DNA of 64,000 bases from Gemmatimonadota bacterium (GTDB lineage: Bacteria; Gemmatimonadota; Gemmatimonadetes; Longimicrobiales; Gaopeijiaceae). Positions 1 to 64,000 of this stretch are shown here, in pieces. Position numbers and translations under genes: made by a program. How positions within the stretch are numbered: the first letter of the stretch is position 1; each line of letters starts with the position of its first letter. The notes under the pieces were generated by a model. That model did not search any database. It was not told the DNA's origin and was given only the letters and a program-made list of their open reading frames with translations. The stretch spans positions 62,001 to 126,000 of the forward strand of contig JAJCZZ010000049.1 of NCBI GenBank assembly GCA_029262115.1, in the 5' to 3' direction.

Positions 1-973
1 GGAGTCGGTGCTGCATACGTTCCACGACGATGTCGCCCGCCTGCGTGAGATCGAGGCGGACCTCGATCGTCTCGGAAACCCGTGGCCCGAGGCGGCCAAG
101 GGCGTGCTCAAGGATCCGGACCGCGTCCCGGAAGCGGAGGCTCTGCTCACGTCGGTTCGTGAACGGCGACGTCCGTTTCGTCGGCTGGGGCCGGGGGCGG
201 ATCTGGAGGGGTTGGACGGCTTTGCCATGATCGCGGTGCGGGCGAGTCACCAGTTGGTGTTCGACGAGAAGCCGGAGTACAACCCGCTGTATGTGTGGGC
301 CACCGACCCGAAGATCGGTCAGGCGCTTCTGGGCGCAGCAGGGCGCTCGTTCCAGGGGGTGCAGGGCGAGGCCCGTATGGCGGTCACCTCCGTGCGTGAA
401 TTCGCCGACGACTTCATCCGTGCCCTCGGCGACGGCGTTGCCGGCGCGTGGCGCGAGCGTTGGTGGACCGTTGACCTCCTGTTGGTACACGGCGTCGAAG
501 AGCTGTCCGAGACCGAGCGGGCACAGGACGAGTTCTTCCACCTGTTCGAGGCGCTCAAACGCCGTGGTGCCCGGGTGATGCTTGCTGCGGACCGGCCGCC
601 GTCGGGCATCGAGTCGATCGACGAGCGACTTCGCTCCCGGTTCGAGGGCGGGTTGGTTCTGGAGGTGGACGGCGGGTCCGCCGCCGGGAACCTGGCCCTG
701 GTCGACGCGGCTGCCGACACTGCTGAAACCGAGGGGTTGTGGGGCGTTTCTGATGAGCCGTCAGGGATTCCTCCCCTCGATGAGTTGGAGGTTGGCGACC
801 GGGCGGGGCTCTTCACCGAGGCGGGCCCGGGCGGTTCGGCCACCGGCGTCGCCGCTTCGATCGCTGAGGCGCCACCCGCGCCGAAGAAGGGCGGGGCCTG
901 GTTCCCGTCCCAGGAGAACGTCGTGCTTCAATGGACCTGCGTCGATCAACTCCTTCAAGAGGAGTTGGACTGA
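1..973 (+). CDS. DnaA-like AAA+ protein with degenerate ATPase site (5' end outside window)
   Basis: The visible 321 residues resemble the DnaA ATPase domain. YNPLYVWATDPKIG (residues 91-104 from the GTG at 8) aligns with the DnaA Walker A region but lacks the GxxGxGK(T/S) loop. VDLLLVHGVEEL (155-166) aligns with Walker B but lacks its acidic pair. FFHLFEALKRRGARV and the ERLRSRFEGGL segment (206-216, the box VII arginine-finger region of DnaA) are well kept. There is no helix-turn-helix domain IV; the tail is low-complexity. The frame is open to the left edge, so the true start probably lies upstream. Its TGA shares one base with the ATG of the next gene, implying translational coupling. I infer a non-ATP-binding scaffold or regulatory pseudo-ATPase rather than the replication initiator. 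Confidence 0.7.
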   Translation, partial: ESVLHTFHDDVARLREIEADLDRLGNPWPEAAKGVLKDPDRVPEAEALLTSVRERRRPFRRLGPGADLEGLDGFAMIAVRASHQLVFDEKPEYNPLYVWATDPKIGQALLGAAGRSFQGVQGEARMAVTSVREFADDFIRALGDGVAGAWRERWWTVDLLLVHGVEELSETERAQDEFFHLFEALKRRGARVMLAADRPPSGIESIDERLRSRFEGGLVLEVDGGSAAGNLALVDAAADTAETEGLWGVSDEPSGIPPLDELEVGDRAGLFTEAGPGGSATGVAASIAEAPPAPKKGGAWFPSQENVVLQWTCVDQLLQEELD

Positions 974-2592
974 TGGCCATCGAGGGCTCCCTCCAGGACG
1001 TCAGTCTGGCCGACATTTGCCAGTTGCTGAGCATGGGAATGAAGACCGGGTGCCTCAGCCTGACGGACCGCTCGAACTTCGGGTACGTGTACTTCCGGAA
1101 GGGCAGGGTCATCCACGCGTCGGTCCTCAACCGGGCGGACCGTCTCGGTGAGCTGCTGGTACGCAACCACGTCATCACCCGGAAGGACCTTTCCCAGGCC
1201 ATGGAGAAGCAGGCCATGGAAAAGGGAAAACGGCTGGGTGAGATCCTGGTGGAGATGGGTGCGCTGTCGGAAGAGGGCCTGCATAAGTACATCCAGATGC
1301 AGATCGAAGAGGCGGTGTACGCGCTCTTCACATGGGACCAGGGCTCGTTTCACTTCGACCCCGATCAGATGCCCGACGAGGAGGGCATTTTCCTCGTCAA
1401 CGTGCCGGCTGAGGTGCTTCTCATGGAGGGCGCCCGCCGGGTCGACGAGTGGTCGCTGGTGGAGAAGAAGATTCCCTCGTTCGACCTCGTTCTCCAGTTC
1501 GACAAGCATCCGGACGAGAACGAAGAAGAGGTCGAGCTGACGAAGGATCAGAAGAAGGTCCTGCCGTTCATCGATGGTGTCCGCACCGTCTCCGAGATCA
1601 TGATGGAAGCCGGGCTGGTGGAATTCGACACCGGGAAGGCCCTGTACGGCCTCATCCAGGCCGGCTTCGTGAGCCGGGCCGGTGCCCGCAGCACGAGCGA
1701 GGAGACCGGCGGGGACGAGAGGCTACAACAGCATCTCAACCTCGGCATCGCCTTCTATAGATCGGGGATGATGGAGGACGCGATGCGTGAGTTCGAAGCC
1801 GCGCTCGCCTCGGATCCCAAGCAGGCACGTGCCAACTTCATGCTCGGCTTGATGGCGTTCCGCAAAGGGCGATTCGAGGACGCGCTCTCGAGGTTCGGCG
1901 CGATGCCCGACGGACTCAAGGGCGCCTACGCGGTGCAGCGCAACCGTGCGCTGGCCCTGGAGATGCTGGGCCGGTACGACGAGGCATCCAAGGCGCTGGA
2001 CGGCGCACTCGCGGCCCGCCCTGACGACGCGGAGGTCCACCTTCTGCGGGCGATCGTGCGATTGAAGGCGAGGGACGCGGCCGGCGCGTTGGAGTGTCTG
2101 CGAGCCTACCGCACGTCTCCAAAGGTCAAGAAGCCCTCCGAGATCTACTACGCGTACACGGTCCTGGCCTCCGCCGTTGCCGGCGAGATCGACTACGCCG
2201 TGTCCGTGGGCCGGGAGGGCCTTACGCAGTATCCCGAGTCGGGTCCGATCCTGGTCAACACGGGGGCGGTGCTCGAGCGCCGGGGTGAGATGGACGCGGC
2301 GGCGGCGCTCTACAAGCGTGCGGTAACCGTCGACCCCGCGCCGCCCCAGGCCCACAAGAACCTGGGAGACCAGGCGTACGCGCGCGGCGACGCTGAGGGC
2401 GCTCGCGTCCAGTATGAGAGGGCCGTGAAGCTGGCGCCCCGCCTCGGAGACGACGTGTACCTCCGGCTGGGAACCATCGCCTATAAAGACCACGACCCGG
2501 ACGTGGCCGTTCTCCTCTGGCGCCGCGCCCTCGATTTGAACCCGAACAACGAAGCCGTCCAGAGCAACCTGGAGACGTTGGCCGGCACGTGA
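973..2592 (+). CDS. DUF4388 (PATAN-like) domain protein with TPR repeats
   Basis: The 539-residue protein starts at the ATG whose A is the last base of the preceding stop, behind GAGGAG-like bases. A longer in-frame start at 931 would overlap the upstream gene. Residues 1-100 (MAIEGSLQDVSLADICQLL, then GYVYFRKGRVIHA) match the DUF4388 domain, which is common in gliding, signalling and regulatory proteins of deltaproteobacteria and related phyla. A middle segment looks winged-helix-like, and about 250-530 are tetratricopeptide repeats (for example AFYRSGMMEDAMREFEAAL). No signal peptide is seen, so it is probably a cytoplasmic adaptor. It sits in one overlapping unit with the DnaA-like gene, a peptidase and an NtrC-type regulator. 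Function unknown. Confidence 0.8.
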   Translation: MAIEGSLQDVSLADICQLLSMGMKTGCLSLTDRSNFGYVYFRKGRVIHASVLNRADRLGELLVRNHVITRKDLSQAMEKQAMEKGKRLGEILVEMGALSEEGLHKYIQMQIEEAVYALFTWDQGSFHFDPDQMPDEEGIFLVNVPAEVLLMEGARRVDEWSLVEKKIPSFDLVLQFDKHPDENEEEVELTKDQKKVLPFIDGVRTVSEIMMEAGLVEFDTGKALYGLIQAGFVSRAGARSTSEETGGDERLQQHLNLGIAFYRSGMMEDAMREFEAALASDPKQARANFMLGLMAFRKGRFEDALSRFGAMPDGLKGAYAVQRNRALALEMLGRYDEASKALDGALAARPDDAEVHLLRAIVRLKARDAAGALECLRAYRTSPKVKKPSEIYYAYTVLASAVAGEIDYAVSVGREGLTQYPESGPILVNTGAVLERRGEMDAAAALYKRAVTVDPAPPQAHKNLGDQAYARGDAEGARVQYERAVKLAPRLGDDVYLRLGTIAYKDHDPDVAVLLWRRALDLNPNNEAVQSNLETLAGT

Positions 2593-3701
2593 CCGCGGCC
2601 CGGACGCCTTCATGGACGGCCGTCCTGTTCGCGCTGTGGTTTGCGAGTAGCGCATCGGCCCAGGTCGCGGACTCTGTCGGGCGTCCGGGGGCGCAGGTCG
2701 AGCCGTCGGCCTCCACAGCGCCCGCCATTCTGGACGGGGTGGCGTACGGAAGCGTATCCGAGGCGGACATCCAAGTCCGCTTCGCGCCCCACGACTCGCT
2801 CGTGGCGCTCCGGGTGCTCGACTTCCTGCGCACCCGCCCCCCGTTGCCGGGCCTGCCGCCCACCGTGCCCGAAGGCGTCACTGTGGTCCTCGCACACACA
2901 CCGGTCGCGCTCGACGAGGCCATCGGCGGGGTGGTCCCCGAGTGGCGGGGGGGAGTGGCGGTCCCGAGCCGTCGCCTGCTGGTGGTGCCAACCGGTGAGG
3001 GACGACGGATCCTGGACCCGGAGGGCCGCCGCGTGCTTCTCCACGAATGGGCCCATCTGGGACTTCACGGCCACATGGGTGACCTGCGAATCCCGCGCTG
3101 GTTCGACGAAGGATACGCACAGTGGGCGTCCGGCGGCTTCGACGCGGCCGAGGCATGGAAGCTTCGGGTGATGGTGGCGCTGGGAAATGCGCCGCCGCTC
3201 GATTCACTGCGGCTGGGGTGGCCGGCGCGACGGGGTGAAGCTGAAGCGGCCTACCTCCTGTCAGCCAGCGCCCTGACGTTTCTACTGGGCGACAGCGGTC
3301 CCCGCGGCCTCGCGCTCTTTCTGGGCCGGTGGAAAGAGAGTCGATCTTTCGAAAGTGCGTTTCGACTCACGTTCGGGCTGACCACCGACCAGTTCGAGGG
3401 CGACTGGAAGCGACATGTAAAGGAGACCTACGGGTGGCTCCTCTTGCTGTCCCACTCCACCGTTTTCTGGCTTGCGTTGACCCTGTTCCTGCTCGTCCTC
3501 GTCAGCTTTCGCAGGCGCTACAACCGGGATCGCCTGGCCCGCCTTCGTGCCGACGAGGTGCCGGAGCGACCGGCGTACTGGGAGGGAGAGTGGGGCGTGC
3601 CCGGGCAGGTGCCGGCGCCGGACGACCCGAACCTTGGACCCCGGACCCCGCACAGGGGGGTAGAGGACGCCAATGAGCCGAAAGATCCTGATCGTCGATG
3701 A
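2589..3701 (+). CDS. Exported, membrane-anchored gluzincin-type metallopeptidase (peptidase MA-like)
   Basis: A GTG start overlaps the preceding TGA by 3 nt (GTGA). Residues 1-25 form a signal peptide ending near ASSASAQ. The zinc-site motif HEWAH occurs in RVLLHEWAHLGLH, followed about 20 residues later by FDEGYAQW, whose Glu is the expected third ligand of MA-clan peptidases. One membrane helix (about 282-303) is followed by a basic cytoplasmic tail. The catalytic domain would therefore face the periplasm. The 3' end overlaps the next gene by 29 nt, an unusually long overlap that ties it to the NtrC-type regulator. The substrate is not predictable from sequence. Confidence 0.75.
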   Translation: MTAARTPSWTAVLFALWFASSASAQVADSVGRPGAQVEPSASTAPAILDGVAYGSVSEADIQVRFAPHDSLVALRVLDFLRTRPPLPGLPPTVPEGVTVVLAHTPVALDEAIGGVVPEWRGGVAVPSRRLLVVPTGEGRRILDPEGRRVLLHEWAHLGLHGHMGDLRIPRWFDEGYAQWASGGFDAAEAWKLRVMVALGNAPPLDSLRLGWPARRGEAEAAYLLSASALTFLLGDSGPRGLALFLGRWKESRSFESAFRLTFGLTTDQFEGDWKRHVKETYGWLLLLSHSTVFWLALTLFLLVLVSFRRRYNRDRLARLRADEVPERPAYWEGEWGVPGQVPAPDDPNLGPRTPHRGVEDANEPKDPDRR

Positions 3702-4992
3702 CGATACCGATGCCCTCGACGTATACCGTACGCGTCTGACCCACGCGGGCTACGAGGTCGAGCTGGCAGAGAGCGCGGAAGTCGCGCTCGGCCGTGTCGA
3801 GGCGTTCCGGCCGCAGATGGTCGTGACCGACGTGCGGATGTCGGGCATGACCGGTCTGGAGCTGCTGGAGCACCTCAAGGAGCATATGCCGGACGTGACC
3901 GTGGTCGTGATGACCGGTCACGAGGACATGGAGACCGCCGTCACGGCCATGAAGGCCGGAGCGTTCGAGTTCCTCGTGAAGCCGGTGAACCCGCGTGCGT
4001 TGGAGGCGTTGGCCGATCGGTGCTTCCGGGAACGCCGGGTCGACGCGGAGATGTCCGAGACGGAGCAGGTCGGACCGCCGGCCGAGTCGAGCCCCATGGT
4101 GGGCCGCGACCCGCGGATGATCGAGATCTACAAGGTCATTGGCACGCTCGCGCGCAATCGAGCGACGGTGCTCCTACGCGGAGAAACCGGGACCGGCAAG
4201 GAAGTCATCGCCCGTGCCATCCACGAGCACTCGGCGCACGCCGCCCAGCCGTTCATTGCCGTCAATTGCACCGCCCTGACCGAGACGCTCCTGGAGTCGG
4301 AGCTGTTCGGTCACGTGAAGGGGTCGTTCACGGGCGCCACCACGAACCGGAAAGGCTTCTTCGAACTGGCGCGGGAAGGAACCGTGTTCCTCGATGAGAT
4401 CGGGGATACCACCCCGGAATTCCAGACGAAGCTGCTTCGGGTCCTGCAGGAACGGCAGTTCTTTCCTGTCGGCGGCGAGGAGCCACGACGGACCGACGCT
4501 CGCGTGATTGCCGCAACCCACCAGCCGCTGGAGGAGCTCGTTGCCCGGGATCGATTCCGGCACGACCTCTACTACCGGCTCAAGGTCATCCAGATCGACA
4601 TCCCCCCGCTGCGCGAGCGCCCGGGAGACATCCCGCTGCTGGCGAACGCGCTCCTCGGGCGGATCGCCCGCCAGACGGGACGGGACGTGCGGAGGATCTC
4701 GGACGACGCCATGGCCCGCCTTCAGGCGTATGCGTGGCCCGGCAACGTGCGCGAGATGGAGAACATCCTGACGCGGGCGGCGCTCCTGGCACGTGGGACG
4801 ACCATCGGTCCGGACCACCTCGTCCTGGCCGACGACGATATGCACGGTGAAGACCTGAGCCTTGCCGCAGCGGTGCGCCGACATGTTCGCAAGGTGCTGG
4901 CGAGGGCAGGAGACGACCTCGGGGAGGCCGCCCGCCTGCTCGATGTGGACGCAGCCGAAGTGCGCCGGCATCTGGACGACGAACCGCGTTGA
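3673..4992 (+). CDS. NtrC-family sigma-54-dependent response regulator
   Basis: The 439-residue protein has a receiver domain at 1-120 (KILIVDDD, acceptor Asp in VVTDVRMSG, conserved Lys in FLVKPVN). A sigma-54 activator AAA+ domain follows at about 138-370, with Walker A GETGTGKE, Walker B GTVFLDEIGD and sigma-54 contact loop GSFTGA, a variant of GAFTGA. A Fis-like helix-turn-helix lies at about 390-439. It should activate sigma-54 promoters after phosphorylation. No kinase is adjacent; kinases occur at 20997 and 29930. The start codon lies inside the end of the peptidase gene, so the two are likely co-translated. Confidence 0.95.
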   Translation: MSRKILIVDDDTDALDVYRTRLTHAGYEVELAESAEVALGRVEAFRPQMVVTDVRMSGMTGLELLEHLKEHMPDVTVVVMTGHEDMETAVTAMKAGAFEFLVKPVNPRALEALADRCFRERRVDAEMSETEQVGPPAESSPMVGRDPRMIEIYKVIGTLARNRATVLLRGETGTGKEVIARAIHEHSAHAAQPFIAVNCTALTETLLESELFGHVKGSFTGATTNRKGFFELAREGTVFLDEIGDTTPEFQTKLLRVLQERQFFPVGGEEPRRTDARVIAATHQPLEELVARDRFRHDLYYRLKVIQIDIPPLRERPGDIPLLANALLGRIARQTGRDVRRISDDAMARLQAYAWPGNVREMENILTRAALLARGTTIGPDHLVLADDDMHGEDLSLAAAVRRHVRKVLARAGDDLGEAARLLDVDAAEVRRHLDDEPR

Positions 4993-5026
4993 CCCGCCTG
5001 ACCTACTTCTGTAGCGTTCTGCCATC

Positions 5027-5230
5027 ATGAGCCGCCGAACCCGTACGACCAAGCCTACCGTAGCCCCCGCATCGCTTCGCTTCACGCGAGTGAACGCACT
5101 GCTGGCCGCCGGCGGACTGGTTGCCCTAACGCTCGGGTACTGGCTGCTGGCGCAGGGTTCGATCACCGCGGCGCCTCTGCTGCTGGTGTTGGCCTACGTG
5201 GTGCTGCTTCCGCTGGCGATCATTCTGTAG
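5027..5230 (+). CDS. Small two-helix membrane protein, DUF3098-like
   Basis: This 67-residue protein has a basic N-terminus (MSRRTRTTK) and two predicted membrane helices at about 25-45 and 48-66. The pattern FTRVNALLAAGGL...GYWLLAQGS...APLLLVLAYV resembles small DUF3098-type proteins. It stands alone, 34 bp after the NtrC-type regulator. The following gap (5231-5324) holds a short GCCGCC/GGCGGC hairpin without a T-run. Function is unknown. The call rests on hydropathy and family resemblance only. Confidence 0.7.
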   Translation: MSRRTRTTKPTVAPASLRFTRVNALLAAGGLVALTLGYWLLAQGSITAAPLLLVLAYVVLLPLAIIL

Positions 5231-5324
5231 GGGAGCGGGGGCGCCGCCGAGTGGCGGCTCCTGAGGTCTCTCGTTTAGCAGCCGCCTCTTCTCCCTCGTT
5301 TTCACGACCGCCAGAGAGCGTCCG

Positions 5325-5774
5325 ATGACGGATGCGCGAAACCCAGGCTTCGAAGAGGTGGTCCGAGAGAGCTTCGCGGCGCAGCACCTGATGGCGACCA
5401 TCGGTGCGAGGCTGGAGCGCGTGGCCGCCGGTGAGATCGAGATCCGGCTCCCCTTCCGGCGTGACCTGACGCAGCAGCACGGGTTCCTCCACGCCGGCGT
5501 CGTCACCTCCGCAATGGACAGCGCCTGTGGCTACGCCGCGCTCAGCCTGATGCCGGAGGGGGTCGGTGTCCTTACGATCGAATTCAAGATCAATCTGTTA
5601 GCCCCGGCTCGAGGAGAGGAGTTGATCGCGCGCGGCTGGGTCATCCGATCGGGCCGGACCATCACCGTCTGTCAGGGCGAAGCGTGCATGCTGAGCGAGG
5701 GAACGGAGACGCCGGTGGCGACCATGCTTGCTACGATCATGACGATAAGGGAGCGCCCGGAGATCGTGGGGTGA
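5325..5774 (+). CDS. PaaI-family hotdog acyl-CoA thioesterase
   Basis: The 149-residue protein carries the hotdog-fold helix motif HGFLHAGVVTSAMDSACGYAA (residues about 50-70), with the HGG-like turn and the central Asp expected in PaaI/YbdB-type thioesterases. A central strand follows (GVGVLTIEFKINLLAPA). It should hydrolyse an acyl- or aryl-acyl-CoA in the cytoplasm. It has no operon partner, so the substrate is open. The length is typical of the family. Confidence 0.88.
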   Translation: MTDARNPGFEEVVRESFAAQHLMATIGARLERVAAGEIEIRLPFRRDLTQQHGFLHAGVVTSAMDSACGYAALSLMPEGVGVLTIEFKINLLAPARGEELIARGWVIRSGRTITVCQGEACMLSEGTETPVATMLATIMTIRERPEIVG

Positions 5775-5930
5775 TCGTCCGCGAGCCCGGTTCGCGCCTA
5801 CCGACCGTCCGAAGCGTGGACTATCTTCAGCGGCGTTCCGACCGGGGCGACAGCGGCGGAAGGACCGTGGGGGTTCGCGACCGGCGCAGCCGTGCGTCGA
5901 GAAAGTCGGGACCAGTAGCGTAGCATCTCA

Positions 5931-6005
5931 GGGCGCTTAGCTCAGCTGGTTTAGAGCACCTGCCTTACAAGCAGGGGGTCGGGGGTTCGAATCCCTCAGC
6001 GCCCA
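5931..6005 (+). tRNA. tRNA-Val (anticodon TAC)
   Basis: The cloverleaf can be folded by eye. The acceptor stem GGGCGCT pairs with AGCGCCC, and the D arm is GCTC...GAGC. The anticodon stem CCTGC/GCAGG encloses loop CTTACAA, giving anticodon TAC (valine GUA). The T arm is GGGGG-TTCGAAT-CCCTC. The discriminator is A at 6005 and CCA is not encoded. A degraded toxin-antitoxin pair lies immediately downstream, as often seen at tRNA integration sites, but I found no repeat of the tRNA 3' end in the window. Confidence 0.97.
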
Positions 6006-6278
6006 CTGGAGGAAGTGAAGCCTCGCGACGGTTTAGGCCGCTGCGCGGGCTTTGCTGTTGAGGGCGCGGTGTGGCAGGAGCGTGTCGGTTTCGACACCAA
6101 GACGTCTTGGGTGTGGGTAGACGCTCGGTGTGTGCACTTATCACGAATCTCGCGTGCACACTGGACCTTAAGCCTTGTTAAGGGCGTACACAGCGGTGTG
6201 ATGATGAGTGATGGTGGACCGCTTCCTTGAGCGATTTACGGACGCGGAAAGCCGCATAGCAACGAGGGTAGGAGCGCT

Positions 6279-6449
6279 ATGGCCAAGCCGATCAAGGCTA
6301 CCCCGGTCATCAAGGGGCGCGACGCCGCCCGGATTGTGCGGGAACTCCGCGAGGGTACTCCGCCGACCGAGAAGCGCGCTGCTACCCTGAAGCGGGCGCG
6401 CGAGACGTTCGAGAGGTCTTCCGCCAAGAGCAAGTGGGCCAGCCAGTAG
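6279..6449 (+). CDS. Small antitoxin-like protein (partner of GNAT-type toxin)
   Basis: This gene encodes 56 residues starting MAKPIKATPVIKGRDAARI, with a good ribosome site (TAGGAG) 5-6 nt before the ATG. The N-terminal PIKATPVIKGRDA pattern and the basic helical tail resemble small proteins that precede GNAT acetyltransferase genes in TacT-like toxin-antitoxin modules. The next gene, one base beyond its TAG, is a broken GNAT, so this looks like an antitoxin outliving its toxin. The antitoxin role is inferred from context and weak family likeness. Confidence 0.6.
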   Translation: MAKPIKATPVIKGRDAARIVRELREGTPPTEKRAATLKRARETFERSSAKSKWASQ

Positions 6450-6850
6450 TTGGGAGGCCCCGAAGCGACGACGGAATCCGGGTTTCTGGATTCCCTCTCG
6501 ATTCAGCCGGCGCCGCAGGGGTTCCGGGCTGACGGCTTCGAGTGCGGGGAACCGGATTTATCCGATTACATCTGCGACGGGACGTCCGCGGCCGATCAGG
6601 CGGCGGGCGTTTCTCGTGTTACCTGGTGCTCACGGACGACGGTCAACTCGTCGCGTACTTCACTGTCCTGGCCGACCGGATCCACCTCGAGACGAAGGAA
6701 CGTCCCAAGGAACTGAGGTATCCCAACGCCCCGGCGATCAAGTTGGGCCGCATGGGCGTCCGGTACGTGACGCTGGACGCCCTCCCGCGCCCCGGGTTGG
6801 TTACGTGGTACGAGCGCTATGGGTTCGAGGTCCCTGGCCGGCCGTGCCGG
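6450..6850 (+). pseudogene. GNAT acetyltransferase toxin remnant (frameshift plus internal deletion)
   Basis: The first part, from a possible TTG start directly after the antitoxin stop, reads FRADGFECGEPDLSDYI, the typical N-terminus of TA-type GNATs. At about 6617 the frame changes: SR continues in another frame as CYLVLTDDGQLVAYFTVLADRI, consistent with a 1-nt loss. Later, IKLGRMGV is joined directly to RYVTLDALPRPGLVTWYERYGFE. About 40 residues that should hold the acetyl-CoA P-loop (RxxGxG/A) are missing. The product cannot be an active acetyltransferase. The second frame then runs without a stop into the downstream dipeptidase. Confidence 0.75.
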
Positions 6851-7000
6851 CACCCCCCCCGTCCTGACCTTGACGACCGGCGGACCCGGCAACCCGCGGT
6901 CCTGAGCCCAAGGGGGCGACCCTGGCTCGCGCCGCTCTTGTCCCCGCCCGTCCCACGCCGTACATGGTTCCGACGCCCATCTCCCCATCCGCGGCCAACC

Positions 7001-8215
7001 ATGTCCCTTCGAAAGAACTACTCGGGCTATACCTCGTTTTCCTACCTCGACGCCGACACCGACTACCGGGCGTTCGAACTGGCCCGCGAGATCGACCGGG
7101 TGCCAGCGTCGCCGGTCGAACTGACCGCCGCCGAAGAGGCGCGCGTCGAATCCCTGGTCGATCGCTTCATCTTCATCTCTCTCCACGAGCATCTGGGCGT
7201 GTTCCCCGCCCGCATCGAGGAGACTCCCGAATACGCCCGGCACGGACGTATGGCCACCGCCTTCGAGGGACTGGCGGCGTCGTACTGGGACTGTGTGTTC
7301 GACAACCTGATGGACGGGATCTGCACGATCCACTCGCGCTCGGGTTGGCAGTGGGACGATGTCCTGCACGACTTGGGCATGCGGCTCTGTGACATCGCCC
7401 ATCAGGACTTCGTGACCCATTGCCTGCGGACCGACGATATCCGCCGGGCGCATGACGAGGGGCGGGTCGCGCTGGTAGCCTCGATGGAGGGCGCGGCCAT
7501 GATCGAGAACGACCTCGACCGGATCGACCTGCTGTACGGCTTCGGCCTGAGGGCGCTGGGCATCACCTACTCCGAGTCCAACGCGCTCGGGAACGGTCTC
7601 AAGGAGGCGAGGGACGGGGGGCTGACCGCGTTCGGGCGAAAGGCGGTCGAGCGCATGAACAAGGTGGGTATGCTCATCGACTGCTCGCACTGCGGCGACC
7701 AGACGACGCTCGACACGATCGAATGCTCGGAGCTACCGATCGTGCTGTCGCATATCGGCGCGCGGGCGCTGTGGGACTCCAACCGACTGGCGCCGGACGC
7801 CGTCCTGGAGGCGTGCGCGGCGAAGGGTGGGGTCATCGGCGTCGAGGCGGCGCCCCACACGACCCTCACGCCGACGCACCGGCGCCACGGGCTCGACGCG
7901 TTCATGGAGCACTTCCAGTACATCGAGGATCTGGTCGGGATCGACCACGTGTCGTTCGGACCCGACACGCTCTACGGTGACCACGTGGGTCTCCACCGCG
8001 TGTACTCGGCGAACCTGTCCCTCAAGGAGTCCCGGGGCGGTGCGACTCCGGGCGAGGACTACGAGCCGGTGGAGTACGTCGAGGGGCTGGAGAACCCGAC
8101 GGAAGGGTCGCACAACATCGTGCGCTGGCTGGTGAAGAACGGATATACCGACACGGACATCGAGAAGGTTATGGGAGGGAACGCACTCCGGGTCCTCGAC
8201 CAGGTCTGGGCCTGA
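7001..8215 (+). CDS. Membrane-dipeptidase-like (peptidase M19) metallohydrolase
   Basis: The 404-residue protein matches the M19/renal dipeptidase TIM-barrel family. Likely metal-site positions are HEH in FISLHEHLG, Glu in VASMEGAAMIEND, His in LIDCSHCG and His in IVLSHIGAR, with GPDTLYGDHVG at the final Asp loop. These differ from the classical DxHxD and DLSH motifs, so it belongs to a divergent branch. The frame extends upstream into the GNAT remnant. I chose the ATG at 7001 because the family-like N-terminus (NYSGYTSFSYLDADTDYRAF) begins there, although the ribosome site is weak. It may cleave dipeptides or related amides. There is no signal peptide. Confidence 0.82.
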   Translation: MSLRKNYSGYTSFSYLDADTDYRAFELAREIDRVPASPVELTAAEEARVESLVDRFIFISLHEHLGVFPARIEETPEYARHGRMATAFEGLAASYWDCVFDNLMDGICTIHSRSGWQWDDVLHDLGMRLCDIAHQDFVTHCLRTDDIRRAHDEGRVALVASMEGAAMIENDLDRIDLLYGFGLRALGITYSESNALGNGLKEARDGGLTAFGRKAVERMNKVGMLIDCSHCGDQTTLDTIECSELPIVLSHIGARALWDSNRLAPDAVLEACAAKGGVIGVEAAPHTTLTPTHRRHGLDAFMEHFQYIEDLVGIDHVSFGPDTLYGDHVGLHRVYSANLSLKESRGGATPGEDYEPVEYVEGLENPTEGSHNIVRWLVKNGYTDTDIEKVMGGNALRVLDQVWA

Positions 8216-8961
8216 TCCGCGGGCTCGCACGCACACGCGTTCCGGGGGCGGCGTGCCTGGCGTTTGCGGTCGGGCTCGCCCCGCTACCCGTCGCCGCCGC
8301 GCAGGCGTTCGTGCACTCGGCGACCGCCACGGTGGTTGTGGACGACTCCGGCACATCCGCGGAAGTGCACATCGAATACCAGGTCGGGCCATTGGCGTTT
8401 GGGCAGGACCGCGTGGACGGCCGGATTCTCCTGTTCGAGGGCACCGACGTGCGTTCGGTGATGGTCGACGGCGCCGAGGCGAGGGTACGCCTTACGGGTG
8501 ACGGCGCCGCGCGGGCGGTTTCGCTGCCGGTTGGGAGCGTCGCGGGCCCGTCGGGCGGTCGCCCTGGCCGCGCCGGTACCGACGGCCCCGCCTCCCTCTC
8601 CGTGCGGTACAGGGTCGAGGGCGCTGTGAGCATCGACGACGACGGCGCGCGCGTCCGGCTCCGCGTTCCCCTCCTGACGCTGCTCGCCCCTCCCGCGGAC
8701 ACGGGTCCGGGCTTGTTCCAGGCCGAGCTGCGGCTGCCGGACGCGTGGAAGGTCTCCGAGGGCTTCCCGACGACCCTGCGGTCGGACGGGAGCGGTGGGC
8801 ACACGGTGACCCTTCCCGTCGTTCCGGCGCTCATCAGCGCGCGCGCACGAACGGACGGAGGATGGCGGCCCGGACTTCCGGGCGTGCTCGATATGGTGGC
8901 GGTCTTTTCGCTCGTGGGGTTTTTCCTCGTCACACGACGCCATCTCATGGACGACGCCTGA
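8212..8961 (+). CDS. Unknown secreted protein with C-terminal membrane anchor; probable CTG start
   Basis: The frame has no ATG, GTG or TTG before the GTG at 8311, yet codons 8212-8310 encode a textbook signal peptide: a basic N-region, the hydrophobic stretch CLAFAVGLAPLPV and cleavage site AAAQA. A CTG at 8212 overlaps the dipeptidase TGA (CTGA). I therefore propose it as the start, giving 249 residues. The mature part is beta-rich (SATATVVVDDSGTSAEVHIEYQ) with a C-terminal membrane helix (MVAVFSLVGFFLV) and a short RR-containing tail. No domain is recognised. Starting at 8311 would give 216 residues without a signal. Confidence 0.6.
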   Translation: MIRGLARTRVPGAACLAFAVGLAPLPVAAAQAFVHSATATVVVDDSGTSAEVHIEYQVGPLAFGQDRVDGRILLFEGTDVRSVMVDGAEARVRLTGDGAARAVSLPVGSVAGPSGGRPGRAGTDGPASLSVRYRVEGAVSIDDDGARVRLRVPLLTLLAPPADTGPGLFQAELRLPDAWKVSEGFPTTLRSDGSGGHTVTLPVVPALISARARTDGGWRPGLPGVLDMVAVFSLVGFFLVTRRHLMDDA

Positions 8962-8962
8962 C

Positions 8963-9052
8963 ATGCCCGGCTTCACCTTCTGGGGGCTCTTCGCCGCGTG
9001 CGGCGTCATCCTGGTCGGGTACGCCGTGTGGATGTGGTGGGTGGAGCGGTGA
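8963..9052 (+). CDS. 29-residue membrane peptide, likely symporter small accessory protein
   Basis: This is a short gene (MPGFTFWGLFAACGVILVG, then YAVWMWWVER) with one membrane helix. Its TGA lies within the GTG start of the symporter (GTGA overlap), and it begins one base after the previous TGA. Small single-helix peptides encoded directly before sodium/solute symporters are known in other bacteria. The tight coupling suggests this peptide stabilises or assembles the symporter. Confidence 0.6.
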   Translation: MPGFTFWGLFAACGVILVGYAVWMWWVER

Positions 9053-10479
9053 CCGTTCAGATCGCGGTGTTCATCGCGTACTTCCTGGTGGTCTTCGCCA
9101 TTGGCTGGATCTCGCTGCGAAAGTCGACCACCGAGGAGGACTACTGGATCGCGGGCGGCAACCTCGGGTGGTTCACCGGCGGCGCCACGCTCGCCGCGAC
9201 GCACACCAGCGCGGGCACGTTCGTGGGCACGATCGGCGTGATGTACACGGCCGGCTGGTCGTTCGGTTGGGTCCTGCTCTCGATTCCGCTCGCGTACTGG
9301 TTCGTCGCCGCGATCCTCGCCCCCCGCTTCACGAGGGTCCGCCAGCTTACGCTTCCCGCCTTTATGGAGGCACGCTACTACAGCAAGCGCGTGCGCGGGC
9401 TCGCCGCGATGATCGTGCTCGTCGCCACGGTGGTCTACATCCAGGCGCAGATCGTGGCGGGTGGGCTCGTGGCCAACATCGTCTTCGGCATTCCGACGCG
9501 TTGGGGGATGGTGGCGTTCACCCTGGTCCTCCTGGCCTACACGGTCATCGGGGGGATGGTCGCGGTGGTGTACACCGACGCCTTTCAGCTCGTGGTGATG
9601 TCCCTCGGGGCGGTGCTCGCGCTTCCGTTGGCCGTACGGCAGGTCGACGGTTGGGGCCCGCTCTTCACGCTCGTCGAAGCCGCGCAGCCGACCGTCTTCC
9701 AGTGGGGCACGCTTCCGGCCACGCTCCTGTTCACGATGGGGCTCGCGTTCTTCCTTGGCTCGATCGCGACGCCGGAGAAGTTGATCCGGTTGTACGCCAT
9801 GAAGGACATGCGGACGATTCGACGAGGTGTCTTCCTGGCCGTGGTCGTGGTGACGGTCCTGAATCTGCTGGTCTTTCTCATCGCCCTGACGGCGATCGTG
9901 TTGTTCCCCACGCTACCGACCGGTGACCTGGCGATGCCGATGGTGGCGACCGCGGTGCTCCCGCCGGCTCTCGGGGCGATGATGCTGGCGGCCATCACTG
10001 CTGCGATGATGTCGACGGTGGATTCCCTTCTGATCGTGGCGGGGTCGGCCCTGTCTGTGGATCTCTATCAGAACCTGGTCGATCCGGACGCGTCCCCGGG
10101 GCGTCGGGCGTTCGTCGATCGCGCCGGCATCGTCGTGGTCGGCCTGGTGCCGCTCCTGCTCCTCCTGAGCGGGGTCGGCGAGGGAGAGTTGGTCCAATTC
10201 ATCGTGTTGCTCTTTACCGCGTTGATGGCGTCGTCCTTTGCCATGCCGGTGGTTGGCGGCGTGTTGTGGCGTCGGGCTACCCGAGAGGGCGCCGCCGCCG
10301 CGATGGTCGGCGGCGTCAGCGCCACGTTCGCGTGGGACCTTCTGGGCAGCCCGGCCATCGATCCGGTTCTTCCTGGATTCCTCGTTTCGTGCGCCCTGTT
10401 CGTCGGTGTCAGCCTGGTCACGCCGCCCCCACCGGAGGCGGCGGTTTCTCCATATTTCGCACGAGCCGGCAACGATTGA
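9049..10479 (+). CDS. Sodium/solute symporter (SSS family)
   Basis: The 476-residue protein starts at a GTG overlapping the stop of the 29-residue peptide, behind GGTGGAG; a longer in-frame start at 8998 would overlap that peptide fully. It shows about 13 membrane helices. Signature segments are DYWIAGGNLGWFTGGATLAATHTSAGTFVG near the N-terminus (shown in two parts: DYWIAGGNLGW and TLAATHTSAGTF) and a conserved Ser/Thr-rich sodium-site helix (AAITAAMMSTVDSLLIVAG). It should take up a solute with sodium. Its neighbours (dipeptidase, secreted protein) hint at a peptide-derived substrate, but this is only context. Confidence 0.9.
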   Translation: MTVQIAVFIAYFLVVFAIGWISLRKSTTEEDYWIAGGNLGWFTGGATLAATHTSAGTFVGTIGVMYTAGWSFGWVLLSIPLAYWFVAAILAPRFTRVRQLTLPAFMEARYYSKRVRGLAAMIVLVATVVYIQAQIVAGGLVANIVFGIPTRWGMVAFTLVLLAYTVIGGMVAVVYTDAFQLVVMSLGAVLALPLAVRQVDGWGPLFTLVEAAQPTVFQWGTLPATLLFTMGLAFFLGSIATPEKLIRLYAMKDMRTIRRGVFLAVVVVTVLNLLVFLIALTAIVLFPTLPTGDLAMPMVATAVLPPALGAMMLAAITAAMMSTVDSLLIVAGSALSVDLYQNLVDPDASPGRRAFVDRAGIVVVGLVPLLLLLSGVGEGELVQFIVLLFTALMASSFAMPVVGGVLWRRATREGAAAAMVGGVSATFAWDLLGSPAIDPVLPGFLVSCALFVGVSLVTPPPPEAAVSPYFARAGND

Positions 10480-10556
10480 GAAACAACCACGCTTGTTCGC
10501 TGCGCAGATATTGTAGACCTTTAGGTCCCCCCAGGACCCAACGAACGAATTTTTTA

Positions 10557-10736
10557 GTGGCACCTCGACGATATCCTTGCCAGCGGTGCGGCTCTGCTAT
10601 TGACCCCGACCTCTCTGTCTGTCCGTTCTGTGAACGGCCGGACCCTCTTGCGTACCGTCGTACCCGGCGGGCAGCATTCATCGTCCTCGCGGCGCTGTTT
10701 TTGATCGTCGCGTTGGGCTGGCTCGCCGTCGGCTGA
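10557..10736 (+). CDS. Small zinc-ribbon protein with C-terminal membrane helix
   Basis: The 59-residue product from the GTG at 10557 has CQRCG and CPFCE pairs separated by about 12 residues, a typical zinc ribbon. A basic stretch (YRRTRR) and a membrane helix (AAFIVLAALFLIVALGWLAV) follow. The frame is open further upstream, but that region overlaps the symporter in another frame. The ribosome site is weak. Function is unknown. It precedes a YIP1-like membrane protein by 26 bp. Confidence 0.65.
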   Translation: MAPRRYPCQRCGSAIDPDLSVCPFCERPDPLAYRRTRRAAFIVLAALFLIVALGWLAVG

Positions 10737-10762
10737 GCCATTCCCGCAGGGTGGAGGCACGG

Positions 10763-11257
10763 ATGGCTGAAAGCACGTCTTCGATGGTCGATCGCATGGT
10801 CGGCGCGTCCCTCCTGAACGTCGACACGTTCGAGGAGGTGGAGCACGACAACGACGCAACGCTTCAGGCAGCCGGCGTCGTAGCTCTCGTAGCCGTGGCC
10901 CAGGGCATCGGCGCCTCCGGTGCCGGGCTGATCGGCGCCTTGACCGGATCGGTCGCCGCCGTGATCGGATGGCTGGTCTGGGCCGGGATCACGTACGTAG
11001 TCGGCGATAAGCTCTTCGGTGGTACGGCCACCTGGGGCGAGGTCCTGCGTACGCTCGGTTTCGCGCAGGCGCCCGGAGTCCTGTTCGTCTTCGGCATTCT
11101 GCCGCTGGCCGGGCTACTCCTCTGGGTCCTTCCTTTCTGGATGGCGGTGGCGGGATTCATCGGACTGCGCCAGGCGCTCGACATCGGCAACGCCAAGACG
11201 CTCTTCACGGTCCTCATCGGTGTGGTGGCGTACGCGGTCCTGACCGCCAACTTCTAG
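10763..11257 (+). CDS. YIP1-family membrane protein
   Basis: The 164-residue protein starts at the ATG 7-8 nt after GGTGGAGG; an alternative GTG at 10751 would use the ribosome site itself as coding. After an acidic N-terminal helix (FEEVEHDNDATLQ) there are four or five membrane segments: AAGVVALVAVAQ, GSVAAVIGWLVWAGITYVV, APGVLFVFGILPLAGLLLW and later helices. This layout is typical of bacterial YIP1-domain proteins. Its TAG stop lies in the left end of the palindromic element at 11254. Confidence 0.75.
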   Translation: MAESTSSMVDRMVGASLLNVDTFEEVEHDNDATLQAAGVVALVAVAQGIGASGAGLIGALTGSVAAVIGWLVWAGITYVVGDKLFGGTATWGEVLRTLGFAQAPGVLFVFGILPLAGLLLWVLPFWMAVAGFIGLRQALDIGNAKTLFTVLIGVVAYAVLTANF

Positions 11258-11420
11258 TGTGGTGCTACGAAAGTGTCTCGGCCATTCGAGAGCCGATGCA
11301 TCCGGCCCTGGGTCGTTACTCCTCCTCGAAATAGCGGTGCTATTCCTCGTCGTCGCGCCTACCAGGATCCGGCGCCTCGACCCTCTCGGTGGCTCGCGAA
11401 CTTTCGCAACACCACACTAG
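11254..11420. repeat. 167-bp symmetric inverted-repeat (MITE-like) element
   Basis: The segment begins CTAGTGTGGTGCTACGAAAG and ends with the near-complement CTTTCGCAACACCACACTAG: 18 of 20 terminal bases pair. The centre is a perfect AATAGC-GGT-GCTATT hairpin at 11330-11344, and the two ends are exactly equidistant (83 bp) from base 11337. The arms between are imperfectly complementary. The left end contains the stop codon of the YIP1-like gene. It could be a miniature inverted-repeat element or act as a transcript hairpin. No second copy is seen in the window. Confidence 0.7.
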
Positions 11421-11483
11421 GGTCCTCGCCTACGGTCGCTCCGCGGTGTCGGCGACCTTCGATCCGATCTGACAGAGGCGTAC

Positions 11484-13706
11484 ATGGAGTTCGGTTGGAA
11501 TCCCTCCACCTGGGTGTCGCTGCGGCCGTTCGGCATCGGCAAGGAAAAGCCGCATCACTTTCGGGACATGGCCCGAATCCTCTGGCAGAACCGGGACGAG
11601 CTCGAGTACGGCATGAAGATCCTGCGCGACGGCGTCTGCGACGGCTGCGCGCTCGGCACCACCGGCATCCAGGACTTTACGCTCGACGGGGTTCACCTCT
11701 GCACGATCCGGCTGGAACTCCTGCGGCTGAACACGATGGGCGCCCTCGACCCGGAGCCGCTGGACGATGTCTCGAGGCTGGCCGCCCTCGCGCCCGACGA
11801 GCTTCGAGCGCTGGGACGGATTCCGTTTCCCATGGTCCGGCGAAGAGGCGACCCAGGCTTCACCCGCGTCCCGTGGGACGAGGCGATGGCGCTTCTGGCC
11901 GACCGGGTCGGGGCGGTGGAGCCCGAGCGCATGGCCTTCTACCTCACGTCGCGCGGCATCACGAACGAGACGTACTACGTGGTTCAGAAGGCGGTGCGGG
12001 CCATCGGCTCGAACAACGTCGACAACTCCGCCCGTATCTGCCACGCCCCGAGCACGACCACGCTGAAGCGCTCGCTGGGGGTCGCTGCGTCCACCTGCTC
12101 GTACACCGACTGGATGGGCACCGATCTCCTCGTGTTCATCGGCTCCCACGTGGCCAACAACCAGCCGGTGGCCACGAAGTACATGTACCGCGCCAAGGAG
12201 CAGGGCACCCGTATTGTCATGGTGAACTCCTTCCGGGAGCCGGGGATGGAGGAATACTGGATCCCCTCCATCATGGATTCGGCCGTCTTCGGCACGAAGC
12301 TCACCGACGACTTCTTTGCTGTCCATCAGGGCGGTGACGTCGCGTTCCTGAATGGCGTGCTCAAGCATCTCATCGAGACCGACCAGGTAAACCATGCGTT
12401 CGTTGCGGCCCACACTGAGGGCTTCGACGCGCTCGCGGCGGATGTCGCTCGCCAGTCCTGGGAGGATCTCGAGCGGTACAGCGGGGTGGGTCGAGCGGAG
12501 ATGGCCGAGTTCGGCAATATGGTCGGTGCGGCCCGCACGGCCGTCTTCGTGTGGAGCATGGGCATCACACAACACCGCTTCGGCGTGGACAATGTGCAGG
12601 CCATCGTCAATCTGGCCCTGGCCCGTGGCTTCGTCGGCCAGGAGAAGAGCGGGCTCATGCCGATTCGGGGGCACTCAGGCGTTCAGGGCGGTGCGGAGGT
12701 CGGCGCGGTCCCGTGGTCGTTTTCGGGGGGACGACCGGTCGATACGTCCGGCGCGCAGGAGATGTCCGATCTCTGGGGCTTCGACGTTCCGTCGTGGCGC
12801 GGCCTGTCGGCCGTGGAAACGGTCCACGCCGCCCATCGAGGCGAGATCGACCTTCTGTGGGCCATCGGCGGGGACTACCTCGGAACGTTGCCCGATCCGG
12901 AGTACTGCCGGGAGGCGCTCGAACGGGTGCCGGTGCGCGTCCATCAGGACATCGTGCTCGCGCACCAGATGTTCGTGGAACCGGCCGACACGGTGGTTCT
13001 GCTTCCCGCGACCACCCGGTACGAGCAGCCGGGCGGGGGCACGGAGACGTCGACCGAACGGCGCATCATCTTCAGCCCGGAGATCCCGGGGCGCCGTATC
13101 GCCGAGGCGCGTGCGGAGTGGCAGGTGTTCGCCGACCTCGCCGCCCGAGTGCGACCCGACCGGGCCCACGCCATGGACTTTCCCGACGCCCAGGCCGTAC
13201 GCGACGACATCGGGAGGTCCGTGCCATTGTACGGTGGGATCGAGAGGCTTCGGCATAAAGGAGACGCCATGCAGTGGGGCGGATCCCGGCTTTGCGAGGG
13301 CGCGGTGTTCGGCCACCCCGACGGGCGCGCCCGATTCGTCGCGGTCCAGCCGCCGGAACTGCACATCCCCGAGGGCTGGTTCCATCTGACCACCCGACGG
13401 GGCAAGCAGTTCAACTCGATGGTCCAGGCCGAGCGGGACCCGCTGACCGGCGCCGTCCGCGACCATGTGTTCATGTCCGAGGAGGACGCGCTGCGTCTCG
13501 GCCTGGAGGAAGGGTCGGCGATCATGCTCCGGTCCGCGGTCGGGTCGATGAACGGGCGCGTTCGGATCTCAGCGGTGAAGCCGCGGAACCTCCAGGTCCA
13601 CTGGCCGGAAGCCAACCCGGTCATCCGGCACGACGTCGTGGAGCCGGAGTGCGGCATCCCGGACTACACGGCGGTCGTGGAGGTGATCGAGGGCCACCAC
13701 GCGTGA
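11484..13706 (+). CDS. Molybdopterin oxidoreductase, FdhF/YdeP family
   Basis: The 740-residue protein belongs to the DMSO-reductase-type superfamily that binds bis-MGD molybdenum or tungsten cofactor. The N-terminus has GVCDGCALG and a further Cys in HLCTIRLE, possible iron-sulfur ligands. Conserved segments include RGITNETYYVVQKAVRAIG, ICHAPSTTTLKRSLG, GSHVANNQPV and the C-terminal cofactor region FNSMVQAERDPLTGA. There is no Tat signal, so it is cytoplasmic. It is directly coupled to fdhD (GTGA overlap), as expected for a formate-dehydrogenase-like enzyme, although YdeP relatives have other or unknown substrates. Confidence 0.9.
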   Translation: MEFGWNPSTWVSLRPFGIGKEKPHHFRDMARILWQNRDELEYGMKILRDGVCDGCALGTTGIQDFTLDGVHLCTIRLELLRLNTMGALDPEPLDDVSRLAALAPDELRALGRIPFPMVRRRGDPGFTRVPWDEAMALLADRVGAVEPERMAFYLTSRGITNETYYVVQKAVRAIGSNNVDNSARICHAPSTTTLKRSLGVAASTCSYTDWMGTDLLVFIGSHVANNQPVATKYMYRAKEQGTRIVMVNSFREPGMEEYWIPSIMDSAVFGTKLTDDFFAVHQGGDVAFLNGVLKHLIETDQVNHAFVAAHTEGFDALAADVARQSWEDLERYSGVGRAEMAEFGNMVGAARTAVFVWSMGITQHRFGVDNVQAIVNLALARGFVGQEKSGLMPIRGHSGVQGGAEVGAVPWSFSGGRPVDTSGAQEMSDLWGFDVPSWRGLSAVETVHAAHRGEIDLLWAIGGDYLGTLPDPEYCREALERVPVRVHQDIVLAHQMFVEPADTVVLLPATTRYEQPGGGTETSTERRIIFSPEIPGRRIAEARAEWQVFADLAARVRPDRAHAMDFPDAQAVRDDIGRSVPLYGGIERLRHKGDAMQWGGSRLCEGAVFGHPDGRARFVAVQPPELHIPEGWFHLTTRRGKQFNSMVQAERDPLTGAVRDHVFMSEEDALRLGLEEGSAIMLRSAVGSMNGRVRISAVKPRNLQVHWPEANPVIRHDVVEPECGIPDYTAVVEVIEGHHA

Positions 13707-14551
13707 ATCCCGGAGGCTCACAGGCGCGTACGCTGAAGGTTTATCGCTTTCGCGAGGGTGGGCTTGTACGGGAAAAGGACGTCGTAGCGGTGGAGGAGCC
13801 GCTGGAAATTCGCATAGCGTGGGCGGAGGGGAGCGGTGGCTCGAGAAGTGAAGCGATGGCGGTTACCATGCGAACACCGGGCGACGACTTCGGACTCACA
13901 GCGGGTTTTTTGCACGGTGAGGGCGTGGTGCGGCACCGGGACGATCTCCTCGAGATCACCTACTGCCGGTCCGGAGAAGGGCCTCAGCAATACAACATCG
14001 TCGAGGCGCGCCTGAATTCTCAGGTCGCGTTCGATCCGGAGCTCGTGCGCCGTAACTTCTACACGTCGTCGAGCTGCGGCGTCTGCGGCAAGGCGTCGCT
14101 GGAAGCGGTCGAGGCGCAGGGCTGCTCCGTCCTTCCGTCCGGGCCGACCGTCGCCGGCGATCTGATTCGGTCGCTCCCGGGGCTCCTGCTCCAGAATCAG
14201 GGGGTGTTCCAGCGCACGGGTGGGCTGCACGCTGCGGGCGTGTTCGCCACCGACGGTCGGCTTCTCGTCCTCCGCGAGGATGTCGGGCGACACAACGCGG
14301 TCGACAAGGTTGTCGGCCATCGGCTTCTCGCGGGCGCGCTGCCCGACCCAAACGCCGTTCTGGTCGTCAGCGGTCGGGCGTCGTTCGAACTGGTCCAGAA
14401 GGCGGTGGCGGCCGGTATTCCCCTTCTGGTAGCGGTGGGGGCTCCTTCTAGTCTGGCGGTGGACCTCGCACGCCGCTTCGGGCTGACCCTGGTCGGCTTC
14501 GCCCGCCCCGATGGCTTCAACGTGTACTCGGGTCCCGAGCGGATCGGATGA
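13703..14551 (+). CDS. fdhD: FdhD sulfurtransferase for molybdenum cofactor
   Basis: The 282-residue protein starts at the GTG overlapping the oxidoreductase TGA. FdhD passes sulfur from a cysteine desulfurase to Mo-bis-MGD before insertion into formate dehydrogenase-type enzymes. The functional CxxC is present (SSSCGVCGKAS, Cys 125 and 128). Other family segments are TPGDDFGLTAGFLHGEG, TGGLHAAG and LREDVGRHNAVDK. The gene order with the FdhF/YdeP enzyme supports the role. MobA and MobB, which make the guanylylated cofactor, follow 3 kb downstream. Confidence 0.95.
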   Translation: MNPGGSQARTLKVYRFREGGLVREKDVVAVEEPLEIRIAWAEGSGGSRSEAMAVTMRTPGDDFGLTAGFLHGEGVVRHRDDLLEITYCRSGEGPQQYNIVEARLNSQVAFDPELVRRNFYTSSSCGVCGKASLEAVEAQGCSVLPSGPTVAGDLIRSLPGLLLQNQGVFQRTGGLHAAGVFATDGRLLVLREDVGRHNAVDKVVGHRLLAGALPDPNAVLVVSGRASFELVQKAVAAGIPLLVAVGAPSSLAVDLARRFGLTLVGFARPDGFNVYSGPERIG

Positions 14552-14583
14552 GCGGCCGACGCTCGCACCGGATCTCAGTATTG

Positions 14584-14615
14584 GTCACTTGACTATTCGT
14601 CACATGACCTATAAT
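14584..14615 (+). promoter_or_regulatory. padR promoter with twin GTCA-NN-TGAC palindromes (candidate PadR operator)
   Basis: Two 10-bp palindromes, GTCACTTGAC at 14584-14593 and GTCACATGAC at 14599-14608, lie 15 bp apart. They overlap a possible -35 (TTGACT, 14589) and abut a -10 (TATAAT, 14610). The spacer is 15 nt; using the adjacent TAATAA gives 17. Transcription would start at about 14622, so the ATG at 14624 would be on a nearly leaderless mRNA. PadR regulators commonly repress their own operon at inverted repeats, so these are candidate autoregulatory sites. Confidence 0.55.
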
Positions 14616-14623
14616 AATGCGGC

Positions 14624-14983
14624 ATGACCGCCAATGAACACCTCCCGCTCAGCCCGCGCGATTTCCTCATCCTTCTGGTTCTGGTCGACGGCCCACTTCA
14701 CGGATGGGGGATTCTGAAAGCGGTCGAGGAGCGGGTCGGCGACGAAGTGCTGCTGGACCCCGCCAACCTCTATCGCTCCATGAAGCGCTTGAAGCGCGAC
14801 GGCATCGTCGACGAGGCCGCCGGTCAGGACGAGGGCGCCTCGGCTGATCAGCGGCGGGACTTCGATCTGACCGACCTGGGGCGCGCGGTGGTGCGGGCTG
14901 AGGCAGCACGGCTTGCACGGCTGACGCAGGTCGCCCAGGCGGCGGACCTGCTGGGCAGGGGAGCTTCGGGCAGTCGGGGATGA
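14624..14983 (+). CDS. PadR-family transcriptional regulator
   Basis: The 119-residue protein has a PadR winged helix: LSPRDFLILLVLVDGPLHGWGILKAVEER, here split as LSPRDFLILLVLVDGPLHG and WGILKAVEER, then NLYRSMKRLKRDGIVDE and DLTDLGRAVVRAE. The following C-terminal helix would dimerise. It overlaps the ADOP permease gene by 4 nt (ATGA), and such padR-permease pairs are common in Acidobacteria and Gemmatimonadota. It probably represses both genes. No Shine-Dalgarno sequence is visible, fitting the near-leaderless promoter. Confidence 0.92.
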   Translation: MTANEHLPLSPRDFLILLVLVDGPLHGWGILKAVEERVGDEVLLDPANLYRSMKRLKRDGIVDEAAGQDEGASADQRRDFDLTDLGRAVVRAEAARLARLTQVAQAADLLGRGASGSRG

Positions 14984-17604
14984 GCACCGTGGCGGCACTG
15001 GTCTACCGGATCCTGCTTCTGCTGAGCCCGCCGGGCTTCAGGCGGGAGTGTGGTGGAGCGGCTCAGGCTCTGTTCGAGCGCTCCCTGATTGGCAGGAGCG
15101 GGCGCGAGCTGATGCGACGGGTCCTGCGTGGGTGGTGGGGATTGATGCAGGTGACGGCCGCCGAGTGGGAGGAGCAGTTCTTCGGTGTTCCGAACGCGAA
15201 ACGGCAATGGAGGGGAGGGGTGGCGATGAGTATTTCGAAGATGACCACGTTGCGGCAAGCTGTTCGATCGGTGGTCCGGTCCCCGGCCCTCAGCTTGGGC
15301 GTGATCGGCCTACTGGGGCTGGGGGTAGGAGCAACCGTGACGGTTCTGTCCGTGGTTGACGGCGTCCTGATCCGGTCACTGCCGTATCCGGAATCGGATC
15401 GGATTCTGCTCGTCGACGAGGGAGCCCACAGTTGGCCCGACTTCATCGACTGGCGCGAGACCGTGCCCGCGTTCCAGGTCATGGCGGCGGGATCGGGCTA
15501 CTCCGTCATCCTGGCCGGCGACGTCCTTCAGGACATCCCGGTGGCACGGGTGAGCGGCGGGTTCTTCGAACTGTTCGATCTGGAGGCCCGAGTGGGTCGA
15601 CTCCCTACGGACGAGGAGCTCGAAAGCGACGTCCCGGTCGGCGTCCTCTCGCACCCGGCCTGGGAGCGACGCTGGGGAGCAGATCCCGACATCGTCGGGC
15701 GCACGGTCACGCTCAACGGGCAACCGGTCGAGGTCATCGGCGTCCTCTCGGCCGACTTTGTTCCACCCCAGGCGATCACAGGCACGCCCGACATCATTCT
15801 TCCGATCGATCAGGACGGGAACCTGACCCGGCACGATCGGAGCTATACGGTTCTGGGGCGTCTCGCGGAGGGAGCCACGATTGCGCAGGCCCGTGCCGGG
15901 CTTCGGTCCCGCGCAGAGGCCTTCGCGACCATCGAGCCCGACCTGTATCTGGATAGCGACGGCGCGCTGAGACGGACCTTCCCACCGGTCACGCTGCAGG
16001 AAGCCACCTCGGGCGACGCACGTCCACCACTCCTGATTCTGCTGACCGGGGCCGGTCTGCTCCTGCTCGTGGCGATCGGGAACGCGGCGAGCTTGCTACT
16101 GGCTCGTGGCGAGGCAAGGCAGGGCGAGTTGGCCGTTCGCCGGGCTCTGGGCGGCGGCCCATCGATCCGTCATCAGCTCCTCACCGAGGCCACGCTCTTG
16201 AGCTTGGCGGGCGGGGCTCTCGGCCTGCTGGCCGCGATGGCGGGAGTGCGGCTCGTGCAGGCGTTCGAGCCGGGTGATCTCCCCAGGGTCGAAGCCCTCG
16301 CGATCGACCTGAGGGTGACCGCAATGGCCACCGCGCTGGCTCTTCTGGCCGGCCTTCTGGTCGGGGTCATACCCGCGGTCCGATCGGGCCGGTCGTCGCC
16401 CGCAACCACTCTTCGTCGGGCCGAGGCCGGAGCGCGTGGGAGGCACGCCGGCACCGCGGGGCGCTGGCTGGTTGTCGCCGAAGCGACGCTAGCATCCCTT
16501 CTTCTGGTTGGTTCACTCACCGTCGTCGAGGGTCTGCGCGGTCTCCTGAGCAGCGATCCGGGATTCGATCCGGCGAATGTCTGGACCGTATCCATCAACA
16601 TGGGCCAGCTCAGTGACGAAGAGAGCAGTACGACGGGCGAGCAGATCCGAGCGACGCTGAGTGACATGCCGGGGGTCAACGCGGCTGGGGCGGGGCGGAC
16701 CGTGCCTTTTCAGGTGGTTGGTGGGAGTCGGTGCTGCTGGGTCGGGGAGCTGGAATACAACGGTGTGGAGGTGGACCGGATCTGGATTCACCCGGTCACG
16801 CCCGGCTACTTCGAGGCACTCGGCATCACTGTGGCGGCGGGGAGGAGTTTTCGCGATGAGGATCATACGACCACCAACGGCCCCATCATCCTCAACCAGA
16901 CGGCGGCCCGGGAGGTGTTCGGTGATCAAGACCCGATCGGGCGGATCGCCCGGTTCGGTGAACAGCCTCTCGAAGTGATCGGCGTCATCGAGGATGTGAA
17001 TCACTGGGGCGCCGACCAGGATGTCGAGGCAGAGTTTTACGGCACCCATGATCCATTTGGCGGCTGGGCCTCGAATCTCACCTTCGTGATGCGCGCCGAA
17101 TCCGCCCCGAGTACCACGGCGATTGCGGCCGCGGTGGCTGACGTGGCTCCTCAGGCGATCGTCTCGGACGTGATGTCGATGGAGTCGCGGATGTCGGACT
17201 CTCTCAGCCGACAGCGTTTCTACTCGATGATCCTTTCGATCTTCGCCGGCTTCTCTCTTGTCCTCGCCATGTCGGGGCTCGGTGGGACGCTGCTCTACGA
17301 TGCACGCCAGCGGCGGCACGAGTTGGGAGTGCGAATGGCCCTCGGGGCGCCAGCGACTCGAATGGCGCGTGGGGTGCTGGTCCGCGGACTGCTCACGGTC
17401 GGAACGGGTGCGGTCCTGGGACTACTCGCCTACTGGCCGCTCCGCCGCTTCACTGAAACGGTTGCCCCCGGCGTGAACGCCGTCGACGTTTCGGCGCTGG
17501 CCGGATTCGGCGGGCTGCTCTTTGTTGCCGTGCTGCTGGCGAGTTGGGTCCCCGCCAGGCTGGTTGCGGCGACCGATCCCGCGAAGGCGCTGCGGGATGG
17601 TTAG
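14980..17604 (+). CDS. ADOP-type ABC permease (MacB/FtsX superfamily, duplicated)
   Basis: The 874-residue protein has a short N-terminal helical cap (YRILLLLSPPGFRRE) typical of Acidobacteria duplicated orphan permeases. Two MacB-PCD plus FtsX units follow. TM1 is at about 100-120 (LGVIGLLGLGVGATVTVLSVV), a periplasmic domain spans about 130-340, three membrane helices follow, then the second periplasmic domain (about 540-740) and C-terminal helices. No ATPase gene is adjacent. The signature RLPYPESDRI-type segment is present as SLPYPESDRIL. The role is probably mechanotransmission or export; the substrate is unknown. Confidence 0.92.
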   Translation: MSTVAALVYRILLLLSPPGFRRECGGAAQALFERSLIGRSGRELMRRVLRGWWGLMQVTAAEWEEQFFGVPNAKRQWRGGVAMSISKMTTLRQAVRSVVRSPALSLGVIGLLGLGVGATVTVLSVVDGVLIRSLPYPESDRILLVDEGAHSWPDFIDWRETVPAFQVMAAGSGYSVILAGDVLQDIPVARVSGGFFELFDLEARVGRLPTDEELESDVPVGVLSHPAWERRWGADPDIVGRTVTLNGQPVEVIGVLSADFVPPQAITGTPDIILPIDQDGNLTRHDRSYTVLGRLAEGATIAQARAGLRSRAEAFATIEPDLYLDSDGALRRTFPPVTLQEATSGDARPPLLILLTGAGLLLLVAIGNAASLLLARGEARQGELAVRRALGGGPSIRHQLLTEATLLSLAGGALGLLAAMAGVRLVQAFEPGDLPRVEALAIDLRVTAMATALALLAGLLVGVIPAVRSGRSSPATTLRRAEAGARGRHAGTAGRWLVVAEATLASLLLVGSLTVVEGLRGLLSSDPGFDPANVWTVSINMGQLSDEESSTTGEQIRATLSDMPGVNAAGAGRTVPFQVVGGSRCCWVGELEYNGVEVDRIWIHPVTPGYFEALGITVAAGRSFRDEDHTTTNGPIILNQTAAREVFGDQDPIGRIARFGEQPLEVIGVIEDVNHWGADQDVEAEFYGTHDPFGGWASNLTFVMRAESAPSTTAIAAAVADVAPQAIVSDVMSMESRMSDSLSRQRFYSMILSIFAGFSLVLAMSGLGGTLLYDARQRRHELGVRMALGAPATRMARGVLVRGLLTVGTGAVLGLLAYWPLRRFTETVAPGVNAVDVSALAGFGGLLFVAVLLASWVPARLVAATDPAKALRDG

Positions 17605-17787
17605 GATCTTGCGGCCTCTCGCACGTCGTCCTGGAACCCGAACCCTTGCGGACGCGCCCGGGCACGACGAGTTCAAAGGGATGCTCGACCCGCCGCTCCT
17701 CGTATGGTACGCGGGCGACAATCGTTCAGACGAACAGGGTGAAGAGATGCGGGCCCCGACCAGAGGTGGCCAGACGGCCGGAGCCGA

Positions 17788-17805
17788 GGACTCTCGTGGG
17801 AGTCC
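17788..17805 (+). other. Stem-loop just upstream of mobA
   Basis: GGACTC and GAGTCC flank a 6-nt loop and end 12 nt before the mobA ATG, so the hairpin could affect access to the ribosome. The rest of the 213-bp gap 17605-17817 shows nothing recognisable, including no clear T-rich terminator after the permease gene. Confidence 0.3.
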
Positions 17806-17817
17806 CGAGCGAATACG

Positions 17818-18426
17818 ATGACCGGCCGACGCTTTCTCGGCGCGGTTCTCGCGGGCGGTGCGGGCCGGCGTTTCGGCGCCCCCAAAGGCGGGGTGAGCGT
17901 GGCCGGCCGGAGTCTGGTCGCGCGGGCCGTGTCCGTTCTCGACCCGCTGTGTGCCGAGACCGTCGTGGTGTCCGGCCGCCCGGTGCCCGTGGACGGCGTC
18001 GAGGTCGTTCCCGACCGGGTGTCCGGCTGCGGCCCTCTCGGCGGCCTCGACACCGCGGTCCAGGAGGCAGAGGAGCGGGGTCTCGACGCGGTGCTTCTGC
18101 TGGCGTGCGATCTGCCGCTCATGACGACCCGGGTCCTCGGCGATGTGGCGGCCGCGTTGGACGAACACCCGGCCGTCGCGCCGTCGCTCGACGGAAGGCG
18201 CATCGAGACGCTCTGTTCGGCGTGGTCCACTACGGTGGCTTCGGCGATCCATTCTGAGCTCCAGGCCGGCCATCTGGCGCTCCACGATGTATTTGCCCGC
18301 GTCGGTGGTCACGTCCTCTCGCCCGATGAGATCGGGTCACCTTCGGCCGAGACCTTCCTCAACGTCAACACACGGGAGGACGCCGCGCGCGCCGCGGCGC
18401 TCATGGTCACGGATCGAACACAGTGA
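17818..18426 (+). CDS. mobA: Molybdenum cofactor guanylyltransferase MobA
   Basis: This 202-residue nucleotidyltransferase has the GTP-binding loop LAGGAGRRFGAPKG at residues 11-24, VSGCGPLGGLDTA around 61-73 and the metal-binding Asp region LLLACDLPLM (about 97-106). MobA adds GMP to molybdopterin to form the dinucleotide cofactor needed by the FdhF/YdeP-like enzyme. Its TGA overlaps the mobB GTG (GTGA). Confidence 0.93.
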   Translation: MTGRRFLGAVLAGGAGRRFGAPKGGVSVAGRSLVARAVSVLDPLCAETVVVSGRPVPVDGVEVVPDRVSGCGPLGGLDTAVQEAEERGLDAVLLLACDLPLMTTRVLGDVAAALDEHPAVAPSLDGRRIETLCSAWSTTVASAIHSELQAGHLALHDVFARVGGHVLSPDEIGSPSAETFLNVNTREDAARAAALMVTDRTQ

Positions 18427-19010
18427 ACCGGCTTCCGCCGATCGTGTGCGTCGTCGGCAAGAAGAAGTCGGGGAAGACGACTACGCTCACCGGGCTGTCC
18501 TCGGAGCTGTCCGGTCGTGGATACCGGGTCATGACCGTGAAGCACGGGCACCACTTCCGACTGGACCACGAGGGTACCGACTCGTGGCGACACGTACATG
18601 AGGGTGGCGCGGACCGGGTCGTCTTGGCCGGACCCGACGGCTTCGCGGTAACCGGGGGCTGGGGCCCCGGAGGCCAAGCCTCCCTCGAAGTGCTCGTGCG
18701 ACGCCACCTCTCCGAGGCCGACCTCGTCCTGGCTGAAGGCTACAAGGCGTCGTCCGCGACTCGGATCGAAGTGTACCGACGGGCGGCCCACCCGGATGCG
18801 CTGTACGGGCGCGACGAAGTGCCGGCCTCCCAGTACCTTGCCGTCCTCACGGACGTCCCGGACTTTACCGCCGACGTGCCGATCGTCGACATGGATGATC
18901 CGGCCCGATTCGGGCGACTCGCCGATCTGGTGGAGGCGCATATATCGAACAGTCGGGACACGGTAGGTGAACCCCACGAGCGCAATCCCAAACGAGGGGG
19001 TGTTTCGTAG
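18423..19010 (+). CDS. mobB: Molybdopterin-guanine dinucleotide biosynthesis protein MobB
   Basis: The 195-residue P-loop GTPase has Walker A GKKKSGKTTT at about residues 12-21, the conserved VMTVKHGHHF and DHEGTDSWRH segments, and LVLAEGYK typical of MobB. It assists MobA. The GTG start is coupled to the mobA stop. Nothing recognisable lies in the following gap 19011-19153. Confidence 0.93.
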   Translation: MNRLPPIVCVVGKKKSGKTTTLTGLSSELSGRGYRVMTVKHGHHFRLDHEGTDSWRHVHEGGADRVVLAGPDGFAVTGGWGPGGQASLEVLVRRHLSEADLVLAEGYKASSATRIEVYRRAAHPDALYGRDEVPASQYLAVLTDVPDFTADVPIVDMDDPARFGRLADLVEAHISNSRDTVGEPHERNPKRGGVS

Positions 19011-19153
19011 CCGACATACGCGATCTTCTGGTTCTTCACAATGTGGCTCCCGCGCCGAAGGAGCATTTTCATCGAGGTTTGACCGCCGTCTTGCCCCTCA
19101 CCGACGGGTCTCCGCACTTTGGTCCGTTCCGCCAACCCTCCGCCCCGGAAGCG

Positions 19154-19582
19154 ATGCGTCGTCACCACGTCACGCTCGGCCTGGCTCTGCTGGCCGCATC
19201 CGCCTGCTCGTCCCCTCCTCAACCTGTTTCAGCACCGGCGCCGCCTCCGGCCGCGGCTCCTTCGGACGGAGGGGCCTTGTTCACGCAGGCGCAGTCCGAT
19301 CGAGGCCGCCAACTGTTCCGCGACGAGTGCTCGGAGTGTCATTACTCCTCGGAGATGCGCGACAACGCGTTCCAGTACGAATGGGAACGCCGCACGGTCG
19401 GGGATCTGCTCGACCACGTGTCCGGAAGCATGCCGGACGATGATCCGGGCTCTCTCACGCCCCAGCAGTACGTCGACGTGATCGCCTACATCCTGGGCCT
19501 GAATGGTTTCCCGACGGGAACCGTCGAGTTGGCGCCGGACGCGCCCGGGCTCGCCACACCGCTGAAGTCCCCGGGGAGCTGA
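19154..19582 (+). CDS. Lipoprotein c-type cytochrome
   Basis: The 142-residue protein starts at the ATG of MRRHHVT, from which a lipoprotein signal runs to Cys18 (LLAASAC). An in-frame start at 19043 would bury it. A Pro/Ala-rich linker precedes a single haem site CSECH (residues 59-63). A candidate axial Met occurs in GSMPDDDP, followed by the usual C-terminal helix YVDVIAYILGLNGF. It would be anchored to a membrane facing the periplasm and accept electrons. It lies 4 bp before a Tat-exported flavoenzyme and is probably its electron acceptor. Confidence 0.88.
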   Translation: MRRHHVTLGLALLAASACSSPPQPVSAPAPPPAAAPSDGGALFTQAQSDRGRQLFRDECSECHYSSEMRDNAFQYEWERRTVGDLLDHVSGSMPDDDPGSLTPQQYVDVIAYILGLNGFPTGTVELAPDAPGLATPLKSPGS

Positions 19583-19586
19583 GGCC

Positions 19587-20897
19587 ATGGCAATCCACCG
19601 AAGAGATTTCCTGAAGGGCGTGGCGACGGCCGGAGCCGGTATCGCCATGGGCACCGTGGACGAGTTGGCGGCGCAGGACCGACCAACGCGGGCGCCGGCC
19701 GTGCGAGCGGGTCAGGTCGCGGACGTCGTGGTCGTGGGAGGTGGCGCGTTCGGTGCGTGGGCGGCGCTGTATCTCCAGCGGCTCGGCGTGCGGGTGACAC
19801 TGATCGATCAGCACGGGCCGGCGAACTCGCGCGCGACGTCCGGCGGCGAAACCCGGGGTGTCCGCACGAGCTACGGTGATCGCCCCCACGGCCTCCAATG
19901 GGCGGGCTGGGCCACCGAGTCGATCCAGAGGTGGAAGGCGTGGGACGCGGAGCATCGCACGGACCTCCTACCCCCGCTCTACTTCACGACAGGTGACGTG
20001 ATCATGCGGGAGGAGATGGAGCCGTTCATCGAGCGGACCATGGAGAATTGGGACGCGATGGGTCGTCCGTACGAGGTCCTGACAGCCGATGAGGTGCGGT
20101 ACCGATGGCCCGCCATCCACACGCCGGACATCGAGGTCGTTCTCTACGAGCCCGACGCCGGAGTGGTCCGCGCCCGCAGGGCCATCGAGTCCGTCGTGGA
20201 GGTCTTCAAGCGCGAGGGTGGTCAGGTCCGGATCGGACGGGTCCAGCCTCTGGAGGGCATGTCCGGAGACCTCGGGGCGGTGGTCCTTGAAGACGGGACC
20301 CGCGTCGAGGGTGGCCGCTTCGTCTTCGCGCTCGGGCCCTGGCTTCCGGGTTACTTCCCCGACCTTCTGGGCAAGCGCATCCGCATTCGGACGTTGGGCC
20401 ACGTCTACTACATCGCCACGCCCCCGGGCGACATGCGGTTCCAGGTGCCCAACATCCCGAGCTACAACGTGCCGGGGGTGACAGGGTGGCCCGCTCTACC
20501 GCAGGACTTCCGCGGCTTCCGAATTCGTACGGGTGGGCACCGCGGAGACGACCCGGACACCAGCGTGCGCTGGATCGATGCCGAGCATCACGACCGCCCC
20601 CGCGAGGTCCTGGGCGAGTTCTTTCCGGCCCTGGCGGAACAGCCGATCAATGAGACGCGGGCCTGCCACTACTGCGGTAGCGTCAGCCGGAACTTCATCA
20701 TCGATCGCCACCCCGAGCGTTCCAACCTGTGGATTGCGGGCGGCGGGAATGCCGAGGCGTTCAAGCAGGGACCGGTGCTCGGCGAGTTCGTGGCCGACCG
20801 TGTCCTGGGGCGCGTGGCCGACGACGACGAGTTGGCGCAGTCGTTCCGGATTCCCGAAGAGGAGTTCGAAGAGGACGAGGGGGGATTCGAACCGTAG
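19587..20897 (+). CDS. Tat-exported FAD-dependent oxidoreductase (DAO/sarcosine oxidase-like)
   Basis: The N-terminus MAIHRRDFLKGVATAGAG is a twin-arginine signal. The Rossmann FAD motif VVVVGGGAFGAWAALYLQRLG follows at about residues 47-67 (VVGGGAFGAW shown). The DAO-type pattern continues with SGGETRGVRTSYG and a C-terminal FAD-contact region RNFIIDRHPE...IAGGGNAEAF. The 436-residue length fits monomeric sarcosine oxidase or N-methyl amino acid oxidase relatives. Export plus the adjacent lipoprotein cytochrome suggests it works as a periplasmic dehydrogenase. The substrate is unknown. Confidence 0.88.
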   Translation: MAIHRRDFLKGVATAGAGIAMGTVDELAAQDRPTRAPAVRAGQVADVVVVGGGAFGAWAALYLQRLGVRVTLIDQHGPANSRATSGGETRGVRTSYGDRPHGLQWAGWATESIQRWKAWDAEHRTDLLPPLYFTTGDVIMREEMEPFIERTMENWDAMGRPYEVLTADEVRYRWPAIHTPDIEVVLYEPDAGVVRARRAIESVVEVFKREGGQVRIGRVQPLEGMSGDLGAVVLEDGTRVEGGRFVFALGPWLPGYFPDLLGKRIRIRTLGHVYYIATPPGDMRFQVPNIPSYNVPGVTGWPALPQDFRGFRIRTGGHRGDDPDTSVRWIDAEHHDRPREVLGEFFPALAEQPINETRACHYCGSVSRNFIIDRHPERSNLWIAGGGNAEAFKQGPVLGEFVADRVLGRVADDDELAQSFRIPEEEFEEDEGGFEP

Positions 20898-20996
20898 GGC
20901 AACTCGGTCGGTGACCATGGCGCCCGAAACTCCGAGTGCACGAGACCCGGGCAAGGTGCCATCGACCCGGGAGGGCTCGTTGGGTAGGATGATGTC

Positions 20997-22832
20997 ATGA
21001 ACCGACAGCGCGAGCGATCGATCGACGAAGGTGCGTCCAGTCGCACGCGCGGCCTCTGGGCCCTGTTCTTCGTCGTCGGCACGATGATCGCGCTCGTGGT
21101 TGTCCCGCTCGTTCTCGGCCGCGAGGTGAGCCGTGTCCAGGAGGAGATGGCGACGGTGCTTGAGCCGGCCCGGGCCCTCGGCACGCGGTTGGCCCTGGTC
21201 AACGCCAGGCAGATGAGTCGGTTCCAGGCGTTCCTTCTCACGGGCGATCGGCGGTACGTCCGCGAGTACGAGGCGGCGCTCGCGACGGAACGCGACCTCT
21301 ACGAGCAGTTGCGGGTCCTGATCCGCGACATGGACATCGATGTCCGCGAACGGTTGGCACTCCTGTCGTCACAGACGGGGCAGTGGCATATCAGCCACCA
21401 GTTCGCCTTCGATTCGGAGCAGGTACGGATGTCGCTCCGCGATCAGGTCGAGGGCGAGCAGGCGCTCTACACGACCATCCAGAGCGCCACCCTCGACCTG
21501 GAAAGGGAACTTCGGGAGGCGATGGAGTCGGGACGGCGCGCGATGACGGCCACCGGAGAACTCCAGACCCGTATCTCGTTGGGCCTCCTGCTCCTGGCCC
21601 TCGGTGCGGTTCTGGTCATGGGACAGGTCGGAATCGACCTGCGGACCCTTTCGGACGAGGCGGACCGACGGCGCCGCGACGCGGTAGCGTCCAGGCGTGA
21701 GATCGACGCGCTGCTCGAGGCCACCAGCGACGGAGTCATGGGCATCGACCTGGAAGGGCTGTGTATATCCCTGAATCCGGCCGGGTCGGACCTCATCGGC
21801 TTCACGGAGCGCGACATTCGTGGGCGGGACGTCCACGAGACGGTTCACCATACCGGGCCCGATGGGTCGGCCCGAGCCCGTGAGGCGTCTCCGATTCTGC
21901 GCGCGATCCGTGATGGAGGGCGTGCGTCGGTCCTGGACGATCTCTTCTGGAGGCGGGACGGATCCTCGTTCCCTACGCGATGGGCGCTGCAGCCGCTGGT
22001 CGACGGTACCGAGGTGCGGGGCGCCGTGCTCACGTTTACCGACATGACGGAGGTGCGCCGTAAGGAGCAGGCTCTCCGCCGCGCCATCCGCGCCCGCGAC
22101 GAGGTCGTGTCGATCGTGTCGCACGATCTCAAGAATCCGCTGGGCGTGGTGGCCGGCGCGGCGGAGCTGCTGCTGGAGTTGCCGCTCGACGAGGACGAGC
22201 GCCGCAGGCAAGCCGAGATCATCATGCGGAGCGCGGGCCGTATGCGCCACCTGACGGAAGATCTGCTGGATGTATCTCGCATCGAGGCGGGCGCGCTCGT
22301 ACTCCGGCCGACCACGGGCGCTCCCGCCGCGGTCGTGGCCGAACTCGAGGACTACTTCCGGACACAGGCGGAGGACTGCGGCATCCGGCTGAGGAGGAAG
22401 GTCGACCGTGCACCGGCGGAGGCTCGTATCGATCAGGACCGCATCGTTCAGGCGCTCTCGAACCTCATGACGAACGCGCTGAAGTTCACGCCGGAAGGTG
22501 GCGAAGTTACGCTCGGCGCGAGCGCTTCGGACGAAGGAGCATCCGTGGACTTCTGGGTCGGCGACACGGGGCCGGGCATTCCGCAGGACCAGCAGCGACA
22601 CCTGTTCGATCGTTTCTGGCAGGCGAATCGGGAGGACCGGACCGGCTCCGGGCTCGGCCTTGCGATCGTGCGGGGGATCGCCGAAGCCCACGGGGGATCC
22701 GTCCAGGTGGAGTCCAAACCGGGTGAAGGGTCGTGTTTTACGGTGCGTGTGCCGATCGCCGGCCCGCCTCCCTCCGGCGCGGTGGAGCCCGAGGCGGTCG
22801 GGGAGCCCGCCGTGGTTGAGGTGGCCGACTGA
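20997..22832 (+). CDS. CHASE3-PAS sensor histidine kinase
   Basis: The 611-residue protein has a membrane helix at about 20-41, an extracytoplasmic helical CHASE3-like domain (about 45-185, with ARQMSRFQAFLLTGDRRYV) and a second membrane helix (about 191-211). A PAS domain (about 238-355), HisKA with the H-box SIVSHDLKNPLGVV (about 370-385) and HATPase_c with NALKF, DTGPGIP and GLGLAIV follow. It has no adjacent response regulator. It lies 99 bp after the flavoenzyme gene and 8 bp before the acyl-CoA ligase. Confidence 0.93.
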   Translation: MNRQRERSIDEGASSRTRGLWALFFVVGTMIALVVVPLVLGREVSRVQEEMATVLEPARALGTRLALVNARQMSRFQAFLLTGDRRYVREYEAALATERDLYEQLRVLIRDMDIDVRERLALLSSQTGQWHISHQFAFDSEQVRMSLRDQVEGEQALYTTIQSATLDLERELREAMESGRRAMTATGELQTRISLGLLLLALGAVLVMGQVGIDLRTLSDEADRRRRDAVASRREIDALLEATSDGVMGIDLEGLCISLNPAGSDLIGFTERDIRGRDVHETVHHTGPDGSARAREASPILRAIRDGGRASVLDDLFWRRDGSSFPTRWALQPLVDGTEVRGAVLTFTDMTEVRRKEQALRRAIRARDEVVSIVSHDLKNPLGVVAGAAELLLELPLDEDERRRQAEIIMRSAGRMRHLTEDLLDVSRIEAGALVLRPTTGAPAAVVAELEDYFRTQAEDCGIRLRRKVDRAPAEARIDQDRIVQALSNLMTNALKFTPEGGEVTLGASASDEGASVDFWVGDTGPGIPQDQQRHLFDRFWQANREDRTGSGLGLAIVRGIAEAHGGSVQVESKPGEGSCFTVRVPIAGPPPSGAVEPEAVGEPAVVEVAD

Positions 22833-22840
22833 GCGGACCG

Positions 22841-24412
22841 ATGATGGATCGGCCCCTGACGCCGCTTCACTTCCTCGATCGGGCCGGGCAGCTTTTCGGG
22901 AACAAGCGGGTGATCGAGGCGGTCGACGGCGACCCGCTCGTGAGTACGTGGAGGGAGGTTCGAGCAGGTGCCGCTGCCCGGTCGGACGTGTTGCGCAGCT
23001 TCGGAGTGCGTCCGGGCGACCGCGTCGCGGTCCTGGCATGGAATACCCGTGCGCATCTCGAGCTGTACTTCGGCGTGCCAGGGGCGGGGGCGGTTCTGCT
23101 CATGGTGAACGTCCGGTTGGCGGCCTCGCAGGTCGCGGCGGTTCTGGCCGATGCCGAGCCGTCCATCGTCGTCGCGGCGCACGAGTTCACGGAGTTGGCG
23201 GACGAGGCCGTAGCGATGTGGGGTGGGGACGTGCTTCGTCTGGTTCTCTCGCCCTCGGCACCCGACGGATGGACGGCCTGGACGAGCGGTGGCGACCCGG
23301 GCGACGCCATCCAAGGCAGTCCGCACGAGGAGGGTGCGGTGGCCATGTGCTACACGTCCGGGACGACGGGCGACCCGAAAGGCGTCGCGTACTCCCATCG
23401 AGCGCTCGCCCTCCACACGATGGCCATCTGTCTGCCGGACGGCTTTGGCCTCGGCGAATCCGACGTGATTCTCCCTGCCGTCCCGATGTTCCACGCCAAC
23501 GCATGGGGACTGCCGCACGCCGCGGCGATGACCGGTGCCGATCTGGTGCTTCCGGGTCCTCGACCGACGCCGGCGCTGCTGGCCCGGCTTCTCTCGGAAT
23601 GTGGCGCTACCTTCGCGGCAGGAGTGCCCACGGTGTGGATGGGCGTCCTCGAGGAGCTCAGGCGCCGTCCGAGACCGCTCTCGCCCCGTCTCCGGATCCA
23701 TTCGGGCGGCGCACCGACACCGCCCGCCCTTCTCGAGGCCTACCGTACGGAGCTGGGAGTCGAGATCCTGACGGGGTGGGGGATGACCGAAGTCACGCCG
23801 GTCGGATTGGTCACGCATCCCCGCGGCCACATGTCCAGATGGGAGCCGGAAGCGCTGCTGCCCGTGCGGACGTCACAGGGCACCCCGCTTCCCTTCATGG
23901 AGACGCGGGTGCTCGACCCGCAGGGCCAGAGGGTCCCCGCCGACGGACAGACCGCGGGAGAACTGGAAGTCCGGGGCCCGTGGGTCATCGCCGGCTACTA
24001 TGGCCGGGACGTGCCGGACGCGTTCCGGGACGGGTGGCTCCGAACGGGTGACGTCGCGACCGTGGACGGGCACGGATATATCCGACTCGTCGACCGGACC
24101 AAAGACCTCATTCGGAGCGGCGGCGAGTGGATCTCCAGCGTCCGGTTGGAGAACCTCCTGATGGGCCATCCGGCGGTGGCCGAGGCGGCCGTGGTGGCGA
24201 TTCCCGATCCGAAGTGGGGTGAGCGTCCGGTGGCGACGGTCGTGCTCCGAGATGGTCGGTCCGCCGACACCGCCGAGTTGGGTGCGGCCCTCGCTGGGGC
24301 TGTTCCGTCGTGGTGGATTCCGGACCGTTTCGTGATCGTGAACGAGATTCCGCGCACGGCCACGGGCAAATACGACAAGAAGGCGCTGCGGGCGCACTAC
24401 CGCTCGGAGTAG
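22841..24412 (+). CDS. AMP-forming acyl-CoA ligase
   Basis: The 523-residue ANL-superfamily enzyme has P-loop YTSGTTGDPKGV (about 168-179), the A5 motif GWGMTE, a YGRD...DGWLRTGD segment and the C-terminal catalytic Lys region PRTATGKYDKK. It activates a carboxylic acid, probably fatty or aryl, to its CoA thioester. The start is an ATGATG pair 8 bp after the kinase gene. The similarity is closest to medium- or long-chain fatty acyl-CoA ligases, but the substrate is not certain. Confidence 0.93.
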   Translation: MMDRPLTPLHFLDRAGQLFGNKRVIEAVDGDPLVSTWREVRAGAAARSDVLRSFGVRPGDRVAVLAWNTRAHLELYFGVPGAGAVLLMVNVRLAASQVAAVLADAEPSIVVAAHEFTELADEAVAMWGGDVLRLVLSPSAPDGWTAWTSGGDPGDAIQGSPHEEGAVAMCYTSGTTGDPKGVAYSHRALALHTMAICLPDGFGLGESDVILPAVPMFHANAWGLPHAAAMTGADLVLPGPRPTPALLARLLSECGATFAAGVPTVWMGVLEELRRRPRPLSPRLRIHSGGAPTPPALLEAYRTELGVEILTGWGMTEVTPVGLVTHPRGHMSRWEPEALLPVRTSQGTPLPFMETRVLDPQGQRVPADGQTAGELEVRGPWVIAGYYGRDVPDAFRDGWLRTGDVATVDGHGYIRLVDRTKDLIRSGGEWISSVRLENLLMGHPAVAEAAVVAIPDPKWGERPVATVVLRDGRSADTAELGAALAGAVPSWWIPDRFVIVNEIPRTATGKYDKKALRAHYRSE

Positions 24413-24417
24413 GTCAC

Positions 24418-24446
24418 GGAAGGGCCGCGCCCAGCCGGCCCCTTCC
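24418..24446. terminator. GC-rich stem-loop between convergent genes
   Basis: GGAAGGGCCG pairs with CGGCCCCTTCC (one bulge) around an 8-nt loop, just after the ligase stop and before the end of the opposite glycerophosphodiesterase gene. It lacks a clear T-run, so efficiency is uncertain. Confidence 0.5.
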
Positions 24447-24491
24447 ACGAGAGCACCCCCTTCGACCCGATGGTGTCTCCGGAGCGGGTCC

Positions 24492-25235
24492 CTACAGTTC
24501 AGCTTTCCAAGCGAGCAGCGTATCGACCTGGTTCGTAGTGATCCGCGGGACGCCCATCTCCAGGAGGCGAGACGCCTGGACCGGATCGTCGATGGTCCAT
24601 ACCGCCATCGGGATGCTCGCCACCCGGAAGCGGGCGGATTGCACGGGGTCGTCCAGGAGGATCCGCCCATCGAGGTCGACCAGCGCCCGCTCGTCCCCGT
24701 GGGCCCGACGAAGTGCGTCGTCGACGCGCGACGGCTCCTCCACGATGTATCCGATCCGGAGGTCGGACTGCTGACTGCGCATACGGTCCAGGAGCGTCCA
24801 GTTCATGGCAATGAACACGGTCTGCTCGAGAACCCCCACGGAACGGGCAATCCGTATCATTCGATCGAGGTCCTCGAACTCCCGGAATCCCTTGACCTCC
24901 GCGTAGATCGTATCGAAGCGGCCCGAGCATGCGGCGAAGGCCTCCTCCAGGCTCGGGACGGGCTCGCCCACGAATTCGGGAGAGAACCACGCCCCGGCGT
25001 CCAGCTTCTTCAGTTGGGCGAGAGTTCTCCGCTTGATGGGCCCGACGCCGTTCGTGGTGCGGCTCAGCATTGTATCGTGGAAGAGCACCGGTGTGCCGCA
25101 GGCCGCGGTGTGGATGTCGAACTCCACCGCGTCAGCGCCCGCCGAGAACGCGGCCTCCAGCGCGGCCAGGGTATTTTCGGGCGCCCGTGCGCTGAAGCCG
25201 CGGTGAGCGATGACCTCGACGTTCGACGGAGTCAC
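24492..25235 (-). CDS. Glycerophosphodiester phosphodiesterase (GDPD family)
   Basis: The 247-residue enzyme begins at a GTG overlapping the stop of the upstream small membrane protein (GTGA). The active-site motif VIAHRGFSARAPENT, metal ligands VEFDIH and acid/base His in VLFHDTMLSRTTNG are all present, as are YAEVKG and the C-terminal VWTIDDP...ITTNQVD. It cleaves glycerophosphodiesters to glycerol-3-phosphate and an alcohol. There is no signal peptide, so it is cytoplasmic. It is in a two-gene minus-strand operon. Confidence 0.93.
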   Translation of the reverse strand: MTPSNVEVIAHRGFSARAPENTLAALEAAFSAGADAVEFDIHTAACGTPVLFHDTMLSRTTNGVGPIKRRTLAQLKKLDAGAWFSPEFVGEPVPSLEEAFAACSGRFDTIYAEVKGFREFEDLDRMIRIARSVGVLEQTVFIAMNWTLLDRMRSQQSDLRIGYIVEEPSRVDDALRRAHGDERALVDLDGRILLDDPVQSARFRVASIPMAVWTIDDPVQASRLLEMGVPRITTNQVDTLLAWKAEL

Positions 25236-25537
25236 GGCCTGGGCGGATCCTGGGTCGACTCGTCTCCGGCCGAGAGCTGGCGGTGGAAGTCGGTCACCTC
25301 GTTGAGCGTCCGCACCGAACCTTCCATCGCCTCCATCTGCTGCTCCATGAGCGCGAGCCGTCGCTCCAGAATCGAAACCGTCTCGTCCAGCCCCTTGTGG
25401 TCGAAGAGCTTGGCCATGGCCTCCACCGCCGGCTTCAGCGCGAAGCGGGCCGTGAGTCCGATGACCGGAACGAGCACGATCGAGATGCCCATGACGGTCG
25501 CGACGAGTCCGACGAGATCGATTGGTACGATTTCCAT
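25232..25537 (-). CDS. Small membrane protein with coiled-coil tail
   Basis: This gene encodes 101 residues from the ATG preceded by AGGCAGG. The longer frame starting at 25687 would overlap the divergent sigma-factor gene. An N-terminal membrane helix (VGLVATVMGISIVLVPVIGL) is followed by a heptad-like helix (ETVSILERRLALMEQQMEAM). Similar short anchor-plus-coiled-coil proteins occur widely in Gemmatimonadota without known function. The 132-bp gap to the ECF sigma gene is a divergent promoter region. Confidence 0.7.
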   Translation of the reverse strand: MEIVPIDLVGLVATVMGISIVLVPVIGLTARFALKPAVEAMAKLFDHKGLDETVSILERRLALMEQQMEAMEGSVRTLNEVTDFHRQLSAGDESTQDPPRP

Positions 25538-25669
25538 CTTGCCTGCCTTTCGCGACGCGAATGGGACGGGTGGCGCGTGACGGTGTACGACGGAGAAGAC
25601 GGGCGCAAGGGTTCCCGCGACGGGCTTCCAACCCCGGACGCCTCCCTTCCGTCCAAGGACGTGAAGAAC

Positions 25670-26230
25670 GTGACCGGATTCCCTCACGATTCACGGGTGC
25701 CTGTGGGTGCTGTGCCGATAGAAGCGACCGACGTACAACGGGCTGCGCGTGGCGACCACCAAGCGTTCGAGCGTCTCTACCGCGACCACGTGGGACGGGT
25801 GTACGCGCTCGCCGTCCGGATGGCGGGGGACGGGATGGCCGACGACCTGACTCAGGAGGTGTTCATCCGTGCTTGGGAGAAGCTCGGGAGCTTTCGTGGC
25901 GACGCTCGCTTCGGAACGTGGCTGCATCGCCTCGCCGTGAACTACATCCTGACCAAACGGACGAGCGCACGCCGAAGGGAGGCGCGACACGTGGCGGACG
26001 ACGGCCTGGTGGATCGGATGGTCGCGCCGAGACGGCGCAGTTCGGGTGCCGCGATGGATCTCGAACAGGCCATGAAGAGTCTCCCCGAGGGCGCTCGGCA
26101 GGTCTTCGTTCTGTACGACGTGGAGGGGTACCCGCACGACGAGATCGCGGGAATGATGGACATCTCGGTGGGGACGTCGAAGTCCCAATTGCACCGTGCG
26201 CGCATGCTGCTACGCAAACATCTGGACTGA
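25670..26230 (+). CDS. ECF RNA polymerase sigma factor
   Basis: This is a sigma-70 family protein of about 186 residues. Region 2 includes FERLYRDHVGRVYALAVRM and DDLTQEVFIRAWEKLGSFRG; region 4 includes LPEGARQVFVLYDVEGYPHDEIA and GTSKSQLHRAR. Several in-frame GTG codons (25661, 25670, 25697) could start it. I chose 25670 for its spacing from AAGGA. It is followed 4 bp later by a zinc-type anti-sigma and then three DUF4097 genes, its likely targets or co-regulated partners. Confidence 0.93.
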   Translation: MTGFPHDSRVPVGAVPIEATDVQRAARGDHQAFERLYRDHVGRVYALAVRMAGDGMADDLTQEVFIRAWEKLGSFRGDARFGTWLHRLAVNYILTKRTSARRREARHVADDGLVDRMVAPRRRSSGAAMDLEQAMKSLPEGARQVFVLYDVEGYPHDEIAGMMDISVGTSKSQLHRARMLLRKHLD

Positions 26231-26234
26231 CAAT

Positions 26235-26945
26235 ATGAACGACCATCGATACTGGACCCACCGTCTGACCGAGTACGTCGACGGCGACATGACACCGGCC
26301 GACCGCCTCGCGTTCGAGAACCACGCGGAGGCCTGCAGCGACTGCTCTGCCGCCGTGGCCGACATCCGAGCCCTCGTGGAGGAGGCCGGGCGACTCGGAC
26401 CGACGCCGCCGCCACGTGACCTGTGGCCGGCCATCGAGCGCGGCCTCTCGCGGCCTGGCGTCGTCGGCTCGCCAGGCGAGACACGCGTGATTGCGCTTCC
26501 GACGGCTCAGGCCCCCCGGAAGCGCGAGCGTTCCTTCACGCTGTCGGGACCCCAACTGGCCGCGGCCGCGGCGGTCCTGATGTTGCTGTCGACCACGGTC
26601 ACGCTGGCGCTGCGTCCGGTCGCGGTTGCACCCGGCTCGCAGGATCCGGTCCCCGGTGCGGTGCGGGCCGCTTCGACGGAAAGCGGCGGCTCGGATGCGC
26701 TACTCGCCGAAGAGGTCGCGGCCCTCGAGGAGGGACTGCAGGCTTCGCGTGATCGCCTCGATCCGAATACGGTGCGGATCATCGAGAAGAACCTCGCCGT
26801 GATCGAGCGTGCGATATCAGAGTCGCGGCAGGCGCTTCTGGTCGACCCCGAGAGCGACTTTCTCCGGGACCACCTGGATCGTGCCTTCCAGCGGAAGCGG
26901 GAGTACCTGCAGGAAGCGACCGAGATGGTCGAGTGGGCTGGGTGA
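26235..26945 (+). CDS. Zinc-binding anti-sigma factor (membrane)
   Basis: The 236-residue protein starts at the ATG 4 bp after the sigma stop. The N-terminal ZAS domain has HAEACSDC (HxxxCxxC) at about residues 32-39. One membrane helix lies at about 112-130 (AAAAAVLMLLSTTVTLAL), and an extracytoplasmic helical tail (LEEGLQASRDRLDPNTVR...) likely senses or binds periplasmic factors. It should hold the ECF sigma inactive at the membrane. Its end overlaps the first DUF4097 gene by one base. Confidence 0.92.
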   Translation: MNDHRYWTHRLTEYVDGDMTPADRLAFENHAEACSDCSAAVADIRALVEEAGRLGPTPPPRDLWPAIERGLSRPGVVGSPGETRVIALPTAQAPRKRERSFTLSGPQLAAAAAVLMLLSTTVTLALRPVAVAPGSQDPVPGAVRAASTESGGSDALLAEEVAALEEGLQASRDRLDPNTVRIIEKNLAVIERAISESRQALLVDPESDFLRDHLDRAFQRKREYLQEATEMVEWAG

Positions 26946-27790
26946 TGCTTCAGTCCCTCGCAGTGGCCGGGGCCTTGGCCCTGAGCCTGACCCCCAACGA
27001 CACCGTTTTGGAGGTTCGGCGCGGGGACCGCCTCGTGGTGGAGAACCTGTCGGGCACCGTGGCCGTCGGGTCCTGGAACCGCGACGCGCTCGAGGTTCGG
27101 GGAGAGCCGGGTGATCGTGCCGAGGTGTCGGTCGTTCGCAACGGGTCCACCCTGACGATGGCCCCGTCCCGCCGGCGCGGGCGAAACCGCGAGGTCGATG
27201 CCGTCGTCAGGGTCCCTGCATGGATGGACGTCGAGATCGGAGGTCGTGAGTTGGAGGTTTCCGTCCGCGGCCTCACGGGCTCGGTCTTCGTGCGAAATAT
27301 CGAAGGGGATATCCGGGTCGACGGTACGCGGGGTCCGCTGCGCCTCCACAGTGTGGACGGCGAGATCCTGGTGAGGGACGCCCGGGGGCGTGTCGAGGCG
27401 CGTTCGCGGGGTGACGATGTCACGCTCGTCGACGTCATCGGCGAGGTGGACGTCGAGACGGGAAACGGGGACGTCCTCCTGGACCGGGTCGATGGCTCCT
27501 TCATTCGGGCGGAGACGTTGGACGGAGATGTGCGGTTCATCGGGCCGATCCGGCGAGGGGGGCGGTATTCGTTTTCGGTCCACGATGGCGATGCGGTCCT
27601 GGAACTGCCCCGCGGCTCCGCGTTCGACGCCACGGTGGCCACGTTCGACGGGGACTTCGTCTCGGACTTCCCGGTCGTGATCGCGAATTACCGGGGCGGA
27701 CGGGCCTTCAAGTTCACGCTCGGGGGCGGCGGAGCGTCGGTTCGGATCGAGGTGTTCGACGGTGAAATTCGGCTGGTGGAACGACGATAG
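26945..27790 (+). CDS. DUF4097 beta-solenoid protein, first of three
   Basis: The 281-residue protein starts at the ATG sharing its A with the anti-sigma TGA. The N-terminus is a weak signal (MLQSLAVAGALALSL). The rest is a repeated short-strand pattern around xGDIxV-like turns (GDIRVDG, DGEILVRD, NGDVLLDRV, DGDVRFIG, DGEIRLV), as in DUF4097 putative adhesins, which fold as right-handed beta-helices. It is co-transcribed with the ECF sigma and anti-sigma. Function is unknown; a cell-surface or envelope-stress output is inferred. Confidence 0.8.
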   Translation: MLQSLAVAGALALSLTPNDTVLEVRRGDRLVVENLSGTVAVGSWNRDALEVRGEPGDRAEVSVVRNGSTLTMAPSRRRGRNREVDAVVRVPAWMDVEIGGRELEVSVRGLTGSVFVRNIEGDIRVDGTRGPLRLHSVDGEILVRDARGRVEARSRGDDVTLVDVIGEVDVETGNGDVLLDRVDGSFIRAETLDGDVRFIGPIRRGGRYSFSVHDGDAVLELPRGSAFDATVATFDGDFVSDFPVVIANYRGGRAFKFTLGGGGASVRIEVFDGEIRLVERR

Positions 27791-27866
27791 GAGAGGGACT
27801 GAAGCGGGGCGTCCTGGGCGCCCCCTCTACACGCCGCGTTGGTGCGGCCGATCACAGGAGATGACG

Positions 27867-28772
27867 ATGGGACGGGCAAGAGGAGTCGTGGTAGCGGCGG
27901 CGGCGTTGATGGCGTTCGGCGCCCAGGACGTGGCGGCGCAGAGCAGCGGAATCGAGCGGGCACTGGAGCGCGCCGCCGAGGCGCTCGAGCGCGCCTTCGA
28001 CGGGATGGGACGCGCCATGGATCGGGCGTTCGATCGCGGCGCGGACGGTGCGTACACGGCGGCCGCGGACGACTTCCGTTGGACCGGTCGGCTCGCCGAC
28101 GGGCAGATCCTCGAGATCAAGGGGCTGAACGGCAGTGTCCGTGCCGAGCGGGCGTCGGGCTCGGAAATCGAGGTACGTGCAGAGGCCCGGGCGCGCCGGA
28201 GCAATCCGGACGACGTTCGGATCGAGGTCGTCGAGCACGAAGAGGGACTGACGATCTGCGCCGTGTATCCGTCCCCCGAGGGCAGACGCGAGAACTACTG
28301 TGCCCCGGGCTCCGACGGACGCATGAACAGCCGCAACAACGACACCCGTGTCGACTTCGTCATATCCCTGCCGGATGGCGTGCGTTTCGCGGGGCGGACG
28401 GTCAATGGCGACGTCGAGGCGCTCGGGCTCCGTTCCGACGTCGTGGTGGCCACGGTCAATGGGGACGTGGACGTCGCCACCACCGGGTACGCTGAAGCGA
28501 GGACAGTGAACGGGTCGATCGAAGCCCAGATGGGTAGGATGGATCCCGAGGGTGGCCTCAACTTCCAGACGGTCAACGGAAGCATTGAGCTCGATCTCCC
28601 AGACGACGTGGACGCCAACCTGGACGCCCGCTGGGTGAACGGGAGTATCGAGTCCGACCTGCCCCTTCGGATCAACGGCCGAATCTCCCGCCAGCGAGCC
28701 TCGGGCGTCCTGGGCAACGGGGGCCCCGAGCTGTCCGTGTCGACCGTCAACGGCTCGATCCGGATCCGGTGA
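27867..28772 (+). CDS. DUF4097 beta-solenoid protein with VNGSI repeats, second of three
   Basis: The 301-residue protein starts at the ATG 6 nt after AGGAG; an ATG two codons earlier abuts the ribosome site. It has a signal peptide to DVAAQ, then a charged helix (RALERAAEALERAFDGMG). Seven rungs are marked by LNGSV/VNGDV/VNGSI (LNGSVRAE, VNGDVEAL, VNGDVDVA, VNGSIEAQ, VNGSIELD, VNGSIESD, VNGSIRIR). It is exported and probably a surface beta-helix. The stop codon sits within a possible GTG (28769) of the next gene. Confidence 0.82.
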   Translation: MGRARGVVVAAAALMAFGAQDVAAQSSGIERALERAAEALERAFDGMGRAMDRAFDRGADGAYTAAADDFRWTGRLADGQILEIKGLNGSVRAERASGSEIEVRAEARARRSNPDDVRIEVVEHEEGLTICAVYPSPEGRRENYCAPGSDGRMNSRNNDTRVDFVISLPDGVRFAGRTVNGDVEALGLRSDVVVATVNGDVDVATTGYAEARTVNGSIEAQMGRMDPEGGLNFQTVNGSIELDLPDDVDANLDARWVNGSIESDLPLRINGRISRQRASGVLGNGGPELSVSTVNGSIRIR

Positions 28773-28798
28773 AATTCATGTACTCCTTGGAGCGACTG

Positions 28799-29830
28799 AT
28801 GAAAAATACCCTCATGGCTCTCGCTGCCGTCGGCCTGCTGGCGGGTGAGGTGATCGGGCAGGAGAGCCACAGAATTTCCGGATCCGAGGTGGCGATCTAC
28901 AACCTCGTCGGCACGGCGCAGGTTCGTCGGGGCACGGGCTCGGACGTGGTCGTGCGAGTAATCCGCGGGGGACGCGACGGCGGCCGCTTGGACGTAGCGG
29001 TCGACGAGATTCGCGGCCGACGGACCTTGCGTGTTCTCTATCCGGACAACGAGATCGTGTACCCGGAGATGGGCCGGAACAGCAACAACAATGTCAGTGT
29101 GCGCGACGATGGAACGTTCGGGGGCGGCCGAGGTGGTGAGCGTGTGCGCATTCGGGGGAACGGGCGCGGGCTCGAGGCGTGGGCCGATCTCGTCATTGAA
29201 GTGCCCTCGGGCCGTGCCCTCTCTCTCTACGTTTCGGCGGGTGACGTCGAAGTGAACGGCGTGGAGGGCCGATTCCTGATCGACACGGGGAGTGGGGAGG
29301 TCGTGGTTTCCAACGTGCGCGGCACGCTGGGAGTCGACACAGGCTCCGGAGCCGTGCGCGTCACCGACGTCGAGGGGGATCTCAACGTGGACACGGGGTC
29401 GGGCTCCGTGTCGCTTCGGAGCGTGAACGGGAGAGAGGTGCTGGTCGACACAGGCTCGGGGCGCGTGACCGGTACGGGCGTGCGAGCCTCCGTCCTACGA
29501 GTCGACACGGGCTCGGGGTCGATCGAGATGGACGACGTGACGTCCAGCGACGTCGTGCTCGACACCGGCTCCGGGTCGGTCCGGCTCGACCTTACCCGTG
29601 ACGTCGAGCGCCTGGACATCGACACCGGTTCGGGGTCGGTCACCGTGAGCGCTCCGGCGAACCTCGGAGCCGAAATCGAAGTGGAGACGGGAAGCGGAGG
29701 CATCGACGTGGACTTTGCCGTTCAGGTCAGAACCGTCCGAAGGGATCACCTGATCGGACGGATCGGGGACGGCGGTGGGCGGATCCGCATCGACACCGGC
29801 TCGGGGAGCATTCGCCTGATCCGGCGATGA
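28799..29830 (+). CDS. DUF4097 beta-solenoid protein with DTGSG repeats, third of three
   Basis: The 343-residue protein starts at the ATG of MKNTLMALAAVGLLAG, which gives a clean signal peptide and is preceded by GGAG; GTG 28769 and ATG 28778 are weaker alternatives. Eight DTGSG and one ETGSG motifs recur, mostly every 18-21 residues, matching one beta-helix turn each. The codons vary between copies, so this is selected protein structure, not recent DNA duplication. The Asn/Gly-rich insertion GRNSNNNVSVRDDGTFGGG lies before the repeats. Function is unknown. Confidence 0.83.
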   Translation: MKNTLMALAAVGLLAGEVIGQESHRISGSEVAIYNLVGTAQVRRGTGSDVVVRVIRGGRDGGRLDVAVDEIRGRRTLRVLYPDNEIVYPEMGRNSNNNVSVRDDGTFGGGRGGERVRIRGNGRGLEAWADLVIEVPSGRALSLYVSAGDVEVNGVEGRFLIDTGSGEVVVSNVRGTLGVDTGSGAVRVTDVEGDLNVDTGSGSVSLRSVNGREVLVDTGSGRVTGTGVRASVLRVDTGSGSIEMDDVTSSDVVLDTGSGSVRLDLTRDVERLDIDTGSGSVTVSAPANLGAEIEVETGSGGIDVDFAVQVRTVRRDHLIGRIGDGGGRIRIDTGSGSIRLIRR

Positions 29831-29894
29831 CCGCCGGAGGGTGGATCCGCTCTGATCCGGCGATAGCTACCGGAATGCAGGGCGCAGTGGGGCC

Positions 29895-29926
29895 GAGGGC
29901 CTGACCGTGACGCGGTCAGCGCCCTC
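29895..29926. terminator. Strong hairpin between convergent genes
   Basis: GAGGGCCTGACCG pairs with CGGTCAGCGCCCTC (13 pairs, one bulged C) around loop TGACG. It lies between the third DUF4097 gene and the end of the opposite histidine kinase gene, and is probably a bidirectional terminator although no long T-run follows. Just before it, TGATCCGGCGAT occurs twice (at the end of the DUF4097 gene and about 33 bp later). Confidence 0.65.
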
Positions 29927-29929
29927 GCT

Positions 29930-32122
29930 TCACGTTCCTCGCCGGGCCCACGGTCTCCAACGTGCACGCCCCTCTGTCGGCGCTTCGATCCAGAAGGCGC
30001 TTCCGTGTGGTTGCCGCGGTTCCACGCCGCAGTCGCCGCCGATCCGCTGCATGCCTCTACGGACGACCGCGAGGCCGATGCCCGTTCCGGGGTGTGCGCT
30101 TCCCTCGCTCAGGCGCTCGAACACCCGGAAGATTCGCTCTTCCTGACCTTCCGGCACGCCGATCCCGTTGTCGACCACCCAGACACGGACTTTATCACCC
30201 CGCTCCTCGGTGGTGATCGACACCTTCGGCGTGCGGCCGTCGGGCACGAATTTGACAGCGTTCGAGAGGAGGTTGGCCATGACCTGGACCATCATCGTGT
30301 GACTGCCCAGGACCGTGGGCATTCCCTCTTCCACCGTCAGATCCGCGCCGGCTTCTATGAGGTAGGCTTCGACCTGCGAGCGGGCTGCGTCGACGGCCCG
30401 GTCGAGGTCGACCGGCTTCAACTCCATCTGCTCGAAGCTGAGACGGCTGTATTCGAGCAGGCCCGAGATCAGCTCTTCGGACTGCCGGCCCGACGCGATG
30501 ATGCGCCGCGCGTAGTCCCGTGCTTCCGGCTCCAGCCCATCTCCGAAATTCTGGAGGAGGGCGTGCGCGAAGCCCTGCATGGTTCGTAGAGGGGCGCGCA
30601 AGTCGTGGGAAACGGAGTACGCGAAGGACTCGAGCTCTTTGTTGGCCTGACTCAACTGACCCGCCAGCGTTCGGAATCTGGCCTCGTTGACACGAAGGGC
30701 CTCCTCCGCTTCGAGGCGCTCCGCATACGCCGCCACGGACGTCGCCAGATTTGCCGCGAGAGCGGTCCGGCGTGCGTTCCACTTGACCGGATCGGTCGAA
30801 GCGATGATCAGCGTCCCGAGCGCCTCGCGCCCGCCAAGCAAGGGAAACGCGGCAAAGAACTCAAGGGCAAGCGCGTCGAGGCAGCTACTCACTCGGCCGC
30901 GCGTGTCGCCCGTCCCGAAGGCAATGACCGGGCGGCGAGACCGCAGGGCTTCGCCCGACAGGGAGCCGTGTACCGGGGCCTCGCAAGTCCCCTCGGACCC
31001 GGGGAGTCCACGGGCGGCCGTGACGACCAGCCGATCGCGTTCCCGATCGACATGTTCGATGGCCACGATCGGCATCCCGAGCGCCTCGCTGACTTGCTTC
31101 AGGATCTGACCGTAGGCGTCGTCGAGCGACGACGACGTCGCGAGCGACACCTCCGCCAGCCGATGCAACGCGTCGAGTTCCTCGTTCCGGCGGGCGAGTT
31201 CCACGCGGGCGGTCCGTTCCTCGGTCGTGTCGCGGGCGACGCCGTCGGCCCGGATCGGGTGCCCGGCATCGTCGCGCTCCACCTCGACGGTAGCGCGAAT
31301 CCAGCGGGTGGAGCCGCCCTCCCGTTGGATCGGATACTCGCGAACCCACGGACCTGAGGAAGGGTCCTCGCGAAGGGCCTGCCATGGATCCCCGGACCCC
31401 TCCCTCGGAAGCAGGTATCGTCTCCACGCCTCGGGATGCTGGAGCAGGTAGTCCGGGGACTGGCCGAAGACGTGGCTGCTCGCCGGCGAAACCTGTATGA
31501 GACGGCCGGTCCTCAGGTCCACAGAGAAGAAGACATCGGCAAGGTTGTGGAACAGCTTCGCCAACTCGCGGGTCGTCGACTCGAGGGCGTCGGCGGTCTC
31601 CTGGCGCTCTCCCTGCTCGTGGATCCGCCTCTCCGCAATCATCAGCCGAACGTTCAGGAGCGTCGGGTCGACCGGCTTGCGGATGAAGTCGTCTCCCCCC
31701 GCCTCCAGAATCTGGCTCGCCGCCGCGGTCTCTTCACCGCCGGTAATCGCAATGATCACCGGTTGGGGCGCCTCGCGAGCGCGGATCCGACGGCACAGCT
31801 CGAGGCCGTCGATGCCCGGAAGCATGAGGTCCATCAGGATCAGTGGCTGCGGGTCGTCCTGAAACGCCTCCCACGCCGTTTCTCCCGATTCACAGGAGAT
31901 GACCGTATACCCCCGCGCGCGGAGCAATTCCGAGAAATACCACCGGTCGCTGACATTGTCCTCGACGACCAACACCCGTAACCCGGCTGCAGGCAACGGC
32001 TGATCGCCCGACTGCGGCGGGTTGGAAAAGGTGTCGACGGTCACGATCGGGGGGGGGCGAAGGTCGACGTCACGTTGCGTGGCGGCCCGGTAGTAATAGG
32101 CCAACGGTCGACGATCCGCCAT
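29930..32122 (-). CDS. Hybrid sensor histidine kinase: REC-PAS-GAF-HisKA-HATPase
   Basis: The 730-residue protein starts at the ATG of MADRRPLAYYY. An N-terminal receiver (about 48-165; VLVVEDN, acceptor in LILMDLMLPG, FIRKPVD) is followed by PAS (about 190-315), GAF (about 345-480, with AIEHVDRERDRL), a coiled coil, HisKA with SYSVSHDLRAPLRTM and HATPase_c (NLLSNAVKF, DNGIGVP, GTGIGLAVV). It has no membrane helix, so it is soluble. The receiver-first order suggests it takes phosphoryl groups from another kinase or is allosterically controlled. It lies 8 bp downstream of the lipoprotein gene. Confidence 0.92.
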   Translation of the reverse strand: MADRRPLAYYYRAATQRDVDLRPPPIVTVDTFSNPPQSGDQPLPAAGLRVLVVEDNVSDRWYFSELLRARGYTVISCESGETAWEAFQDDPQPLILMDLMLPGIDGLELCRRIRAREAPQPVIIAITGGEETAAASQILEAGGDDFIRKPVDPTLLNVRLMIAERRIHEQGERQETADALESTTRELAKLFHNLADVFFSVDLRTGRLIQVSPASSHVFGQSPDYLLQHPEAWRRYLLPREGSGDPWQALREDPSSGPWVREYPIQREGGSTRWIRATVEVERDDAGHPIRADGVARDTTEERTARVELARRNEELDALHRLAEVSLATSSSLDDAYGQILKQVSEALGMPIVAIEHVDRERDRLVVTAARGLPGSEGTCEAPVHGSLSGEALRSRRPVIAFGTGDTRGRVSSCLDALALEFFAAFPLLGGREALGTLIIASTDPVKWNARRTALAANLATSVAAYAERLEAEEALRVNEARFRTLAGQLSQANKELESFAYSVSHDLRAPLRTMQGFAHALLQNFGDGLEPEARDYARRIIASGRQSEELISGLLEYSRLSFEQMELKPVDLDRAVDAARSQVEAYLIEAGADLTVEEGMPTVLGSHTMMVQVMANLLSNAVKFVPDGRTPKVSITTEERGDKVRVWVVDNGIGVPEGQEERIFRVFERLSEGSAHPGTGIGLAVVRRGMQRIGGDCGVEPRQPHGSAFWIEAPTEGRARWRPWARRGT

Positions 32123-32130
32123 ATCGGTGC

Positions 32131-32955
32131 TCAGCTCTCCGCCAGCGTACCGCCTGTCCGAAGACGGGCCGCCCGGGCCATCGCCGCCTCGGCTTCCAAG
32201 AACGTGCCGGTATCGATGGCAGCGAGATAACCGACGCGCGCTCCGTCCCACGCCCACCGTTCTTCAGCTGCCAATCCCGCGAGGAAGGCGTCGAGCGACG
32301 CCTCGGACACCCCCGACCGTTCGTAGGCAGCGAGCTCCGGGTCGGTCCATCGGGGCAACGGTTCGAGCCCGTCCAGCGCGTCCAGGATGCCCCGTACGAT
32401 GCGACGGCCGATAGCCACGAGGTCGGCGTCCCGATCGGCTGCGCCCCGCCATGTGGAGACGATCTGTCCGGTCGTGGCATCCGCAATCCGGACGTCCACG
32501 TACGAGGAGTCCAGGCCGACCGAGGCCCAGGTTGCCGTGGCGACGAACTCCGCGCCTTCCGACACGCCCACAGGGGGGGCGCCCGTCGGCCGGGATTCGC
32601 CTCGGCGCTCACGCTCGGCGGCGGCGGCGAAGCGACGACGTTCCACGAACTCGACGTCGCGTCGCCGCAGGAGCCCGAGCGACGTGAGTTCCTGAACCGC
32701 CAACTCCGTGGGGACGGGGTAAACGTCGGGTGCCCCGCGTGCGAGGATTTGCACCGGGCCGACGGACACCCGGGGTGCGCCGGGCAGCGCCAGCGGACGG
32801 GGTGTCGCCAGTGATTGCCAACTCGCGAGGCCCCCCGACACCGGTCCCTCGGTCGATGCCGTTCCGGCTCCGCCCGCACACCCGGAGACGAGAAGCGTGG
32901 TGAAGAGCCCCACGGCAGGCAGGCGTCGGGAGGCAAGGCGTGCAGCGTCGGTCAT
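32131..32955 (-). CDS. Lipoprotein with TolB_N/CsgG-like domain
   Basis: The 274-residue protein has a lipoprotein signal with lipobox LVSGC (about Cys26). The middle resembles the alpha/beta fold of TolB N-terminal, CsgG and FlgT-type domains: ELAVQELTSLGLLRRRDVEFVERRR, then GAEFVATATWASVGLDSSYVDVRI and ADATTGQIVSTWRG (shown in parts under 20 residues where conserved). The C-terminus is Ala-rich helical, possibly TPR-like. It is likely anchored to the outer membrane on the periplasmic side. It is in one operon with the hybrid kinase and divergent from the thioesterase. Confidence 0.65.
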   Translation of the reverse strand: MTDAARLASRRLPAVGLFTTLLVSGCAGGAGTASTEGPVSGGLASWQSLATPRPLALPGAPRVSVGPVQILARGAPDVYPVPTELAVQELTSLGLLRRRDVEFVERRRFAAAAERERRGESRPTGAPPVGVSEGAEFVATATWASVGLDSSYVDVRIADATTGQIVSTWRGAADRDADLVAIGRRIVRGILDALDGLEPLPRWTDPELAAYERSGVSEASLDAFLAGLAAEERWAWDGARVGYLAAIDTGTFLEAEAAMARAARLRTGGTLAES

Positions 32956-33049
32956 AGCGCGGTGGGTACGGAGTTGAGTTGCGATTCGAATGGTTCCAAG
33001 CTACCACCTGGACGTCGTTCCCTACCAGAAAAAAAGGACACATTCGCCC

Positions 33050-33472
33050 GTGATCCATGCCGAGGCCACGTTTCGCTTTCACCACCCCGTGGCCGTCCGC
33101 TTCAAGGACGTCGACGTGGGAGGCCATGCGCACCATTCGCATGCATTGGTCTACTTCGAGGAGGCCCGGGCCGCCTATTGGCGGACGGTGATCGGCGGCG
33201 GGCACCAGGAGGATATCGACTACATCCTGGCCGAGTGCGAGATCCGGTGGCGCGGCCGCGTGCTCTGGCCTCAGGAGCTGAGCGTCGGGGTGCGAGTGAG
33301 TCGACTCGGCAAGAAACACTTCGACATGACGTACGAGGTCCTTGGTGAGGATGGGGCTGTCCTGCAGACGGGTCGTACGACCCAGGTCATGTACGACTAC
33401 GAAACGAGCTCGGTGAAAGCGATGTCCGACGAGATCCGGGCGGCGATCGAGGCGTTCGACGGACCGTTCTGA
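33050..33472 (+). CDS. YbgC/4HBT-type acyl-CoA thioesterase
   Basis: The 140-residue hotdog protein has the family signature VRFKDVDVGGHAHHSHALVY, in which the Asp and the following Gly-His turn form the active site (usually YxDTDxxG). I chose the GTG at 33050, 11 nt after AAAGGA; an ATG at 32990 has no ribosome site and adds an atypical leader. The typical family length supports this. It is cytoplasmic; the acyl-CoA substrate is unknown. It is divergent from the TolB/CsgG-like lipoprotein. Confidence 0.87.
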   Translation: MIHAEATFRFHHPVAVRFKDVDVGGHAHHSHALVYFEEARAAYWRTVIGGGHQEDIDYILAECEIRWRGRVLWPQELSVGVRVSRLGKKHFDMTYEVLGEDGAVLQTGRTTQVMYDYETSSVKAMSDEIRAAIEAFDGPF

Positions 33473-33718
33473 AGGCGGGTCGTACTACAAAGGGGTGGCG
33501 CGTGTCGGCATGTGGGTGTAAGGTCGCGCCCATGACGCGTATGTGAGCGAGCCGACAGGCGGCTGCGAACTGTGTCATAACAGTGGCCCGAAGGGGACCG
33601 TGGACCGATTTTTGCGGACCTTTTCGGCCGGGTAGCGTTTAGAGTAGTTCACCATCTCCGGGTACCGGTCCGGAGGTTGGATTCTTCGAGAAGGGGTAGG
33701 ACCCCGAGGAGACCCTGA

Positions 33719-35458
33719 ATGGTCGGTCGGCTAAAGTTCGGTTTCACGATTCTCGCGGCGGTGGCGGTCCTTGCACCCGCGACGGCCCAGGCGCAGGACG
33801 GGCGGTACCGCATTCTGATTCCCGACTTCTTTCCCATGCAGGACGCGGGCAAGAAGTTCGGCGAGAAGACGGCGGAAGAACTGAGGGAGTTGGTGAGCAC
33901 GCTCCCGACGCATGAAGCCATCGAAGAAGATGAGATCAAGGACGATCTCAAGCGCTTCAAGATGAAGATGGATGAGCTCGACTGCATCAAGACCCGCCAG
34001 CTCGCGTCTCAGATGAACGCGCAGCTCGCGCTATGCGCCGAGTACGTCGAGCAGGGTGACGGCCGTGTCATGTCGGGAGTGGTCTTCCACGACATCGCGT
34101 CCGGCGAGATGTTCGCCATCAGCGACGCGACGTTCGACAAGGACGACCAGGAGATGGCCGCGCAGCACATCTTCGGTGAGTTCGATCGGTACGTACAGCA
34201 GGTCCGTGCCCAGGGCATCTGCCAGGAGTACTACCAGAGCAAGCAGTTCGACGATGCGCTCCGGAACTGCAACGAGGCACTGGCGCTCAACGAGTCGTCC
34301 ATCGGCACGCGGTACCTCCGCGGCCGGATCTACTACGAGCTCGAGCAGTATCCTCAGGCGCTGGAAGAGTTGGACTGGGTCCTGAGCGTCAACGAGTTCC
34401 ATGACGAGGCGTTGCAACTCGCCGGGTATGTCGCCGCGCTCGAGGGTCAGGACGACAAGGCCCGTGAGTATTACGGGCGCTACCTGGAGATCAACCCCGG
34501 CAACGCCGCGATCCGCATGAACATCGCGTACGAGTTGGCGAAGGCGGGTGACCCGCAGGGCGCCATGCAGTTCATTCAGGTTGGTCTCGACGTCGAGCCG
34601 GACAACGTCGACCTGCTCGAGCAGTTCGGGGGCTTCGCGTTCGCCGCCGCTCTTGAGGCTGTGCAGGAGTCGAGCATGGCCGCGACGGGCAACGACGCCG
34701 GAGGGATCCCCCCCGAGGCGGTCCAGCTCTACCGCCAGGCCATCGACGCGTACCAGAAGGTGTTCGCGGTCAAGGGCGCCGAGACGAACGTGGGCCACCT
34801 GCGCAACATCATGGTGGCGTACATTCAGTTGGATGAGCCGACCGAGGCGATCGCCATCGGCGACCGGGTGCTCCAGACGCATCCGCAAGAAGACGCGTTG
34901 TGGTCGATGTACGCCGACGCGCTCCAGCGCAGCGGCCGCCTCGACGACGCCATCGTCGCGCTCGACCGGGTGAAGGAGATCAACCCCTCGCACCCGTCGG
35001 CGTCGCTGCGGCAGGGAAGCTGGTTGATCGAGGCGGGGGAGATCGACCGCGCGGCCGAGGTCCTTGCCGGAGTCGCGCAGGCCGGTCCCGAGAAAGCCGA
35101 GCAGGCTGCCCGGATGCTGTTTGGTGAGGCGTACAACAACGGCGTCCAGCCGAAGCGCTGGGGCCACGCCATCTCGACGATCATCAGGACGAAGGCGCTG
35201 CCGAATCTGAGTCCGGAGATGACCCATCAGTTGAACTTCTGGCATGGCTATTCGATCCTGCAGGCCACCATTCCCGAGCAGGCGCCAAACACGCTCGAGA
35301 GTGCTCGCGCCACGCTGCCGAAGTTCCGTCAGGCATTGCGGCTCCTTCAGGACGTCGGGAACTACCCGAGCACTGTGAACGTCACGATCGGGGATTTGAT
35401 TTCGAACGTGAACACGTACATCGAAATTCAGGACGCCATCATCAAGCGTGGCCGGTAG
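33719..35458 (+). CDS. Secreted TPR protein with TolB/CsgG-like N-terminus
   Basis: The 579-residue protein has a signal peptide (LKFGFTILAAVAVLAPATAQAQ; mature from about residue 27) and GAGGAG before the ATG. Residues about 30-150 (RILIPDF...ELDCIKTRQLASQM...VEQGDGRVMSGVVF) look like a TolB/CsgG-type alpha/beta domain. Residues about 165-500 contain TPR repeats such as YYELEQYPQALEELDWVL. The gene is monocistronic, with a 246-bp upstream region without an obvious consensus promoter and a very strong terminator after it. It is probably a periplasmic scaffold. Confidence 0.8.
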   Translation: MVGRLKFGFTILAAVAVLAPATAQAQDGRYRILIPDFFPMQDAGKKFGEKTAEELRELVSTLPTHEAIEEDEIKDDLKRFKMKMDELDCIKTRQLASQMNAQLALCAEYVEQGDGRVMSGVVFHDIASGEMFAISDATFDKDDQEMAAQHIFGEFDRYVQQVRAQGICQEYYQSKQFDDALRNCNEALALNESSIGTRYLRGRIYYELEQYPQALEELDWVLSVNEFHDEALQLAGYVAALEGQDDKAREYYGRYLEINPGNAAIRMNIAYELAKAGDPQGAMQFIQVGLDVEPDNVDLLEQFGGFAFAAALEAVQESSMAATGNDAGGIPPEAVQLYRQAIDAYQKVFAVKGAETNVGHLRNIMVAYIQLDEPTEAIAIGDRVLQTHPQEDALWSMYADALQRSGRLDDAIVALDRVKEINPSHPSASLRQGSWLIEAGEIDRAAEVLAGVAQAGPEKAEQAARMLFGEAYNNGVQPKRWGHAISTIIRTKALPNLSPEMTHQLNFWHGYSILQATIPEQAPNTLESARATLPKFRQALRLLQDVGNYPSTVNVTIGDLISNVNTYIEIQDAIIKRGR

Positions 35459-35472
35459 CCGCCTGATGTAGG

Positions 35473-35492
35473 CGGGTCGGCCGACCGACCCG
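35473..35492 (+). other. Hairpin preceding the terminator
   Basis: CGGGTCGG pairs with CCGACCCG around a CCGA loop, 4 nt before the main terminator stem. Tandem hairpins like this may block 3'-5' decay of the TPR mRNA. Confidence 0.5.
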
Positions 35493-35495
35493 GAA

Positions 35496-35532
35496 GGGCG
35501 TCGCGGAGCTTCGGCTCTGCGGCGCCCTTTTT
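35496..35532 (+). terminator. Intrinsic terminator of the TPR gene
   Basis: The stem has 14 consecutive pairs (two G-T), GGGCGTCGCGGAGC with GCTCTGCGGCGCCC, closed by a TTCG tetraloop and followed by TTTTT. It is a classic Rho-independent terminator. The T-run is cut by the group II intron at 35533; the 3' flank begins with another T. Confidence 0.93.
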
Positions 35533-37495
35533 GTGTGCCAGGCATGCCCTGTGTCTGGAGTGAGAGTCTCAAACGGACGGAGGTAGCGCCGAACCGCATA
35601 GCCGAGGGCAAGGGTGCCCGTCGCGAGGCGGGATCTGAAGGAAGCCGGAGGCGAACCACGGACCTGACGAACAGGAACCGGATAGAAGGCCCGCGAGCGC
35701 GGGGTGAGTCGGCAAGATACGCCAAAGCCCGAAAGCTACTCGGACGCGACGCGGGTAAATCCGGCGGGGGTCGTGGGAAAGAGACAGGGCTTACCCTGGG
35801 AGGCCTCTGGGTCTGTCCAGACGATCTGGACTACCCGACCAGCGATGGGCGGGGATGGGCCTGGAGGAGTCAGCAGAGGCCATAGTAGGCCGACGGAGTG
35901 CATGATGCGCTTGGACCCAGCTTCGTCGGGCGAAGGGCCGAACTTCTTGGATGCAGGGAGACAGACCGGATGATTCGATGGACGTGGAGCCGCAGCAAGA
36001 CATGACGGACCAACGCTCGATACTCGGAGCGGGGGCCGGGGTGTGCCCCTTGGGAAGCGGAGAGGCCGGAAGCCGATCTGCGGTCGTAGGGGAGCGGCAA
36101 GCGTCGTCGGTGTCGGAGGGGAATCGAGCCCTGACAACGGACACCCTGATGGAGAGGATATGTGAGCCGAAGAACCTGAATCGGGCCTACAAGCGAGTGA
36201 AGGCGGGGCACCGACGCGTAGCGTTGGTCGAGGGAGCCTGGGCGTCGATGGACTGACGGTGGGCGAACTGGGGGCCTGGCTCGCGGCCCACAAGGAGGAG
36301 CTGGTCAAGGGCTTACTGGACGGGAGCTACCGGCCACGGGCGGTGCGCGGGGTCGAGATCCCGAAGCCCGGCGGTGGGGTGCGGCAGTTGGGTATCCCAA
36401 CAGTAGTGGACCGGTTGGTACAGCAGGCGATCCTCCAAGTGCTGGACCCATTGCTGGACCCGACCTTTTCGGAGTCGAGCTACGGCTTCCGACCCGGCCG
36501 GAGCGCCCACCAAGCGCTACGGAAGGCGTCGGAGTACGTAGCCGAGGGCTACTCGATCGTGGTGGACATGGACCTGGAGAAGTTCTTCGACCGGGTCAAC
36601 CACGACGTGCTGATGGGACGCCTGGCCCGGCGCATCACGGATAAGCGACTGCTGAGGATCATCCGCCGGCTCTTGGAGGCGGGGATCATGAAGCAGGGCG
36701 TAGTGATCGAGCGATACGAGGGGACTCCGCAGGGCGGGCCGCTATCCCCGTGCCTTGCGAACCTCCTGCTGGACGAGGTGGACAAGGAGTTGGAGCGGCG
36801 GGGCCATCGGTTCTGCCGGTACGCCGACGATCTGAATGTGTACGTGCGGTCGAAGGTGGCTGGCGAACGAGTGATGGCGTCGTTGACGCGCTTCGTAGAG
36901 AAGCGGCTCCGGCTGCGCGTGAACCGAACGAAGAGCGCGGTAGCGTATGTGGGTGAACGCAAGTTCCTCGGTTACCGACTACTCGCGGGCGGCAGGCTGA
37001 CCATAGCACCGGCAAGCCTGAGGCGCGCCAAGGAACGGATCTGCGGGATCACACGCCGTAACAGGGGTATCAGTATCAGCCTGGAACGGATGATCTCGGA
37101 ACTGAACTCGTTCCTCACCGGGTGGGTGACGTACTTCCGCTATGCCAGCGCGAAGTCACACCTGCAACGGCTGGACGAGTGGATACGGCGGAAGCTGCGC
37201 TGTGTGCGGCTGAAGCAACGCAAACGGGGCCGGTCGATCACTGTCTTCCTGGTCAGCTTGGGTGTGCCGCAATGGCGGGCCCGAAAGCTGGGCGGGAGCG
37301 GACGCGGCTGGTGGCGCATGGCTGGAAGCCCTCAGGCGACCGAAGCCATGACCGTCCAATGGTTCAGAGACCAGAAGCTCGTCAGTCTCACCGAAAGGTA
37401 TCTGACGCTACAACACTGAGAAGAACCGCCGGATACGGACCCGTATGTCCGGTGGTGTGGGGGGACGGGGGGCGTGAGCCCCCCTCCCACCCGAT
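35533..37495 (+). mobile_element. Group IIC intron (about 1.96 kb)
   Basis: The 5' end GTGTG fits GUGYG and follows the terminator T-run directly. Domain I contains conserved group II blocks (AGGAAGCCGGAGGCGAAC, CTGACGAACAGGAAC, GAGTCGGCAAGATACGCC). Domain V is at 37425-37456: ACCGCCGGA-TACG/CGTA-2-nt bulge-TCCGGTGGT, with the CGC triad typical of class IIC. Domain VI has a long GGGGGGC hairpin and a bulged A at 37489, seven positions from a 3' AT end. Class IIC introns characteristically insert after terminator hairpins. The encoded RT is closest to the GsI-IIC type. Confidence 0.93.
36149..37419 (+). pseudogene. ltrA: Group II intron reverse transcriptase/maturase with N-terminal frameshift
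   Basis: From ATG 36149 one frame encodes MERICEPKNLNRAYKRVKAG, the RT N-terminus. The match then moves to another frame (SLGVDGLTVGELGAWLAAH), which is open from 36166 but has no start until GTG 36259. The shift lies between about 36205 and 36235. The rest is intact: VEIPKPGGGVRQLGIPTVVD, FGFRPGR-like YGFRPGRSAHQA, EGTPQGGPLSP, catalytic CRYADDLN and the maturase X domain (LTGWVTYFRYA). There is no HNH endonuclease, as expected for class IIC. Translation from GTG 36259 would lack the first 35-40 residues, so activity is doubtful. Confidence 0.8.
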
Positions 37496-37678
37496 TCGTA
37501 CCCGGTCGTTTGGCCCTTCACCCACCCATCTCCCCTGACGTGCCGGAGAACTTTCGGGTTTCGTTCGGAAAAACTGAAATTTGGAATTCACGGTCACGCC
37601 CGTGACTCAAGCAATGATGCGGGCTTCCGCCGCCCCACGCCCGGATGAGGTGGGAGTAGAAATAGCAAAAAAGGACTG

Positions 37679-37708
37679 TTGACACTCAGCACCACCACGC
37701 CGTATTAT
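37679..37708 (+). promoter_or_regulatory. Sigma-70 promoter of the dcw cluster
   Basis: TTGACA (37679-37684) and TATTAT (37703-37708) are separated by 18 bp. Transcription would start near 37715, leaving a leader of about 44 nt before the mraZ GTG. Between the intron and this promoter (37496-37678) there is only a short inverted repeat GTCACG-CC-CGTGAC at 37593-37606. Confidence 0.75.
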
Positions 37709-37711
37709 GCC

Positions 37712-37745
37712 CCCACGTCATCCCACTTCATCCCACTCCAACCCA
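37712..37745 (-). promoter_or_regulatory. MraZ operator: four TGGG boxes spaced exactly 10 bp
   Basis: CCCA (TGGG on the minus strand) occurs at 37712, 37722, 37732 and 37742, so each box is one helical turn from the next. MraZ is known to bind TGGGN repeats separated by 5 bp upstream of its own gene. The array covers the predicted transcription start and early leader, fitting autorepression of the dcw cluster. Confidence 0.8.
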
Positions 37746-37758
37746 ATCGGGTTATCGC

Positions 37759-38196
37759 GTGACGGCGTTCCGGGGCCAGTTCGAGCATCAGTTGGACGAC
37801 AAGGGGCGCGTCAGCCTCCCCTCGGCGTTTCGCCGGGGCGGGGTCGACACGTTCGTTCTCGTGCAGTTGCAGGATGCTTATCTGACGCTCTATCCCGAGG
37901 CGAAGTGGGAGGAGGTCGAGGAGCGGCTCATGGACTTCGGCGCTTCCGACGAGGCGAGCATGAACGTCGTTCGCCGCGTGATGTCGCACCTGACCGAGGT
38001 CACCCCGGACAAGCAGGGGCGCATCCTCATTCCCTCAGCCCTGCAGGAGGCCGCGGGTCTCGAGGGGTCGGCCGTCCTGCTCGGTGTCCAGAATCGAATC
38101 GAGATCTGGAATCCCGAGCGGTTGAGGGATAAGACGAGCGAAGCGTCGCCGGCTCAGGCACAACTGCAGTCCATCGCTTTGAGGTTGAGTCGGTGA
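37759..38196 (+). CDS. mraZ: Transcriptional regulator MraZ
   Basis: The 145-residue protein from GTG 37759 has two SpoVT/AbrB-like MraZ halves: FRGQFEHQLDDKGRVSLPSAFR (split here as FRGQFEHQLDDKGR and VSLPSAFR) and LTEVTPDKQGRILIPSAL. MraZ forms oligomeric rings and represses the dcw promoter. Four suitable boxes lie just upstream. The ribosome site is poor. The stop overlaps the rsmH GTG by 4 nt. Confidence 0.95.
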   Translation: MTAFRGQFEHQLDDKGRVSLPSAFRRGGVDTFVLVQLQDAYLTLYPEAKWEEVEERLMDFGASDEASMNVVRRVMSHLTEVTPDKQGRILIPSALQEAAGLEGSAVLLGVQNRIEIWNPERLRDKTSEASPAQAQLQSIALRLSR

Positions 38197-39128
38197 GCGA
38201 GTCGCGCGCGGACTACCACGCTCCGGTGATGGGAAAGGAGGTGCTTTCGTTCCTGGAGCCGTCGGACTCCGGGCTCTACTTCGACGGCACGGTCGGAGGA
38301 GGGGGCCACTCGCGCATGATTCTCAAGGCATGTGAGGGCTGCCGGATCATTGCGGTCGACCGGGACGAACAGGCGCTCAACGAGGCCCGCTCAGCACTCG
38401 CGCCGTTTTCCGGTCGTGTCCGTTTCGTCCATCGGCGCTTCGACGACGCCGTGCGAGATCCCGAGGTGCAGGACCGGGGCTTGAACGGCGCGCTTCTCGA
38501 CCTCGGCGTCAGCTCGCACCAACTCGACGACGAGTCCCGCGGCTTCGCGTTCCGGAGGGGCGTCACCCTCGACATGCGAATGGACCAGACGCAGGACGTC
38601 GACGCCATCCGCTTCCTGGCTGAGGCGGACGAAGAGGTCCTCTACGAGGTCTTCCGCGACCTCGGTGAGGAGCGGAACGCCAAGCGCCTGGCTCGCGAAG
38701 TGGCCAAGCGCCGGTCGTCCGAGGCCATGACCACCAGCGACCAGTTGGTCGCCGCGCTCAGCGTCGTCCTCCAGCGGCCCCCGACATCTCAGGACAAGGC
38801 GCGCATCTTCCAGGCCGTGCGTATTGCCGTGAACGGCGAATTGGATGCGCTCCAGAACGCGCTTCCCGCGCTGCGCGACGCGCTCGTGGATGGCGGCGTC
38901 CTGGTCGTGCTGTCGTACCACAGTCTGGAAGACCGCATGGTGAAGAACGCCTTCCGGGATTGGAGCAAGAGCTGCGTGTGCCCGCCGGAGCTGCCCGTCT
39001 GCCGGTGCAGGGGACATGCGCTCGGCGAGACGCTTACCCGGAAGCCCCTGAAGGCCCCGGATGCGGAGACCATCCGCAATCCCCGGGCCCGTTCGGCCAG
39101 GCTGAGGGCATGGAGGCGGGCCGCGTGA
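38193..39128 (+). CDS. rsmH: 16S rRNA (cytosine-1402-N4)-methyltransferase RsmH
   Basis: The 311-residue protein begins MSESRADYHAPVM, with the SAM-binding region YFDGTVGGGGHSRMIL and VDRDEQAL, then DLGVSSHQLDDESRGFAF and the C-terminal SYHSLEDRMVK and RNPRARSARLRAW. It methylates C1402 of 16S rRNA in the decoding centre. Position two in the dcw cluster is canonical. GTG start coupled to mraZ (GTGA); its own TGA overlaps the ftsL GTG. Confidence 0.96.
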   Translation: MSESRADYHAPVMGKEVLSFLEPSDSGLYFDGTVGGGGHSRMILKACEGCRIIAVDRDEQALNEARSALAPFSGRVRFVHRRFDDAVRDPEVQDRGLNGALLDLGVSSHQLDDESRGFAFRRGVTLDMRMDQTQDVDAIRFLAEADEEVLYEVFRDLGEERNAKRLAREVAKRRSSEAMTTSDQLVAALSVVLQRPPTSQDKARIFQAVRIAVNGELDALQNALPALRDALVDGGVLVVLSYHSLEDRMVKNAFRDWSKSCVCPPELPVCRCRGHALGETLTRKPLKAPDAETIRNPRARSARLRAWRRAA

Positions 39129-39412
39129 ACGACCTGCTTCGGCTCGCCGCCGGCATGTTCGCCGCGATCCTGTTGCTCGGCTCGCTCGGCCTCGTGACGT
39201 GGCGGCAGAGCCGTGCGCTAGAGACTCTGGGCCGCCTGGACGCGATCCGTGGCCAGACGTCGGTGGCCGTTGCGGAGCAGGTTGAGTTGGAGCGGCACAT
39301 CCAGTGGCTGGAGAGCCGGGGCCGGGTCGTCCCGGAGGCGCGGGACCGGCTCGGAATGCACACCCCGGGCGCGAGCGAGCAGGTCATCCTGTCCGGGGAT
39401 CCACGCCCATGA
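39125..39412 (+). CDS. ftsL: Cell division protein FtsL
   Basis: The 95-residue bitopic protein has a short cytoplasmic N-terminus, a membrane helix at about 6-26 (LAAGMFAAILLLGSLGLV) and a periplasmic coiled coil (LETLGRLDAIRGQ...VELERHIQWLES) ending in RLGMHTPGASEQVIL. Size, topology and location between rsmH and ftsI identify it although sequence conservation is low. The GTG start is coupled to rsmH, and the stop overlaps ftsI (ATGA). Confidence 0.85.
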   Translation: MNDLLRLAAGMFAAILLLGSLGLVTWRQSRALETLGRLDAIRGQTSVAVAEQVELERHIQWLESRGRVVPEARDRLGMHTPGASEQVILSGDPRP

Positions 39413-41376
39413 GTCCTCGTCGCGTACACGCTCGCCCAGCCCCGTGGCGCCGTCGCCTCCTTCTGGCCGGCTGGCTGCTCTCGGGCGCCGTCATCGCCGC
39501 GCGGGCGACCCAGATCCAGGTCGTCCAGGGCGCGTCGTGGGGCGAACTCGCCGCCGACCAACACACGACGGACAAGTCCGTCGCCGCTCCGCGCGGGGCC
39601 ATCGTCGACCGGGACGGCGTGCCCCTGGCCGTGTCCCGGGAGATCTATCGGATCGGGATCGCGCCCAACGAACTGGCCGACCGTGACCAGGCCGTGGCCG
39701 CCCTCGTGGAAGCGCTCGAGATCAGCCCCCGTGAAGCACGGCGCCTCACGTCCGACGATCGGCGTTGGCACGTGGTGCCGGGTCGCTTTCCCCCACGCGC
39801 CCGTGAGGCCCTCGGCCCGATCCGCGGGATTCACGTGGATCGGGAGCTCGAGCGGTTTCATCCCCATGGGGATCTCGCACGCGCCGTCCTGGGCACGGTG
39901 ATCGACGAGAACGGACAGGGCGGCATCGAGCAGGCGTTCGAGCCGGCGTTGCGGGGCACCGCCGGCCGGGAAGTCGTGGCGCGAGACAACGTCGGCCTCC
40001 CGATCCCGGGCGAGAGCTTCCTGGTCGACACTCCGTTGTCGGGAGGGAGCGTCGTGCTGGCGCTCGACATGGATCTCCAGGAGATCGCCCGTCAGGCGTT
40101 GAAGGACGCGGTCGAGGAGAGCGGGGCGCGCGGCGGAGATGTCCTTGTCACCGACCCACACACGGGCGAACTCCTCGCGATGGTGTCGATGAGGGACGGT
40201 CAGGCGGGTTCGCTCTCGTCGGTCAACGCACCGTACGAGCCCGGCTCAACGCTCAAGCCGTTCACGGTCGCGGGGATCCTGAGTCGTGGGGTCGCCGTAC
40301 TGGACGACAGCATCGACATCGGCAACGGGACATGGACGGTCAACGGCCGCACGCTCACGGACGTCCACGGTAGCGGCGTCATCACGCTGGCCGACGCGCT
40401 GCGGACCTCCTCCAATGTGGGCATCGCGAAGTTCGCGTCAGGCCTCGAGCGCGGTGAGCAGTACGAGACCCTCCGCGACTTCGGCTTCGGCGTACCGACC
40501 GGGATTCCGCTGCCGGGAGAGGTCGGGGGTCTCCTCCGGCGTCCGAGCCGGTGGTCCGGCCAGTCGGCGGCGTCGCTTGCCATCGGATACGAGATCTCCG
40601 TGACCCCGGTCCAGATGGCCATGGCGTACGGAGCGCTCGCCAACGGCGGACTCCTCATGGAGCCCCGGCTCGTGCGCGAGATCCGGGATCCCATGGGTCG
40701 TACGTTGGAGCGCTTCGATGCCCGCCCGGTCCGCCGCGTGGTCGACGCCGATGTCGTCGCGCAGGTCGCCGCGGTTCTGGAAGACGTGGTCGAAGACGGC
40801 ACGGGCACGCGAGCTCGTATGTCCACGTTCCGTGTGGCCGGGAAGAGCGGGACCGCGCGTGCTTACTCCGCGGGCGGCGGATACAACGCCGGCGACTACT
40901 ATGCCTCGTTCGCCGGCTTCTTTCCGGCGGACGATCCGCAACTGGTCGTGTTCGTGAAGCTCGATCGGCCGCGTGGCGGGGCCTACTACGGAGGCTCCGT
41001 TGCGGCGCCGGTCACCCGCGCCACGCTCGAAGCTGCCCTCGCCGCTCGGTCCACCCCGCTCGACCGGGACCGCCTCCTGCGCTCGGTCCAACTTCCATCG
41101 AGGAATCTGGAGGAGTCGGTCGCGCGCTTCGCGTCTTCCGCGGCCGCTCCGACGGTGCCGGTGGTGACCACCCGAATCGCGCCCGGCCAGAGTGTGCCGT
41201 TGCCCGACGTGTCGGGGCTACCCGCTCGTGTCGCCGCTCGGCGCCTCCACGCCCTGGGGCTTCGGGTCGCTCGCGGTGGCATCGGCGACATCTCGGGTAC
41301 CGTGCCGCGTGCGGGTGTTCGCGTTCAGCCCGGTGATACGATCCACCTTCGCGTCCGGCAGCGATCCGGTGGCTGA
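39409..41376 (+). CDS. ftsI: Peptidoglycan transpeptidase FtsI (PBP3-like) with PASTA domain
   Basis: The 655-residue class B PBP has a single membrane helix at about 15-33, a PBP dimerisation domain and a transpeptidase domain. Active-site motifs are SxxK in PGSTLKPF, SxN in RTSSNVG and KSGT in VAGKSGTAR (usually KTGT). The C-terminal about 60 residues (VPLPDVSGLPARVAARRLHALG) form a PASTA domain, as in SpoVD-type PBPs and many non-proteobacterial FtsI. It cross-links septal peptidoglycan with FtsW. Start ATG 39409 overlaps the ftsL stop. Confidence 0.95.
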   Translation: MSPRRVHARPAPWRRRLLLAGWLLSGAVIAARATQIQVVQGASWGELAADQHTTDKSVAAPRGAIVDRDGVPLAVSREIYRIGIAPNELADRDQAVAALVEALEISPREARRLTSDDRRWHVVPGRFPPRAREALGPIRGIHVDRELERFHPHGDLARAVLGTVIDENGQGGIEQAFEPALRGTAGREVVARDNVGLPIPGESFLVDTPLSGGSVVLALDMDLQEIARQALKDAVEESGARGGDVLVTDPHTGELLAMVSMRDGQAGSLSSVNAPYEPGSTLKPFTVAGILSRGVAVLDDSIDIGNGTWTVNGRTLTDVHGSGVITLADALRTSSNVGIAKFASGLERGEQYETLRDFGFGVPTGIPLPGEVGGLLRRPSRWSGQSAASLAIGYEISVTPVQMAMAYGALANGGLLMEPRLVREIRDPMGRTLERFDARPVRRVVDADVVAQVAAVLEDVVEDGTGTRARMSTFRVAGKSGTARAYSAGGGYNAGDYYASFAGFFPADDPQLVVFVKLDRPRGGAYYGGSVAAPVTRATLEAALAARSTPLDRDRLLRSVQLPSRNLEESVARFASSAAAPTVPVVTTRIAPGQSVPLPDVSGLPARVAARRLHALGLRVARGGIGDISGTVPRAGVRVQPGDTIHLRVRQRSGG

Positions 41377-41383
41377 CCGGTCC

Positions 41384-42847
41384 ATGTCGGTCTCGGACAT
41401 TGCGGACGCACTCCGGTCCGCCGGCCTCTCGGTCACACTGCGAGGTCCGGCGGACGTCGTCGTTCATGGGGCCACCCAGGACTCCCGGCGGGTGTCCGAG
41501 GGCGATGTCTTCCTGGCATGGGCCGGCACCGCCGTCGATGCCCACGATCACGTGCCCGCGGCCGTCGACGCCGGCGCGGTGGCTCTCGTCGTGGAGCGCG
41601 CCCTTCCCGATGTCGACGTCCCCCAGCTCGTGGTCGACAATGGGCGGGCGGCGGCGGCCGTAACGGCCGACGTACTGGGGGGATCTCCGTGGCGGAACCT
41701 GTTCCTCGCGGCGGTCACCGGGACCAACGGGAAGACCACCACCGCCATGATGGCGCGCCACATCCTGTCCTCGCGGGGACCCGCGGCCGCGATCGGTACG
41801 CTGGGCGTGACCGACGACGCCGGTGTCCGGCCCGGCACGGAGGGGCTCACCACGCCGGGTCCGGTCCAACTCACGGCGTGGCTCCGTGAGCTCGTGGAGG
41901 ACGGTGTCGAAGCGGTCGTGATGGAAGCCTCGTCGCACGCGCTCGACCAGCGCCGTCTCGACGGTGTTCGCTTCGCTGTGGCCGCGTTCACGAACCTCAG
42001 CCAGGATCATCTCGACTACCACGGGGACCTGGACGACTACCGCGATGCGAAGCTCCGCCTCACCGGGCTTGCCGGACCGGACGCAACCCTCGTCGTCAAC
42101 CGGGACGAGGACGCGTGGGACGGACTCGACGCAGGCGGACGGAGGGTGCTCGGCTTCAGCGTCGGCGGGGAGGCCGAGGTGCGCGCCGCCGACCTTCGCA
42201 TGGGATCGAACGGGTCCACCTTCCGTCTGACCGTCGGCGACGAGAGCGAGCCCGTGCACCTTCGTCTGCTCGGGCGCTTCAATGTCGAGAACGCACTGGC
42301 TGCCGCGGGGATCGCCGTCGTAGCGGGGATGAACCTCGCCGCGATCGCCGAAGGCCTCTCCTCGGTACCGCAGATCGCCGGACGCCTCGAACTGGTCCAC
42401 GGCAAGGAGTTCGCGGTCCTGATCGACTTCGCCCACACGCCGGACGCGCTACGCAACGTCCTGACCACGCTCCGCCCGCTCACGAAGGGCCGACTGGTGG
42501 TGGTCTTCGGGGCCGGCGGAGACCGAGATCGAAGCAAGCGCGGTCCGATGGCGATGGCCGTCTCCGAGGAAGCGGACGTACTCATCCTCACATCGGACAA
42601 CCCGCGGACCGAGGACCCTGAACGCATCCTCGACGATCTCTGCTCGACCCTCGAGGCCGGTACGTTCCGCCGCATCGCCGACCGTCGCGCGGCTATCCAC
42701 GCGGCCGTGGGCGACGCCCGAGGCGGCGACACGGTGCTTCTGGCCGGGAAGGGCCACGAGACCTATCAAGTGGTCGGCACCGAGAAGCTCCCGTTCGACG
42801 AGCGGGTGATCGTGCGGGAAGCGGTCCAGCGCCGGGGGGCGGCATGA
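41384..42847 (+). CDS. murE: UDP-MurNAc-L-Ala-D-Glu:meso-diaminopimelate ligase MurE
   Basis: The 487-residue Mur ligase has ATP loop VTGTNGKTTTA, the substrate region MEASSHAL and the DNPR motif (TSDNPRTEDP) that marks selection of meso-diaminopimelate rather than lysine. This predicts DAP-type, Gram-negative-like peptidoglycan. I chose the ATG at 41384; a GTG at 41369 would overlap ftsI by 8 nt. The end overlaps murF (ATGA). Confidence 0.95.
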   Translation: MSVSDIADALRSAGLSVTLRGPADVVVHGATQDSRRVSEGDVFLAWAGTAVDAHDHVPAAVDAGAVALVVERALPDVDVPQLVVDNGRAAAAVTADVLGGSPWRNLFLAAVTGTNGKTTTAMMARHILSSRGPAAAIGTLGVTDDAGVRPGTEGLTTPGPVQLTAWLRELVEDGVEAVVMEASSHALDQRRLDGVRFAVAAFTNLSQDHLDYHGDLDDYRDAKLRLTGLAGPDATLVVNRDEDAWDGLDAGGRRVLGFSVGGEAEVRAADLRMGSNGSTFRLTVGDESEPVHLRLLGRFNVENALAAAGIAVVAGMNLAAIAEGLSSVPQIAGRLELVHGKEFAVLIDFAHTPDALRNVLTTLRPLTKGRLVVVFGAGGDRDRSKRGPMAMAVSEEADVLILTSDNPRTEDPERILDDLCSTLEAGTFRRIADRRAAIHAAVGDARGGDTVLLAGKGHETYQVVGTEKLPFDERVIVREAVQRRGAA

Positions 42848-44238
42848 GCTTCGTCTGGACGGACCGGATGGTGCGCGTCGCGCTCGGCCTGCGGGAAGAG
42901 TTGGCGGTCGAAGGGGTCGAGTACACGGCGGTTTGCACCGACTCGCGTTCGGTGCGCGACGGCGCCCTGTATGTCGCCTTGGTCGGCGAGAACTTCGATG
43001 GGCACGACTTCGTGGCCGCGGCGCTGTCGGAAGGCGCGATCGGCGCGGTGGTGAGCGGTCCGGTCGCGGGCGCCGGCGTCGCGCCCATCTACCCGGTCGA
43101 CGACACGCTGGTCTCGCTCGGCGCCCTGGCGCGGTACCGCCGCGACGCCTTGCAGGTGCCGGTCGTCGGGATCACCGGGTCGTCGGGAAAGACCACGACC
43201 AAGGACCTCATGCAGGCCGCCCTGTCCCGGACGCTCACGGTGCACGCGACGAAGGGAAATCTGAACAACCGCATCGGGGCGCCGATGACGATCCTGTCGA
43301 CCCCCGACGATGCGGAGGTCGTCGTCGTGGAGATGGGCACGAACGAGCCGGGCGAGATCGGCGCGTTGGCGCATATCGGTCGACCGGACATCGGGGTCCT
43401 GACGACCGTCGGAGAGAGCCACCTCGAGAAGCTCGGCTCGGTCGAGGGTGTCCTCCACGAGAAGCTCGACCTGATCCGTGGGCTGGCCCAGGGCGGGCGA
43501 GCGGTGGTTGGAGACACGCCTCCGATGCTCGTCGAGGGGGCCCGCGAGGTCCTCGAATCCGTGCGTGTGGCGGGATGGTCGGAGCGCGCGGACGAGGACC
43601 TGCGACCCGAGGACGCGCGGGTGGACGGCGCGGGACGGTGGTCGTTCGGCTGGCACGGACACCGGGCGGGACTACGCCTGCCTGGTCGCCACGCCGTGGC
43701 CAATGCACTCCTCGCGTTGGCGGTCGCCGAGATGCTCGGCGTGCCGCGGTCGGACGCCGCAGCCGGCCTGTCGGACGCCGAACCGGGAGACATGCGCGGC
43801 CACCTCCAATCGATCGGTGACGTCCGCCTCCTCGTCGACTGCTACAACGCGAATCCGCAGAGCGTCCGAGCCGCGCTCGACCTGCTGGGAACGTTGGACG
43901 CGGGCCGCCGGGTGGCGGTTCTCGGAACGATGCTCGAGCTGGGAGTCGAGTCGGATCAGCTCCACGAGGATGTCCTCGAAGACGCTCTCGCGGGCGGTCT
44001 CGATCTGATCGTCGCGACCGGCGATTTCGTGGATGCGGCGGAGCGTCGAGGGTGGGTGGGCCGCGACGATCTCATCGCGGCACGGGACTGGCACGACGCC
44101 TATGCCGGCCTCCGTCAGCGGATGGACGGTTCCGAGACCGTCCTTCTCAAGGCATCCCGAGGGGTCGCGCTCGAAGGAATGGTGGACCTCTTCGAGAACG
44201 ACTTCGGCGGACGTGCCTCCGCAGGCCAGGAGTCCTGA
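42844..44238 (+). CDS. murF: UDP-MurNAc-tripeptide:D-Ala-D-Ala ligase MurF
   Basis: The 464-residue ligase has ATP loop GITGSSGKTTTKD, then NLNNRIGAP, VEMGTNEPGEI, VDCYNANPQSV and VLGTMLELG, all MurF hallmarks. It adds D-Ala-D-Ala to the UDP-MurNAc tripeptide. Its stop shares one base with the mraY ATG. The ddl gene that makes D-Ala-D-Ala is not in this window; alr, which supplies D-Ala, is at 62564. Confidence 0.95.
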   Translation: MSFVWTDRMVRVALGLREELAVEGVEYTAVCTDSRSVRDGALYVALVGENFDGHDFVAAALSEGAIGAVVSGPVAGAGVAPIYPVDDTLVSLGALARYRRDALQVPVVGITGSSGKTTTKDLMQAALSRTLTVHATKGNLNNRIGAPMTILSTPDDAEVVVVEMGTNEPGEIGALAHIGRPDIGVLTTVGESHLEKLGSVEGVLHEKLDLIRGLAQGGRAVVGDTPPMLVEGAREVLESVRVAGWSERADEDLRPEDARVDGAGRWSFGWHGHRAGLRLPGRHAVANALLALAVAEMLGVPRSDAAAGLSDAEPGDMRGHLQSIGDVRLLVDCYNANPQSVRAALDLLGTLDAGRRVAVLGTMLELGVESDQLHEDVLEDALAGGLDLIVATGDFVDAAERRGWVGRDDLIAARDWHDAYAGLRQRMDGSETVLLKASRGVALEGMVDLFENDFGGRASAGQES

Positions 44239-45341
44239 TGTTCTATCATTTGCTGCCGCAGCTCGCCGAAATCCACATCGTCTTCAACGTCTTCCGCTAC
44301 ATCACGTTCCGGACGGCGGGGGCGGTGGTCACCGCGTTCGTCATTGCGTTCGTGACCGGGCCGCGGGTGATTCAGTGGCTCGAGCGCATCAATCTCGGCC
44401 AGGTGGTCCGGGAGGAGGGGCCCGATCACCAGCACAAAGCCGGTACGCCGACCATGGGCGGCGTCATCATCCTGCTGTCCGCCTCGATCTCCACGCTGCT
44501 GTGGGCCGAACTCACGAACCCCTATACGCTCTGGGCTTTGGGCGCGCTCTTGTGGATGGGACTGCTCGGCTTCCTCGACGACTACCTCAAGGTGGCGCGC
44601 GGGAAGTCGGAGGGGCTGATCGCGCGGTACAAGATGGTCGGTCAGTGGACCTTCGGGCTGGGGATGGGTCTCCTGTTGGTCCTGAACCCGATTTCGGGGC
44701 TCCCGACGAACATGACCGGGGTTCCGTTCTTCAGCGATCACGCCGCGGTCTTCTGGCCGCCGGTGTTCGTTCTGTTCGTCGGCACCGTCATCTCCGGAAC
44801 GTCGAACGCGGTCAACCTGGCGGACGGCCTGGACGGCCTGGCCGCCGGACTCACAGGCATCGCCGTCGCGACCTTTGGCGTGATCGCGTACCTGTCCGGC
44901 CGTGTCGATACTTCCGCGTATCTGGGCCTGTTCTACCTCCCGGGGGCGGGTGAGCTCACGATCTTCGCGCTCGCGCTGGCCAGTGCGGCCGTCAGCTTTC
45001 TCTGGTTCAACGCACATCCCGCCCAGGTCTTCATGGGCGACACGGGATCGCTTGCCATGGGCGGGGCCATCGGCGTCATGGCCATCCTGCTCAAGGCCGA
45101 GTTCCTGCTCGTGATCGTCGGCGGCGTTTTCGTTGCTGAAGCGCTGAGCGTGATGCTGCAGGTGGCCTGGTTCAAGTACACGCAGCGCCGGTACGGCGAG
45201 GGGCGGCGGCTTTTCAAGATGACGCCGATCCATCACCACTTCGAGAAGATCGGATGGCACGAGACACAAGTGGTGATCCGGTTCTGGATCGTCGGTTTGA
45301 TGTTCGCGATGCTGGCCATCACTACGCTCAAGATTCGGTGA
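44238..45341 (+). CDS. mraY: Phospho-MurNAc-pentapeptide translocase MraY
   Basis: The 367-residue, roughly ten-helix membrane enzyme transfers phospho-MurNAc-pentapeptide to undecaprenyl phosphate. Motifs present are HQHKAGTPTMGG, FLDDYLKV, NAVNLADGLDGLA (catalytic Asp), FMGDTGSLA and TPIHHHFEK. Start ATG 44238 follows CCAGGAG and overlaps the murF TGA by one base. Confidence 0.97.
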   Translation: MFYHLLPQLAEIHIVFNVFRYITFRTAGAVVTAFVIAFVTGPRVIQWLERINLGQVVREEGPDHQHKAGTPTMGGVIILLSASISTLLWAELTNPYTLWALGALLWMGLLGFLDDYLKVARGKSEGLIARYKMVGQWTFGLGMGLLLVLNPISGLPTNMTGVPFFSDHAAVFWPPVFVLFVGTVISGTSNAVNLADGLDGLAAGLTGIAVATFGVIAYLSGRVDTSAYLGLFYLPGAGELTIFALALASAAVSFLWFNAHPAQVFMGDTGSLAMGGAIGVMAILLKAEFLLVIVGGVFVAEALSVMLQVAWFKYTQRRYGEGRRLFKMTPIHHHFEKIGWHETQVVIRFWIVGLMFAMLAITTLKIR

Positions 45342-45347
45342 GCGAAT

Positions 45348-46742
45348 ATGGTGCGCAAGAAGGAGCCGCCAGCGAAAAGGTTCGACCTCGATGGGGCCGA
45401 CGTTGCGGTCATTGGCCTCGGTGCAAGTGGACGAGCGGCCGCCCGGCTGGCTCTGGCAAAGGGAGGGAAGGTCTATGTCTCGGATCTGCACGCTGACGCC
45501 CAGACTACAGATGGTGGAGCCGAGCTGCGTGCGCTCGGAGCCGACGTGGAATGGGGCGGACACGACATCGAACGGGTGGCGGGCTCCGACCTCGTGGTGG
45601 TCAGCCCAGGAATCCCCACGGGTGCTCCAGTGCTTCGAGCGCTCACGGATCGTGGTCTTGGGTGGATCTCCGAGCCTGAGCTCGCCGTTCGGTACTTCAG
45701 CGGTCAACTGATTGCCGTCACTGGTACCAACGGCAAGACCACGACGTCGGTGCTGCTCCAGCACCTCATGGCATCGGCCGGACGAAGCGTCTCTCTGGGC
45801 GGCAACGTCGGTGGAGGGTTGGCGCCCGCCGCGTCCGATCTCGTGCTCGACGAGACGCCGGCCGAGTGGTGGATCCTGGAACTGTCGTCGTTCCAGCTGG
45901 GGGCGATCGACACGCTTCGGCCCGACATCGGCATCGTGACCAACCTCAGCCCCGACCATCTCGATTATTACGACTCCGTTCAGGCGTACTACGCCGACAA
46001 GGCCAGGCTCTTCCTGAACGCGGACGATCATGTGGGATGGGTGCTTCCGGCGGGCGACGACGCCGTGGAACGTCTGGCGGGGGACGCGCCCGGTCACCGC
46101 TTCTACTTTTGTCACGAGCCCGATCCCGGATCGCAGGCGTTCGTGCGAGACTCGACGCTGACGCTCTCGGTCGACGGCGTGGAGGAGGCTCTGGTGCGGG
46201 TGGACGAGCTGCCGCTCCTGGGGCGCCACAACCATGTCAACGCGCTGACCGCCGCTCTGGCGGCCCGGCTGGCGGGGGTCGACGCGCGGGAGTTGGGAGT
46301 GGGCCTCCGCTCGGCCGAGCCTCTTCCGCACCGCATGGCGCCCGTGGCGGACGTCGACGGCGTCCTCTGGGTGAACGACTCGAAGGCGACGAACGTCGCC
46401 GCTACGGTGAGCGCCCTCCAGAGTCTGGAACGTCCGGTCGTGCTCCTCCTGGGCGGGAAGGACAAGGACGAGGAGTACGCGCCTCTTCGGTCCGCCCTGG
46501 CCAGCGTCAGGGCAGCGGTCGTGTACGGAGCCGCCGGGCCGCGGATGGCCCGCGAGTTGGACGGCGTGGTTCCGATGATCCGCGTGGACGGCACGTTCGC
46601 GGATGCGGTCGACGCGGGCCGGGCCGCGTGCGAGCCCGGAGACATCCTGTTGCTGTCTCCGGCATGCTCCTCCTTCGACATGTTCTCGAACTACGAGGAG
46701 CGCGGACGACGCTTCGCCGAGCTCGCCGAGAGTGGGCCGTAA
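45348..46742 (+). CDS. murD: UDP-MurNAc-L-Ala:D-glutamate ligase MurD
   Basis: The 464-residue ligase has an N-terminal Rossmann loop (VAVIGLGASGRAAARLA), ATP loop AVTGTNGKTTTS, ELSSFQLGAID, NLSPDHLDYY, HNHVNALTAA and WVNDSKATN. It adds D-Glu to UDP-MurNAc-L-Ala. It is 6 bp after mraY, and its TAA last base is the A of the ftsW ATG. Confidence 0.96.
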   Translation: MVRKKEPPAKRFDLDGADVAVIGLGASGRAAARLALAKGGKVYVSDLHADAQTTDGGAELRALGADVEWGGHDIERVAGSDLVVVSPGIPTGAPVLRALTDRGLGWISEPELAVRYFSGQLIAVTGTNGKTTTSVLLQHLMASAGRSVSLGGNVGGGLAPAASDLVLDETPAEWWILELSSFQLGAIDTLRPDIGIVTNLSPDHLDYYDSVQAYYADKARLFLNADDHVGWVLPAGDDAVERLAGDAPGHRFYFCHEPDPGSQAFVRDSTLTLSVDGVEEALVRVDELPLLGRHNHVNALTAALAARLAGVDARELGVGLRSAEPLPHRMAPVADVDGVLWVNDSKATNVAATVSALQSLERPVVLLLGGKDKDEEYAPLRSALASVRAAVVYGAAGPRMARELDGVVPMIRVDGTFADAVDAGRAACEPGDILLLSPACSSFDMFSNYEERGRRFAELAESGP

Positions 46743-47917
46743 TGGCTCGGCCTCTCGATCTCGCTCCGGCGACGGCGCGCAACCTCCCGCACTCCGGGCT
46801 CGGCCGCGGGTGGGAGCCCGCTGTGCTGCTCGGATTGACGTTGCTGCTCCTGTCGTTCGGCCTCGTGACGCTCTACAGCGCCTCTTCGGTCCTGGCCCTG
46901 CGCCAGGGCTCGCCGGACACGTTCTACGTCTTGAGACAGGCCACGGGCGCGGGCGTGGGCCTGATCCTGCTGTTCGTGTGCGCGGCCGTCCCCTACCGCG
47001 CCTGGGCCCACCTTGCGTGGCCGCTGCTCGGGCTGTCGATCGCGGCTCTGGTTTTCATCGTCCTGCCGGGCACTGAATCGATGGCGCCTGAGGTAAAAGG
47101 CGCGCGTCGTTGGCTGCGCGTCGGCAGGGTGGCCGTCCAGCCGTCCGACCTCGCCAAGATGGCGGTGGTCATCTGGACTGCGGCAATCGCCGTCCGGAAG
47201 ACCGACCACTTCAGTCGTCTGGGACAGGGGCTCGGACCGTTCTTCATGATCTGGGCGCTCGTGCTCGTCCCGGTCGTTCTGGAGCCCGATCTGAGCACGG
47301 CCTTGCTCATTGCGATGGTGGGCATGCTCATCGTCTTCGCGGCCGGCGCGCGCGTCGGCCACTTCATTTTCCTGGGTCTTCTCCTGACCCCGTTCCTCCA
47401 CCATCAACTACTGGTCGGGTTCCGAGCGCAACGCATTATGGCGTTTCTCAACCCGGCCGCCGATCCCGAGGGTGCGGGCTTCCAGGTCCGTCAGTCCCTC
47501 GTGGCGCTGGGGTCCGGGGGAATGACGGGTGTCGGATTCGGAGAGGGACGGCAGAAGTTCGGGTTCCTCCCCGAGGCGCACAACGACTTCATCTTCGCAA
47601 TGGTCGGAGAGGAGTGGGGCCTGATGGGCGTCGCCTTCCTCCTGTCGGTCTACATGTTGGTCGTCCTCGTGGGATTTCGCATCGCGGGTCGCGCCCCCGA
47701 CCTGTTCGGAGAACTCCTCGCCATCGGCTTCACCAGCCTCATCGCGTTGCAGGCCGTGCTGCACATGGCGGTCGGCCTGGGCCTCGTTCCCCCGACGGGC
47801 TTGGCGCTTCCGCTCGTGTCCTACGGGCGTTCGAACCTGCTCATGACGATGGCGTCGCTGGGCATTCTCGTCTCCATTGCTCGGGCCGCGCCCGGGGGGA
47901 AGAGCGCCCGTGCCTGA
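46742..47917 (+). CDS. ftsW: Lipid II polymerase FtsW (SEDS family)
   Basis: The 391-residue protein has about ten membrane helices. SEDS motifs include LYSASS near the first helix, KGARRWLRVG, VQPSDLAKM, LEPDLSTAL, LPEAHNDFIFAMVGEE-type segments (FLPEAHNDFIF) and PLVSYGRSNLL near the end. It polymerises septal glycan with FtsI. The ATG at 46742 gives the expected short cytoplasmic N-terminus; the longer open frame upstream overlaps murD. Confidence 0.96.
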   Translation: MARPLDLAPATARNLPHSGLGRGWEPAVLLGLTLLLLSFGLVTLYSASSVLALRQGSPDTFYVLRQATGAGVGLILLFVCAAVPYRAWAHLAWPLLGLSIAALVFIVLPGTESMAPEVKGARRWLRVGRVAVQPSDLAKMAVVIWTAAIAVRKTDHFSRLGQGLGPFFMIWALVLVPVVLEPDLSTALLIAMVGMLIVFAAGARVGHFIFLGLLLTPFLHHQLLVGFRAQRIMAFLNPAADPEGAGFQVRQSLVALGSGGMTGVGFGEGRQKFGFLPEAHNDFIFAMVGEEWGLMGVAFLLSVYMLVVLVGFRIAGRAPDLFGELLAIGFTSLIALQAVLHMAVGLGLVPPTGLALPLVSYGRSNLLMTMASLGILVSIARAAPGGKSARA

Positions 47918-49052
47918 TGCCGGACCCGTGGTAGTGTATTCCGGTGGCGGAACCGGGGGTCACCTCTACCCGGCCCTCGCCCTGGCCGATGAAGTCGCCC
48001 GCCTTCGACCGGACGTCCATGCCCACTTCGTGGGTGCGTCCCGAGGCATCGAGGCGCGCGTGCTGCCGGAGCAGGGCAGGGAGCACACGCTTCTCCCGGT
48101 CGAAGGCTTCCAGCGGGGCGGCGGTCTCATGCGGAGCCTGGGTGTAGTGATCGCCCTCGGGCGCTCGCTCATCGAGGTTGTCTCGTTGTTCCGACGCATC
48201 CGCCCGTCCGCCGTGGTCGTGACCGGCGGGTACGCGGGTGGTCCGTCCGGGATCGTGGCCGGCGCCCTGGGGATCCCCCTCGTGGTCCAGGAGCAGAACT
48301 CGGTGCCCGGAAAGACCGTCAGGCTGCTTTCGGTCTGGGCTCGGGAAGTGCACGTCGCCTTTCCGGAAGCGACCGCCCTTCTTCCCAGAACGTCCCACGT
48401 GGAGTGTACGGGTAACCCGGTCCGCGTTTCGGATCCGGTCCCCCGAGCAGAGGCGCGCGCCCGATTCGGGCTCTCACCGGACGGGGTGGTTCTGTTGGTG
48501 GTCGGCGGGAGCCAGGGTTCGCGGGCCATGAACGAGACCCTCTCGGCGTCGGTCGCGAGGGTTGCGGCCGGGGAACTCCGCCGCCCTGAACGCCTCGAGA
48601 TCCTGTGGTCCACCGGCCCGACGCACATCGACGGTGTACGCGGTGCACTCGAGGCGGCCGGTACCCCCTCATGGGTCCACGCGGTCCCGTACATCGACGA
48701 CATGCCCGCCGCGCTCTCTGCCGCTGACTTCGCCGTCAGCCGCGCCGGTGCGATGGCCACGGCGGAGCTTCTGAGCGAAGGACTCCCAGCCATTCTGATC
48801 CCGCTTCCGACGGCGGCCGCCGATCATCAAACGGAAAACGCCCGGGCGCTGACGGAGGCGGACGCGGCGGTGATGCTGGTTGAAGCCGGCCTGACGACCG
48901 AGCAGCTCTGGTCGGACGTGGCCGTGATGGCGGGGGATCCAGCGCGTCGCCAAGCGATGGCGGTCTCGGCTCGCGAGCGCGCCCGTCCCCATGCGACCAC
49001 GACGATTGCCGAGCGCATCGTGCGGCTTCTCCCGGCCAGGAAGCCGGCATGA
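47910..49052 (+). CDS. murG: UDP-GlcNAc:lipid I N-acetylglucosaminyltransferase MurG
   Basis: The 380-residue GT-B enzyme has GGGTGGHLYPALALA near the N-terminus, VVTGGYAGGPSG, EQNSVPGKT, VVGGSQGSRAMN and the donor-binding SRAGAMATAELL. It makes lipid II at the inner membrane. I chose GTG 47910 (overlapping ftsW by 8 nt, behind GGGGGGAAGAG); an in-frame start at 47877 would lengthen the overlap. Confidence 0.95.
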   Translation: MPDAGPVVVYSGGGTGGHLYPALALADEVARLRPDVHAHFVGASRGIEARVLPEQGREHTLLPVEGFQRGGGLMRSLGVVIALGRSLIEVVSLFRRIRPSAVVVTGGYAGGPSGIVAGALGIPLVVQEQNSVPGKTVRLLSVWAREVHVAFPEATALLPRTSHVECTGNPVRVSDPVPRAEARARFGLSPDGVVLLVVGGSQGSRAMNETLSASVARVAAGELRRPERLEILWSTGPTHIDGVRGALEAAGTPSWVHAVPYIDDMPAALSAADFAVSRAGAMATAELLSEGLPAILIPLPTAAADHQTENARALTEADAAVMLVEAGLTTEQLWSDVAVMAGDPARRQAMAVSARERARPHATTTIAERIVRLLPARKPA

Positions 49053-50461
49053 ACGCGCCGGTTGTGGACCTGCACGCGTTGGCCCGGACCGGTCCGGTCC
49101 ACTTCATGGGCGCCGGGGGGGCCGGCATGTGTGCGCTCGCGGAGCTGATCCTCCGCAGAGGGGGTCAGGCGAGCGGATGTGACGCGCGGGACAGCCGACC
49201 GCTCTCCGACCTGGTCGGGCTGGGCGCGACCGTCGACATCGGGCACCACCCCGATCATGTCTCTCGGGCGGTCGCGCTGGTCATCACGTCGGCCGTCGGC
49301 GGCGATCACGCCGAAGTGCGCGCGGCGCGGGAGCGTGGCATCCCGGTGCTGAAGCGAGCCCAGGCCCTCGGCTCTCTGGTCAACAACGGGACGGTCGTCG
49401 CGGTCGCCGGCACGCACGGCAAGACCACCACAACGGCGCTCACGACCACCATTCTGGTCGAGGCGGGCTTCGACCCCACGGGCTTCGTCGGCGGGCGGGT
49501 TCCCGCGTGGGAGGGGAACCTCCGCCTGGGCGGTTCGGACATCTCGGTCGTCGAAGCGGACGAATATGACCGGTCCTTCCATCAGCTCACTCCTGACGTC
49601 GCGATCGTCACGAATCTCGAGGCCGATCACCTCGACATCTACGGATCGCTCGACGGCGTGAAGGAGGGCTTCCGGATCTTTCTGGATGGCGTGCGGGACG
49701 GGGGTCGTGTCGTCGTGTGCGCCGACGACACGGGCGCGTCTCGCCTCCTGCCGAGCGTCGGGGATCGAGGGTACAGCTACGGACTCTCCGCCGGAAGCAT
49801 GCTCCGAGCGGTCGACGTGAGCGCGGACCCGACCGGAACCACGTGCCGCATCTTCGAGGAAGGCCAGGACCGAGGCCAGTTGACGCTGCCTTTGGGCGGC
49901 GTGCACAACCTCCGCAACGCCCTCGCCGGTGCCGCGGCGGCGCGGCACCTCGGGGCCGATTGGGACGCCATCAAGCGCGGCACGGCGTCCTTCTCCGGAG
50001 TGGGGCGGCGCTTCGAGCGATTGGGCGAGGCCGGCGGCGTCCTGATCGTGGATGACTACGCCCATCACCCGACGGAGATCGCCAGCACGCTCTCGGCCGC
50101 GACGGCCACGTTCAGTGACCGTCGCCTGGTGGTGGCGTTCCAGCCCCACCTGTTCTCGCGGACGCGGGACTTCTCTCGGGAGTTCGGAGCGTCTCTGATC
50201 GCAGCCGACGTCATCGTGGTGACCGATGTCTTCCCGGCACGGGAAGCGCCCATCGAAGGCGTGACCGGAGAGATCGTCGTCGATGCCGCCCGCTCGGCGG
50301 GGGCCGATGACGTGCGCTACGTGCCCGATGTCACGGACCTCGCCGAGGCGCTGTCGAACATCCTGCGTCCAGGGGACGTGCTGTTCACGCTCGGCGCCGG
50401 CTCCATCGAGTCGGTCGGAGCCGCGGTACTCTCCCGGCTGGAGAGGTCCGCCGATGCGTAG
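49049..50461 (+). CDS. murC: UDP-MurNAc:L-alanine ligase MurC
   Basis: The 470-residue ligase has N-terminal HFMGAGGAGMCALAE, ATP loop VAGTHGKTTTT, VEADEYDRSF, TNLEADHLDIY, GVGRRFER and VDDYAHHPTEI. It adds the first peptide residue to UDP-MurNAc. It is directly followed by ftsQ; in many dcw clusters murB lies here, but it is absent. ATG overlaps the murG stop by 4 nt. Confidence 0.96.
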   Translation: MNAPVVDLHALARTGPVHFMGAGGAGMCALAELILRRGGQASGCDARDSRPLSDLVGLGATVDIGHHPDHVSRAVALVITSAVGGDHAEVRAARERGIPVLKRAQALGSLVNNGTVVAVAGTHGKTTTTALTTTILVEAGFDPTGFVGGRVPAWEGNLRLGGSDISVVEADEYDRSFHQLTPDVAIVTNLEADHLDIYGSLDGVKEGFRIFLDGVRDGGRVVVCADDTGASRLLPSVGDRGYSYGLSAGSMLRAVDVSADPTGTTCRIFEEGQDRGQLTLPLGGVHNLRNALAGAAAARHLGADWDAIKRGTASFSGVGRRFERLGEAGGVLIVDDYAHHPTEIASTLSAATATFSDRRLVVAFQPHLFSRTRDFSREFGASLIAADVIVVTDVFPAREAPIEGVTGEIVVDAARSAGADDVRYVPDVTDLAEALSNILRPGDVLFTLGAGSIESVGAAVLSRLERSADA

Positions 50462-51185
50462 GGAACTCAAGATCATCCTGGTCACGCTGGCCGTGGGCGG
50501 CGCGTGGGCCATCGGGGGCAGGGTGCCCGGCATGCTCGATGAGGTCGAGGCCTTCCACGTGAGCGACGTACAGGTGGCGGGCGCGCGCTACCTGACGGAC
50601 GACGACGTGCGTGATCTCATGGAGCTGGACTCCGAGGCCAACATCTGGTCCGACGCATCGATCTGGGCGGACCGCCTGGAGCGGCACACCCTCGTCGAGA
50701 GCGCACGCGTGCGGCGGCGGTTGCCGGGCACGCTTCTGGTCGATATCCGGGAGCGACGCCCGGTCGCCTTGGTCTCCACGCCGACCCTCGAACCGGTCGA
50801 TGCGGATGGTGTGCTGCTGCCCATCGACCCGAGCGTGGTTCGTCTCGACCTGCCGATCATCGAGGCGGGGCGCGACGTCGCGTCGGGCGCACGGCTCGTG
50901 CCGGGCGCGACCCGGGAGCTCATCCGCGAGGTGGTTCGCCTGATGGACGGCGACACCGCCTTCCTCCAGATGGTGTCCGAGGTGGCATGGGCCGACGATC
51001 GGACCCTGGTCGCTCGTTGGTCCGATCCCGCGGTCGACTTCCTGCTCCAGCCGGGCACGTCTTCCCACCGGATCCGGGAAGGGATCCTCTCGCTGGACCA
51101 TGCCGTCGCGCAGGACCCTCGCAACCATCCCGACGTGGTCGACCTGCGGTTCGCCGACCAGGTCGTGATCCGAAGGAAGGAGTGA
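50454..51185 (+). CDS. ftsQ: Cell division protein FtsQ
   Basis: The 243-residue protein has a short cytoplasmic tail, a membrane helix (LKIILVTLAVGGAWAIGG), a POTRA domain (FHVSDVQVAGARYLTDDDV, LERHTLVESARVRRRLPG) and an FtsQ beta domain (LLVDIRERRPVALV). It links FtsL/FtsB with other divisome proteins. Start ATG 50454 overlaps murC by 8 nt and follows GAGAGG. Confidence 0.9.
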   Translation: MRRELKIILVTLAVGGAWAIGGRVPGMLDEVEAFHVSDVQVAGARYLTDDDVRDLMELDSEANIWSDASIWADRLERHTLVESARVRRRLPGTLLVDIRERRPVALVSTPTLEPVDADGVLLPIDPSVVRLDLPIIEAGRDVASGARLVPGATRELIREVVRLMDGDTAFLQMVSEVAWADDRTLVARWSDPAVDFLLQPGTSSHRIREGILSLDHAVAQDPRNHPDVVDLRFADQVVIRRKE

Positions 51186-51189
51186 CCTG

Positions 51190-52419
51190 ATGCGTGCCAA
51201 TCTGATCGCGGGTCTGGACATCGGGACCGCCGACACGTGCGCGGTCATCGGCGAGGTCTCGGGCGATCCCCGTCGTCCCGTACTCACCATCCTCGGGGTC
51301 GGACAGGCCCGTACCGGCGGCCTTCGTGGCGACATGATCACGAACATCGAGGCGATGACCGAGTCGGTCCGCTCGACCGTCAAGGAGGCCGAACTCATGG
51401 CCGGCGTGAGCGTCGACCGGGTCTTCGCCGGCATCGGAGGTGACCACGTACGCGCCTCGACATCGATGGGGGTCGTCGCGGTCTCGGCGGACGAGGTCAC
51501 CCCTGACGACGTCGAGCGTGTGCACATCGTGGCACGCGCCGTCGCCCTACCGCCCGACCGGGAGATGGTGCACGCCATCCCCCAGGAGTACCGGGTGGAT
51601 AACCAGGCAGGCATCAAAGACCCGCTCGGTATGTCCGGCGTGCGGCTCGAGTCCGAGATCTTCCTCGTGACCGCGGCCGTCACGGCTGGAGCGAACATCC
51701 GCAAGGCCGTGAACCGGGCGGGCTATCGCGTGCAGGAGCTCGTCCTGGAGCCGTTGGCGGGTGCGCGAGCCGTCCTGACCGAGGACGAGAAGGAGGTCGG
51801 CGTGTGCATGGTGGAGATCGGCGCCTCGACCACGGACGTCGCATGCTACTACGAAGGGAAGCTCCGCCATGTCAGCATCCTCCCGTTCGGCGGTGCGACG
51901 CTCACGACCGACCTCGTCCGGGGGCTCTCTCTCCCGTACGCCGAAGCCCGCAAGGCCAAGGAGCACCACGGGACGGCCTTCGCCCAACTGGTCGATCCCC
52001 GAGAGACGGTCGAGATGCCGGGCGCATCGCCGGGGCAGACCCGCGTGATCGCGCGTGAACTGATCGCGCACATCCTCGAGCAGCGCCTCGACGAGATGTT
52101 CGGGATGGTCCAACAGGAGCTCAACGACCAGGAGCTCCTCGACAACCTGGGGGCCGGCATCGTCCTCACGGGCGGCACGGCGGCGCTCCCGGGCATCGTC
52201 GAGCTGGCCCAGCAGATCTTTGCAGCGCCGGTCCGGATGGGGGTCCCCGCCGAGGGGCTCGCCGGGCTGGCCGACGCAGTCGCTCGACCCCGCTTCGCCA
52301 TCGGAGCGGGGTTGGCACTCTGGGGTGCCGATCGCTTTCAGGAAACCGGAGAGGGAGCGTCGACGTTGACGTCCGGCGTCCTGACCAAGCTCGGCACCTG
52401 GCTGAAGGAGTTCTTCTGA
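51190..52419 (+). CDS. ftsA: Cell division protein FtsA
   Basis: The 409-residue actin-like ATPase has phosphate loops GLDIGTADTCAVIGE and VEIGASTTDVACYYEGK, an SHS2/1C insertion, TGGTAALPGI and a C-terminal amphipathic helix (TKLGTWLKEFF) for membrane attachment. It tethers FtsZ. A strong ribosome site AAGGAAGGAG precedes the ATG. Confidence 0.96.
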   Translation: MRANLIAGLDIGTADTCAVIGEVSGDPRRPVLTILGVGQARTGGLRGDMITNIEAMTESVRSTVKEAELMAGVSVDRVFAGIGGDHVRASTSMGVVAVSADEVTPDDVERVHIVARAVALPPDREMVHAIPQEYRVDNQAGIKDPLGMSGVRLESEIFLVTAAVTAGANIRKAVNRAGYRVQELVLEPLAGARAVLTEDEKEVGVCMVEIGASTTDVACYYEGKLRHVSILPFGGATLTTDLVRGLSLPYAEARKAKEHHGTAFAQLVDPRETVEMPGASPGQTRVIARELIAHILEQRLDEMFGMVQQELNDQELLDNLGAGIVLTGGTAALPGIVELAQQIFAAPVRMGVPAEGLAGLADAVARPRFAIGAGLALWGADRFQETGEGASTLTSGVLTKLGTWLKEFF

Positions 52420-52492
52420 TGAGGGCCTTCGGCCACGGGCGGGACCGCGCCCTGTACACACCTACCACCAGCAGGAGTAAAGGAGAGCCCGC

Positions 52493-53803
52493 ATGATGAT
52501 CTTCGAGTTCGAAGAGGCACCCGCTCGGAACGCACAGATGAAAGTGGTCGGCGTCGGTGGCGCCGGCGGCAACGCCGTGAACCGCATGATCGACGAGGAC
52601 CTCGAGGGCGTCGAGTTCATCTCGATGAACACCGACGCCCAGGCGCTCAAGAGTTCCCGAGCGCAGGTGACGCTTCAGATCGGGAAGAAGCTCACACGCG
52701 GCCTGGGCGCCGGGGCACGGCCGGAGATCGGCAGGCAGGCCCTGGCAGAGAGCGAGGAAGAGGTGCGCCGGGCGCTCGACGGGGCGGATCTGGTGTTCGT
52801 CACCGCTGGCATGGGCGGGGGCACGGGAACCGGTGCCGCGCCCATGGTCGCCGAGATCGCCCGCGACATGGGCGCGCTGACCATCGGCATCGTCACCCGG
52901 CCTTTCTCCTTCGAGGGGAAGAAGCGGGAGCGGCAGGCGCTCCAGGGTCTGGCGGAACTGCGCCGGTGTGTGGACACGATGATTCTCGTACCCAACGACC
53001 GGTTGATGTCGGTCGTGCCGAAGGGGACGTCGTTCCGGAACGCGCTGAAGAAGGCCGACGAGGTGCTTCTCCACGCGACGCAGGGGATCTCCGACCTGAT
53101 CCGGGTCACCGGTGAAGTCAACGTGGACTTCGCGGACGTACGCACGATCATGCAGGCACGGGGTCCGGCTCTGATGGGTTCGGGCTTCGGTGAAGGTGAC
53201 AACCGTGCGCAGGAAGCCGCTCAGGAGGCGATCTCGTCGCCGTTGCTCGACGACGTCAGCATCGCCGGCGCGCAGGGCGTCCTGATCAACATCACCGGGG
53301 GCATGGATCTGGCCATCGACGAAGTCACGGAGATCTCGTCGATCATTCAGGACGAGGCCGGTGACGAGGCGGAAATCATCTTCGGCGCGGTTCACGACCC
53401 CGAGTTGGAGGGCAAGATCCGGGTGACGGTCATCGCAACCGGTTTCGATCCCGCGGTCGACCAGGTCATCGACATGCCACGGCGTAGGGGGGTCGGGATG
53501 TCGCGCGACGTGACGGAGTCGGTCCAGGCCGTGGCGGGGTCGGGCACTTCGCGTCCGGCTCAGCCGAGGGTCGCGCAGACCTCCTTCACCCAGGGGCGTC
53601 CTGCCGCGCGCCCGGCACCACGGGCGCCCCAGATGGCCGGATCTCAGGTCCCGGCGCCTTCGCTCGACCCGCCTCGTGTGGCGGCGGGCTCCGGGGGCGG
53701 GTCCGGCGTGCTTCCGTTGGGCCGTATGCCCGATCGGACGGTCACCCGCGACCAGTTGGTCGAGCTGGATATCCCGACGTTCATCCGCCGGCAGATGGAC
53801 TGA
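52493..53803 (+). CDS. ftsZ: Cell division GTPase FtsZ
   Basis: The 436-residue tubulin homologue has the GTP-binding T4 loop [13 protein letters not shown]-terminal [17 protein letters not shown] and the T7 region ADVRTIM. A Pro/Ala/Arg-rich linker (about 345-415) leads to the conserved C-terminal peptide DIPTFIRRQ that binds FtsA. AAAGGAG precedes an ATGATG start. The 73-bp gap from ftsA may hold its own control. The 202-bp gap after it has a GC-rich hairpin without a T-run. Confidence 0.98.
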
Positions 53804-54005
53804 AGGCCGGGATGTCAGCGACGCTGAAACGCCCACGATCGGCCGGAACCCATCGCCGGACGGATACGTAACACGTGTGGAATCGGAAAAGACTCCCCAT
53901 ATTGTCGTCAGCACCACAGTTGCCGGTGGGCCGCCTGGAGGGTTCTCCCTCGCCGTCCGGGCGGCTTGTGTGTGCTGGCGCCTCGCGTGGGCGCAGACGT
54001 AGACG

Positions 54006-55334
54006 ATGAGCATGCCCAACCGAGGAAAGGACGTACGCGTGGGTCGGATCGGTCGCAGAATCGGAAGCGGAAGCGCTGTCATGATGATGGCGGTTCTGTC
54101 CGCGTGCGCCCCCACGGCGGCGCCGGACGCGGGTACTCTGGATGCCCTGTATGCCGAGCCGGCCGAGGACATCGAGGTCGTTTCGCTCGGTCAGGGCCAG
54201 ACGCTGGGTGAGGTTCTGGACGGGCTCGTCGACGTCAACGAACAGTACGCTTTCCTGATGGCATTTCGGCAGCACGCGAGTCCTCGCCGCATGCGACCGG
54301 GAACGGAAATCACCTTCCGGTATCGCCCCGAGGACCGGTGGCTGAGGGGCGTTGACGTCCTCATCAATGGCGACGAGAGCGTGCGGATGCGGCGGGACGA
54401 GTTCGGCTGGGACTCTGAAAAGATCCTGACGCCGACCTATGTGGATACCGTGTTCGCTTCGGGCGAAATCGAGAGCGTGCTCTGGACGGCGGTCATCCGG
54501 AACCCGGCGCTCAGTGGCATTCCGGTGCAGGATCGCAACCGTCTCATCGACCATCTGGACCGTGTGTTCCAGTGGCAGGTGGACTTCTCCCGGCAGATCC
54601 GGGTGGGCGACACCTACCGCATTGCCTTCGAGCGGGAGGTCCGGCCCGACGGGTCGATGCGGTCCGGTCGGCTCCTGGCCGCCGAACTCGTCAACGGCGG
54701 CACGGGCTACCACGCCGTCTGGTTCGATCCCAACGGAGACGGTCGCGGCTCGTACTACGACCTCGAAGGAAAGTCGGTTCGCCGGGCCTTCCTCCTGAAG
54801 CCGCTGGAGTACCGCAGGATCTCCTCGCGCTTCTCCAACGGGCGTTTCCACCCGGTCCTGAAGCGGTGGCGGGCACACCGTGGTGTCGACTACGCGGCCG
54901 ACAGCGGAACCCCGATCATGGCGACCTCCGACGGCGTGGTGATCCATCGCGCGCCGAAAGGAAGCTTCGGGAACGCCGTCGAGATCCGACATCCCAACGG
55001 AATCATCACCCGGTATGCGCATCTGTCACGGTTTCGGCAGGATGTGACCGCGGGTACGCGCGTCCATCAGGGTGACATCATCGGCTATGTCGGGATGACC
55101 GGCCTGGCGAGCGGCCCGCACCTCCACTACGAGATGTTGCGGAGCGGCAAGCAGATCGACCCCCTCTCCGTGGACCTTCCCGTCGGCGATCCGGTGCCGA
55201 CCGAGGATCTCGCGCGTTGGCTGGATGAGTCCAGGGGACGCGTGGCGCTGCTCGAGTCCATCCCGGGCGCTGGACCGGTCCGAGTGGCCGTCCACTCCCT
55301 ACAGACAGCTCAGGTAGACGAAGCCGGAGGGTGA
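54006..55334 (+). CDS. LytM/M23 peptidase lipoprotein (murein hydrolase or its activator)
   Basis: The 442-residue protein has a lipoprotein-like signal (MMMAVLSACAP), an N-terminal region with QGQTLGEVLDGL, a LysM-like or OapA-like fold, and a C-terminal M23 domain. Metal ligands are visible: HRGVDYAADSGTPI (H, D) and GPHLHYE (HxH), so the site appears catalytic. The middle SRQIRVGDTYRIAFE matches the domain of MepM-type endopeptidases. It likely acts on peptidoglycan at division, given its place after ftsZ. Confidence 0.88.
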   Translation: MSMPNRGKDVRVGRIGRRIGSGSAVMMMAVLSACAPTAAPDAGTLDALYAEPAEDIEVVSLGQGQTLGEVLDGLVDVNEQYAFLMAFRQHASPRRMRPGTEITFRYRPEDRWLRGVDVLINGDESVRMRRDEFGWDSEKILTPTYVDTVFASGEIESVLWTAVIRNPALSGIPVQDRNRLIDHLDRVFQWQVDFSRQIRVGDTYRIAFEREVRPDGSMRSGRLLAAELVNGGTGYHAVWFDPNGDGRGSYYDLEGKSVRRAFLLKPLEYRRISSRFSNGRFHPVLKRWRAHRGVDYAADSGTPIMATSDGVVIHRAPKGSFGNAVEIRHPNGIITRYAHLSRFRQDVTAGTRVHQGDIIGYVGMTGLASGPHLHYEMLRSGKQIDPLSVDLPVGDPVPTEDLARWLDESRGRVALLESIPGAGPVRVAVHSLQTAQVDEAGG

Positions 55335-57256
55335 TCACCCTCCTCCTCTTCCTGCTTCTCGCGGGAGGTGTTGCCGCGTACACCTGGTGGGTGTACATGC
55401 GGCTCGAACTCCCCGTGCGCCACCGCGGCCTCCTGGCGGGGCTACGGGCCGCGTCCCTGCTTCTTCTCGTGCTCCTTCTGGCCGATGTTCGGACGCCTTG
55501 GTCCGGAACGGACGGAGGGGCTGAGCGGTGGGTCCTCCTGGACGTGTCGGCCAGCATGAGCGCCACCGACGCACGCGGTTTGGACGGGTGGAGCGGCGCG
55601 CGTGCCCGGGCCGACGAGTTGGCGTCGGAAGGCTGGAGGATCGTGACGTTCGGATCGGAGATCGGTGACTCGATCCCGGGCACGCCGGCGGGGACGCGCT
55701 CCGACCTGGCGGCCGTCCTGGAACGAGCCATGGAATCGGGAACCCGCGAGGTCCGCGTCCTGTCGGATCTGCGCTTTCACGACCCGGTGGAGATCGACGC
55801 GGTTCTGGCGGGTGGTGCGACCCCCGTCTCATTCGAGGCGTTCGGGTCCGTTGAGCGAAGTGCCGGCTTGGCCGACTTCTCGGTCGCCGATGTTTCCAGA
55901 GCGGGAGACTCCGCACGAGCGGAACTCGAACTCTTCGGGGAGGGAGTCGGCGATTCAGTACAGGTCGAGTTCCTGGAGGAGGGGCGAATCGTGGCCCGCC
56001 GCTCGTTCCAGGCACCCACTGCGGGGTTGAGACGTCGGGTCGAGGTGAGCCTGCCTCCGTCCGACGTGGAGGGTAGGGTGCGCTACACCGCTCGAGTGTC
56101 GGTGCCGGGTGACGGCTTCAGTGACGACGACGTTGCGGTGTCGTACGCGACCACGGGATACAGAGAAGGGGCTCTGGTCCTGATTTCGGCACGCCCGGAC
56201 TGGGAGCCGCGCTACCTTTTGCCGGTGCTGACCGAGGTAACCGGCCTCGAATCGGTGGGATACCTACGCGTCGGGCCGAACCGATTCGCGACGATGGGCC
56301 GTGCGGTCGACCGCGGTAATGCCGTGGACTCCGCGACGGTCCGACGGGCGGCCGGGGACGCCGCGCTCCTGGTCGTGCACGGCCTTTCCGACGGGACGGA
56401 CGCGTGGGTCGCGTCGCTCACCCGTAGAGCTCCCCGTCTCGTCGCATGGCCGAACGACGCGGTGGCGGCGGGCCTCCTGGGCCTCACGGTGTCTCCTCCC
56501 CGGGACGGTGAGTGGTACGCCTCTCAGGATCTCCCGGCCTCTCCGCTCGCCGCCGACTTTGCCGGAATCCAGACGCAGGGACTCCCCCCCTTGAGTGCGG
56601 TGCACGTGCAGTCCGGGGGCGGCGCTGGCGAGGGCCCGCTCGCCCTTCAACTCGGCGGCACGGGACCGGGTGAGCCGGCCCTTCTTCTCCTTCAGGGGGA
56701 CGGCCGCCGAACGGTCGTCCCTATGGCGTCCGGGCTCTGGCGCTGGGCCGCGCGAGACGGGGCGGGGCGCGACGCATATCGTCGCATCTGGTCGGGGGTG
56801 GCGGGGTGGCTGCTCGAAGCCGACGCACGCCTCGGCGGGCCGGAGGTTCGGCCACGTCAGCGAGTGTTCGAGCGGGACGCGGACATCGCTTGGTCCCTTC
56901 CGGATTCGGGCGACATCCGTCTGGAAATCCGGCGGGATAGCGCGATCGTGCGGGATACGCTCCTGTCGCTCGGGAACGGTCGCTCCGGCCCGCTCCCCGC
57001 GGGGAGCTACGCCTACGAGGCGTTTGGGCCCGACGGTCAGGGAATGGGTAGCGGCCGCTTCGATGTATCGGCTTCAAGTCTGGAAATGGCGGCCCCGTCG
57101 GTGCAGCCCACGGTACCGGACGTCGTCGCCCGACGGCTTGGAGCGGCGGACCGAGGGTCGGGGCGTCCCCTACGGACCTCCCCGTGGCCGTATCTTCTCA
57201 TTCTCATACTTCTCTGCGCCGAATGGATCGGACGCCGGCACGTGGGACTGAGATAG
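55331..57256 (+). CDS. Membrane protein with VWA-like domain
   Basis: The 641-residue protein starts at GTG overlapping the M23 stop. Two N-terminal membrane helices (ITLLLFLLLAGGVAAYTWWV and AASLLLLVLLLADV) are followed by a VWA-like domain with MIDAS motif DVSASMS at about 71-77, a beta-rich middle (about 180-270) and a large uncharacterised domain. A C-terminal membrane helix (YLLILILLCAEWIG) ends in a basic tail. The layout resembles BatA-like or DUF-type membrane VWA proteins. The coupling to the LytM lipoprotein suggests an envelope role. Confidence 0.72.
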   Translation: MITLLLFLLLAGGVAAYTWWVYMRLELPVRHRGLLAGLRAASLLLLVLLLADVRTPWSGTDGGAERWVLLDVSASMSATDARGLDGWSGARARADELASEGWRIVTFGSEIGDSIPGTPAGTRSDLAAVLERAMESGTREVRVLSDLRFHDPVEIDAVLAGGATPVSFEAFGSVERSAGLADFSVADVSRAGDSARAELELFGEGVGDSVQVEFLEEGRIVARRSFQAPTAGLRRRVEVSLPPSDVEGRVRYTARVSVPGDGFSDDDVAVSYATTGYREGALVLISARPDWEPRYLLPVLTEVTGLESVGYLRVGPNRFATMGRAVDRGNAVDSATVRRAAGDAALLVVHGLSDGTDAWVASLTRRAPRLVAWPNDAVAAGLLGLTVSPPRDGEWYASQDLPASPLAADFAGIQTQGLPPLSAVHVQSGGGAGEGPLALQLGGTGPGEPALLLLQGDGRRTVVPMASGLWRWAARDGAGRDAYRRIWSGVAGWLLEADARLGGPEVRPRQRVFERDADIAWSLPDSGDIRLEIRRDSAIVRDTLLSLGNGRSGPLPAGSYAYEAFGPDGQGMGSGRFDVSASSLEMAAPSVQPTVPDVVARRLGAADRGSGRPLRTSPWPYLLILILLCAEWIGRRHVGLR

Positions 57257-57307
57257 ACCCCCCGACGTGAAAAACAGGCGGCCTCGGCCGCCCTCTCCCG
57301 ATAGATC

Positions 57308-58228
57308 ATGGCCCGGCTCTTCAAGAAAAAGCCCGAGCGCCGTAAAGGCCTCTGGCGTAAGGTCGTCGACCTCGCCCTCACCGATGTGCGTGTGGCGGCG
57401 GGCGGAATGGATCATGCCTCCCTGGAGGAGCTGGAGGAGCGGCTTCTGGCCGCTGACTTCGGCGTGTCCGCGACGCTCCGGCTCGTCGGCCGGGTCGAAG
57501 ATGCTGTCCGGCGCGGCAAGGTTCGCGGTACGGTCGGCCTGAAGGCGGCGTTGCAGGACGAAATCCGGACCATCCTCGAGCCTTCGGTCGACGCCGAACT
57601 GACGGGGGCGGAGACGGGTACGACCGTCTACCTGATCGTGGGTGTGAACGGCGTCGGGAAGACGACGTCGGTGGCGAAGCTCGCGCATCACCTCGTGCGG
57701 GAGGGGCGCACGGTCACGGTGGCGGCTGCCGACACGTTTCGAGCGGGGGCTGTCGAGCAGCTGGGAATGTGGGCTGAGCGGATCGGTGCGGACTTCATCC
57801 GCGGCCAACAGGGCGGCGACCCCGCGGCGGTCGCGTTCGATGCGCTCGAGGCCGCAGAGGCCCGGGGAACCGACGTGCTCCTCATCGACACGGCCGGTCG
57901 ACTGCATACGAACCGCGATCTCATGACCGAATTGGACAAGATCGACCGGGTGGTCCGGCGTCGGATCGAGGGCGCGCCGCACGAGACGCTGATGGTGCTC
58001 GACGCCACCGTGGGCCAGAATGCCCTCCGGCAATTGAAGGCCTTCAATGAAGTGGTCGACGTCAGCGGCATCATCCTGGCGAAGATGGACTCCACCGCCC
58101 GCGGCGGAATCGTGGTTGCGATCCAGGAAGAGATGGGCATTCCCGTGAAGCTCGTCGGGCTCGGCGAGTCCGTTGAGGACGTGACAACCTTCGATCCGGA
58201 CGCGTTCGTGGAGGGCGTCTTCGGATGA
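57308..58228 (+). CDS. ftsY: Signal recognition particle receptor FtsY
   Basis: The 306-residue protein has a short basic N-terminus (KKKPERRKGLWRKVV), an NG domain with GTP loop GVNGVGKTTSVAKLA, DTFRAGAVEQL, LIDTAGRLHTN and an AKMDSTARGG motif (usually AKLDGTAKGG). It lacks the long acidic A domain of E. coli FtsY. It receives SRP-ribosome complexes at the membrane. The small recG gap (4 bp) suggests an operon. Confidence 0.95.
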   Translation: MARLFKKKPERRKGLWRKVVDLALTDVRVAAGGMDHASLEELEERLLAADFGVSATLRLVGRVEDAVRRGKVRGTVGLKAALQDEIRTILEPSVDAELTGAETGTTVYLIVGVNGVGKTTSVAKLAHHLVREGRTVTVAAADTFRAGAVEQLGMWAERIGADFIRGQQGGDPAAVAFDALEAAEARGTDVLLIDTAGRLHTNRDLMTELDKIDRVVRRRIEGAPHETLMVLDATVGQNALRQLKAFNEVVDVSGIILAKMDSTARGGIVVAIQEEMGIPVKLVGLGESVEDVTTFDPDAFVEGVFG

Positions 58229-58232
58229 ACCC

Positions 58233-60317
58233 GTGAAGTACCTGCACCTGGACCAGCCCGCCCAATTCCTGAAGGGCGTGGGCCCGAAGCGCGCCGAAGC
58301 CCTGGTGAGCGTCGGGATCGGTACCGCACGGGACGCCCTGTACCACGTCCCGCGCCGGTACGACGACGCGTCGACGGTTACCCCGATCGGATCCCTCGAA
58401 GTAGGGGTGGACGCGACGTGCCTCGGCCAGGTGCGCAGCAAGGGGGTGATCCCCACACGGAAGGGGCTGAGGGTCTTCCAGGCGGTCCTTCAGGACGACT
58501 CGGGGATGATCACGGTCGCGTGGCCCGGGCAGCCGTGGCTGGAGCGGAAGATCCGCGAGGGCGATACGCTTCTCGTCCAGGGTCCCGTGCGCTTCTTCCA
58601 CGGTCGCCAGATCCAGCCGCGGGAGTTCACGGTGCTCGGCCGAGAAGGGGATGCCACCCCTGACGGCGGCACCATCTTCGTGACGTACCCGGCCAGCGAG
58701 GCCGTGCCTCAATGGGTGCTCCGCGGCATCTTCGAGAAGAACCTCGATCAGCTCATCGGGTGGGCCGACGAGGACGAATTCCTGTCGCCCGAGGGGCGTG
58801 CGCGGCTGGGGATGCCACCGCTGTCGAGCGCGCTGACCTGGATGCACCGGCCCGAGACCCTTGCCGACCCCGAGGGAGGGCGACGGCGCTTGGCGTTCGA
58901 CGAACTGTTCTTCCTCCAGGTCCTCCAGGCGTTGATCCGTACTCGACAGGCGGAGGCCCAGCCTGGCATTGCCCATACACGCACGAACAGCTACGTCCGG
59001 CCCCTCTATGGGACGCTACCGTTCGACCTGACCGAAGCGCAGGCGAGAGTGCTCCGGGAGATCTATGCCGACATGGAGTCCGACGCGCGCATGAACCGCC
59101 TGGTCCAGGGGGATGTCGGATCGGGAAAGACGGTCGTGGCGCTGTTTTCGATGCTCCTGGCCGTGGAGGGCGGCAGCCAGGCGGCCCTCATGGCACCGAC
59201 GGAACTGTTGGCCGAGCAGCACGCCCGCACCCTGCGCGCCATGGTCGAGCCCCTCGGGTTGGAGGTGGCCCTCCTCACCGGGTCGCGTTCCGCGGCGGAT
59301 CGGCGAGCGGCGCTGGGGGGCCTGGCCGCGGGGCGACTCCGGTTGGTGGTCGGGACGCACGCGCTGATCCAGGACGGAGTGACCTTCGAGCGACTCGGTC
59401 TGGTGGTCGTGGACGAACAACACCGCTTCGGTGTGCGACAACGGATGGCCCTGGCCGAAGGTCGGGAGCGGGCTCCGGATGTGCTCATCATGTCGGCCAC
59501 GCCGATCCCCCGGTCTCTCGCCATGGCCCTGTACGGGGAGCTTGACCTCAGCCTTCTCGACGAACTTCCTCCCGGACGGACACCAGTCACCACCGCGCTA
59601 CGTAGGTCGGACGCCCGCGCGTCCGTGCATGCCTTCGTCGACGCCGAGGTCGAGAGCGGTCGGCAGGCGTACATCGTCTACCCGCTTGTTTCGGAGTCCG
59701 ACAAGATCGACCTCCGTGCGGCCACGGAGGAGTACGAGTGGCTGTCCTCGGAGGTCTTTCCCCACCGCCGGCTCGGGCTGCTCCACGGCCAGCTCGGAGC
59801 GGACGAGAAGGACGCGATCATGCGGTCGTTTCTGGCCGGGGACGTGGACATCCTCGTCGCGACCACGGTCATCGAGGTCGGCATCGATGTGGCCAACGCC
59901 AGCGTCATGGTCATCGAGCACGCCGAGCGCTTCGGTCTGTCCCAACTCCACCAGCTCCGCGGTCGGGTTGGCCGGGGAGCCGCCGCGAGTCACTGCATTC
60001 TGATCGCGGACCCGGGGGATGGGGCGGCCGAGCGACTCAAGGTGCTCCGTGACACGGCGGACGGCTTCGAGGTGGCCCGGGCGGACCTCGCGATCCGGGG
60101 GCAGGGAGACTTCTTCGGTGCGCAGCAGCACGGACGCGATCCTCAACTCCGCTTCGCCGACCTCCTGCGCGACGAGGACCTTCTGCTCGTGGCCCGCGAG
60201 GAGGCTCGTGAGCTGGCGGCTACCGATCCGGAACTCGCCCGTCCCGAGCACGAGGGCATCCGCCGCCAACTGCACGGACGGTACCGGGAGCGTCTGGAGA
60301 TGTACGGAGTCGGCTGA
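58233..60317 (+). CDS. recG: ATP-dependent DNA helicase RecG
   Basis: The 694-residue helicase has an N-terminal wedge OB-fold (about 50-160), Walker A GDVGSGKTVVA, DEQHRFGV (DExx variant DEQH), SATPIPRSLAMALYGELD and the helicase C motifs VGIDVANASVMV and QLRGRVGRG. It reverses stalled forks and processes branched DNA. GTG start 4 bp after ftsY. All motifs are intact. Confidence 0.96.
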   Translation: MKYLHLDQPAQFLKGVGPKRAEALVSVGIGTARDALYHVPRRYDDASTVTPIGSLEVGVDATCLGQVRSKGVIPTRKGLRVFQAVLQDDSGMITVAWPGQPWLERKIREGDTLLVQGPVRFFHGRQIQPREFTVLGREGDATPDGGTIFVTYPASEAVPQWVLRGIFEKNLDQLIGWADEDEFLSPEGRARLGMPPLSSALTWMHRPETLADPEGGRRRLAFDELFFLQVLQALIRTRQAEAQPGIAHTRTNSYVRPLYGTLPFDLTEAQARVLREIYADMESDARMNRLVQGDVGSGKTVVALFSMLLAVEGGSQAALMAPTELLAEQHARTLRAMVEPLGLEVALLTGSRSAADRRAALGGLAAGRLRLVVGTHALIQDGVTFERLGLVVVDEQHRFGVRQRMALAEGRERAPDVLIMSATPIPRSLAMALYGELDLSLLDELPPGRTPVTTALRRSDARASVHAFVDAEVESGRQAYIVYPLVSESDKIDLRAATEEYEWLSSEVFPHRRLGLLHGQLGADEKDAIMRSFLAGDVDILVATTVIEVGIDVANASVMVIEHAERFGLSQLHQLRGRVGRGAAASHCILIADPGDGAAERLKVLRDTADGFEVARADLAIRGQGDFFGAQQHGRDPQLRFADLLRDEDLLLVAREEARELAATDPELARPEHEGIRRQLHGRYRERLEMYGVG

Positions 60318-60394
60318 TACCATCCGGGGCCGATCGCCGCTCCCGAGGGCGGCATCCCCATGGACAACCGCATCGTACCTGAGGCAGCCCCGTC

Positions 60395-61684
60395 ATGAGC
60401 GTGGTCATCAAGGATCTTTCCGCCCACATCGGCGAATCCGTCGCCCTCGAAGGGTGGGTGGAAACCACCCGGTCGCACGGGAAGGTCGCGTTCCTCATCC
60501 TTCGGGACGGGACCGGGGTGGTGCAGGGCGTCGTCTTGAAGAAGGCGGTCGACGACGCCACCTGGGAGGCGCACGGGAGCCTCACGCAGGAGTCCACCGC
60601 GCGAGTCGTGGGTCGGGTGAAGCAGGACGACCGCGCTCCGGGGGGCTTCGAGGTCGAGGTCGAGTCGCTGGAGGTGATGGCCCTGGCGGAGGAGTACCCG
60701 ATCCAGCCGAAGGAGCACGGAGTCGACTTCTTGCTGGACCACCGGCACCTCTGGCTGCGCTCGTCCCAACAGCGGGCGGGGCTCAAGGTCCGCTCCGAGG
60801 TCCAGCAGGCCATCCACGACTTCTTCTATCGCCGTGACTTCACGCGGATCGACACACCGATCCTGACCGGCTCGATCGGCGAACACGCGGGCACGCTCTT
60901 CGAGACGGATTACTTCGGCGATCCAGCGTATATGGCGCAAACCGGTCAGCTCTATGTCGAAGCGGCGTGCCCGGCCTTCCGGAACGTGTATTGCTTCGGG
61001 CCGACGTTCCGTGCGGAGAAGTCGAAGACGCGCCGGCACCTGACGGAGTTCTGGATGGTGGAGCCCGAGGTCGCGTTCGCCGACTCGGAGGACAACATGC
61101 GCCTCCAGGAGGAGTTCGTGTCGTATCTGGTCGAGCGCGCGCTCGAAAACTGCGCGGAGGAATTGAAGGTTCTGGAGCGCGACACGTCGAAGATCGACCA
61201 TGTGAAGCCGCCGTTCCCGCGCCTGAGCTACACCGACGCGGTCGCCCGCCTCACGGAGCGCGGCCATGACGTCACATGGGGAGACGACCTCGGTGCGTCG
61301 GACGAAGCCGTTCTCACGGAGGACTACGACCTGCCGCTCTTCATCTACAACTACCCCAAGGAAGCGAAGGCCTTCTACATGAAGGAGAACCCGGACGATC
61401 CGCGCACCGTGCTGTGCGACGACCTCCTGGCTCCGGAGGGGTACGGCGAGATCATCGGAGGGAGTCAGCGCGAGGACGATCTGGAGCGCCTGCGCGAGCG
61501 CATCCGTGAGGAGAAGCTTCCCGAGGAGGCGTACGCGTGGTACCTCGACCTACGCCGGTACGGCTCCTTTCCCCACAGCGGCTTCGGCCTGGGCGTCGAG
61601 CGCACGGTGGCGTGGATCACGGGACGCCATCACATCCGCGAGCTCATCCCCTTCCCGAGATTGATGAACCGGCTGTACCCGTAG
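60395..61684 (+). CDS. asnS: Asparaginyl-tRNA synthetase
   Basis: The 429-residue class II enzyme has an N-terminal OB anticodon-binding domain (VALEGWVETTRSHGKVAF), motif 2 with FRAEKSKTRRHLTEFWM, MAQTGQLYVEA and motif 3 GFGLGVERTVAWITG. These choose AsnRS rather than AspRS. It charges tRNA-Asn in the cytoplasm. A 77-bp gap separates it from recG. Confidence 0.94.
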   Translation: MSVVIKDLSAHIGESVALEGWVETTRSHGKVAFLILRDGTGVVQGVVLKKAVDDATWEAHGSLTQESTARVVGRVKQDDRAPGGFEVEVESLEVMALAEEYPIQPKEHGVDFLLDHRHLWLRSSQQRAGLKVRSEVQQAIHDFFYRRDFTRIDTPILTGSIGEHAGTLFETDYFGDPAYMAQTGQLYVEAACPAFRNVYCFGPTFRAEKSKTRRHLTEFWMVEPEVAFADSEDNMRLQEEFVSYLVERALENCAEELKVLERDTSKIDHVKPPFPRLSYTDAVARLTERGHDVTWGDDLGASDEAVLTEDYDLPLFIYNYPKEAKAFYMKENPDDPRTVLCDDLLAPEGYGEIIGGSQREDDLERLRERIREEKLPEEAYAWYLDLRRYGSFPHSGFGLGVERTVAWITGRHHIRELIPFPRLMNRLYP

Positions 61685-61694
61685 AGCGCTCCGG

Positions 61695-62489
61695 CTACTC
61701 CTCGTCTTCCTTCACCACCTCCCACACCGCGTCCAACTCCCCGAGCGTCGCCCCGGGAAGGGCGAGCCCTTCGTCCCGCGCTCGTTCCTCCAGCGCCTGG
61801 AAGCGGCGGACGAACTTCCGGTTTGCGGCGGCCAGGGCGGTCGTGGGGTGGACTCCGACCAGGCGGGCGACGTTCACCGCGGCGAACAGAAGGTCTCCGA
61901 CCTCGTCGGCGAGCTCGTCCGGATCGCCCGACGCCAGTGCCGCTCGGACCTCGTCCACTTCCTCGGCGACCTTATCCATAGCGCCCTCGTGGTCCGGCCA
62001 GTCGAAGCCGACACCGGCGGCCTTTTCCTGCGCGCGGTACGCCTTCGTGAGTGGGTCCAGCCCGCGTGCCAGCCCGTCGAGGGCGCTCTCTCCCGGGGCC
62101 CGCTCCTCGGCCTTGGTCTCTTCCCACAGCCGGGCTGTGCCGTCACCGAAGAGGTGGGGGTGCCTGCGCACCATCTTGGCTTCCAGGCGGCCGTACACCG
62201 CTGCGGCGTCGAACGACCCGGCCTCTTCGGCGACCACGATCTGGAATGCGAGATTCAACAGGAGGTCGCCGAGTTCGCCCTCGAGTTCGAGGACGTCGCC
62301 GTCGTGGACCGCATCGGCCACTTCGTGTGCCTCTTCGAGGAGATGCGGCACCAGGGAGCGAGCTGTCTGCTTCGCGTCCCAGGGGCAGTTTGCGCGAAGA
62401 AAGCGGACGAGCGCGAGGGCCCGATCGAGGTCGCCGGGCCCTTTGAAACGGGGAGGCTCCGCGGCGTTGTGGGGTTCGGATGGGGGCAT
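61695..62489 (-). CDS. mazG: Nucleoside triphosphate pyrophosphohydrolase MazG
   Basis: The 264-residue protein (from ATG 62489) contains two MazG domains with EExxE...ExxD metal motifs: EEAHEVADAVHDGD...EGELGDLL and EEVDEVRAALASGD...ADEVGDLLFA. It hydrolyses NTPs and dNTPs to monophosphates. A GTG at 62561 in the same frame would add 24 residues and almost abut the divergent alr start; neither has a clear ribosome site. Confidence 0.92.
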   Translation of the reverse strand: MPPSEPHNAAEPPRFKGPGDLDRALALVRFLRANCPWDAKQTARSLVPHLLEEAHEVADAVHDGDVLELEGELGDLLLNLAFQIVVAEEAGSFDAAAVYGRLEAKMVRRHPHLFGDGTARLWEETKAEERAPGESALDGLARGLDPLTKAYRAQEKAAGVGFDWPDHEGAMDKVAEEVDEVRAALASGDPDELADEVGDLLFAAVNVARLVGVHPTTALAAANRKFVRRFQALEERARDEGLALPGATLGELDAVWEVVKEDEE

Positions 62490-62563
62490 GGGATGGGGCG
62501 TTGGGGCAGGCCGGTCGCGCCGGAGTGGAACGCCGACGTTCTTCTTGGCATGTTCCTCCACCT

Positions 62564-63685
62564 ATGTCAATCGAATCGAGGGGGCGTGCCTGGTTGGAGG
62601 TCGACGCCGGAGCGCTCCGGCGGAATTTCCGGGCGGTGCGCGCGTCGGTGGGCCCCTCCGTGGGAATCGTGCCGATGGTCAAGGCGGACGCGTACGGCGT
62701 GGGTGTGCGGGAGGCCGTACGCGCGCTCGATGCCCACGAGCCGTGGGGGTACGGCGTCGCGTCCGTCGCGGAGGGAATCGAGCTTCGACGTCTCACCGAG
62801 CGGCCCGTCGTGGTCTTCACTCCGATCGCGCCCGGGGAGCTTCCCGCCGCGATCGACGCCGACCTTCGGATCACGGTGTCGGACGAGGCGACTCTCGTGG
62901 CCCTTGGGCGGGCCGCGACGGACGGTGCTTCGGCTCGGTTCCACGCCGAGATCGACTCGGGTATGGGGCGGGCGGGCCTCGACCCGCGCGGGATCGACTC
63001 CTGGGGGCCGGCGCTCCAGGCCGCCCTGGCCGGAGGCGCGGTGTGGGAGGGTGTCTTCACTCACCTTCACTCGGCCGACGACTCGCCCGATACGGTGGAC
63101 CCGCAGATCGCGCTCTTCGAGAGCACGTTGGCCCGCCTCGCGCCGGGGCCGGACGTCCTCCGGCACGCCCTCAACAGCGCGGGCTGTTTCGTCCGGCCGG
63201 GGTACGCCTTCCAACTCGTTCGCCCGGGCATCTTCCTCTACGGAGGGCGGCCCGGCATGGAATCCCCCGAGCCCGACGCGGTCGTGAGCCTCCGTGCTCG
63301 GGTCATTCGGGTCAAAGAGGCGCGGCCGGGCGACACGCTGGGCTACGGGTCGACCCACGTGGCGGAGCGCGCGGAACGGTGGGCCACGGTCGCGGTCGGA
63401 TACGGAGACGGGCTTCCGCGTGCGCTCTCCAACAAGGGCTGGGGCGTGGTGGGCGGACGGCGCGTTCCGATCATCGGGCGGATCTCCATGGATGTGACCG
63501 TGGTAGACATCACCGGTCTGCCGTCGGTGCGACCGGGTCAGGTGGTTACCTTCCTGGGTTGCGACGGCCAAGAACGCGTCACGCTCGGAGAGATGGCGGA
63601 TCTGGCAGGCACGATCGGATATGAGGTCCTTACGGGCTTCACACCTCGGCTTCCCCGGATCTGGGAGTTACCGGTTGGACCCTGA
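62564..63685 (+). CDS. alr: Alanine racemase
   Basis: The 373-residue fold-type III PLP enzyme has PLP-lysine motif [11 protein letters not shown] (Lys40), the catalytic Tyr region LGYGSTHV, the phosphate-binding [12 protein letters not shown] and [15 protein letters not shown]. It converts L-Ala to D-Ala for peptidoglycan. It is divergent from mazG, with starts 75 bp apart or less. Its 3' end overlaps the cytidine deaminase remnant by 11 nt. Confidence 0.95.
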
Positions 63686-63960
63686 CACCCTCGTCCAGCG
63701 TGCTCGTGCTGCTCGGGATTTGGCGTACGCGCCGTACTCGGACTTCCGTGTCGGTGCCGCGCTGGAGACCGTGGACGGTTCGGTATTCCCGGGAAGCAAC
63801 GTCGAGAACGCCTCGTACGGTCTCACCATCTGTGCGGAACGGGCGGCTGTCTTCTCGGCGGTGGCTGCGGGTGAGGTCGGGTGGGGTACGTAGGGAATGG
63901 ACGTTGGACGAACTTCTGCCGGACCGATTCGAAGGGTCGACGCAGAGATCAATGGAATGA
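63675..63960 (+). pseudogene. cdd: Cytidine deaminase with internal deletion
   Basis: From TTG 63675 the frame reads [49 protein letters not shown], including the first zinc ligand and catalytic Glu (CAER). After AAGEVGWGT the frame stops at 63893. The typical C-terminal segment EWTLDELLPDRFEG appears at once in another frame, so about 40 residues holding the PCGxCR zinc motif are missing. The protein cannot bind its zinc fully and should be inactive, unless this is an assembly error. The remaining 40 bases to the window edge show nothing. Confidence 0.8.
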
Positions 63961-64000
63961 CACGAGGGCGAGACTCGGATATCACGTGATACGGATCAAA

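Follow-up and report, generated by a model that had tools for sequence, protein, structure and literature searches.

Structure of the Locus

The window, which is the whole stretch of 64,000 nucleotides analyzed here, is located on contig C49 of a 5.45 Mb assembly (110 contigs) of a Gemmatimonadota bacterium. Between 25.6 and 29.8 kb, five co-directional and nearly contiguous genes encode an ECF sigma factor, an anti-sigma factor, and three proteins of the Toastrack/DUF4097 family, here designated T1, T2, and T3. The first-pass annotation had reported five consecutive genes of these kinds, and their order, common direction, and families were confirmed. The features are as follows.

25626..25656 (+): ECF-type promoter, putatively autoregulatory, conserved 5' of ECF genes with 16-bp spacing and variable spacer sequence
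25697..26230 (+): ECF sigma factor with regions 2 and 4 only (Pfam/NCBIfam); start uncertain, GTG 25697 to GTG 25712
26235..26945 (+): class I anti-sigma factor with zf-HC2, one TM segment, and an extracytoplasmic TPR-like helical domain at ~26697-26942 (Pfam, alignment, PDB matches)
26945..27790 (+): T1, predicted exported Toastrack/DUF4097 beta-solenoid (Pfam, linkage, AlphaFold2, Foldseek)
27861..28772 (+): T2, Toastrack with VNGSI rungs and an invariant pair of cysteines, predicted to be exported (Pfam, alignment, linkage, promoter)
28799..29830 (+): T3, predicted exported Toastrack with nine D/E-TGSG rungs (Pfam, alignment, AlphaFold2, Foldseek)

The ECF gene is present where it had been annotated, but its start lies at ~25697-25712 and not at 25670, based on the promoter position and the orthologue alignment. 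The start of T1 overlaps the stop of the anti-sigma gene (26945), T2 starts at 27861 or 27867, and T3 at 28799. The sigma factor matches Sigma70_r2 with 59 bits and r4_2 with 65 bits in Pfam. It has the composition of an ECF sigma factor: regions 2 and 4 are present, region 3 is absent, and the promoter has an AAC-type -35 element.

The anti-sigma factor matches zf-HC2 with 34.7 bits against the Pfam cut-off of 22.2, and its sequence HAEACSDC corresponds to the HxxxCxxC pattern. With this domain, an ECF neighbour, and a TM segment, it belongs to the class I (zinc-finger) membrane anti-sigma factors. The N-terminus showed PDB matches to RsiW (5wuq), ChrR, and RsrA, and the C-terminal extracytoplasmic part to TPR repeats. 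Class I anti-sigma neighbours are seen for ~79% of ECF genes in the phylum and are hence ordinary (PMC7406223).

Rungs, Fold, and Predicted Export of the Toastrack Proteins

T1, T2, and T3 match PF13349 with 39.6, 38.6, and 81.4 bits, respectively, all above the cut-off of 22.9. Their rung motifs have diverged, as the first-pass annotation had noticed. In T2, V(N/S)G(D/S) is repeated six times. T3 contains eight exact DTGSG and one ETGSG, spaced by 18-21 residues with one double interval. These motifs are kept in the orthologues of T2 and T3; the rungs of T1 are looser. Two cysteines of T2 are invariant in the orthologue alignment. T3 also matches Pfam 'Asp_protease' families due to the repeated DTGSG, but below the cut-off, and it is not considered to be an aspartyl protease.

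AlphaFold2 predicted confident beta-solenoids for T1 (pLDDT 90.3) and T3 (pLDDT 91.9). The best Foldseek match of both models was 4qrk (E 5e-10 for T1 and 1e-7 for T3, probability 1.00), with low TM-scores of 0.20-0.32. The T3 model matched 3ljy and 4opw as well, and the solved relatives are annotated as (Bacteroidetes) 'adhesins'. The right-handed beta-helix fold as in 4QRK is seen in the predicted models of both T1 and T3.

A hydrophobic N-terminal segment was found in 58 of 60 T1, 46 of 53 T2, and 37 of 47 T3 proteins and in none of 80 ECF controls, the counts being approximate because the gene starts come from our own simple gene caller. Later TM-like segments are rare in the orthologues of all three. 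The N-terminus of T1 and T3, where a signal peptide is expected, is left unmodelled by AlphaFold2, and the invariant cysteine pair of T2 fits an oxidising compartment. These sequence features indicate that T1, T2, and T3 are exported, to the periplasm or the surface, in line with the export proposed earlier. Ravi et al. (2024) predicted that Toastrack domains are intracellular and lie next to PspC/LiaF membrane domains (PMC11237479). Such a location is not predicted for T1, T2, or T3. Their predicted export conflicts with the published view of intracellular Toastrack domains and argues against it, at least for this branch.

Linkage of the Toastrack Genes to the Sigma Factor Genes

The first set of genomes included 59 relatives, the Longimicrobiales MAG L025, and the window, in which 40 T1 genes were placed. 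L025 is the only close relative of the cassette that carries a name, and its T3 is 59% identical to that of the window. As a scan of close-relative contigs with T3 detected a single locus, profiles were used instead. The gene immediately upstream of T1 is that of the anti-sigma factor at 39 of 40 loci in the first set and at all 20 loci in other families, or at 59 of 60 in total. The 60th T1 is at the edge of a contig that begins with an anti-sigma tail. No free-standing T1 was found among the 60 loci.

T2 and T3 are placed less strictly. T2 is usually behind T1, including 17 of the 20 T1 loci in other families, and T3 is mostly encoded elsewhere. Free-standing genes in the first set are 17 for T2 and 14 for T3; in the second set, all 19 placed T3 genes are free-standing. 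Many genomes have T1 without T2 or T3, T3 is also found without T1, and copy numbers vary. Among 200 genomes drawn from the phylum, the T1 type is present in 136 and the T3 type in 76. In family f3, a gene for a DUF5916 protein lies between T1 and T3.

The full five-gene order was observed in three genomes only: the one containing the window, L026 from the same genus, and L025. The idea that the three paralogues are conserved together with the ECF pair therefore failed, as T1 alone is fixed, and the five genes cannot be taken as one inseparable unit. It is likely that ECF-anti-sigma-T1-T2 is the old operon and that T3 was a separate member of the regulon, drawn into the operon in the lineage of the window, where it is inside the operon without its own promoter. 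The first-pass annotation had regarded variable copy number without linkage to the sigma factor as evidence against its proposal. The number and position of T2 and T3 do vary; their sigma-type promoter is nevertheless kept, and thus the regulatory linkage persists.

A Common Promoter

A two-block motif similar to TTCMAACC-N16-BRTCYAA is present 5' of the ECF genes, and the spacer sequences are unrelated to each other. In the window, the promoter is TTCCAACC-N16-CGTCCAA at 25626-25656. A weight matrix was trained on the ECF upstream sequences alone and then run on other genes, with matches counted at 12 bits or higher. In the first set, matches were found for 34 of 40 ECF operons, a count that includes the training sites, and for 12 of 17 free T2 and 6 of 14 free T3 genes, counts that do not. 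Unrelated genes showed 4 matches in 359 (Fisher 1e-38 for ECF operons, 8e-16 for free T2, and 2e-7 for free T3). There was no match for T2 and T3 inside operons (0/27), T1 (0/40), or anti-sigma genes (0/41) of the first set. In the families left out of training, 15 of 20 ECF operons and 13 of 19 free T3 genes had a match, and no match was seen for operon T2 (0/19) or unrelated genes (0/96).

A portion of the free T2 and T3 genes do not have the motif. A common regulon is best supported by the finding that T2 and T3 have the promoter when they are alone and do not have it when they are in the operon. The pattern suggests that the ECF factor of the window operon reads TTCMAACC-N16-BRTCYAA promoters and that its gene is probably autoregulated. 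Control by the sigma factor, as the first-pass annotation had supposed, is supported by this promoter evidence.

A second set of ECF, anti-sigma, and T1 genes is present in the same genome (contig C27, 26002-27612 and upstream; L046). Its promoter is slightly different, TCCAAACC-N17-CATCCAA, and the set may read the same promoter sites.

Probable Members of the Regulon beyond the Operon

An exact pattern search of the genome of the window detected 6 sites, including the window promoter, and none when the pattern was reversed. With a similar pattern and one mismatch allowed, there were 8 sites and 1 control match, and in the 59 relatives ~60 sites and 3 control matches. The following are downstream of the sites in the genome of the window.

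Window: the five-gene operon
Contig C91: T5 Toastrack with DDSSG rungs
Contig C8: T4 Toastrack with NGG rungs
Contigs C31, C82, and C105: three operons of PadR and a MacB/FtsX permease (ADOP)
Contig C11: an ADOP permease alone
Elsewhere in the genome: two further exported-looking proteins

The annotated sites in relatives are before ECF operons, T2, T3, T4, and T5 Toastracks, PadR-ADOP operons (in genomes G000, G001, G005, G013, and G029), and DUF5916 proteins; some sites are without explanation. Judged from these sites, this is probably an autoregulated sigma regulon whose members were retained after leaving the operon.

ADOP permeases are likely to be members of the regulon, less certainly than the Toastracks. 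The genome contains at least 150 MacB_PCD matches (MacB_PCD/FtsX 'orphan' permeases), several of which, among those examined, are behind PadR genes, and with permeases so numerous their share among the promoter targets is less striking. A search for literature on ADOP permeases with PadR found nothing relevant. DUF5916 proteins, composed of a CBM9-like domain and a long C-terminal domain, are encoded in the operon, beside T3, or elsewhere behind the same promoter (L037, L041-L044, L138, L153, and L155). They are also likely members.

Proteins in the Third Slot

The position of T1 is occupied by other proteins in related cassettes. Where a related anti-sigma factor shares the TPR-like C-terminal domain, the next gene encodes an exported double-PDZ protein instead of T1; where the domain is missing, the next gene encodes a HEAT-repeat or a PDZ protein. 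Sister cassettes L184-L198 have the order of ECF, anti-sigma, and then an exported double-PDZ or HEAT-repeat protein in the T1 slot. The third slot looks like an exchangeable module of exported interaction proteins, and this swap for PDZ and HEAT proteins speaks for T1 having a role in signalling.

The mirror-tree signal is modest, and the test of T1-anti-sigma contact is a weak one: the distance correlation of T1 with the periplasmic domain of the anti-sigma factor, given the other parts, is 0.35, and that with the cytoplasmic part is 0.30. In the subset of loci containing T2, the correlation with the periplasmic domain is 0.49 for T1 versus 0.085 for T2.

Comparison with Known Systems

In the sigma-E/RseA/RseB system, a sigma factor, a membrane anti-sigma factor, and an exported third protein are encoded in this order. 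The gene order is the same here, with T1 as the putative counterpart of RseB. T1 differs in being a beta-solenoid in which PF13349 was the only match and the MucB/RseB domain is absent.

In Bacillus subtilis, YvlB is a DUF4097 protein and YknZ is a MacB-type permease. Both yvlB and yknWXYZ are included in the sigma-W regulon (PMC3498285). The system described here resembles sigma-W/RsiW in the ECF factor with a zinc-finger anti-sigma factor and in a regulon with a DUF4097 gene and a MacB-like exporter. In contrast to sigma-W/RsiW, several Toastracks are present here, predicted to be exported, and the gene for one of them is linked to that of the anti-sigma factor. A further difference is the TPR-like domain on the extracytoplasmic side of the anti-sigma factor, and the phylum is another one.

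LiaX of enterococci, a cell surface protein with PF13349, inhibits LiaFSR until daptomycin is bound (PMC10269926). By analogy, T1 would regulate the anti-sigma factor from the periplasm. LiaFSR is, however, a two-component system instead of an ECF/anti-sigma pair, and LiaX has an extra N-terminal helical domain. The profile matches of LiaX and LiaG, weak ones coming from T2 and T3, do not reach the NCBIfam cut-offs (LiaG 24-83 bits against 285; LiaX 31 and 19 bits against 350), and the proteins were not placed with LiaG/LiaX.

Ravi et al. (2024) connected the same domain family, Toastrack, with membrane stress and, in places, with sigma factors and PadR/HAAS (PMC11237479). Pfam detected no PspA, PspC, or LiaI-LiaF-TM domain in the five genes or in those of their neighbours that were scanned, and placement with the PSP/Lia system was rejected due to the absence of these partners. 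The individual parts are of familiar kinds. For their arrangement, and for a sigma regulon of this kind, no description was found in the open-access literature searched, from which subscription papers are mostly absent.

Possible Function of the Regulon

The gene content, the linkage of T1 to the anti-sigma gene, the common promoter, the export signals, and the fold are established by computation. We consider it fairly probable that the five genes are the central operon of a cell-envelope stress regulon that is autoregulated, occurs across the class, and has T1 acting on the anti-sigma factor. In the unstressed cell, the anti-sigma factor, which spans the membrane, would hold the ECF factor. 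T1 in the periplasm, by analogy with LiaX, would touch or regulate the anti-sigma factor through its extracytoplasmic TPR-like domain and report envelope damage or a membrane-active compound; the signal is presumably envelope or antimicrobial-peptide stress. Upon the signal, the sigma factor would be freed and transcribe its own operon and the scattered targets from the TTCMAACC-N16-BRTCYAA promoters. The targets would include exported Toastracks with different ladders (T2 VNGSI, T3 DTGSG, T4 NGG, and T5 DDSSG), PadR and MacB/FtsX-type permease operons in the family of the window, and DUF5916 proteins in other families. T2 and T3 would thereby serve as output. The more specific proposal, in which the anti-sigma factor has T1 as its periplasmic receptor or co-inhibitor and Toastracks of different ladder chemistries are the protective output, is tentative, with a little less than an even chance. 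If it is true, Toastracks are extracytoplasmic sensors and effectors of envelope stress in Gram-negative-type bacteria, and the third slot of the cassette is exchangeable for PDZ or HEAT proteins.

A less probable reading, though still a serious one, keeps the same sigma regulon and takes T1 as mere output, an exported protective protein placed first in the operon and without signalling, while the anti-sigma factor senses alone or by proteolysis. T1 shares its fold with T3 and its Pfam family with T2 and T3, its fixed position could be explained by the translational overlap with the anti-sigma gene, and coevolution between the two is modest. However, T1 was free-standing at none of the 60 loci, whereas T2 and T3 often are, and with other similar anti-sigma factors the slot of T1 is taken by a PDZ or HEAT protein that is exported.

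The first-pass annotation had suggested that the three solenoids could form a graded or heteromeric surface structure under the control of the sigma factor; such a structure would be an adhesin-like stack. The 'adhesin' annotation of the solved relatives, the different rung residues of the paralogues, and the predicted export are compatible with it, yet the separate occurrence of T1 and T3 and the variable copy numbers make it improbable. Of the three, only T1 is linked to the anti-sigma gene, most T3 genes are located elsewhere, and Pfam detected no domain for surface anchoring or for a secretion system. That unrelated DUF4097 genes, common in the phylum, lie behind a sigma factor by chance and that the motif is a common sequence is hardly credible given the 59 of 60 linkage, the near-absence of the motif in reversed-pattern controls, and its enrichment in families left out of training.

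The preferred reading, a stress regulon with T1 acting on the anti-sigma factor, places the widespread DUF4097 in a regulatory context, with a defined promoter, an anti-sigma factor as constant partner, and a set of co-regulated genes. This regulon, conserved over a bacterial class, points to a cell-envelope stress response, and there is a good chance that it provides a testable role for DUF4097.

Neighbourhood of the Operon

The gene divergent from the sigma gene, at 25235-25537 (-) of the window, encodes a small protein with a coiled coil and a single TM segment; it is kept beside the sigma gene in several relatives (L025, L028, and L029). It was considered as a PspB-like partner and rejected, as no Pfam family was matched.

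The genes for a thioesterase, an exported TPR protein, and mraZ constitute a conserved neighbourhood at 33050-38196 of the window. Between the gene of the TPR protein and mraZ, with which the division/cell-wall cluster begins, lies a group II intron at 35617-37495 (+) with a reverse-transcriptase ORF at ~36259-37419. In several genera (L027, L029, L030, and L033), the cassette or a lone T3 is near the same neighbourhood, and the cassette may thus be anchored beside the cell-wall cluster.
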